A stretch of DNA of 22,982 nucleotides from a virus. The stretch spans positions 1-22,982 of the IMG/VR virus record IMGVR_UViG_3300035682_000203. One strand, written 5' to 3'. The notes below the pieces were generated by a model. That model was not told the DNA's origin. It made no database searches and worked only from the letters and a program-made list of their open reading frames with translations. Shown here in pieces: positions 1-22,982 of this stretch. The position numbers and the translations under genes are program-made. How positions within the stretch are numbered: the first letter of the stretch is position 1; each line of letters begins with the position of its first letter.

Positions 1-706
1 CCGAGGTAATTAGTGTATTACCGGAATCTATAATTCTAACAATTTGACTTGAGGCAGCGTTGTTTAATAAAGCTAAATAGAATGTCTCTGTTTGTTCAAA
101 GATGAAATCGTCTCGAGTAGTTACTATAAAACTTGCAACATTCGCATCACCTACACCTACAGTAGGAGGAAAATACCCAGTTAATGCTTTGATATTTGAG
201 AAATCTGAAATAGTAATATCGCCACTTACGGGCACTAACTCCCATGGGATTATACTACCCGCCGGAACATTATACGTAGTTAAAGTAAAGGTTACACTTC
301 CGCCCTCAATTACGGTGGTTTTATCTACACTAATATTATAAATGGGATCTACATTTATAGATGTATCTTGTATTGTAACTGTAGACGATATTTCTAAAGA
401 GTAAGGAAAGCTTGGTTGTAATATTAAAAATATACTTTCCGGTCCTTCTGTTACAAAATCCTCAGTAATCGACAAAGTAACATTTGCATTAGATTCATTT
501 GGAATTCCGGTTGCAACAAACGTCACACTTCCCGTGGTTTGCGCTGCACCTATTAAATCTCCTTGCTGTATACCAAATATTTGATATGGTACCACTGTAC
601 CAGAACTTAAATTTTCCGCCCGAAGATCAAATCTAGCTACCTGCCCCTCGCTTACTATAGGGTTAGGTGATGTAATGTATAATTTTACTATTGGAGTTGT
701 TGCCAT
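1..706 (-). CDS. Calx-beta-type virion/adhesion protein, partial (C-terminus outside window)
   Basis: The frame is open on the minus strand from an ATG at 704-706 to the window edge, giving about 235 residues with no stop. The product begins MATTPIVKLYITSPNPIVSE. It shows at least two tandem beta-sandwich units of Calx-beta character: an EGG/EGQ start, a T-rich strand, then an F-V/I-T-x-D-D-x-x-x-E-x-x-E-x-F acidic end (EGGSVTFTL and RDDFIFEQTETFYLAL in the second unit). Calx-beta and Ig-like repeats are common in large phage tail-fibre or baseplate-peripheral proteins, where they act as spacer or adhesion modules. The ATG lies two bases after the stop of the upstream baseplate gene, so it is the next cistron of the late baseplate operon. 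A distal tail or fibre role is inferred from position and fold. Total length is unknown. Confidence 0.7.
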   Translation of the reverse strand, partial: MATTPIVKLYITSPNPIVSEGQVARFDLRAENLSSGTVVPYQIFGIQQGDLIGAAQTTGSVTFVATGIPNESNANVTLSITEDFVTEGPESIFLILQPSFPYSLEISSTVTIQDTSINVDPIYNISVDKTTVIEGGSVTFTLTTYNVPAGSIIPWELVPVSGDITISDFSNIKALTGYFPPTVGVGDANVASFIVTTRDDFIFEQTETFYLALLNNAASSQIVRIIDSGNTLITS

Positions 707-708
707 TT

Positions 709-2103
709 TTAAATTCCCGGATATCTAAATCTAATTGTTCTTACATTCGGAACTGATGCAACAATTGCCTTATGCGACGTATTATCAATTGGACTAAAAA
801 TATTTCCGGAGTAAAACACCTCAATATTTTTTCCTTTAACCAATCCATGTTGTAATGGAAAAGTTACTGTAACTGCTCCACGATAATATGAATATGTACC
901 TGAAAGTAATTCGGTTGGTAATCCGGCATCTATGCTTGTAGCATTACTATAGTTTACCCCCGATTCTATAATATTAAATGCAGTGATTGTTCCAAATCTA
1001 TTGACATTATTAACTGTTGCTTTTGCTAATTTTCCCTCAGTATCTGTTATTTGTACAGGGTGTCCTTTTTTGTATCCTAATCCCCCATCCAGTATATCTA
1101 TTTTACTTAAAACAGAATATACTTGCGCGCTTAACGGGGAAATTGTAAAGTTGCGAATCTCTCCAGATAATAAAATAGTTTTTACTGCATCAATTTGTTC
1201 ATCTTTTAAAAATTCCCCAGATACGCTTGTGGTATCTAAAATTAATTCGTATACTTCATATTCTTCTAAAATAATTTTAATTACTTTACTTACAATTGCA
1301 GTAGCTTTTGACGTTCTTCCTTGTACTTGCGTATTTTCAAATTCAAATACATTTTGTCTGGCATTTGTTTGCTTGACTCGCAAGGCTTTAGGAGTAATCC
1401 ATTTACCAGATGAAGGTTTTAAAACAATGTCGTATGGATAGAAAAAACTAATTGTTTCTTTGTAAAGGATATTAAATAACAATCTATATGCAGGCTCAGT
1501 CCCCTTTTTATTATAAATTTCTCGTATCTTTTTAACTAAAAATTTATTATTTGCCAGTTTAGATTGAGTTAAATCGTTGGCGTAGTTCTGCACAAATTTT
1601 TCAATTAAGTCGGTAGATGTTGTATCTATATCTGAATATTTAGATAAATCCTGTAATACTTGCTGAGCAGAATTATTTTGTTCTAAAAACTCATAATATG
1701 CTTTTAGAAATGTTACGAACATACCATATTCATCTTGTATAAATTCTGGTAATTGATCCGCAATCAATAAAGATAATCTATTTTGTATTCTTTTAAACGG
1801 ATTTTCAGCGCCATCTCCCTCATACAATGTATATACTAGCGGATCTTTTAATTTACCTAAATTTATAAAGGCATCCGGAATATAAAATTCTCCGGCTCTT
1901 TCATAAAAAGTTACTACTTGATATATTCCTTTTCCGCCCCTATCCAAATCTGCTTGTATGGCTTCTCCTCTAGTTATATACAAAGGATAAAACCACCCAG
2001 TCAAAGAATTTTTAAACTGAGAATTATCTAGATTATCAGGTCTCGATGTACCATAAATTTTCAAAGGGCCTGTTAATCGGACTGGGTCGTAAATATTATT
2101 CAT
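709..2103 (-). CDS. Baseplate-associated structural protein (possible gp7/gp8 functional counterpart)
   Basis: This 464-residue protein starts one base past the gp6 stop and sits where T4-like phages carry further wedge proteins. The N-terminal 100 residues look like a small beta domain. Residues about 105-225 are helical, with an LPEFIQDEYGMFVTFLKAYY segment and then a K-K-I-R-E-I-Y-N-K-K-G-T-E-P-A-Y-R-L-L-F segment, a pattern I associate with conserved virion proteins beside gp6 in marine T4-like phages. The C-terminal half is beta-rich and glycine-rich. No enzymatic motif is visible. Operon position, length and lack of signal or membrane segments fit a baseplate wedge or tail-fibre-attachment component. 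I cannot assign it firmly to T4 gp7 or gp8, both of which have diverged strongly in this lineage. Confidence 0.65.
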   Translation of the reverse strand: MNNIYDPVRLTGPLKIYGTSRPDNLDNSQFKNSLTGWFYPLYITRGEAIQADLDRGGKGIYQVVTFYERAGEFYIPDAFINLGKLKDPLVYTLYEGDGAENPFKRIQNRLSLLIADQLPEFIQDEYGMFVTFLKAYYEFLEQNNSAQQVLQDLSKYSDIDTTSTDLIEKFVQNYANDLTQSKLANNKFLVKKIREIYNKKGTEPAYRLLFNILYKETISFFYPYDIVLKPSSGKWITPKALRVKQTNARQNVFEFENTQVQGRTSKATAIVSKVIKIILEEYEVYELILDTTSVSGEFLKDEQIDAVKTILLSGEIRNFTISPLSAQVYSVLSKIDILDGGLGYKKGHPVQITDTEGKLAKATVNNVNRFGTITAFNIIESGVNYSNATSIDAGLPTELLSGTYSYYRGAVTVTFPLQHGLVKGKNIEVFYSGNIFSPIDNTSHKAIVASVPNVRTIRFRYPGI

Positions 2104-2104
2104 T

Positions 2105-3946
2105 TTAGACTGTTATAGTTACGGTTAATCCAGCACTTCTTTTTATAATGCTGCTAGAAGTACTATCATCTATAATTAGAATTAAATCTCTACTAGATTG
2201 TATATCTAATTCCGGTATCTTCGCAGAAATTCTTATATCATTATTATTTTCATAATATCCGGCAGGAGTTAAACTAGGAATAGTAATTGTTCCTTTTACA
2301 TAATCAACAGTTCCAATATTTTGAATTAGTATTGTATCAGTTAACGAATTATATAGGTTTAATGTGCCAGTAGTACCCGCAGTCAAAATATCTTTTATAT
2401 ACACCGAGTATATTATATTGTCTTTTTTATAATAAAATACTGTAGATTGTATTGTATTAGATACCAATTGATTAGCAAATTTTAATGCAGAAGTTCCGGT
2501 GTAAATACTTTCAGTATTTACTAAAGGTGTTATTCTTTTCTGAATTTGAAAAGATACCGCATTGCCTAATATCGATAAATCTACGGAATCAATTGCTCTG
2601 GATAATTTGGAATACACAAAATCTTTATCAAACTTTTGCAATTCCTGTTGGAAATATTCTTCAATTTTTGCTCTAACTAAAGTAGTAATTTCCGATTGAT
2701 TATACTTAGAATTTTTAGGATCGAACTTTACTTTTGCATTTACTGTAACGAACAAATAATTTGGATCTTTAAATTCTGGAATTATAGACATCATTTTTCT
2801 ATCTGCCAAAATTTCCAATTTTATCTTTTCTTTAAGTTCCGTATTAATGGTATATCCTGAATATGGTTTTAATGAAATAAATACCTTGCCGTATACTGGA
2901 GGAATATTTTCTTCGCCGCCCCAAACAGAAATTGATTCTACTAACGGATAATTTGATTCAATGATTGCTTTGTAATCATTTGCAGTAACTGCTCTATTGA
3001 AAGATGATAAAAATCTTGGAGCTTTAAATTTTATTTCTTCTAAATTATCCGCTTCATCGCCACCTGTAGAATTACGAGATGCTATAATAGGCGCCTCCAA
3101 ATTAACACCACCTACATTAGTTTGTAGTGAAAACTCTTGGTCAATTTCATTAGATACATTACATTTAGATCCGTTACTAACTAGGTATTCTATTCTAACT
3201 AAATTTCCGTCAGACAACTTTTTACCTAATACCCCGTCACCAAAAAATATCTCATAATATCCTGTTGGGCTTTCTTCTATAAAATATACTTGTGATTGTC
3301 CGGTTAAAGCTTCCAAGTTTCCTGCTACTGTATATGTAGTTTGCGTAGTATCTGAATACGAATTTTGTACTACTACTCTGATAGTACTTGTATCTATATT
3401 ATTATTTGGTATACTATATTTTTCGTCTGGCCCCGATGCATTGACTCTATATGTAAAATTCAAAGGTTGACCTTCAACTAAGTCCACATTCGAAAACAAA
3501 TATTCATCGTTAACTGGGCTAATTGTAACTGAGTCTAAATTTACAAATGTGTACAACGTACCATCTATAATAGTAGAAAATGGTGAAAATTTTGGTAAAG
3601 TTAATGTAGTAGGATTCCCCGCAGGATTTGCGATAACAAAACTAACTTGCGCTTTTGCACTTCTATAAGACAACGGGGTATATCCTAGATGTTTTGATAT
3701 CGATACTGCAGATTCTCTTTTTACCGCAGAATCTAAAAACATTTCATTTGCAACCATATTTGCCAAATATGCGTTATAATGAGTGTTGTAGGATAACAGA
3801 TCTAATAAAATAGATAAGCTGGATGCTTCAAAATCATAATCCTTAAAAATTAGATTTTTATCTTTATCTCTATAGTTAACTAAAAACTGTTTTAGATTGA
3901 TTTTAATTTCGTCAAAATCTAATTCAGAAATTCTATAATTTGCCAT
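2105..3946 (-). CDS. 6: Baseplate wedge protein gp6
   Basis: This 613-residue protein is close in length to T4 gp6 (about 660) and follows gp25 directly, as baseplate J/gp6-type proteins do in contractile tails. The N-terminus (MANYRISELDFDEIKINLKQ) and the region around residues 35-110, with LLSYNTHYNAYLANMVANEMF and then a loop ending SVSISKHLGYTP, are typical of gp6-like wedge proteins. The middle is the beta-rich baseplate_J-like region, including GYYEIFFGDGVLGKKL around residue 230 and the stretch at residues about 300-345 (SFNRAVTANDYKAIIESNYP) that ends in the ring-forming domain. gp6 dimers form the continuous ring holding the six baseplate wedges together. Start and stop abut the neighbouring cistrons, so translation is probably coupled. 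Confidence 0.9.
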   Translation of the reverse strand: MANYRISELDFDEIKINLKQFLVNYRDKDKNLIFKDYDFEASSLSILLDLLSYNTHYNAYLANMVANEMFLDSAVKRESAVSISKHLGYTPLSYRSAKAQVSFVIANPAGNPTTLTLPKFSPFSTIIDGTLYTFVNLDSVTISPVNDEYLFSNVDLVEGQPLNFTYRVNASGPDEKYSIPNNNIDTSTIRVVVQNSYSDTTQTTYTVAGNLEALTGQSQVYFIEESPTGYYEIFFGDGVLGKKLSDGNLVRIEYLVSNGSKCNVSNEIDQEFSLQTNVGGVNLEAPIIASRNSTGGDEADNLEEIKFKAPRFLSSFNRAVTANDYKAIIESNYPLVESISVWGGEENIPPVYGKVFISLKPYSGYTINTELKEKIKLEILADRKMMSIIPEFKDPNYLFVTVNAKVKFDPKNSKYNQSEITTLVRAKIEEYFQQELQKFDKDFVYSKLSRAIDSVDLSILGNAVSFQIQKRITPLVNTESIYTGTSALKFANQLVSNTIQSTVFYYKKDNIIYSVYIKDILTAGTTGTLNLYNSLTDTILIQNIGTVDYVKGTITIPSLTPAGYYENNNDIRISAKIPELDIQSSRDLILIIDDSTSSSIIKRSAGLTVTITV

Positions 3947-4345
3947 TTATCTTACTCGACTTAAAAAGGTTGTTATCGTTAAAGGCGTATCTGTATTCTT
4001 TAGCGCAAACACTATATTAATTGCCAAATCATTTGACTCGACCGTTTCTTGTACATTTACATTAATTATTCTAACCCGAGTCTCAAATTTTTCTATAGTT
4101 TCTCGAATTGTTCTTTCTAATGCGATACGCACAGCAGGAGAAAAATTTTCAAATAATAAAGAATAAACTTGTGTACCTATTTCAGGGTGAAACGGTCGTT
4201 CAAAGTTTTTAGTTTGTATTAAATGTTTTAATGCAGTCTTTACTGCCTCTTCGTCGGTCTTTAGGTAGATATCTTTAGTAAAGGGGTTTGCCTTGAAAGA
4301 CAAATCAAGATCAACGAAAGTTTTTGTATTTTTACTAGTAGCCAT
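3947..4345 (-). CDS. 25: Baseplate wedge subunit gp25
   Basis: This 132-residue protein matches the size of T4 gp25 and the GPW/gp25 family. The family core is clear: an N-terminal acidic stretch, DIYLKTDEEAVKTALKHLIQ, and then the tail-type lysozyme-like fold motif around residues 44-70 (TKNFERPFHPEIGTQVYSLL). gp25 joins gp6 and gp53 in the wedge core and seeds sheath polymerisation. Its stop abuts the gp6 start, and it lies 12 bases after the gp5 stop. No clear Shine-Dalgarno sequence precedes the ATG, so coupling to gp5 translation is likely. Confidence 0.93.
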   Translation of the reverse strand: MATSKNTKTFVDLDLSFKANPFTKDIYLKTDEEAVKTALKHLIQTKNFERPFHPEIGTQVYSLLFENFSPAVRIALERTIRETIEKFETRVRIINVNVQETVESNDLAINIVFALKNTDTPLTITTFLSRVR

Positions 4346-4357
4346 TATTGATATTTA

Positions 4358-6979
4358 TTATGTCTCTGCTGGGGGTCTAGGTAAACGATTTATAGTTTCT
4401 GGTGCGCAACGCATATAGGTTTCCGGTTTTCCATTTTTACCTATTATAGGTTCGTCATTAGAATCAAGTTTTGGATACGCTCCATCCATTACGCATGCGA
4501 TCGTTCCGGACCTTGGACGAATTACAGTATTGTCTTTAGTTTGTAATGCAACATGAATCCAAAATTTTGTAATATCTCTAGAATAGATTGTATCTGTTTT
4601 AAATTCTAACAATAGTTGTTTAAAGGGAATATTTTGCGTCATCCATTCTGCAATTTTAACATGCTTCATTCTATCTACATTTCTCTGAGATTTACTCATA
4701 GATTCAAAGGGAACTGTTCCAAAATGTATATCTGCTGCACATCCTATATCGTGATCGCTAGCAGATGTAGATGTGCCCGCTTTTCTTAGGCCGCTGCTTA
4801 TTTGAAATATACCAAATTTTTGTAGGAGAGGTTCTAACACATTCTCAGCTAAAATGCGCATATTAATAACTATTTCTTTGGAGGTTAAATTACGCTGCGC
4901 AACCAATGGTCTTAACCCCAAATCACCGATAGATAAGCTCGCAATAGTAAAATTTTTGGATAATCTAAATGTGCCCGGAAAATATGTTGCTGACCGAATA
5001 TCTGAAAAATCTAAAGATTTTAATTTGGAATCATTTGTATCCGTAACCGGATAGGTGTCCTTTGCCGACACATCTGTAGCAACTCTAATATATTTAGATT
5101 CGCTGGCTGTTGGGGTATATTCTTCTGCATCATCTAAGCATTCCGCGTCACTTAATGCCCTAGTCATTGCAGCAGGTTCTGTTTTAGTAATTACCTTTAC
5201 ATTTGGTAAATCGGATGCTTTAAAATTTGTATTTGCTACAGATGCGGCGCCCATTTTATTTTTTATAAGTGGTGCATCAAGCGATAATATTGCACCCGCT
5301 CGCATACTTGCATTTATCTTTCCATCTATCGCAATATCATTAGATGCACTAAGAGCTAAATTGTTTTTAGATTGGATATTAATACTGTCCCCTATAATAT
5401 TTAATGCTCCTCCTGCTACAATATTTAAAGTATCTTTTGTAGTAATTTCAGCCTTGTTCGCATTAATTGCTACTACGCCCGCACATTCTGCAGTCATATT
5501 TCCGTGACTAATAATTGAAGTATCTCCGTCAACTTGTATTGACGCATCATCTTTTACATAAATGCTAGTTTTACCCTCAATAGTTAATTTCTTTGCACCC
5601 CTTACAAATACATAATCATTTTTATCAATTAGTTCGTAATTATCTCCTATTACTTTTCTAACAGACGAACCATTAATATCAATTTCAATATAAGATCCTG
5701 AAGTGTGAAATAGATGTATTCTTTCAGCATTCGGCGTACTATCTAATTCTAATATATGCCCAGCTTCAGTTTCAATTACTTGATTATAAGGATATGCTGC
5801 ACTATATGCGGAATTAGGTTCACTCCACTTTTCATTAGAATTTGCTATTTGAACATTTTTTATTTGTTTATTTTCTTTAATTGTAAAGTATCTATGAGAA
5901 GTGTCTCCTATTGCCAATTTGTTCACATCAGTATAACCTGCGTAATCTTTTTTAGGATATTTTTTTTCTGGATCCGAAAATGCTTTTTGATTCTGTATTT
6001 CTTTAGGGGTAGCACTATCAATAGTATTCTCAAAAGTATTTTTAGTTGTAGATCCTGATAATATATCGCCACCTAAACTAGTATTACCTACAATAAAAAA
6101 TTCTTCAGCTTTTCTTCCGTAATTATCTTTTCTTTGTAGATTGTCTGCATACTCCGCACCTATTACATGAGCAGATGCTAAAAATCCCGCAACTAAAAAT
6201 CTATCTTCAACCTCAGTAATTTTATCTGTACTAATCATTCTTTCATAATTTAATTTTATTGTATTATCCATCGCAGTTTCCTGCGTCGTTTTATTGGATA
6301 AAAAATTATCTTTAGATTTTATATTTTCTTTGCCGGTCCAATATGCAGTATTATTTGCAGCATTTGGATCAAAATATTCTGCAATAGGGATGCGAATGTA
6401 TCCCAAGTCCTGCAATTGTAATAAATTAAATTGGTATTTGCCCAGCTCGCCAAATTCTCCTACTTTGTCGTAATTGGAATTAGATAATTTATTGCCTAAT
6501 GCGTCTTTCAATTTGCTCAAATCTGATGCGACCAGCGGTTTTAGTGATTCATCAATACCAACAACGGATTCATTAGACGCAGCGATTGCATTGTTATTCG
6601 TATCATATAGCGCATTGCCCTGTGTATCTTTCACTGTTTTGGTTTGTATTTGTTTACTTTTATTATAGGTTTCAGTTTTAGCAGTTGTTCCAGGTTTCCC
6701 CGCGATTGTTCCCATAATAATGGGTTGCTGAGCTTCTTCAGCATCTAAAAACCAACCTACTACCCAAGAACCAGTAACTATCCCAACAGGGGAAGACCCG
6801 ACTCCTGATGTAGCTGCGGATGTAATGGGTTGCATAGGAATAGCCCACGGCAATTCCGAGGTAGGCAACAGTGTAATATCGTCGGTATGATACCCAAAGA
6901 TTCTTACCTTACATCTACCTAATTTTTCAGGATCATATCTATCTTCAACGACCCCCGTCCACCAATGCATAGTTTTCAT
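4358..6979 (-). CDS. 5: Baseplate hub spike gp5 with two putative cell-wall hydrolase domains
   Basis: This 873-residue protein is much longer than T4 gp5 (575). Residues 5-95 form the gp5 OB-fold (HWWTGVVEDRYDPEKLGRCK, then PIIMGTIAG). Residues about 150-300 resemble a lysozyme/lytic-transglycosylase-like module (GELGKYQFNLLQL near 177-189, a Q-E-T-A helix, and VAGFLASAHVIGAEYA at 263-278). Residues about 400-575 are the repetitive beta-prism typical of the gp5 C-terminal needle. The last 200 residues carry an M15-type DD-peptidase signature: S741-x-H743 to D750 (SDHDIGCAAD) and W807-x-H809 as the third zinc ligand. The protein would pierce the envelope and cut peptidoglycan. The gp27-like partner gene overlaps its start by four bases. 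Hub and spike assignment is firm. Activity of each enzyme domain is inferred. Confidence 0.9.
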   Translation of the reverse strand: MKTMHWWTGVVEDRYDPEKLGRCKVRIFGYHTDDITLLPTSELPWAIPMQPITSAATSGVGSSPVGIVTGSWVVGWFLDAEEAQQPIIMGTIAGKPGTTAKTETYNKSKQIQTKTVKDTQGNALYDTNNNAIAASNESVVGIDESLKPLVASDLSKLKDALGNKLSNSNYDKVGEFGELGKYQFNLLQLQDLGYIRIPIAEYFDPNAANNTAYWTGKENIKSKDNFLSNKTTQETAMDNTIKLNYERMISTDKITEVEDRFLVAGFLASAHVIGAEYADNLQRKDNYGRKAEEFFIVGNTSLGGDILSGSTTKNTFENTIDSATPKEIQNQKAFSDPEKKYPKKDYAGYTDVNKLAIGDTSHRYFTIKENKQIKNVQIANSNEKWSEPNSAYSAAYPYNQVIETEAGHILELDSTPNAERIHLFHTSGSYIEIDINGSSVRKVIGDNYELIDKNDYVFVRGAKKLTIEGKTSIYVKDDASIQVDGDTSIISHGNMTAECAGVVAINANKAEITTKDTLNIVAGGALNIIGDSINIQSKNNLALSASNDIAIDGKINASMRAGAILSLDAPLIKNKMGAASVANTNFKASDLPNVKVITKTEPAAMTRALSDAECLDDAEEYTPTASESKYIRVATDVSAKDTYPVTDTNDSKLKSLDFSDIRSATYFPGTFRLSKNFTIASLSIGDLGLRPLVAQRNLTSKEIVINMRILAENVLEPLLQKFGIFQISSGLRKAGTSTSASDHDIGCAADIHFGTVPFESMSKSQRNVDRMKHVKIAEWMTQNIPFKQLLLEFKTDTIYSRDITKFWIHVALQTKDNTVIRPRSGTIACVMDGAYPKLDSNDEPIIGKNGKPETYMRCAPETINRLPRPPAET

Positions 6980-8328
6980 TGTTTAATTGCCCTGTAAGGT
7001 AAGGAGTCCTTAGATACTTCCATAATTATGTAATGGGACTTTAAATTTATTTTATGGCATAAGCTGGTTATTAAATAATTGCCAGAATATATACCATCAT
7101 CTTTATAATCCATAGGTTTCGCAATATCTCCGGGTATACCTTTAGGTAAATTTATGTTGATTGTTCTGCCTACTTCTATATCTGTTCTACCGGGTATAGT
7201 TATTTCCATATTAAAATTTCTTAATTCTAGTATATTAGATCTTCTATTACCAAAAATATCCTTTAGTTTAACATCGAAGTTTTCTAAATTACCAGTATGT
7301 AATGCTGGGTAACTATAGTTAACATCTAAAAAGGTAGAAGGATTTCTTGGAGATGTTTTTTCAAAAAATGGATTTGGCATTTCTGTTTGAAGGTGCGGAT
7401 AATTATTAAAATTGTCCCCGTGATCATAATCCACATGATTATATTCTTTGTTATATAAGTTAATATCCACCAATCTGCTACTAGTATAGCCTGTAGTTAA
7501 ATTCCGCATTTGATCAAATGTGCTATTTACGCTTATAGATCTAATTGTAAACATGAATTTATTTTTTTCTATATCTTCTTGTGTTGGACTTTTTATTTTA
7601 GCAGAAGAATAATCATAAGTGCCTATAGATAGAGAATCTGCTTTTTGTATTAATTCGCCAATATTACCAAAATAGAATCCTTTAGTTGTTTCCCAAAATA
7701 GAAAATTTGCAGCTTTGTTATTACTAGGTACAGATTTACTAGCTACCCAATTAATACATTTAATTGGAGACCACCCTGGACTAACGAAGTTAATAATATT
7801 TGCAGGATTGCCGAAGATTGCTATACTACTTTTAATTTCTTCTGCGGCAGTAGTATTCACACCAATTGATATATTTCTAGTAGATGATAGATACTCGTTA
7901 AATATTAATTTAACAATATCATTTGGAGAACCGTTAAATGCTCGATATATAGGATTTATAATATCCTGAAAAGACTCTACGGATGTAAAACTTAATTTGT
8001 ATATTAAAATACTACCATCTTTAGCATATTCTTTATCATTTAACGCATATATCTTAAACATTTTAGATATGCTTTTTTCCTTAGACAATGTAGTAGTTCT
8101 AAAAGATACCGATAAGTATTCTTCTCCAATGATACCTAATTCTTGTATTAAGTTTCTGCTATCTGCTAAAAGTATTTCTCCGGATATACTATTTTCAAAG
8201 ATACTCTCATATAAATTAATTTCTACTAAGTAATCAGTTAAACTAACATATGTGCCCTTATTAAAAGAAACGAGTACTAGGTTGTCTATCTGTACTTGCC
8301 CTGGAGCTTGTAAAATTTCGTTAAGCAT
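6976..8328 (-). CDS. 27: Baseplate central hub protein, gp27-like
   Basis: This 450-residue protein lies immediately upstream of the gp5 spike and overlaps it by ATGA. The N-terminus (VQIDNLVLVSFNKGTYVSLTDYL, then NISGEILLADSRNLIQE-like strands) matches the tube-domain pattern of gp27/gpD hub proteins, which form a trimeric adaptor between the hexameric tail tube and trimeric spike. A later beta domain near residues 370-440 (FNMEITIPGRTDIEVGRTIN, then SGNYLITSLCHKIN) is the usual hub C-terminal barrel. T4 gp27 is 391 residues, so this version is moderately longer. Gene order gp53 - gp27 - gp5 is not the T4 order but suits a compact baseplate operon. Confidence 0.85.
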   Translation of the reverse strand: MLNEILQAPGQVQIDNLVLVSFNKGTYVSLTDYLVEINLYESIFENSISGEILLADSRNLIQELGIIGEEYLSVSFRTTTLSKEKSISKMFKIYALNDKEYAKDGSILIYKLSFTSVESFQDIINPIYRAFNGSPNDIVKLIFNEYLSSTRNISIGVNTTAAEEIKSSIAIFGNPANIINFVSPGWSPIKCINWVASKSVPSNNKAANFLFWETTKGFYFGNIGELIQKADSLSIGTYDYSSAKIKSPTQEDIEKNKFMFTIRSISVNSTFDQMRNLTTGYTSSRLVDINLYNKEYNHVDYDHGDNFNNYPHLQTEMPNPFFEKTSPRNPSTFLDVNYSYPALHTGNLENFDVKLKDIFGNRRSNILELRNFNMEITIPGRTDIEVGRTININLPKGIPGDIAKPMDYKDDGIYSGNYLITSLCHKINLKSHYIIMEVSKDSLPYRAIKQ

Positions 8329-8933
8329 TATTTAGAAATAAGTTGTTTAAAGTTAATAACAATATCCTGGACTATCTCAGGTTTTATAATTTTTATAGAT
8401 CTTATTTTTTCATTCTTTTGTGATTCGACTTCATAGTTACTTTCGTAATTTGCAATAGTCAACGACTCTTGATATATTACCGGCGTATTAATATTATCGG
8501 ATATACCTTCATATACTATTCTAACAGGATCTTTATGAGTTGATTCTTCTGATAATATAAAGAATGTTTCTACTTGATATCCCTTTGCGTTTTTTGCTCT
8601 ATTCAAAGTAAATATATTATTTTCCCCGCCATATTTACTCTCAACTTGTTTAATTAAATTTTCTTCAGATATCGGCCATCCAAATCTAGGATCAATAATA
8701 TTATTGACCATTAATATTAACCAATGTAACGACGTGGTTCCATAAAATCTAAAAGATACTTCCTCCGGGGTTTCTCCGTGTTTAACATCATATTCTTCAT
8801 AGTATGCAGCATTTTCTTGATATTCTTTTTGTATGATTACTCTTTTAAGTACATCGACGACAACTTGTTGAGTTGCGTTATCATCTAAGGAATAAGCAAT
8901 TTTAGGAAAGTCTGAAAAGAAATCAATAGCCAT
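8328..8933 (-). CDS. 53: Baseplate wedge protein gp53
   Basis: This 201-residue protein compares with 196 in T4 gp53. The N-terminus reads MAIDFFSDFPKIAYSLDD. Residues about 45-90 form a LysM-like module (YDVKHGETPEEVSFRFYGTT followed by HWLILMVNNIIDPRFGWP), the hallmark of gp53. gp53 binds gp6/gp25 in the inner wedge and helps wedges associate around the hub. The gene shares its last base with the gp27-like start and overlaps the end of gp48 by 11 bases, so the three are translationally coupled. Confidence 0.92.
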   Translation of the reverse strand: MAIDFFSDFPKIAYSLDDNATQQVVVDVLKRVIIQKEYQENAAYYEEYDVKHGETPEEVSFRFYGTTSLHWLILMVNNIIDPRFGWPISEENLIKQVESKYGGENNIFTLNRAKNAKGYQVETFFILSEESTHKDPVRIVYEGISDNINTPVIYQESLTIANYESNYEVESQKNEKIRSIKIIKPEIVQDIVINFKQLISK

Positions 8934-10080
8934 TTCTTACCCTTTGTGCTGATAATTGTTCCAATTCTGTAAAGGTTAAACTTACAGATATCTCCGCAGG
9001 AGCGCCATCTTGAAATGTTACAAATTGCTCTCCCCCATAATCTATGGCTAAATCAGTCAATGCGCATTTTGTAAATTTATGTAAATAATTATTTTCTTTA
9101 TCTTTGAAATAATATTGTATATCAAATTCCGAAGGATATACATAGAACATTTTATCAGGAGTCAATTCTGGATACATATGAGATTTAAACATATCTATTA
9201 TGTTTTTTACTCGTTGGCTCTCATTCCAACTTTTTGGAAAAAATCTATATCTAAAGTTAAATGTTCTATAATCAACAGATTCAAATAAAGTTTCTCTAAA
9301 AGGATTTGTTTTTGTTTTTGACGATAATTCTAAGAAATTTGGAATAAATCCTTGTCCGCCTAATGATGGTATTCTTGCAATCTCCGCTAACACTCTGGCT
9401 TTTGCCTCTGGCGCCATAGCTTCTAACCCACCTGCTGTAGATTTTGCAACAGACCCCTGTACAAAGATTCCGCCTAATCCTAAAAATCCTGCCATATCAG
9501 TTGTGGAATAATTTACGCCATACTTTACGCTTGGTCTTTCCTCAACATGTAATGTAATAACCTCTTTTAATCTAGAAGTTGATCCTGATCTAAAAGCATA
9601 GAAATTTTCATTTTGAATTTCGTTTGATATAATCTGAGCACCAGTGCCCGCAATTAATCCTTTTGCGGCGCCTTTTGGGACACGACGTATTGCATCTAAT
9701 ATTCCGGAAGATCTTCCCAAAGAGGATAATAATACACCTGCGCCAGTAATCGCGCCTATGTTTTTTGCAACGGTTGAAACTGCAGTTTCTGCCCCTTTTT
9801 GGGATAAGCGATTTTCCTCAGCTTGAAGAATTGCCAATCGTTTACCTTCTTCAGAATCCGCTGATATGAAATAATCTTTATCTCGATTCTGTATTCCTTG
9901 GGTACTCTTATCCCTGACATTTATGAAAAATGCCACGTAGTGCTGCAAATCCGGTAGATTCCTAAGACCAATTGGATATTCCAATGTTCCTATTTCATAT
10001 TTTTTTCCTAAGTTTTGATTGCGGAATTCTTTATTGTCGGAGTTATCTTCAGACACGACATCATTGGTAGTTTGCGGCAT
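8923..10080 (-). CDS. 48: Baseplate tail-tube protein gp48
   Basis: This 385-residue protein is close to T4 gp48 (364) and is the first gene of the leftward late block. The C-terminal half has the tail-tube-type beta sandwich (ESVDYRTFNFRYRFFPKSWN near 270, MFYVYPSEFDIQYYF near 310, ending in a FTELEQLSAQRVRNGY strand). gp48 sits on the hub and starts the tail tube with gp54. A long Ala/Gly-rich hydrophobic stretch at about residues 100-155 interrupts the N-terminal half. It resembles membrane-active segments of tape-measure proteins and is not typical of T4 gp48. The ATG at 10078-10080 lies 30 bases downstream of a consensus late promoter. No Shine-Dalgarno sequence is evident in the AT-only leader. 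Confidence 0.85.
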   Translation of the reverse strand: MPQTTNDVVSEDNSDNKEFRNQNLGKKYEIGTLEYPIGLRNLPDLQHYVAFFINVRDKSTQGIQNRDKDYFISADSEEGKRLAILQAEENRLSQKGAETAVSTVAKNIGAITGAGVLLSSLGRSSGILDAIRRVPKGAAKGLIAGTGAQIISNEIQNENFYAFRSGSTSRLKEVITLHVEERPSVKYGVNYSTTDMAGFLGLGGIFVQGSVAKSTAGGLEAMAPEAKARVLAEIARIPSLGGQGFIPNFLELSSKTKTNPFRETLFESVDYRTFNFRYRFFPKSWNESQRVKNIIDMFKSHMYPELTPDKMFYVYPSEFDIQYYFKDKENNYLHKFTKCALTDLAIDYGGEQFVTFQDGAPAEISVSLTFTELEQLSAQRVRNGY

Positions 10081-10088
10081 ATTTTTTA

Positions 10089-10096
10089 TATAAATA
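10089..10096 (+). promoter_or_regulatory. T4-type late promoter (rightward)
   Basis: An exact TATAAATA octamer, the T4 late-promoter element recognised by gp55-type sigma with gp33 coactivation. Expected initiation is near 10103, about 20 bases before gp4. It overlaps head-on with a leftward copy at 10111-10118. Promoter identity is by consensus match; activity is inferred. Confidence 0.7.
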
Positions 10097-10110
10097 TTGT
10101 TACAATTATA

Positions 10111-10118
10111 TATTTATA
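10111..10118 (-). promoter_or_regulatory. T4-type late promoter (leftward)
   Basis: TATTTATA on the plus strand reads TATAAATA on the minus strand, again an exact T4 late element. Initiation is expected near 10104, about 24 bases before the gp48 ATG, so it would drive the whole baseplate operon 10080-1. An inverted repeat (ATTGT-T-ACAAT, 10095-10105) lies between this element and its rightward partner. Confidence 0.7.
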
Positions 10119-10122
10119 GCAA

Positions 10123-10578
10123 ATGATATACACCAAAACCTATAAAGGAAAGTTTAAGCCGAAAAATCCCCAAAAATATAAGGGCGATTTTACGAACATT
10201 GTTTATAGGTCTTTATGGGAGCTTCGATTTATGAAATGGTGCGATATGACTCCTAGTGTAGAGGAATGGGGGTCTGAGACAGTAATTGTACCATATGTGT
10301 CCCCGATTGATAAAAAGATACACAGATACTTTGTAGATTTCTATATTAAAGTTAGAAATAAAAATGATGTTACTCAAAAGTATCTAATAGAAATAAAACC
10401 AGAAAGATTTACCAAACCTCCTGCAATACCGCAGAAAAAAACAAAGCGATTTATAGATGAGGTATTTCAATATGGGGTAAATGAAGCTAAGTGGAAAGCA
10501 GCATTTGAATTTTGTCAGGACAGAAATATGAAATTTATGATATTAACCGAAAAAGATCTAGGAATAATTAATGGCTGA
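10123..10578 (+). CDS. 4: Head completion protein gp4 (PD-(D/E)XK nuclease-like)
   Basis: This 151-residue protein matches T4 gp4 (150), which finishes the packaged head before tail joining. It shows a TnsA-like PD-(D/E)XK nuclease core: E33 in RSLWELRFMKW, D72 in YFVDFYIKV, and E90-x-K92 in YLIEIKPE. The N-terminal basic stretch (YKGKFKPKNPQKYKGD) is characteristic of gp4. It is the first gene of the rightward late block and overlaps the next gene by eight bases. The nuclease-type residues are intact, which fits a role in trimming or sealing packaged DNA ends. The exact reaction is inferred from the family. Confidence 0.92.
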   Translation: MIYTKTYKGKFKPKNPQKYKGDFTNIVYRSLWELRFMKWCDMTPSVEEWGSETVIVPYVSPIDKKIHRYFVDFYIKVRNKNDVTQKYLIEIKPERFTKPPAIPQKKTKRFIDEVFQYGVNEAKWKAAFEFCQDRNMKFMILTEKDLGIING

Positions 10579-11143
10579 AAACGTATTCAAAACGGTAACT
10601 ATTCGCGAGGGCGATGATATAAAAGCTCAGCAATGGTACAAGAATGAAGTTAATCGATTTTCTCGCAACGGCGGAAGTACACAATTGCCCACAAGTATAA
10701 AGACAGTAAATCGCGTACAACCCGGGCAAATGTATCTTTTTATTTACGACCCCAAGTACAAAGATAAACTTCCATATTATGATGCGGCACCATTAGTATT
10801 ACCTTTTAGAATGTTGCCCGATGGATTCTTAGGTATTAATATACATTACTTACCCCATATTGCAAGATTTAACCTATTGGGGGAATTAAGTAAATTAGTA
10901 ATTAATACTAGTATAACAGATGATACTAGAATACGACTATCGTGGCAAATACTAAATAGCTCTTCTAGATTTTTAGGGGCAACTTCATGCGTAAAACATT
11001 ATCTAAGTGCGCATGTTAGAAGTAGTTTCTTAAGAATTGGTTTTAATGATTGGAAAACTGCAGCCATGCTACCGGTTGAGAAATTTAAAAAAGGTAGAAA
11101 GCAAACTGCATGGAAAGACAATTCAAAAAAATACGGATTATAA
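10571..11143 (+). CDS. Conserved late protein of T4-like phages, function unassigned
   Basis: This 190-residue soluble protein has no signal or membrane segment. Its distinctive part is residues 50-100: GQMYLFIYDPKYKDKLPYYD, a PLVLPF strand, then DGFLGINIHYLPHIARFNLL. I recognise this block as recurring in marine T4-like phages but cannot tie it to a T4 gene. The C-terminus is strongly basic (KFKKGRKQTAWKDNSKKYG), which would suit contact with DNA. It is overlapped with gp4 upstream and lies three bases before the tube protein. Placement between head-completion and tail-tube genes suggests a virion or head-tail assembly role (inference). Confidence 0.7.
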   Translation: MAENVFKTVTIREGDDIKAQQWYKNEVNRFSRNGGSTQLPTSIKTVNRVQPGQMYLFIYDPKYKDKLPYYDAAPLVLPFRMLPDGFLGINIHYLPHIARFNLLGELSKLVINTSITDDTRIRLSWQILNSSSRFLGATSCVKHYLSAHVRSSFLRIGFNDWKTAAMLPVEKFKKGRKQTAWKDNSKKYGL

Positions 11144-11146
11144 AAA

Positions 11147-11932
11147 ATGTCATATTTTAATATATCAAATTTTCAAACGCAAATAAGAACAAGGGGTGTA
11201 GCTAAACCCAATAGGTTTGAAGTTTTAATACCGCCACCTAACGTATTAAAAACGGTGTTAGATTATCCCCAATTAATAACTTTATTTTGCGACAGTGCAA
11301 GTTTACCTGTACGTAATATAAATGTAAAACAGCAGAGAATACAAGGACCAGCATATCAAAGACCAATGAGTGTTGATTACGGTGGAGACAATATCTCAAT
11401 GTCGTTTATTGTAGATAGAGAAATGGATATTAAAGGATTTTTTGATGCATGGATGAATATAATTATTAATCCAAATGAATATTATGTACATTATCAAGGT
11501 ACATATGCAACAACAATACGCATTTCTCAATTAGATGAGTATAATAAAGAAACCTATGCGGTAGTATTAGAAGATGCTTTTCCTAGAAGTGTCTCCATGT
11601 TAGACTTAAATAGTAGTACGCAAAATTCTTCCCATAGGTTAAATGTTAGTTTTGCATATAGAAAATGGTGGCCTCGGCATCGGGCGGTTGATAAACTGAA
11701 TCTTCTTAATCCTTACATTTATCCTTCAATAGAAAATCCAAGCGTGGCCGCGCCGAAACCCGATCCCGTTGTTCAATTATTTTCAGTACCTTCGCCGGAG
11801 ATCGAAGAGAGATACAGATTTTCTTCGGGCTCAACGGACCTCGATCCAAATAGCACAGATTCATTTTGGGTAAAGGGTCAACGAGTATCTGAACAAGAAT
11901 ATAGAATATTTCAATCTGCACCAATCGAATAA
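11147..11932 (+). CDS. 54: Tail-tube family protein, probably baseplate tube initiator gp54
   Basis: This 261-residue protein has a gp19/gp54-type tube domain. The N-terminus reads RGVAKPNRFEVLIPPP, followed by FCDSASLPVRNINVKQQRIQ, the typical SASLPG-like tube loop. GPAYQRPMSVDYGGDNISMS and FFDAWMNIIINPNEYYVHYQ then lead to a YAVVLEDAFPRSVSMLDLNS strand ending with SFAYRKWW. This order (processed N-terminal strand, loop, FF-x-x-W-x-x-x-I, then D-x-F-P-x-x) is shared by gp19 and gp54. About 60 extra proline-rich residues after the tube domain, and the neighbouring genes 26/51/29, favour gp54, which caps the baseplate and starts tube polymerisation. gp19 (163 residues in T4) would be shorter. 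Confidence 0.78.
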   Translation: MSYFNISNFQTQIRTRGVAKPNRFEVLIPPPNVLKTVLDYPQLITLFCDSASLPVRNINVKQQRIQGPAYQRPMSVDYGGDNISMSFIVDREMDIKGFFDAWMNIIINPNEYYVHYQGTYATTIRISQLDEYNKETYAVVLEDAFPRSVSMLDLNSSTQNSSHRLNVSFAYRKWWPRHRAVDKLNLLNPYIYPSIENPSVAAPKPDPVVQLFSVPSPEIEERYRFSSGSTDLDPNSTDSFWVKGQRVSEQEYRIFQSAPIE

Positions 11933-11969
11933 TTAAATGATTTTATAATAACATTTTTGAGGATAACAT

Positions 11970-12662
11970 ATGGCATTGCCTAAATTAGAAACACCCAGTT
12001 ATGAATTGATATTACCGTCAACCGGTCAAAAAATTAAATATCGTCCTTTTTTAGTAAAGGAATATAAGATTCTATTAACTTCGTTGGATTCCGATACTGA
12101 AGAAATCCAACGAGTAATAACAGATCTCGTAGATGTTTGCACCTATAATAAATTAAAGATTAACGAAATTCCTAGTTTTGATATTGAATATATCTTTTTA
12201 AATTTAAGAGCAAAGTCTATCGGGGAAAAAACAAATTTAACTTTGGAATGTACTAGTTGCAGCACAAAAATTCAATTTGAATTAGATTTAACTAAAGCGG
12301 AAGTTAAAAAGAATCCTAATCATTCAACTAAGCTTTTTATTACAGATACAATTGGTTTAGAGATGAGATATCCTAGATTCGATGAGTTGATGAATATCTA
12401 TAAAGATTTCAAATCCGATAATGTCGTAGAATTATTATGTATGTGCATAAAGTCGGTATTCACTGAAGAAGAAAATTATGATAATTATACTAAAGAAGAA
12501 ATGTTAGAATTTGTAAATTCTTTTTCTAAAGCGCAATTTGATATTTTAGAACAATTCTTTTTAACTATGCCAAAAGTAGTACAGCATATTGAACATGATT
12601 GCCCAAATTGTGGCGCAAAAAATGAAACAAATCTGGAGGGTTTACAAAATTTTTTCGCCTAA
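11970..12662 (+). CDS. 26: Baseplate hub assembly chaperone gp26 (tail assembly chaperone-like, putative zinc site)
   Basis: This 230-residue protein compares with 208 in T4 gp26 and belongs to the T4 base-plate-protein family. Conserved points are the opening LPKLETPSYELILPSTGQKI, the KYRPFLVKEYK strand (residues 23-33), and two CxxC pairs, C94-C97 (ECTSCS) and C211-C214 (DCPNCG), which probably bind zinc. A good Shine-Dalgarno sequence (GAGGA) lies about seven bases upstream. The 3' end runs through a slippery tract at 12647-12656 just before its TAA, and the -1 frame beyond it continues into a gp51-like extension. Together with the tape-measure gene downstream, this is the classic layout of the G/GT tail-assembly-chaperone pair. 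Confidence 0.85.
   Translation: MALPKLETPSYELILPSTGQKIKYRPFLVKEYKILLTSLDSDTEEIQRVITDLVDVCTYNKLKINEIPSFDIEYIFLNLRAKSIGEKTNLTLECTSCSTKIQFELDLTKAEVKKNPNHSTKLFITDTIGLEMRYPRFDELMNIYKDFKSDNVVELLCMCIKSVFTEEENYDNYTKEEMLEFVNSFSKAQFDILEQFFLTMPKVVQHIEHDCPNCGAKNETNLEGLQNFFA
12647..12656 (+). promoter_or_regulatory. Tandem slippery heptamers, putative programmed -1 frameshift site
   Basis: In the gp26 frame the last codons are AAT TTT TTC GCC TAA. Two overlapping X XXY YYZ heptamers are in phase: A AAT TTT (12647-12653) and T TTT TTC (12650-12656). A -1 slip at either one gives the same joint peptide, reading on as Phe-Phe-Arg in the frame that ends at the TAA at 12848-12850. The stop codon lies three bases after the second heptamer, within the usual stimulating range. 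I see no strong downstream hairpin. Confidence 0.72.
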
Positions 12663-12850
12663 CTCTTTCTCATGAAGGTCTTTTAAATTATTATCAGTTG
12701 AATTTTTCACTTATGCAGCATCACAAATATTCGCTGTCTGAAATAGAAGATATGATACCGTGGGAAAGAGAAATTTACACTACATTATTAATTAGATATA
12801 TCGATGAACAAAATGATAAACTAAAACAAAAAGCAATAAAGGATTCATAA
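12656..12850 (+). CDS. 51: gp51-like extension, read as gp26-gp51 frameshift fusion
   Basis: This frame is -1 relative to gp26. It is open from 12626 (after a TGA at 12623-12625) and ends at TAA 12848-12850. From the slip it encodes 64 residues, starting RLTLSHEGLLNYYQLNFSLM and containing the block SEIEDMIPWEREIYTTLLIR, which is typical of the T extension of tail assembly chaperones and of gp51-type proteins. A fusion would be 293 residues. The only in-frame ATG (12713-12715) has no ribosome site and would omit the first 19 residues, and no start sits between the upstream stop and the slip. Fusion by frameshift is therefore the simplest way to express it. The gp29-like gene starts one base after its stop. 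Confidence 0.75.
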   Translation, partial: RLTLSHEGLLNYYQLNFSLMQHHKYSLSEIEDMIPWEREIYTTLLIRYIDEQNDKLKQKAIKDS

Positions 12851-12851
12851 A

Positions 12852-14456
12852 ATGGCTTTGCCAACCAATCAATTAACTTCTGTAGATAAAGAACTATTAT
12901 CTGCCGCTAAATCTCAATCTTCTTTGTTGAACAGACAAAGTTCGGTGTTAAAGGGATTAACCGATTCAATAACGAAGCAACGAAAAGAATTAGAAGAATT
13001 GAGACGAGCCTCAACTAATCAAAAACAATTCTTAGGTGGCAACGGAGGAATGTCGTCATTAGCTAAAATGTTTGGAGCAAAAGGCGCAGCCACGGGGTTA
13101 AAAGGTTCTCCGCTTGGACCTAAAGATGAAACCAATACAGGGTTCTTTAAAAAAATAGTTACCCAAATTACAGGCCCATCTAGATACCAACAACAGCTAA
13201 TTAATGAAATAATAATATTAAAAGAAGTTACGCAGCGTCAAGCTCAAGATATTGCTTTTATTAAAAGCCAATCTGAACCCGGCGCAAAATCTCAAGAAAG
13301 ATCTTTGCTAGCATCGGCAATTGCAAAAGCAATGGGAGAAACAGAAAGACCATCTGACTCTTCGGAAGGATCCGGTGGTATTATTTCTACAGCAGCTAAG
13401 GGGATTGGCGGGGTATTAAAATCTCTAGTTGTAGGATTTGGTGCAGCATTGACAGGCGCTGCAATGTTAATTACTAAATTTGGAAAAAGTTTACCTGGTA
13501 TATTTGTTGGCGCTTTGCGTCTAGCATTAACACCCGTTGGCATTGCTGCGATAATTGCTGCGTTAATAGGTGTAAAGGCATACAAAGAACTACAAGGAAA
13601 AACTGAAGGAGCCGGCGTTGATGCAGACGGTAAACCAATACAACCAACAGATGGGTATGTAAAAGACGAATCGTTTTTAAATAAATTAAAACGCTTCTTT
13701 AGCGGTGAAAATGCATCTGACGTGTGGGATAAAAAGAATAAAGATGGCAGCCTCAAAGCCCAAAGAAATCGTCGCCCGCAAGTATGGACCGGAGTTATGC
13801 AGGCAGACAAAAGGCCAGACGATCCTGAGGCAGCTGCAGCATGGGATAAACAATTCGGTGGGAAATATGATCCCACTACAGGGAATCGACTTCGACAGCT
13901 TGATGAACAGGTTGTTGCTAGAACTAGGGGGTCAATATATATACCAGGACAAGGTTGGCGACACGGCGGAGCAAAAGCCGAACCTGACCCAAAAGATAAA
14001 GATGCAATGACCACTTTAGATGACGCATTAGACACAACTACGGACTATTTTAAAGATTTCAACGAAACAATGAAGAAAGCTCTTGAAGGATTCGAAAAAA
14101 TTGGTGAGAATATAGTTGATATAGCAAAAGACACATTAGATCCTACAAAAATTGAAGGCATGCTAAATAATTTATTAACTATTAGTTTTGGTACACCAAC
14201 TACGGATACTATAAATTTAGCACCATACTTAGGTACAGCAATAGTACAAACACTTAAAGATATAACAGAAGAAGGAGCTAAGATAAAGGATTATGCTGTT
14301 GAAAAAGCGCAAGCCGCCACAAATATTGTAACTAATAACACTGTAGTAGGTGGGGGAAATAATCAAGGATCCAATTCTGTCCTTAGCCCGGGAAGTGCTA
14401 AAAGAGATAAAAGAGACTCTTGGGGAATATGGACTGACGGAATGGGTAAACGATAG
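12852..14456 (+). CDS. 29: gp29-like tail tape measure / baseplate hub protein
   Basis: This 534-residue protein compares with 590 in T4 gp29. It follows the chaperone pair, the standard place for the ruler gene. Residues about 8-60 form a coiled-coil-like helix (LLNRQSSVLKGLTDSITKQR, then KELEELRRAS). Residues about 110-145 are a second helix (YQQQLINEIIILKEVTQRQA). Residues about 176-243 are glycine/alanine-rich and hydrophobic, as in membrane-penetrating segments of tape measures. The remainder is charged and low in predicted order, with a helical stretch near 395-430. It would set tail length inside the tube and enter the cell ahead of DNA. An AAGGA ribosome site lies about ten bases upstream. 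A 247-codon open frame on the opposite strand is a shadow of this gene. Confidence 0.82.
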   Translation: MALPTNQLTSVDKELLSAAKSQSSLLNRQSSVLKGLTDSITKQRKELEELRRASTNQKQFLGGNGGMSSLAKMFGAKGAATGLKGSPLGPKDETNTGFFKKIVTQITGPSRYQQQLINEIIILKEVTQRQAQDIAFIKSQSEPGAKSQERSLLASAIAKAMGETERPSDSSEGSGGIISTAAKGIGGVLKSLVVGFGAALTGAAMLITKFGKSLPGIFVGALRLALTPVGIAAIIAALIGVKAYKELQGKTEGAGVDADGKPIQPTDGYVKDESFLNKLKRFFSGENASDVWDKKNKDGSLKAQRNRRPQVWTGVMQADKRPDDPEAAAAWDKQFGGKYDPTTGNRLRQLDEQVVARTRGSIYIPGQGWRHGGAKAEPDPKDKDAMTTLDDALDTTTDYFKDFNETMKKALEGFEKIGENIVDIAKDTLDPTKIEGMLNNLLTISFGTPTTDTINLAPYLGTAIVQTLKDITEEGAKIKDYAVEKAQAATNIVTNNTVVGGGNNQGSNSVLSPGSAKRDKRDSWGIWTDGMGKR

Positions 14457-14463
14457 TCAAAAT

Positions 14464-14488
14464 AAAAGCCCCTTTCGGGGCTTTTTTT
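14464..14488. terminator. Bidirectional intrinsic terminator between gp29 and gp32
   Basis: A nine-base-pair stem (AAAAGCCCC, 14464-14472, with GGGGCTTTT, 14477-14485) with a TTTC loop is followed by T residues on the plus strand and on the minus strand. It ends the rightward late operon and the leftward gp32 transcript, whose stop codon at 14487-14489 lies in its edge. Confidence 0.92.
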
Positions 14489-15419
14489 AATCTTCAGCTA
14501 ATTTAGCAAAATATGATAGTGACTCATCGTCATCATCAAAGTCTACTTCCTTTGCTGGAGCTTTTTCTACTTTCTTTTCCATCACAGGTGGCGGAGAGTT
14601 TGTAGATTCAGATACGGGATAGTTATCAAGGAATGTATCTTCTGCACTCTTAGTAGCAGCAAGCCCTCCAGTCAAACCCATCACCATATTGAATTTTTTC
14701 TTTAGATCGTCATATGATTTAAAATGCTTTTCATCTAAAAATTCTAACAACGAATGTTGTCCATCCCAGATAGCTTCAATTTTACTATCATCTTCAGAAA
14801 TTGCACTTGGCCCATCGAATTCTGATTTATCATAATTTCGATACCCTTCTACATTACGAATCTTAAGTTTAAAGTTTGCACCTTCCCAAAAATCAAAAGG
14901 ATTAATAGGTTTCTCATCCTCAAACTGTGGTTCGGCGATGTCTTTAATTTTGTCAAAGATCTTCTTACCAAATTTGTAAAGATAAACCTTACCTTCGTTT
15001 TCAGGATGCGCCGGATCTTTAACTACAAGAATATTTGTAATATAGGATAGTCTACGTTTTTGCTTACGAGCAATTTCCTTATTTGCCTCTGTCCCAGAAT
15101 TCCATAGTTCAGTGTTATGTTCTGAAATAGGATCGGCCTTACCCAAAGTGGTCAATGAATTCTCAATGTACCATTTGCCGGTTGGTCCTTGGAATCCATG
15201 ATTCCAAATACGAACCCAGGGGAGGTCTTCACCTTTAGGCGGTGATAGGAAACGAATAACAGCGTAGCCATTGCCAGCTTTGTCTACCTCTGGTTGCCAG
15301 AAGCGCTCGTCTGCACCACGTGATTCGGTTTGGGGATTTGCGATTTTTTCGACTTCCTTCATTAGGGTATCGAAGCCACCTCGACTTTTGCGTAAGTCGG
15401 ATAAAGATTTAAATGCCAT
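14487..15419 (-). CDS. 32: Single-stranded DNA-binding protein gp32
   Basis: This 310-residue protein compares with 301 in T4 gp32. The N-terminal cooperativity region (SLSDLRKSRGGFDTLMKEVE) resembles the LAST motif arm. The OB-type core includes WIRNHGFKxxGKWYIE-like WVRIWNHGFQGPTGKWYIEN, the ILVVKDPAHPENEGKVYLYK block and NPFDFWEGANFKLKI. The acidic tail (DFDDDDESLSYFAKLAED) is the protein-recruitment domain. gp32 coats single-stranded DNA during replication and recombination. The zinc Cys ligands of T4 gp32 are absent and the whole protein has no cysteine. A strong Shine-Dalgarno sequence (AAGGAAGT) precedes the ATG. The leader before it is A/C-rich and unstructured, so autoregulation by gp32 binding is plausible. 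Confidence 0.96.
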   Translation of the reverse strand: MAFKSLSDLRKSRGGFDTLMKEVEKIANPQTESRGADERFWQPEVDKAGNGYAVIRFLSPPKGEDLPWVRIWNHGFQGPTGKWYIENSLTTLGKADPISEHNTELWNSGTEANKEIARKQKRRLSYITNILVVKDPAHPENEGKVYLYKFGKKIFDKIKDIAEPQFEDEKPINPFDFWEGANFKLKIRNVEGYRNYDKSEFDGPSAISEDDSKIEAIWDGQHSLLEFLDEKHFKSYDDLKKKFNMVMGLTGGLAATKSAEDTFLDNYPVSESTNSPPPVMEKKVEKAPAKEVDFDDDDESLSYFAKLAED

Positions 15420-15455
15420 TGTACTTCCTTTCGTATTTGCGGTGTATGTGTTGTA

Positions 15456-15650
15456 TTAACGACGTTTAGTTTTTGCATCTATCACATAAGCATAATCTAA
15501 TTCGTCATCGTCCTCGTAATCATTTTGCATTACTTTAGCCGATGCTATATTATATATAAGTTTTCTGTGCTTGTCAAGGACATTTTTATCCTTAATTTTT
15601 TTAATTTTTTTCTCTCTGTCGAAATCATTGTTTCGTTTCTTGCTTGCCAT
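15456..15650 (-). CDS. Small charged protein of the gp59-gp32 interval, unknown function
   Basis: This 64-residue protein is very basic in its first half (KKRNNDFDREKKIKKIKDKN) and acidic in the middle (NDYEDDDELDY), with a basic end (DAKTKRR). No fold or motif is recognised. An AGGAG sequence lies about ten bases upstream of the ATG. The gene is sandwiched between an 80-residue unknown and gp32 and is read in the same direction. Charge pattern and context would fit a nucleic-acid-associated accessory protein. This is inference only. Confidence 0.6.
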   Translation of the reverse strand: MASKKRNNDFDREKKIKKIKDKNVLDKHRKLIYNIASAKVMQNDYEDDDELDYAYVIDAKTKRR

Positions 15651-15671
15651 TTTAAAAATACTCTCCTAGTA

Positions 15672-15914
15672 TTAGTAATTAGAATCCTCGTCCCCATCGT
15701 TGCCGGTTGAGGATACTACAATATAAGGCCACGATGCAACCCTTTTAGTTATTTCAGATTGATTGTATGCCATTTTCATTAGATACCTTTGAGTATCTTT
15801 TAATGATTCAATACAAGTAGTAAGTAGTTCTTTTGTTAAATGAAGTTCTATTTCCAAATCTTGTATCTTCTTAGAACTGAGATTAAGTTCCAACTCTTTC
15901 TCTGAATATTGCAT
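15672..15914 (-). CDS. Small helical protein downstream of gp59, unknown function
   Basis: This 80-residue protein has a heptad-like helix from residues 5 to 50 (KELELNLSSKKIQDLEIELH and SLKDTQRYLMKMAYNQSEI), suggesting a coiled coil. It then has ITKRVASWPYIVV and a short acidic tail. I recall similar short proteins beside gp59/gp32 in marine T4-like phages but know no function for them. It overlaps the end of gp59 by 32 bases. The ribosome site is weak, so translation probably depends on gp59. It is not gp33, which I place at 16485-16751. Confidence 0.65.
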   Translation of the reverse strand: MQYSEKELELNLSSKKIQDLEIELHLTKELLTTCIESLKDTQRYLMKMAYNQSEITKRVASWPYIVVSSTGNDGDEDSNY

Positions 15915-16482
15915 GATATCGGTCTTTATCTATTCGTAAAAATGGTTTATATTTTTTGACCAATCTCGATACATCTGGCCAAAGAATGTCCGCTGAAAGC
16001 TTATCGTCAAATGTTTCGATATAAGGAAACACCTTATCTAGAATAACTAAAGTTTCAATAGATATTGATTTTCTCAGATATGCTTTCAATATATATGGAT
16101 GTTGTGCTTTTGTAATCATAAAAGCATCTTCAATTTTATTGCCACCTACTTCTAATTCATGTATAATTGCGTCAAGTTCTTTGGTAAAATTATAGGTAAG
16201 ACTTTCCATCTTACCTTTCCATTCTACGTATGTTTTACCTGCTTCAGAATCAAACATTCCTCCCCAGCGATCTCCGGATACAAAATTTGAAACTAAAAAA
16301 TTTGCAACTTCTTCATCTGTGTAAGTTTTGGAAATTTTTCTAATAGAGAAAAGATCTTTTCTTTTAGCAAATGCCTGTCTACTAGCTTTAACTTTTCCAT
16401 TTCTCTTAGTTATGTCATAATTATCTGTAGTGAAGTGTAACTTCAATGCTATGTACATTTTATATACTGCGAATTCATCCAT
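15883..16482 (-). CDS. 59: gp59 loader of gp41 replicative helicase
   Basis: I use the ATG at 16480-16482, giving 199 residues (T4 gp59 has 217). A TTG two codons upstream would overlap the gp33 stop, but the ATG is the more probable start. The sequence (DEFAVYKMYIALKLHFTTDN, then YDITKRNGKVKASRQAFAKR, then a long all-helical C-terminus) follows the gp59 pattern. This protein binds fork DNA and gp32 and places the helicase. It lies directly downstream of gp33 and upstream of two small genes and gp32, close to the T4 33-59-32 cluster order. Confidence 0.9.
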   Translation of the reverse strand: MDEFAVYKMYIALKLHFTTDNYDITKRNGKVKASRQAFAKRKDLFSIRKISKTYTDEEVANFLVSNFVSGDRWGGMFDSEAGKTYVEWKGKMESLTYNFTKELDAIIHELEVGGNKIEDAFMITKAQHPYILKAYLRKSISIETLVILDKVFPYIETFDDKLSADILWPDVSRLVKKYKPFLRIDKDRYHAIFRERVGT

Positions 16483-16484
16483 AA

Positions 16485-16751
16485 TCAAAGTGGTAATTTT
16501 CCTCTACGTTTTAAATAATTCTGTTCCTCTGCTTCATTTTGTACTTTATCTTTAAGCGACTGATTTATTAATTTTGATATGGATTCAATTTCAATATCTA
16601 CTTCTTCGCAATATTGTATAATAGCATCCATATATCCAATTTTTTCTCTAATCACACGCTCTTCAATATGCAGGGAAAATTCATTAGGTGATCTAAATTT
16701 CTTGGTTATAATTAAACTATCTGTTAGAATGTATTCTATTTCGTTATCCAT
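16485..16751 (-). CDS. 33: Late-promoter transcription coactivator gp33
   Basis: This 88-residue protein aligns by eye with T4 gp33 (112 residues) over the central helices: IEERVIREKIGYMDAIIQYC corresponds to the T4 IEKMVEEFGMSYLEATTAFL segment, followed by a SLKDKVQNEAEEQNYL block corresponding to IIEKIQSEAIDENLL. gp33 binds the RNA polymerase beta flap and links it to the sliding clamp at late promoters. The start overlaps the bilin reductase stop by eight bases, and the next gene is gp59, as in T4. The T4 N-terminal acidic arm is shorter here. Confidence 0.85.
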   Translation of the reverse strand: MDNEIEYILTDSLIITKKFRSPNEFSLHIEERVIREKIGYMDAIIQYCEEVDIEIESISKLINQSLKDKVQNEAEEQNYLKRRGKLPL

Positions 16752-17421
16752 GTGTTTCCGGGAATAATACTTCGTCCATAAAATTTGTAAAAACTTGTTT
16801 GTCTACTCCAAAATTTACCATCATTGCTGGGGTATGAGGATTCAACTTTTGATTTTTGCAATATCGATTTTGCATAGATATAAAATCTGCATCTTTTACA
16901 CTATTACCTATATTATAAAGGTAATAATCTAGGTTGTCAATAAAAGTATTTACTAGTTGATCATATTCTTCTTGAGTATGAATATTACCCGCAGCTAACA
17001 TTTTTGGACTAAAAATCTTCTGTGCCCATTCCGGAAGTTCTCTTGGTTTACTCCATTGTACTGATGACATTCTATTCTGATACCAATCATATAGATTCGA
17101 TTTTCCTATTTTGGAAAAGTCGTGGAATGCCCCTGTTATCTTATTTTGTCCGCAGACTACATCGAATCCAAAAATTGGATCCGGCGAATCATAATGCGGA
17201 AATATACACATATGCATAACCCACATTTTTTTAGTTGCGGTGGCATCTACTATCTCAATATGCGCTCGTCTAAATTTATCAGATGTCCAAATATAATTCT
17301 TCCATGAAAAATTATCGACATGAATTTCATATTCTGGTTTAAGTGTTTCAACAGAATATTGTTTAAATTTATCAATAACTAATTGTGATAATAAATTTAT
17401 TTGCGGCCAAATTTCAATCAT
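16744..17421 (-). CDS. Ferredoxin-dependent bilin reductase, PcyA/PcyX-type
   Basis: I choose the ATG at 17419-17421 (225 residues, MIEIWPQ). It has AAGGA seven bases upstream, whereas the earlier in-frame ATG at 17454 would lie 41 bases inside the heme oxygenase gene. By eye the sequence follows cyanobacterial PcyA: E56 in AHIEIV (PcyA Glu76), H70 in VMHMCIFP (His88), D87 in IFGFDVV (Asp105), and N194 in YCKNQKLN (Asn219). A C-terminal FGVDKQVFTNFMDEVLF also fits. These enzymes reduce biliverdin with ferredoxin electrons to phycocyanobilin (PcyA) or, in marine phages, phycoerythrobilin (PebS, PcyX). The conserved residues place it nearer PcyA/PcyX than PebS. The product cannot be read from sequence. 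Heme oxygenase upstream supplies its substrate. Confidence 0.88.
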   Translation of the reverse strand: MIEIWPQINLLSQLVIDKFKQYSVETLKPEYEIHVDNFSWKNYIWTSDKFRRAHIEIVDATATKKMWVMHMCIFPHYDSPDPIFGFDVVCGQNKITGAFHDFSKIGKSNLYDWYQNRMSSVQWSKPRELPEWAQKIFSPKMLAAGNIHTQEEYDQLVNTFIDNLDYYLYNIGNSVKDADFISMQNRYCKNQKLNPHTPAMMVNFGVDKQVFTNFMDEVLFPETHG

Positions 17422-17947
17422 TAAAGTCCTTAAGCATAGCAATATTAAAGTCAAATGCTAAATTTGCTTCATTTGCTAATGAAATATCTAATTTACTTCT
17501 CATCTTAGCTGCAAGACCGGGGATATCGTTAAACTTAAACATATTGTTAGGACCAGGTAATAATTTAGCTAATGCCTGTCCTCCAAATAAATCACCCATA
17601 TGGCGAACATAGATATGTGCAAGTAATTTATCTTTATCTAATTTAATGGACTCAATATATTGTAAATATGCTGCAGTAGAATTTTTCATTAGATATATTT
17701 GCATATTATTATTTGCTAATTCTGCAAAATCCAATTCTATCGCTTTTGCCCTCTTAATATCTTCTATTCCTTCGAAGATACCCAATCCATCTGCTAAATA
17801 TTCTAACCGCAAATATATTAATCTAAGTTGATAAAGATAATCAGTATATTTTTTAACATCTACCTGTTTACTAAAAATAGATTTAATAAATGGTTGAGTT
17901 TCTGCTTCTTTGTGTTTTTCTAAAGTTAATTCTTTTAATGAAGACAT
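17414..17947 (-). CDS. ho1: Heme oxygenase (biliverdin-forming)
   Basis: This 177-residue protein is shorter than typical cyanobacterial HO1 (about 240). The proximal heme ligand is H12 in TLEKHKEAE. The distal helix carries the signature LLAHIYVRHMGDLFGGQ (residues 108-124), corresponding to GDLSGGQ of known enzymes. It opens heme to biliverdin IX-alpha with release of CO and iron. The stop codon overlaps the bilin reductase ATG by eight bases, so a biliverdin-to-bilin relay is encoded in one coupled unit. A modest AAGG ribosome site precedes the ATG. The gene starts three bases after the end of a 2OG oxygenase gene. The window shows no phage ferredoxin, so the host must supply electrons. 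Confidence 0.93.
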   Translation of the reverse strand: MSSLKELTLEKHKEAETQPFIKSIFSKQVDVKKYTDYLYQLRLIYLRLEYLADGLGIFEGIEDIKRAKAIELDFAELANNNMQIYLMKNSTAAYLQYIESIKLDKDKLLAHIYVRHMGDLFGGQALAKLLPGPNNMFKFNDIPGLAAKMRSKLDISLANEANLAFDFNIAMLKDFND

Positions 17948-17950
17948 TGG

Positions 17951-18556
17951 TTACGCCTTTCGTCCAGTTGCCGGATATCCAATGTATGGTCGGTGATCAT
18001 ATTTGTAATCCCTAAATTTACCTTTTTTATCTATATAGTGCAAGAATGCTTGTGTTTGTCTAGTACCAGCATAAGGAGTTCTCCAATGATTAAGTACATC
18101 TCCTTTGTAAACAATTAAGTCACCTGGTTCTAAATATATTGCTTTGTGTTCGCCGGTTAAAGTCTCAAACCAAATTTCCCATGGTTCTGGATCATTTGAA
18201 ATGCAGATAGTAGTGGAGTATTCGCAACTTGGTCTATCCTTATGGATTGCCATTTCAGCGCCGGTGTAGTATATCCTAGCATACGTATATGTGGGATTAA
18301 GTAATTTGCCGGTAACCGTTTCTAATAGAGGTTTAAGCTGAAGAGATAAAGATTCAAAACAAAGTGCAGAATAATATGAATACGAATTTGTGATTTGTGT
18401 ATCATTAAAAAGAAATTTATTCTCTTCGGTTTGTTGCGTATTATTTTGCATATACTGAAGAGTTTTTACTAGTTCAAATTCTGTATCTAGATGTACTAAT
18501 AAATCTTTTGAAATTGCTCCCTGAACAACTTCATATAAATCTGTTTCAAATGCCAT
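17951..18556 (-). CDS. 2-oxoglutarate/Fe(II)-dependent oxygenase
   Basis: I take the ATG at 18554-18556 (201 residues), preceded by AAGGAA at good spacing. An earlier in-frame ATG at 18604 runs into the tmRNA downstream hairpin. The double-stranded beta-helix residues are visible: H105-x-D107 (AIHKDRPS), distal H157 (LNHWRTPY) and R166 (GTRQTQA) for 2-oxoglutarate. LEPGDLIVYKGD precedes the second His, as in prolyl-4-hydroxylase-like proteins. Such enzymes hydroxylate proteins or small molecules. The target is unknown, though the family is frequent in marine T4-like phages. It lies just upstream of heme oxygenase, which releases iron, but any functional link is speculative. Confidence 0.88.
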   Translation of the reverse strand: MAFETDLYEVVQGAISKDLLVHLDTEFELVKTLQYMQNNTQQTEENKFLFNDTQITNSYSYYSALCFESLSLQLKPLLETVTGKLLNPTYTYARIYYTGAEMAIHKDRPSCEYSTTICISNDPEPWEIWFETLTGEHKAIYLEPGDLIVYKGDVLNHWRTPYAGTRQTQAFLHYIDKKGKFRDYKYDHRPYIGYPATGRKA

Positions 18557-18579
18557 ATATTTCCTTAATAAAATCATAT

Positions 18580-18608
18580 CCGGTTGATTGGATGATAAGG
18601 ACAACCGG
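18580..18608 (-). terminator. Hairpin after tmRNA, possible terminator or processing signal
   Basis: Seven perfect pairs, CCGGTTG (18602-18608 on the minus strand) with CAACCGG (18580-18586), flank a 15-base loop. The downstream tract ATATGATTTTATT is only moderately T-rich. It lies between the tmRNA body and the 2OG oxygenase start, so it may protect the tmRNA 3' side or weakly terminate. Confidence 0.45.
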
Positions 18609-18611
18609 AAA

Positions 18612-18890
18612 AACCTCAGCGAGTAGCTTACGCTACCATGCGATACGAGTTATCGTTTGCATTTACTATTTTGCTTGATTTACGGTCATCGCCTACCGAA
18701 TTGTCTGTATCGTTACTTATTGCCCAATCGAAACCATGGCAGGCCCATTATAAAATATACTAGCGATTAGTTGATCTCTAATCTTTACCCAAGCTTCTCA
18801 CCTGACTAATATACTTTATGGTGGACCTGGCGGGAATCGAACCCGCGTCTTGAACACCTTTCAGTCAACTTCTTCCCTTTCGGGGTTTAC
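18612..18890 (-). ncRNA. ssrA: Circularly permuted (two-piece) tmRNA
   Basis: On the minus strand the acceptor piece comes first (about 18890-18819). It has a perfect T-arm with TTCGATT loop (18830-18846) and ends CAGGTCC-ACCA (18829-18819). A 72-base spacer (18747-18818) follows, then the coding piece from 18746, starting GGGCCTGCCATGGTTTCGA. The acceptor stem GGGCCTG pairs with CAGGTCC (one G-U). TTGGGCA (18721-18727) pairs with TGTTCAA (18850-18856), and CAGACAAT (18700-18707) with GTTGACTG (18862-18869) apart from one mismatch. The tag frame 18660-18628 is GCA to TAA and gives ANDNSYRMVA. The stop lies in the loop of a GTAGC/GCTAC hairpin (18623-18636). It rescues stalled ribosomes. Outer ends are approximate. 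Confidence 0.9.
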
Positions 18891-19000
18891 AATAATTCTT
18901 TTACTTCATCCCAAAGTAACCACACTGCTAAATTAATAGTACATATTAGCGTAGTTCCTAGAATGAATCCAACCAAAAAATCTCCTGTTTGGTCGCACAT
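18887..19000 (-). CDS. Putative 37-residue single-span membrane protein
   Basis: ATG at 18998-19000, stop at 18887-18889. After MCDQTGD comes one hydrophobic segment, residues about 8-29 (FLVGFILGTTLICTINLAVW), and then a short acidic/basic tail (DEVKELL). It starts with no spacer after the stop of the preceding small gene, so coupling is likely, though it lacks its own ribosome site. It runs up to the 5' side of the tmRNA acceptor piece. A small phage membrane protein upstream of a stable RNA and not far from the endolysin could be a holin-like factor. That is a guess. Confidence 0.55.
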   Translation of the reverse strand: MCDQTGDFLVGFILGTTLICTINLAVWLLWDEVKELL

Positions 19001-19159
19001 TTATTCTGTTTCACGTAACACACATCTAGCAATAATATCATTTCTGTTTTTTACTATAGCAGTTGCTGCTTCCCAACATTCTTCAAATCTAGGATATGAT
19101 TTCCACTCTTGTTCTACATCTTGAGATAGTAGTACTACAAATAAAACATAAACAGACAT
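19001..19159 (-). CDS. Small 52-residue protein with hydrophobic N-terminus, unknown
   Basis: ATG at 19157-19159, preceded by GGAGA at six-base spacing, a good site. The first 12 residues (MSVYVLFVVLLS) form a short hydrophobic signal-like segment. The remainder (EQEWKSYPRFEECWEAATAI, then IARCVLRET) has two cysteines that could pair if exported. I do not recognise the family. It is co-directional with the exonuclease gene, which stops 19 bases before it, and abuts the 37-residue membrane protein. Confidence 0.6.
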   Translation of the reverse strand: MSVYVLFVVLLSQDVEQEWKSYPRFEECWEAATAIVKNRNDIIARCVLRETE

Positions 19160-19178
19160 ATTAGTCTCCGCTATTTAT

Positions 19179-19838
19179 TTAGATATTAAATTCTTTCCTA
19201 TATATATCTCTCAAATCTTTAAACCCGTTGATCCACGTGTTTCGTTTTTCTTTAAAAACTAGAATACCGTGATCGTCGGTTGAAATTATAATTACTAATT
19301 GAGAAACCGGATTACCGGTCATCTCCTCATATGCTACCGCATAAGCAGAACATTGCATAAAGTAATCGTGAATATCGGCGCGTGTTTTATTCCGCTTAGA
19401 TGTTTTAAAATCTATTACCGATAACTTTCCTTCATATTCACCTATGCAATCTACGGTCCCTGCAATTTGTAAATGATGAGAAAATAGAGATTTTTCCATA
19501 ACATGGATATTGTCTATCTTATGTAGATAGGGTTTAATCTCTGTCCAATTTTGAGTATCGAACACACTAGGAGCAATATCTTGATTATACAGATATTGCT
19601 CACATAATGTATGTATTCGAGTACCTCGTTTACTGGCAGTGGTGCTAATCTTATTGGCTGCTTCATTACCTACACGAGCTCGCCATGCTTTAATTATATC
19701 TCGTTTTAATAATCCGGTAACTGTAGTAACAGACGGATACTTTTCCCCGGTAGGAGTTTCATATGTTCTAACTCCATCTTCTCGAGTTACTCGATTTAAT
19801 TTAGGCAATTCCCCTATATCAACATGAGTAAAAATCAT
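19179..19838 (-). CDS. PD-(D/E)XK exonuclease (RecB-like)
   Basis: This 219-residue protein carries the full RecB-like nuclease set: H76 in GTRIHTLCE, D130 in GTVDCIGE, D143-F-K145 (VIDFKTSK), and Q162-x-x-x-Y166 (QCSAY). Residues 26-45 (YETPTGEKYPSVTTVTGLLK) form the opening common to phage exonucleases of this type. The protein would degrade DNA in a metal-dependent way, in phage replication, recombination or host genome breakdown. No helicase part is fused. Its start overlaps the MazG-like gene by four bases. Function is confident at family level only. Confidence 0.88.
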   Translation of the reverse strand: MIFTHVDIGELPKLNRVTREDGVRTYETPTGEKYPSVTTVTGLLKRDIIKAWRARVGNEAANKISTTASKRGTRIHTLCEQYLYNQDIAPSVFDTQNWTEIKPYLHKIDNIHVMEKSLFSHHLQIAGTVDCIGEYEGKLSVIDFKTSKRNKTRADIHDYFMQCSAYAVAYEEMTGNPVSQLVIIISTDDHGILVFKEKRNTWINGFKDLRDIYRKEFNI

Positions 19839-20188
19839 ACAAATCTAGTTAAATTTGGCGGAGTCCAGTTTGCGGGTTTTAAAATTTTACCATCGTCTCT
19901 TCGCAAAACCATACCTGTGTTAGAATCAATTTTGGAGAGGTTGCTTCGTGCAACCTCTTCCCAGGCACCTTTAATGTCAAATTTCTTCATATGGCAATAA
20001 CCAAGGATAACCCAGATCATATCCATGCACGCATCTAGTTGCTCTACATTGTCATTCTCTTTATACGCTACTAAGAATTCATTAAATTCTTCTTCAATTA
20101 ATTTTGCGTATAAACTAACATTTTCATCCGTCGACTGTGTTTGTTGACAGGCTAGTAGAAACATTTTAACATCTAACTGCATTGACAT
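19835..20188 (-). CDS. MazG-like nucleotide pyrophosphohydrolase
   Basis: Translation likely starts at the ATG 20186-20188 (117 residues), because the upstream in-frame GTG lies in the GAGGTGA ribosome site. The all-alpha NTP-PPase pattern is seen: E32-E33-E34-F-N-E37 (EEEFNEF) and D52-x-x-x-D56 (LDACMDMIWVILGY) as metal ligands. The C-terminal NTGMVLRRDDGKILKPANW is shared with phage PRA-PH/MazG-like proteins. Phage MazG proteins hydrolyse (d)NTPs or alarmone-type nucleotides and may adjust host physiology. A sigma70-type promoter lies just upstream. Confidence 0.82.
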   Translation of the reverse strand: MSMQLDVKMFLLACQQTQSTDENVSLYAKLIEEEFNEFLVAYKENDNVEQLDACMDMIWVILGYCHMKKFDIKGAWEEVARSNLSKIDSNTGMVLRRDDGKILKPANWTPPNLTRFV

Positions 20189-20208
20189 GATCACCTCACT
20201 AAAAATAT

Positions 20209-20237
20209 ATTATAACATTCTAAGATACAAAAGTCTA
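20209..20237 (-). promoter_or_regulatory. Host sigma70-type promoter before mazG-like gene
   Basis: On the minus strand TAGACT (20232-20237) is spaced 17 bases from a perfect TATAAT (20209-20214), which also has the extended TGT upstream. Initiation is expected near 20202, just ahead of the GAGGTGA ribosome site. It suggests early expression of the mazG-exonuclease-tmRNA-bilin region by unmodified host polymerase. Confidence 0.65.
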
Positions 20238-20244
20238 TACAAAT

Positions 20245-21096
20245 TTACCCTAAAATCTTCTTTAGGGTTGCCGGACCTGCGATTCCATCTGCTGTAAGAC
20301 CATTTGATGTTTGCCAGGCTTTTAATGCTTTTTCGGTTCCAGGTCCAAAAGTTCCATCCGCTGTAAGACCAAGTTTTTCTTGAACCTTTTTCACCACTTC
20401 GCCTTTACTACCAACCTTAATAGTTTCAAGAACAAGTTCTGTTACAGCTTTACCGACATCTGCTACGGAGCTTCCGCCGAATACATCTAATGCGTGTTCC
20501 CAATGTTTTTTGCGATCTTCTAACCCAATCGTGCCACCATTAATTCGCTTAGTCATTAATACTAAATCTTTTTTATCCGCAATTTCATTTAGACCATTCT
20601 TTTTCCAAAACCAAGCGGCAGACTCAATTGCCCCTGCCAATGTTTCTAAATAGGTAATAGTCTCATCAATAGATTTACCAATTGCGGTAGAAAAGGCTTT
20701 GTAGTTATCATGTCCCGTTAATTGAATTGCTCCGCGACCTCTGTACTTATATCCGTCACCTGATGCTTCAGGCCCATTGCCCATACGACCACCATAAATT
20801 TTATTTGCAATTTTCTCAGGTTGTTTTTCATACTTAGCAGCAGTTGCATCATCTGGAAAATATTTAGAAAATGTTGCTCGCAACCCCTTGGCGCCATAAT
20901 TTAAATTTTCTTTAAGTACCGTAAATTCATTTGATTCATGTCCACATTGTGCGAGGAATCCTGCTACTCGTTCCTTTGTGGTAATATCATATTTAGGTAA
21001 AACATTTTCCAATGCTTTAAATAAGTCGTTTGGATTTTTATTGTTCGGTACACATTTTTTTAATTTGTCCGCCGTAAAGTCAAAGCTAAATGCCAT
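20245..21096 (-). CDS. Endolysin: GH19 muramidase/chitinase-like domain plus peptidoglycan-binding domain
   Basis: This 283-residue protein starts after a strong AAGGAGA site. Residues about 1-205 are a glycoside hydrolase family 19 domain: catalytic E54 in AQCGHES, NLNYGAKGLRATFSKYFP, the GYKYRGRGAIQLTGHDNY substrate-cleft block (115-132), and KRINGG. Residues about 226-283 are a PG_binding_1 domain with two half-repeats (LGLTADGTFGPGTEKALKAW and NGLTADGIAGPATLKKIL). It would cut host peptidoglycan for release. No signal peptide is visible, so it needs a holin. None is annotated next to it, apart from the small membrane protein at 18887-19000. Confidence 0.93.
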   Translation of the reverse strand: MAFSFDFTADKLKKCVPNNKNPNDLFKALENVLPKYDITTKERVAGFLAQCGHESNEFTVLKENLNYGAKGLRATFSKYFPDDATAAKYEKQPEKIANKIYGGRMGNGPEASGDGYKYRGRGAIQLTGHDNYKAFSTAIGKSIDETITYLETLAGAIESAAWFWKKNGLNEIADKKDLVLMTKRINGGTIGLEDRKKHWEHALDVFGGSSVADVGKAVTELVLETIKVGSKGEVVKKVQEKLGLTADGTFGPGTEKALKAWQTSNGLTADGIAGPATLKKILG

Positions 21097-21106
21097 TCAA
21101 TTCTCC

Positions 21107-21658
21107 TTATACTTCAGTATATTGTTTATTAGTTGTAAACCAGATAGGCAATGTATATCTTGTTCCTACTACGGTGCTAACACCGTGTTTGTGTTTAAGT
21201 CCAGAAGGATACAATGCTAATTTTCCTTTCATTGGTTTTATGAATAGAGGCCCGTGTTCTGGAAAGAAAGTTTCCCCACCCATAAAATCATCATTTAAGT
21301 AAAGCACTCCTGAGTAATTTCTCCATCCGCAATAATTTGAATTGCCTTCTAAGTCACTATTATCCGCATGGACAACCATGCCTGAGCCGCTTTCCCATAA
21401 TACCAATGTTGTATAATCGGGGTATAAGTATTCCTCTTGAAATAAACGCCTAGCTTCACTTGTAGCATTATATTTGAATGTACTTACTATTCGTTTAATA
21501 TCATAATTTTGAATATTACTATAGTCAATTGCCTTACCATTGAAGAGAGATTGTCCGTTGGTACTCATTTTTGGAGTACTTGCAAACCATCTTACGATGT
21601 TATCGCATTCGTCTTCAGTTAAAAAATTCTCAATTTCATATATTTGATTCATACTCAT
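21107..21658 (-). CDS. Prolyl 4-hydroxylase-like 2OG/Fe(II) oxygenase
   Basis: This 183-residue protein starts after an AGGAGAAGGT ribosome site. The fold signature is complete: H97-x-D99 (VVHADNSD), GVLYLNDDFMGGETFF, then KGKLALYPSG, H158 (KHKHGVSTV) and R167 (GTRYTLPIWFT). This is the family layout of phage and marine prolyl-hydroxylase-like enzymes. The substrate is not known; protein or glycan hydroxylation is plausible. It sits directly upstream of the endolysin and downstream of phoH, and it is distinct in sequence from the other 2OG oxygenase at 17951-18556. Confidence 0.9.
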   Translation of the reverse strand: MSMNQIYEIENFLTEDECDNIVRWFASTPKMSTNGQSLFNGKAIDYSNIQNYDIKRIVSTFKYNATSEARRLFQEEYLYPDYTTLVLWESGSGMVVHADNSDLEGNSNYCGWRNYSGVLYLNDDFMGGETFFPEHGPLFIKPMKGKLALYPSGLKHKHGVSTVVGTRYTLPIWFTTNKQYTEV

Positions 21659-21671
21659 ACCTTCTCCTATT

Positions 21672-22430
21672 TTATATTGCTTCGTAAATACTTTCGTACT
21701 GAAGCCTTGCCAATATATATTCCTTTACTATCGCAGATCTTACGATGTCGTCAACTCCAAATTCAAAAGTCTTAAAGCTAGGCATCATATCCGCAATTCG
21801 CATAAACTTCTTCAATCCCGACATATCGGTTTTCTTATATAAATCGGTTTGTCTAAAATCTCCACAGAATATAATTTTTGATTTTTCTCCTACTCTAGTG
21901 ATAATCGAATTAAGTTCCATATCAGTCATATTTTGGCATTCATCCACAATAATAACTGCGTTATCTAATGTAATACCTCGAACATAAGATGTGATTAAAA
22001 ATTGTATTGCTTTCTGTTCTGTTAATCTTTGATATGCATCTGTACGATTAAATAAATCTGAACATATCTCTACGTAGGGCTCTGTATATACTTCAGTTTT
22101 TTCCTTCTCGTCTCCGGGTAAATGTCCAATGTCTCTGCTTGGCACGGCAGATCTTACTATTACTACCTTTTCATAACTGTTATTAGATTTATCTAAAACT
22201 TCTTCTATTGCATGATAAAGCGCAATATAGGTTTTACCTGTACCGGCGATACCGTGTAATAACATGATCTTAGATTTATCGTAGGCTTCAAAAAATCCTT
22301 TCTGATTATCAGTTAATGGTTCTATTACCTTAAGGTCATCTATTCGTATTTTAAGTTTAGTATTATTTGCAATAGTCAGTTGAGGCTTTTGAATAGATTG
22401 AGTTTGAATATTGCTTTTTGTTTTTGCCAT
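21672..22430 (-). CDS. phoH: PhoH-like ATPase
   Basis: I choose the ATG at 22428-22430 (252 residues, MAKTKSN), with GAGGG a few bases upstream. An in-frame ATG at 22484 would start inside a hairpin. Walker A is GIAGTGKT (residues 60-67), Walker B is VIIVDECQN (159-167), and GDFRQTDL (190-197) is the sensor-type motif. The PSRDIGHLPGDEKEK loop is characteristic of PhoH. PhoH genes are very widespread in marine phages and are related to the N-terminal part of helicase-like ATPases. A phosphate-stress role is often proposed but not proven, and no pho box is evident here. Confidence 0.93.
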   Translation of the reverse strand: MAKTKSNIQTQSIQKPQLTIANNTKLKIRIDDLKVIEPLTDNQKGFFEAYDKSKIMLLHGIAGTGKTYIALYHAIEEVLDKSNNSYEKVVIVRSAVPSRDIGHLPGDEKEKTEVYTEPYVEICSDLFNRTDAYQRLTEQKAIQFLITSYVRGITLDNAVIIVDECQNMTDMELNSIITRVGEKSKIIFCGDFRQTDLYKKTDMSGLKKFMRIADMMPSFKTFEFGVDDIVRSAIVKEYILARLQYESIYEAI

Positions 22431-22456
22431 GAATGCCCTCGTAAAATGGAACGAAA

Positions 22457-22481
22457 GGAGGACAGCTAGATTCTGTCCTCC
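22457..22481 (-). terminator. Strong hairpin between FmdB-like gene and phoH
   Basis: A perfect nine-base-pair inverted repeat (GGAGGACAG, 22457-22465, and CTGTCCTCC, 22473-22481) has a seven-base loop. On the minus strand it is followed by TTTCGTTCC, a short imperfect T tract. It lies 27 bases before the phoH ATG, so it could be an attenuating terminator or a transcript-stabilising hairpin. Confidence 0.55.
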
Positions 22482-22510
22482 CAAACGATTAAAACAAGAA
22501 TTGCCATAAT

Positions 22511-22771
22511 TTAATTTCTACTCAATTTGTCTTTAAGATTAGCTTTTCTACCATTAGCAGAGTTAATTTTTGATAGTACTTCTCGAAAACCATTATCCAC
22601 AGTTCTTATACCTAGCCGCACAGGATCTCCCAAAGCAGCCATGCCTGCGTGATGTGTTTTGTAGTTTTTCGAATCGCATGATGGGCAAACCTGCGATTCC
22701 CTTTCGGATATCTTACACATGACAGTAAACATGGTGTCGCACTCAGAACATCTAAAATCGTAAAATGGCAT
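22511..22771 (-). CDS. FmdB-like zinc-ribbon protein
   Basis: This 86-residue protein starts MPFYDFRCSECD after a GGGAG site seven bases upstream. Two CxxC knuckles, C8-C11 (CSEC) and C29-C32 (CPSC), form the FmdB-type single zinc ribbon. The rest is polar and helical (RTVDNGFREVLSKINSANGR). Such proteins recur in T4-like marine phages, often annotated as putative regulatory proteins. No DNA target is known. It is the first complete gene of the rightmost block and reads towards phoH. Confidence 0.8.
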   Translation of the reverse strand: MPFYDFRCSECDTMFTVMCKISERESQVCPSCDSKNYKTHHAGMAALGDPVRLGIRTVDNGFREVLSKINSANGRKANLKDKLSRN

Positions 22772-22882
22772 TTATCAACTCCCTATACATTATATATTAC
22801 CTATGAAACCTTAAAGAACAAACAATGTCTGGTTACGAGTTCCAGTAGCACTCTATGGTTGTGCTCGATTTGATTAAAAAAT
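22772..22882. other. Intergenic stretch upstream of FmdB-like gene
   Basis: No gene is supported here. On the minus strand a TATAAT (22789-22794) lies close to the FmdB-like start but has no convincing -35 match, and its expected initiation point falls within the ribosome site. I therefore do not call a promoter. No clear terminator follows the partial gene to its right. Confidence 0.4.
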
Positions 22883-22981
22883 TTAGAAGCTTATTTGGCT
22901 GCGCAACATAACTGCTTTTTCACCATTTACTCTACTACCCGACGCACCCACTGGGGCATTGAATTTGGTGTCTACATAATT
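22883..22981 (-). CDS. C-terminal end of an unidentified protein, partial
   Basis: On the minus strand only one frame is open from the window edge. It codes for 32 residues (NYVDTKFNAPVGASGSRVNG, then EKAVMLRSQISF) before TAA at 22883-22885. It is co-directional with the FmdB-like gene. Too little is present to identify the protein. Confidence 0.5.
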   Translation of the reverse strand, partial: NYVDTKFNAPVGASGSRVNGEKAVMLRSQISF

Positions 22982-22982
22982 G

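Follow-up and report, generated by a model that had tools for sequence, protein, structure and literature searches.

A probable programmed -1 frameshift at a conserved T TTT TTC heptamer in the gp26 chaperone gene of an uncultured phage

How is a reading frame translated when it opens inside the end of another gene and has no start codon of its own? The question arises from the window analyzed here, i.e. the whole stretch of 22,982 nucleotides corresponding to positions 1 to 22,982 of the IMG/VR virus record IMGVR_UViG_3300035682_000203, from an uncultured phage. Based on comparisons at the sequence level, the product of gp26 in this window is very probably a lambda G/GT-type tail assembly chaperone, made in two forms through programmed -1 ribosomal frameshifting at the heptamer T TTT TTC. 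The features of the locus are the following (evidence in brackets):

11970 to 12662, + strand: gp26 (TAC-N), predicted to be the chaperone's short form of 230 aa (PF12322, phrog_150, AlphaFold model).
12635 to 12640, + strand: Shine-Dalgarno-like GGAGGG within gp26, 9 nt 5' of the heptamer, a likely upstream stimulator (duplex energy).
12647 to 12653, + strand: second heptamer, A AAT TTT, overlapping, in phase and non-conserved (20 of 107 dereplicated loci).
12650 to 12656, + strand: slippery heptamer T TTT TTC, X XXY YYZ in the frame of gp26, proposed site of the -1 shift (invariance in relatives).
12653 to 12850, + strand: gp51-like extension (TAC-C) in the -1 frame, 65 codons plus TAA, which joined to gp26 would give the long form (phrog_634; dN/dS).
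12660 to 12662, + strand: TAA, zero-frame stop of gp26, one codon past the heptamer (sequence; position kept in 104 of 107 dereplicated loci).
12665 to 12678, + strand: weak predicted hairpin CTTTC-TCAT-GAAGG, a possible downstream stimulator (MFE -3.2 kcal/mol).
12852 to 14456, + strand: probable tape-measure protein, 534 aa (position, hydrophobic/helical composition).

The last codons of gp26 (12639-12662) read GGT TTA CAA AAT TTT TTC GCC TAA, and both in-phase heptamers reported ahead of the gp26 stop by an earlier, sequence-only reading of this DNA were found, at 12647-12653 and 12650-12656. The fusion protein would be identical from either of them (junction peptide ...LQNFFRLTLSHEG...). 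Counted from the slip site, the extension comprises 65 residues in the -1 frame (FRLTLSHEG...KDS), instead of the 64 codons given previously; the W-E-R-E-type motif claimed for it is present as PWERE, and its stop is the TAA at 12848-12850. Upstream of the heptamer, a TGA at 12623 interrupts the -1 frame, which contains no ATG, GTG or TTG from this TGA to the heptamer. The earliest possible starts of the extension in the window are TTG 12698 and ATG 12713, 15 and 20 codons into it, bearing out the view that it lacks a plausible start of its own.

The assignment of gp26 to PF12322 (T4_baseplate) was clear (1.4e-60, 205 bits vs. a curated cut-off of 24.5); it also matched the baseplate hub family phrog_150 (6.3e-62) and carries two CxxC zinc-ribbon-like pairs. 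The extension, queried with one further junction Phe, matched phrog_634 (gp51 “baseplate hub assembly catalyst”, E 1.7e-26) as well as the C-terminus of phrog_150, indicating homology to the C-terminal domain of gp51 (TAC-C). AlphaFold models, for which the alignment consisted of the window and the viral-contig loci only, reached pLDDT values of 88 for gp26 and 85 for the extension, the latter predicted as three helices. A fold search of BFVD with gp26 retrieved phage proteins resembling gp26 or gp51, along with uncharacterised relatives. The predicted fold of gp26 resembled the HK97 chaperone 2OB9 below significance (E 1.4-2.1, prob 0.18-0.21), the gp26 profile had no match among PDB sequences, and the extension fold gave nothing significant against the PDB.

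The T4 proteins themselves clarify how the two segments relate. Both T4 gp26 and gp51 belong to PF12322 (8.8e-64 and 7.7e-55, respectively), and gp51 spans positions 13-280 of the 282 of phrog_150 (1e-87) in addition to matching phrog_634 (8.2e-24), i.e. it is a full-length gp26-like protein with an extension-type segment at its C-terminus. Since it covers phrog_150 nearly whole and phrog_634 too, gp51 would represent the long form and gp26 the short form, and because gp51 consists of a gp26-like protein plus the same C-terminal segment, the analogy with G/GT holds. The suggestion that gp26/gp51 is a G/GT-type system, kept here as a frameshift pair, is therefore supported, the extension being a phrog_634 homologue. 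T4 gp26 and gp51 have been listed as hub assembly chaperones, with gp51 required for assembly and absent from the final particle (PMC3004832), and evidence that the T4 hub contains gp26 is cited in the same article (PMC3004832).

Viral contigs of IMG/VR were scanned twice, yielding 160 gp26/extension loci, in 159 of which, window included, the site could be placed; dereplication at 90% identity left 107 loci, which are not fully independent. The in-phase X XXY YYZ heptamer was conserved at the nucleotide level in all 159 loci, as TTTTTT followed by C (n=150), T (n=5) or A (n=4). Among the 107 dereplicated loci, the codon preceding the Phe-Phe pair varied (AGT, AAT, TCT, GAT, GGT, GCT) and ended in T throughout, and the first Phe codon was always TTT. 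Given the amino acids and local codon usage, the nominal probability of the invariant T plus TTT in these 107 loci is ~1e-29, a value that overstates the strength of the test because related sequences are not independent. At other Phe-Phe pairs of the same genes, TTTTTT was used in 2 of 102 cases. As T TTT TTC is invariant, whereas A AAT TTT overlaps it in a minority of the dereplicated loci, the former was taken as the site: of the two heptamers put forward earlier, one stands as the conserved site and the other appears incidental.

The pattern of substitutions indicated coding selection in the -1 frame from the heptamer onwards. Extension codons 1-14 had a dN/dS of 0.139 when read in the -1 frame, as against 1.20 and 1.47 for the two remaining frames. 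For gp26, upstream of them, the ratio was 0.198 in its normal frame and 1.88 when shifted by -1. At the heptamer, the columns that vary cease to be third codon positions of gp26 and become those of the -1 frame. The extension frame was always -1, with no premature stop within its first 57 codons in any of 158 loci. The downstream -1 frame is, in short, open and coding and lacks a start of its own, and, as judged from these alignments, purifying selection acts on codons 1-14. These values bear on the idea that the extension is a decayed, untranslated remnant of a former gp51 domain, as its missing start and the lack of annotation in some genomes (S-H9-1, S13, DSL-LC03) could suggest; with dN/dS between 0.08 and 0.19 in the -1 frame and 0 of 158 loci with an interrupted frame, this was considered the least probable of the alternatives, and hardly credible.

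A different explanation follows from GenBank records (S-PM2, P-SSM2, KVP40), in which gp51 is annotated as a separate small gene; its translation would then depend on re-initiation coupled to termination, at the gp26 stop or just past it. Some relatives have an ATG as the second or fourth codon of the extension, where the GenBank gp51 of P-SSM2 and S-PM2 starts, and TAATG or TGATG is found in KVP40, phiM9 and Vibrio Ackermannviridae. However, the first possible starts in the window lie far inside the extension, and no start precedes extension codon 15 in 57 of the 107 dereplicated loci, with codons 1-14 still under purifying selection; for all loci of this kind before dereplication (75 of 158), dN/dS over these codons was 0.186. 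Independent initiation cannot explain the conserved N-terminus of the extension, because codons 1-14 are selected in loci with no start ahead of codon 15, and re-initiation would leave the invariant in-phase T6 tract unexplained. Re-initiation as the general explanation is thus very unlikely, and coupled re-initiation could add product in relatives with an ATG 2-4 codons into the extension. The sequence-only reading had proposed looking in relatives for the same slippery site and a missing gp51 start; T6 was found in all 159 loci and the lack of an early start in about half of the dereplicated ones, and an independent, well-placed start combined with no slippery tract was not the arrangement seen in close relatives and most distant T4-like groups.

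Signals that could stimulate a -1 shift were evaluated on both sides of the heptamer. The upstream element was scored as duplex energy with the 16S tail, using synonymous versions as the null. A GGAGG-like element occurs 9-10 nt 5' of the heptamer across relatives, whose mean duplex energy was -6.8 kcal/mol vs. -5.24 for synonymous versions (sd of mean 0.13). Stretches elsewhere in gp26 averaged -2.1. When the set was reduced to 20 loci sharing less than 65% identity, the values were -6.95 vs. -4.96. The element of the window is strong (-9.8 kcal/mol, matched or exceeded by 4.6% of synonymous versions). Downstream, the first 13 codons of the relatives folded to -5.68 vs. -2.77 for synonymous versions (-4.48 vs. 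-2.55 after thinning to the 20 loci), a control region differing little, while the hairpin of the window itself is weak and unexceptional (MFE -3.2 kcal/mol, with 38% of synonymous versions as low). Stems downstream vary from clade to clade, and RNAalifold gave no common RNA fold over the 107 loci; the structure is therefore regarded as clade-specific and no consensus pseudoknot is claimed. Taken as a set, the relatives exceed the synonymous expectation both in the Shine-Dalgarno-like element and in predicted downstream RNA structure, in a manner robust to thinning.

These signals also help to weigh a third possibility, namely that RNA polymerase slips on T6, a share of the mRNAs receiving one extra U from which the extension would be read. 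The T6 homopolymer is present in nearly all relatives, as slippage would need, but six bases are short for slippage of a bacterial polymerase, and the selected upstream element and downstream RNA structure fit recoding by the ribosome. Polymerase slippage is accordingly rated as more improbable than re-initiation and somewhat less so than a decayed remnant.

According to the preferred reading, ribosomal frameshifting, the majority of ribosomes would stop at the TAA at 12660-12662 and release the short form, TAC-N, of 230 residues. On T TTT TTC (12650-12656) a minority would slip back one base, probably aided by the GGAGGG at 12635-12640, and continue in the -1 frame to 12850, giving a long form (TAC-NC) of ~293 residues whose C-terminal domain is predicted to be helical and resembles gp51. 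If lambda G/GT is taken as the model, this C-terminal domain would bind the neighbouring tape-measure protein, and the short form would co-assemble with the tape measure until the tail tube forms.

The gene that would supply such a partner begins 1 nt past the stop of the extension, at 12852, and has 534 codons. Its product had a weak family match only (phrog_10613, tape measure, E 0.022), and a tblastn search with it against 50,697 phage records (E up to 0.01) gave no match, the neighbouring genes being well conserved. It had been equated with gp29: its position and hydrophobic, helical character agree with this, and no similarity to T4 gp29 was detected at the sequence level. Position and composition indicate that 12852-14456 is probably the tape-measure gene.

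Other genes of the window provide some context on the phage. A gp5-like hub protein of 873 aa is encoded at 4358-6979 (- strand; Gp5_OB 8.5e-25), and its C-terminal residues 660-828 match the endolysin family phrog_894. Two bilin genes lie side by side at 16744-17454 and 17414-17947 (both - strand): the first matches the ferredoxin-dependent bilin reductases (PF05996, 3.1e-22), the second the heme oxygenases (PF01126, 4.1e-18). Their open frames overlap by ~40 bases, as in phycobilin-making phages, and the host may be a cyanobacterium. The product of 17951-18604 (- strand) matches phrog_2954, labelled “ferrochelatase” (9.5e-50), and no Pfam family.

Beyond the viral contigs, T TTT TTN was found at the gp26 end of the Kyanoviridae P-SSM2, S-PM2, S-H9-1, S-CRM01, ME01, DSL-LC03 and Pelagibacter phage Mosig, of the Straboviridae KVP40, PX29 and S13, and also of Milchi, Yut3, ACP17, phiM9 (TTTTTTG) and XG4 (TTTTTTA). 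Annotated records either give gp51 as a separate gene that begins at or past the gp26 stop (P-SSM2, S-PM2, KVP40) or omit the extension (S-H9-1, S13, DSL-LC03), and no joined gp26-gp51 CDS was present among the public records examined. Several hundred records from cyanophages and related phages carry the label “gp51, baseplate hub assembly catalyst”, which thus probably designates the end of a frameshifted gp26 and not a free gene; such annotations should be corrected, and the absence of gp51 starts would no longer be puzzling.

Ackermannviridae and related Vibrio phages also have gp26 with a gp51-like -1 extension, without an X XXY YYZ heptamer. The shift region is NTT TTY in these phages (ATT TTC, GTT TTC, CTT TTT), some having TAATG at the stop, and the gene that follows is gp5-like and not a tape measure. 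In this group the ribosome may use a different shift site, like that of T7 gene 10, or may re-initiate.

In a phylogenetic tree of 31 proteins, the gp26 of T4-type phages fell into a group of seven with frameshifting PX29, S13, KVP40 and Milchi (support 98/99), and within it joined S13 and PX29 (90/89). T4-type gp51 formed a long, unplaced branch; a single clade of T4-type gp26 and gp51 was missing from the best tree, yet it was not rejected (p-AU 0.279) because the gp51 branch is long. A duplication that replaced the frameshift in T4-type phages is the simplest reading. Taking signals and tree together, we would put at about an even chance a broader scenario in which the frameshift of T4-like chaperones is driven by a selected three-part signal (GGAGG 9-10 nt upstream, an invariant T TTT TT(C/T/A), and clade-specific downstream stems), later swapped by T4-type phages for a duplicated pair of genes, T4 gp26 being nested within the frameshifting Straboviridae.

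In the 2022 work of Vladimirov, Gautam and Davidson, T4 genes 26 and 51 were reportedly identified as TAC-N and TAC-NC, with frameshifting retained in several T4-like groups. That article (Virology 2022;566:9-15) is cited for poly-T -1 signals in the TAC-N genes of T4-like phages (PMC12846349), and for T4-like phages in which a short gene plus a long, fused one take the place of the frameshift (PMC10274946). A literature search on gp26/gp51 and frameshifting returned no direct match, the reference to Vladimirov et al. coming from PMC12846349. Since the frameshift was already published for T4-like chaperones, the locus would be a new case of a known mechanism. Novelty lies in the uncultured member and the wide survey, and perhaps also in the evidence for selected stimulators; the selected upstream element leads to a directly testable prediction of recoding in marine and freshwater phages.

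Among known recoding systems, the -1 signal of Escherichia coli dnaX combines the heptamer A AAA AAG, an internal Shine-Dalgarno-like element ~10 nt upstream and a downstream RNA structure, and its frameshift product is the shorter one. The phage locus shares with dnaX a slippery heptamer, an upstream Shine-Dalgarno-like element and downstream RNA structure; it differs in that the heptamer is T TTT TTC, the frameshift product would be longer and the hairpin of the window is weak. With lambda G/GT and the wider set of -1 frameshifted tail chaperones it has in common a short form and a predicted frameshifted long form, encoded directly 5' of a probable tape-measure gene; the fold match of gp26 to HK97 2OB9 is below significance. 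The T4-like TAC-N/TAC-NC pairs of Vladimirov et al., as described where that work is cited, have the same protein family, the same poly-T shift site and the same two-form logic, the difference being that the window belongs to an uncultured IMG/VR phage. In T4, genes 26 and 51 encode homologous short (208 aa) and long (249 aa) forms with the same C-terminal segment; however, T4, Aes012 and DLP2 encode these forms in separate genes that lie on opposite strands, and in T4 and DLP2 the slippery heptamer is absent from the gp26 end. One protein pair would therefore be made in two ways, by ribosomal frameshifting in the window phage, KVP40 and cyanophages, and from two genes in T4.

Follow-up and report, generated by a model that had tools for sequence, protein, structure and literature searches.

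The tmRNAs of mycobacteriophages (i.e. Bxz1 and its relatives) are one-piece molecules. Two-piece tmRNAs have been published for aquatic T4-like phages, with Melnitz as an example (2022; MZ577097, PMC9004378); the same source gives 53 two-piece forms among 133 unique structures, 50 of the 53 being marine or aquatic. Another paper counts 79 unique bacteriophage tmRNA sequences; as spacer contents its available text names a single tRNA gene and a single repetitive element, and no reading frames (PMC11915505). It has been proposed that a phage tmRNA maintains the machinery hijacked from the host, or that it tags host proteins so that they can be recycled (PMC9004378). The locus described here was initially noted from its sequence as an uncommon case of a phage carrying its own tmRNA. 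This holds overall, with 402 of 18,146 phage genomes, but not for aquatic phages, in which the two-piece form is a known theme (PMC9004378). The gene is a further example of these published two-piece tmRNAs; what seems new here is the apparent exchange of modules.

The window, i.e. the whole stretch of viral DNA that was analysed, is 22,982 nt long. A permuted tmRNA was called by ARAGORN on the minus strand (18537-18911, tag ANDNSYRMVA*). A covariance-model search, as proposed in the sequence-only reading, matched two Rfam models over their whole length and above their gathering scores: RF04321 tmRNA_permuted at 18628-18881 (-), with 125.1 bits against 47 (E 1.8e-24), and RF01850 beta_tmRNA at 18551-18923 (-), with 100.5 bits against 84. 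Together with an intact-looking structure (Table 1), these calls confirm a phage-encoded circularly permuted tmRNA. The span first assigned to it, 18612-18890, covers the core of the gene, but the beta model adds about 60 nt on the downstream side (to 18551) and some 30 nt on the upstream side (to 18923). Among the permuted-pattern matches listed, ARAGORN called a permuted tmRNA in 100 of 120 viral stretches, as compared to 4 of 119 from species genomes.

Table 1. Features of the permuted tmRNA gene in the window
Feature	Position	Strand	Evidence or remark
Whole permuted tmRNA gene	18551..18923	-	RF01850 100.5 bits; RF04321 125.1 bits within
Acceptor piece, first in gene: pairing segment, T-arm, 3' acceptor strand, CCA	18819..18923	-	ARAGORN, Rfam
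Inter-piece helix, acceptor-piece side UGUUCAA	18850..18856	-	7/7 pairs with 18721-18727; beside T-arm; co-varies, 86 genes
T-arm	18830..18846	-	Rfam alignment
Acceptor stem 3' strand CAGGUCC, then A73 and CCA	18823..18829	-	
Intervening spacer (IVS), 72 nt, closed by 13-pair terminal stem	18747..18818	-	
Exchanged cassette: sole block of 18568-18924 differing between window and sister phage	18736..18845	-	56% identical
Acceptor stem 5' strand GGGCCUG = 5' end of coding piece	18740..18746	-	
Conserved D-loop motif GGUUUCGA	18728..18735	-	Rfam alignment
Inter-piece helix, coding-piece side UUGGGCA	18721..18727	-	
Resume codon and tag frame ANDNSYRMVA, stop UAA	18628..18660	-	ARAGORN
Hairpin, stop codon UAA in GUAA loop	18623..18636	-	-7.8 kcal/mol for the stretch folded
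3' helix CCGGUUG...CAACCGG of coding piece	18580..18608	-	RF01850 alignment; fold -11.6 kcal/mol

The order of the gene was as originally read, with the acceptor piece followed by the spacer and the coding piece. All seven pairs of the acceptor stem form, including G3-U70, which confers alanine identity, and CCA is encoded. The T-arm and the tag frame with its stop codon in a hairpin loop were likewise located as described. Of the two inter-piece helices proposed, the one beside the T-arm is clear, with seven pairs, but the next contains several non-standard pairs in the Rfam alignment, so that this part of the proposal is borne out only by half. The tag of the window ends in MVA, LAA being the commoner ending. 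Folding of the whole gene gave z = -2.57, with 1 of 100 shuffles equally good. A simple scan detected no promoter- or terminator-like site beside the tmRNA on its strand, and two weak plus-strand promoter matches beside it were below shuffle counts. The TATAAATA motif, which we take to be of the T4 late-promoter type, occurs twice in the window against 6.55 expected; both copies lie at 10089-10118, one on each strand, at a point where two gene blocks diverge, and the whole window has none closer to the tmRNA than position 10118.

Covariation was assessed in 88 distinct viral genes, from 105 that allowed segmentation, among the matches listed. Melnitz, with its alpha D-loop, was removed before this set was formed, as were genes truncated by the end of a contig and any second call at the same locus; L039 was additionally removed from the acceptor-stem test and two genes from the inter-piece helix test. 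The acceptor stem was paired at 7/7 positions in 86 of 87 distinct viral genes among the matches listed, with a mean of 6.97 own pairs as compared to 5.54 with shuffled partners, a count flattered by the procedure, in which whichever 7-mer within 20 nt paired best was taken as the 5' strand. Double changes were observed at pairs 4, 5 and 6, and the third pair was G-U in 86 of these 87 genes. The inter-piece helix, taken at fixed positions in 86 of the 88 genes, formed 6.87 of 7 pairs versus 5.86 when shuffled (maximum of 2000 shuffles, 6.07) and was fully paired in 78 of the 86; the window has UUCAA/UUGGG where most of these relatives have UUCUG/CAGGG. Spacer ends also paired, with a mean of -12.5 kcal/mol as compared to -5.6 kcal/mol for shuffled partners (87 genes among the matches listed). 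Co-variation of the two halves, whose failure had been named in advance as grounds for rejection, was found in both the acceptor stem and the inter-piece helix. Folding and covariation of the tmRNA gene exceed chance.

The best overall explanation, which we consider likely, is that a T4-like aquatic phage carries a beta-type two-piece tmRNA whose middle has been exchanged by recombination. Transcription of the gene would yield a minus-strand precursor in which both the acceptor stem and that of the spacer form, and the spacer would be removed by host tRNA-processing enzymes. Host AlaRS would be expected to charge the CCA end (both G3-U70 and A73 are present), host SmpB to deliver the charged tmRNA to stalled ribosomes, and the ribosome to append ANDNSYRMVA. 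The MVA end would probably still serve as a protease signal, judging by work on altered SsrA tags. The most likely benefit would be to keep ribosomes available while transcripts are cut during infection; replacement of the host's tmRNA by that of the phage, as first suggested, may also be possible. Alternatively, the tRNA-like domain could act as a decoy that ties up SmpB or AlaRS of the host and thereby stops host trans-translation, as has been suggested for a fragment in mycobacteriophage DS6A. In DS6A, a form reduced to this domain is reported, and a similar molecule inhibits tmRNA (PMC4131195, PMC11915505). A decoy is nevertheless unlikely here, as the window gene retains all of the tag frame, the hairpin at the stop codon and the 3' helix. 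Furthermore, a sister phage (contig G447, 94.3% identical to the window over 8,210 nt) matches the window without a difference over 168 nt of the coding piece, whereas the next downstream gene differs by 5-14%.

The gene of this two-piece tmRNA is of the betaproteobacterial type. The window scored above the cut-off with beta_tmRNA RF01850 (100.5 bits, cut-off 84) and below it with alpha_tmRNA RF01849 (39.3 bits, cut-off 50) and cyano_tmRNA RF01851. A cyanobacterial-type tmRNA was ruled out by the last score (43.3 bits, cut-off 70). The proposal that the gene came from, or serves in, an alphaproteobacterial-type host was mostly refuted for gene type by the same comparison, and an alphaproteobacterial-type tmRNA for an alphaproteobacterial host is very improbable. 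That reading drew on the ANDN start of the tag, which is found in 26 of 30 alpha-like host calls and in none of 37 beta/cyano-like host calls. ANDN tags are not restricted to alphaproteobacteria, however, since L277, a one-piece host gene from the order of Dechloromonas, has the tag ANDNSYALAA. The baseplate protein of the window is nearest to those of SAR11 phage Mosig (39.2%) and Melnitz (38.9%), and the tmRNA of Melnitz is alpha-type (106.7 bits), but the exonuclease is nearest to those of cyanophages (46.4% at best), so that the relatives leave the host unsettled. Furthermore, a phage may carry a tmRNA of another type than its host, as Melnitz is a phage of OM43 (PMC9004378).

Comparison with host-clade ssrA genes, which had been suggested as a check, pinpointed no host. 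Identities of the best host genes to the window were just 0.60 for the acceptor-side segment and 0.74 for the core (i.e. the segment from the D-loop to the resume codon), and no host was assigned because the best genomes had identities of only 0.57-0.60 and 0.71-0.75, respectively, for these segments. Among the matches listed, the nearest viral gene not belonging to the window's own family reached 0.69 and 0.87. The tag region, searched as a near-exact DNA pattern in the window's own codons, had no match in genome_contigs, and a codon-degenerate tag pattern was found in only nine viral contigs, all of the window's phage family. A DNA search of the annotated phage collection for similar tmRNAs returned four records, each matched over just 31-34 nt. 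Host beta-type permuted ssrA genes (the 37 beta/cyano-like calls) have the gene order and domains of the window; their spacers, as cut by script, measure 5-66 nt except in L256 (71 nt) and the cyanobacterial L257 (140 nt), as compared to 72 nt in the window. Genome G001, to which the Dechloromonas agitata locus L181 belongs, has a pair of permuted tmRNA matches (L254 and L300) on opposite strands, separated by approximately 150 nt.

Among close relatives, two versions of the gene's middle were observed. The window version was 100% identical over the compared gene and flanks in six further contigs, and the sister version was present in L125, L126 and L129 plus the cut contig L252. The window and its sister had zero differences at 18846-18924 and 18568-18735; the 110-nt block between these segments (18736-18845) was 56% identical, the lowest of 148 windows compared. 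This cassette begins in the T-stem and stops immediately short of the D-loop motif; it comprises the two acceptor strands, the CCA and the spacer, with full pairing in both versions. The difference would best be explained by recombination at two conserved motifs, GGTTCGA and GGTTTCGA, on either side. As the permuted order puts the two acceptor strands side by side, both could be swapped together with their pairing kept.

The spacer pattern of the window was found in eight viral contigs, i.e. six of the window's kind plus L250 and L251, whose spacers are 99% identical to that of the window and whose tags, ANADTFDFAALSFSGNTVGGRVALAA and ANTAFKYFEVDVAVNDSKFALAA, are unrelated to it. When fragments were compared by blastn, L250 was similar to the window in the tmRNA only, and G449 (the contig of L251) in the tmRNA and in 38 nt (17592-17629) inside the heme-oxygenase gene only. 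At the protein level, L250 has a 27% match to one window protein, and G449 encodes a distant heme oxygenase (48%) and bilin reductase (44%). The tmRNA match extends past the cassette, and the tract common to these phages and the window may exceed the cassette because their cores are also fairly alike (0.77 identity). The phage contig of L251 additionally contains a tRNA with a CTA anticodon (L343:11824-11897, +; tRNA-Pyl by ARAGORN) that could be amber-reading. Viral contig L250 has frames at 4446-6530 and 10231-12511 that by eye resemble superoxide dismutase, IscU, the ribonucleotide reductase small subunit, and a peroxiredoxin with its reductase.

The cassette difference might instead reflect fast drift in a spacer free of constraint, or a chimeric contig produced by metagenome assembly. 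Removed spacers should indeed diverge fast, and the compared viral contigs are mostly metagenomic, with one contig each for L250 and L251. The edges of the block are, however, sharp, paired stems lie inside it, and the flanks within the gene are identical. The window version came from six metagenome identifiers, the window's own not counted, and the sister version from four. In other viral genes, spacers 97-100% identical accompany cores of just 0.53-0.64 identity (L010/L030/L037, L070/L122 and L011/L018), a combination hard to produce by drift. Drift or chimerism is accordingly regarded as highly improbable.

Signs of exchange were also observed in the wider set of viral genes. Among the matches listed, 21 of 3,828 viral pairs had spacers (of at least 25 nt) at least 0.9 identical, and in 14 of these 21 the cores were below 0.8; cores were at least 0.9 identical in 78 pairs, 53 of which had tags below 0.7. 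The corresponding counts for 31 host genes (465 pairs) were 0 of 1 and 0 of 43. This host set comprised the 37 calls minus L253 (a pattern-scan find), L256 (possibly viral), L257 (cyanobacterial), L300 (a repeat), and L291 and L267 (misread tags). Core and tag identities were correlated at 0.18 in viruses, among the matches listed, as compared to 0.67 in 33 host genes (the 37 calls minus L253, L254, L256 and L257); these correlations alone would not prove exchange, because the host set is narrower, with few families, which may itself raise correlations between modules. Near-identical spacers with unlike cores are a stronger argument for exchange than the correlations. From these comparisons, the viral permuted tmRNAs look like mosaics and the 31 sampled host genes do not. 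Four loci with the core motif of the window (L346-L349), all passing RF04321, have other spacers and tags; three of the four also have other acceptor stems, L348 having that of the window. Relatives of the window's neighbouring proteins are encoded by L347-L349, and L346 has only patches of similar DNA. The spacers of L061, L034 and L346 contain a second T-arm-like sequence (GGTTCGA with flanks), perhaps a trace of earlier exchange. No description of an exchange of tmRNA modules was found in the literature searched, which excludes most subscription journals.

One of these loci, L348, has a 149-nt spacer with a 55-codon frame running on into the coding piece. A scan for long spacers gave at least 120 stretches, and 116 loci new to the set were examined; a strict detector recovered 54 tmRNAs, at least 49 with spacers of at least 110 nt, 34 of them distinct, among the matches listed. 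This detector says nothing on pairing because it requires a perfect acceptor stem. Among the matches listed, a start codon at spacer position 7-17 opened at least 30 codons in 27 of the 34 distinct long spacers, as compared to a mean of 2.0 and a maximum of 7 of 34 in 200 full dinucleotide shuffles; with ATG starts only, the figures were 24 of 34 versus a mean of 0.7 and a maximum of 4. A Shine-Dalgarno-like motif preceded 18 of the 27 frames, and in 23 of them the start lay at spacer position 10-13, counted from the CCA, again among the matches listed. Some frames end within the spacer and others continue into the coding piece. By spacer residues only, they form 18 families among the matches listed, two of which have doubtful GTG starts. 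Short-spacer genes had such a frame in 12 of 88 cases among the matches listed, all with GTG or TTG starts, and these are regarded as chance. The window's own 72-nt spacer has no frame of at least 30 codons starting at positions 7-17.

For the more divergent homologous pairs of spacer frames, pN/pS was 0.15 (L382/L417), 0.24 (L350/L403), 0.40 (L425/L436) and 0.43 (L384/L408), and L358/L364 gave 0.19. Other close pairs, with few changes, gave 1.98 (L352/L442), 1.00 (L442/L451), 0.75 (L372/L407) and 0.33 (L352/L451), and L408/L441, a non-homologous pair, gave 0.71. Several spacer frames appear from these ratios to be under purifying selection, not uniformly across pairs. Ten frame-bearing long-spacer loci were checked together with L348, and all pass RF04321; relatives of the window's neighbouring proteins are encoded in 5 of 11 frame-bearing loci examined (L348, L382, L408, L425 and L449). 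Other frame-bearing loci include L350, L362, L384, L417, L441 and L450. A PHROGs comparison matched 0 of 10 spacer proteins. Reading frames in tmRNA spacers were not described in the literature searched, a body of work from which most subscription journals are absent.

On balance, we lean towards a model in which the middle of the permuted tmRNA of aquatic phages is an exchangeable slot. Stems and spacer would be traded as a cassette, with tags and cores reshuffled. Many relatives, including phages with neighbouring genes in common with the window (L348, L382, L408, L425 and L449) and the cultured Melnitz, would carry a small protein gene in this slot, often with a ribosome-binding site right after the CCA, and a single transcript could then serve as a mini-messenger as well as the source of a two-piece tmRNA. 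The filling in the window is a hairpin only, common to otherwise dissimilar phages.

The genes around the tmRNA encode gp32, a helicase loader, baseplate proteins, PhoH and an exonuclease, as in a T4-like phage. A host tmRNA on a misclassified bacterial fragment, conceivable in that many viral matches of this tmRNA family have host-like tags, is refuted by this context, several of the genes being in Melnitz order. Genes for heme oxygenase and a ferredoxin-dependent bilin reductase lie beside the tmRNA on its downstream side (16744-17947, -); the closest match of the reductase in the phage collection is from SAR11 phage Mosig (35.6%), and bilin genes in aquatic phages are already known (PMC11480375). 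Directly downstream of the tmRNA, a gene at 17951-18604 (-) has no Pfam match, and its protein is the least conserved of 14 compared between the sister phages (92.6%).

Phage tmRNAs are known but unexplained, and piecewise trading and spacer frames make the question testable. The apparent piecewise trade between phages would explain how very different tags and tRNA-like domains combine without loss of pairing; it also hints at what the permuted order of the gene may be good for in evolution. The spacer, usually viewed as waste, holds small frames in many relatives; if these are expressed, annotated phage genomes miss a class of small genes inside an RNA gene.

As compared to known systems, mycobacteriophage Bxz1 and its relatives resemble the window in encoding a tmRNA (PMC4131195). 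The ssrA of Melnitz is closer in kind, being a permuted two-piece tmRNA of a T4-like aquatic phage with a matching neighbourhood; PhoH, the PDDEXK exonuclease, ssrA, the helicase loader and gp32 follow in the same order in both, with other genes between them in both. Differences were observed in several respects. The tag of Melnitz (ANDNYVPVDYALAA) has 14 aa and that of the window 10 aa. Melnitz has a glutamine riboswitch at the 3' side of ssrA, whereas a search of window positions 18300-19200 with RF01739 gave no match at E up to 5. A 54-codon frame starts at position 20 of the Melnitz spacer and runs past it, unlike the frame-free spacer of the window, and the window, unlike Melnitz, has heme oxygenase and bilin reductase downstream. 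The ssrA of Melnitz scored 106.7 bits with the alpha model and 25 with the beta model, with no match to the cyanobacterial one, and the window is beta-type; phages with a Melnitz-like neighbourhood therefore carry tmRNAs of different type.
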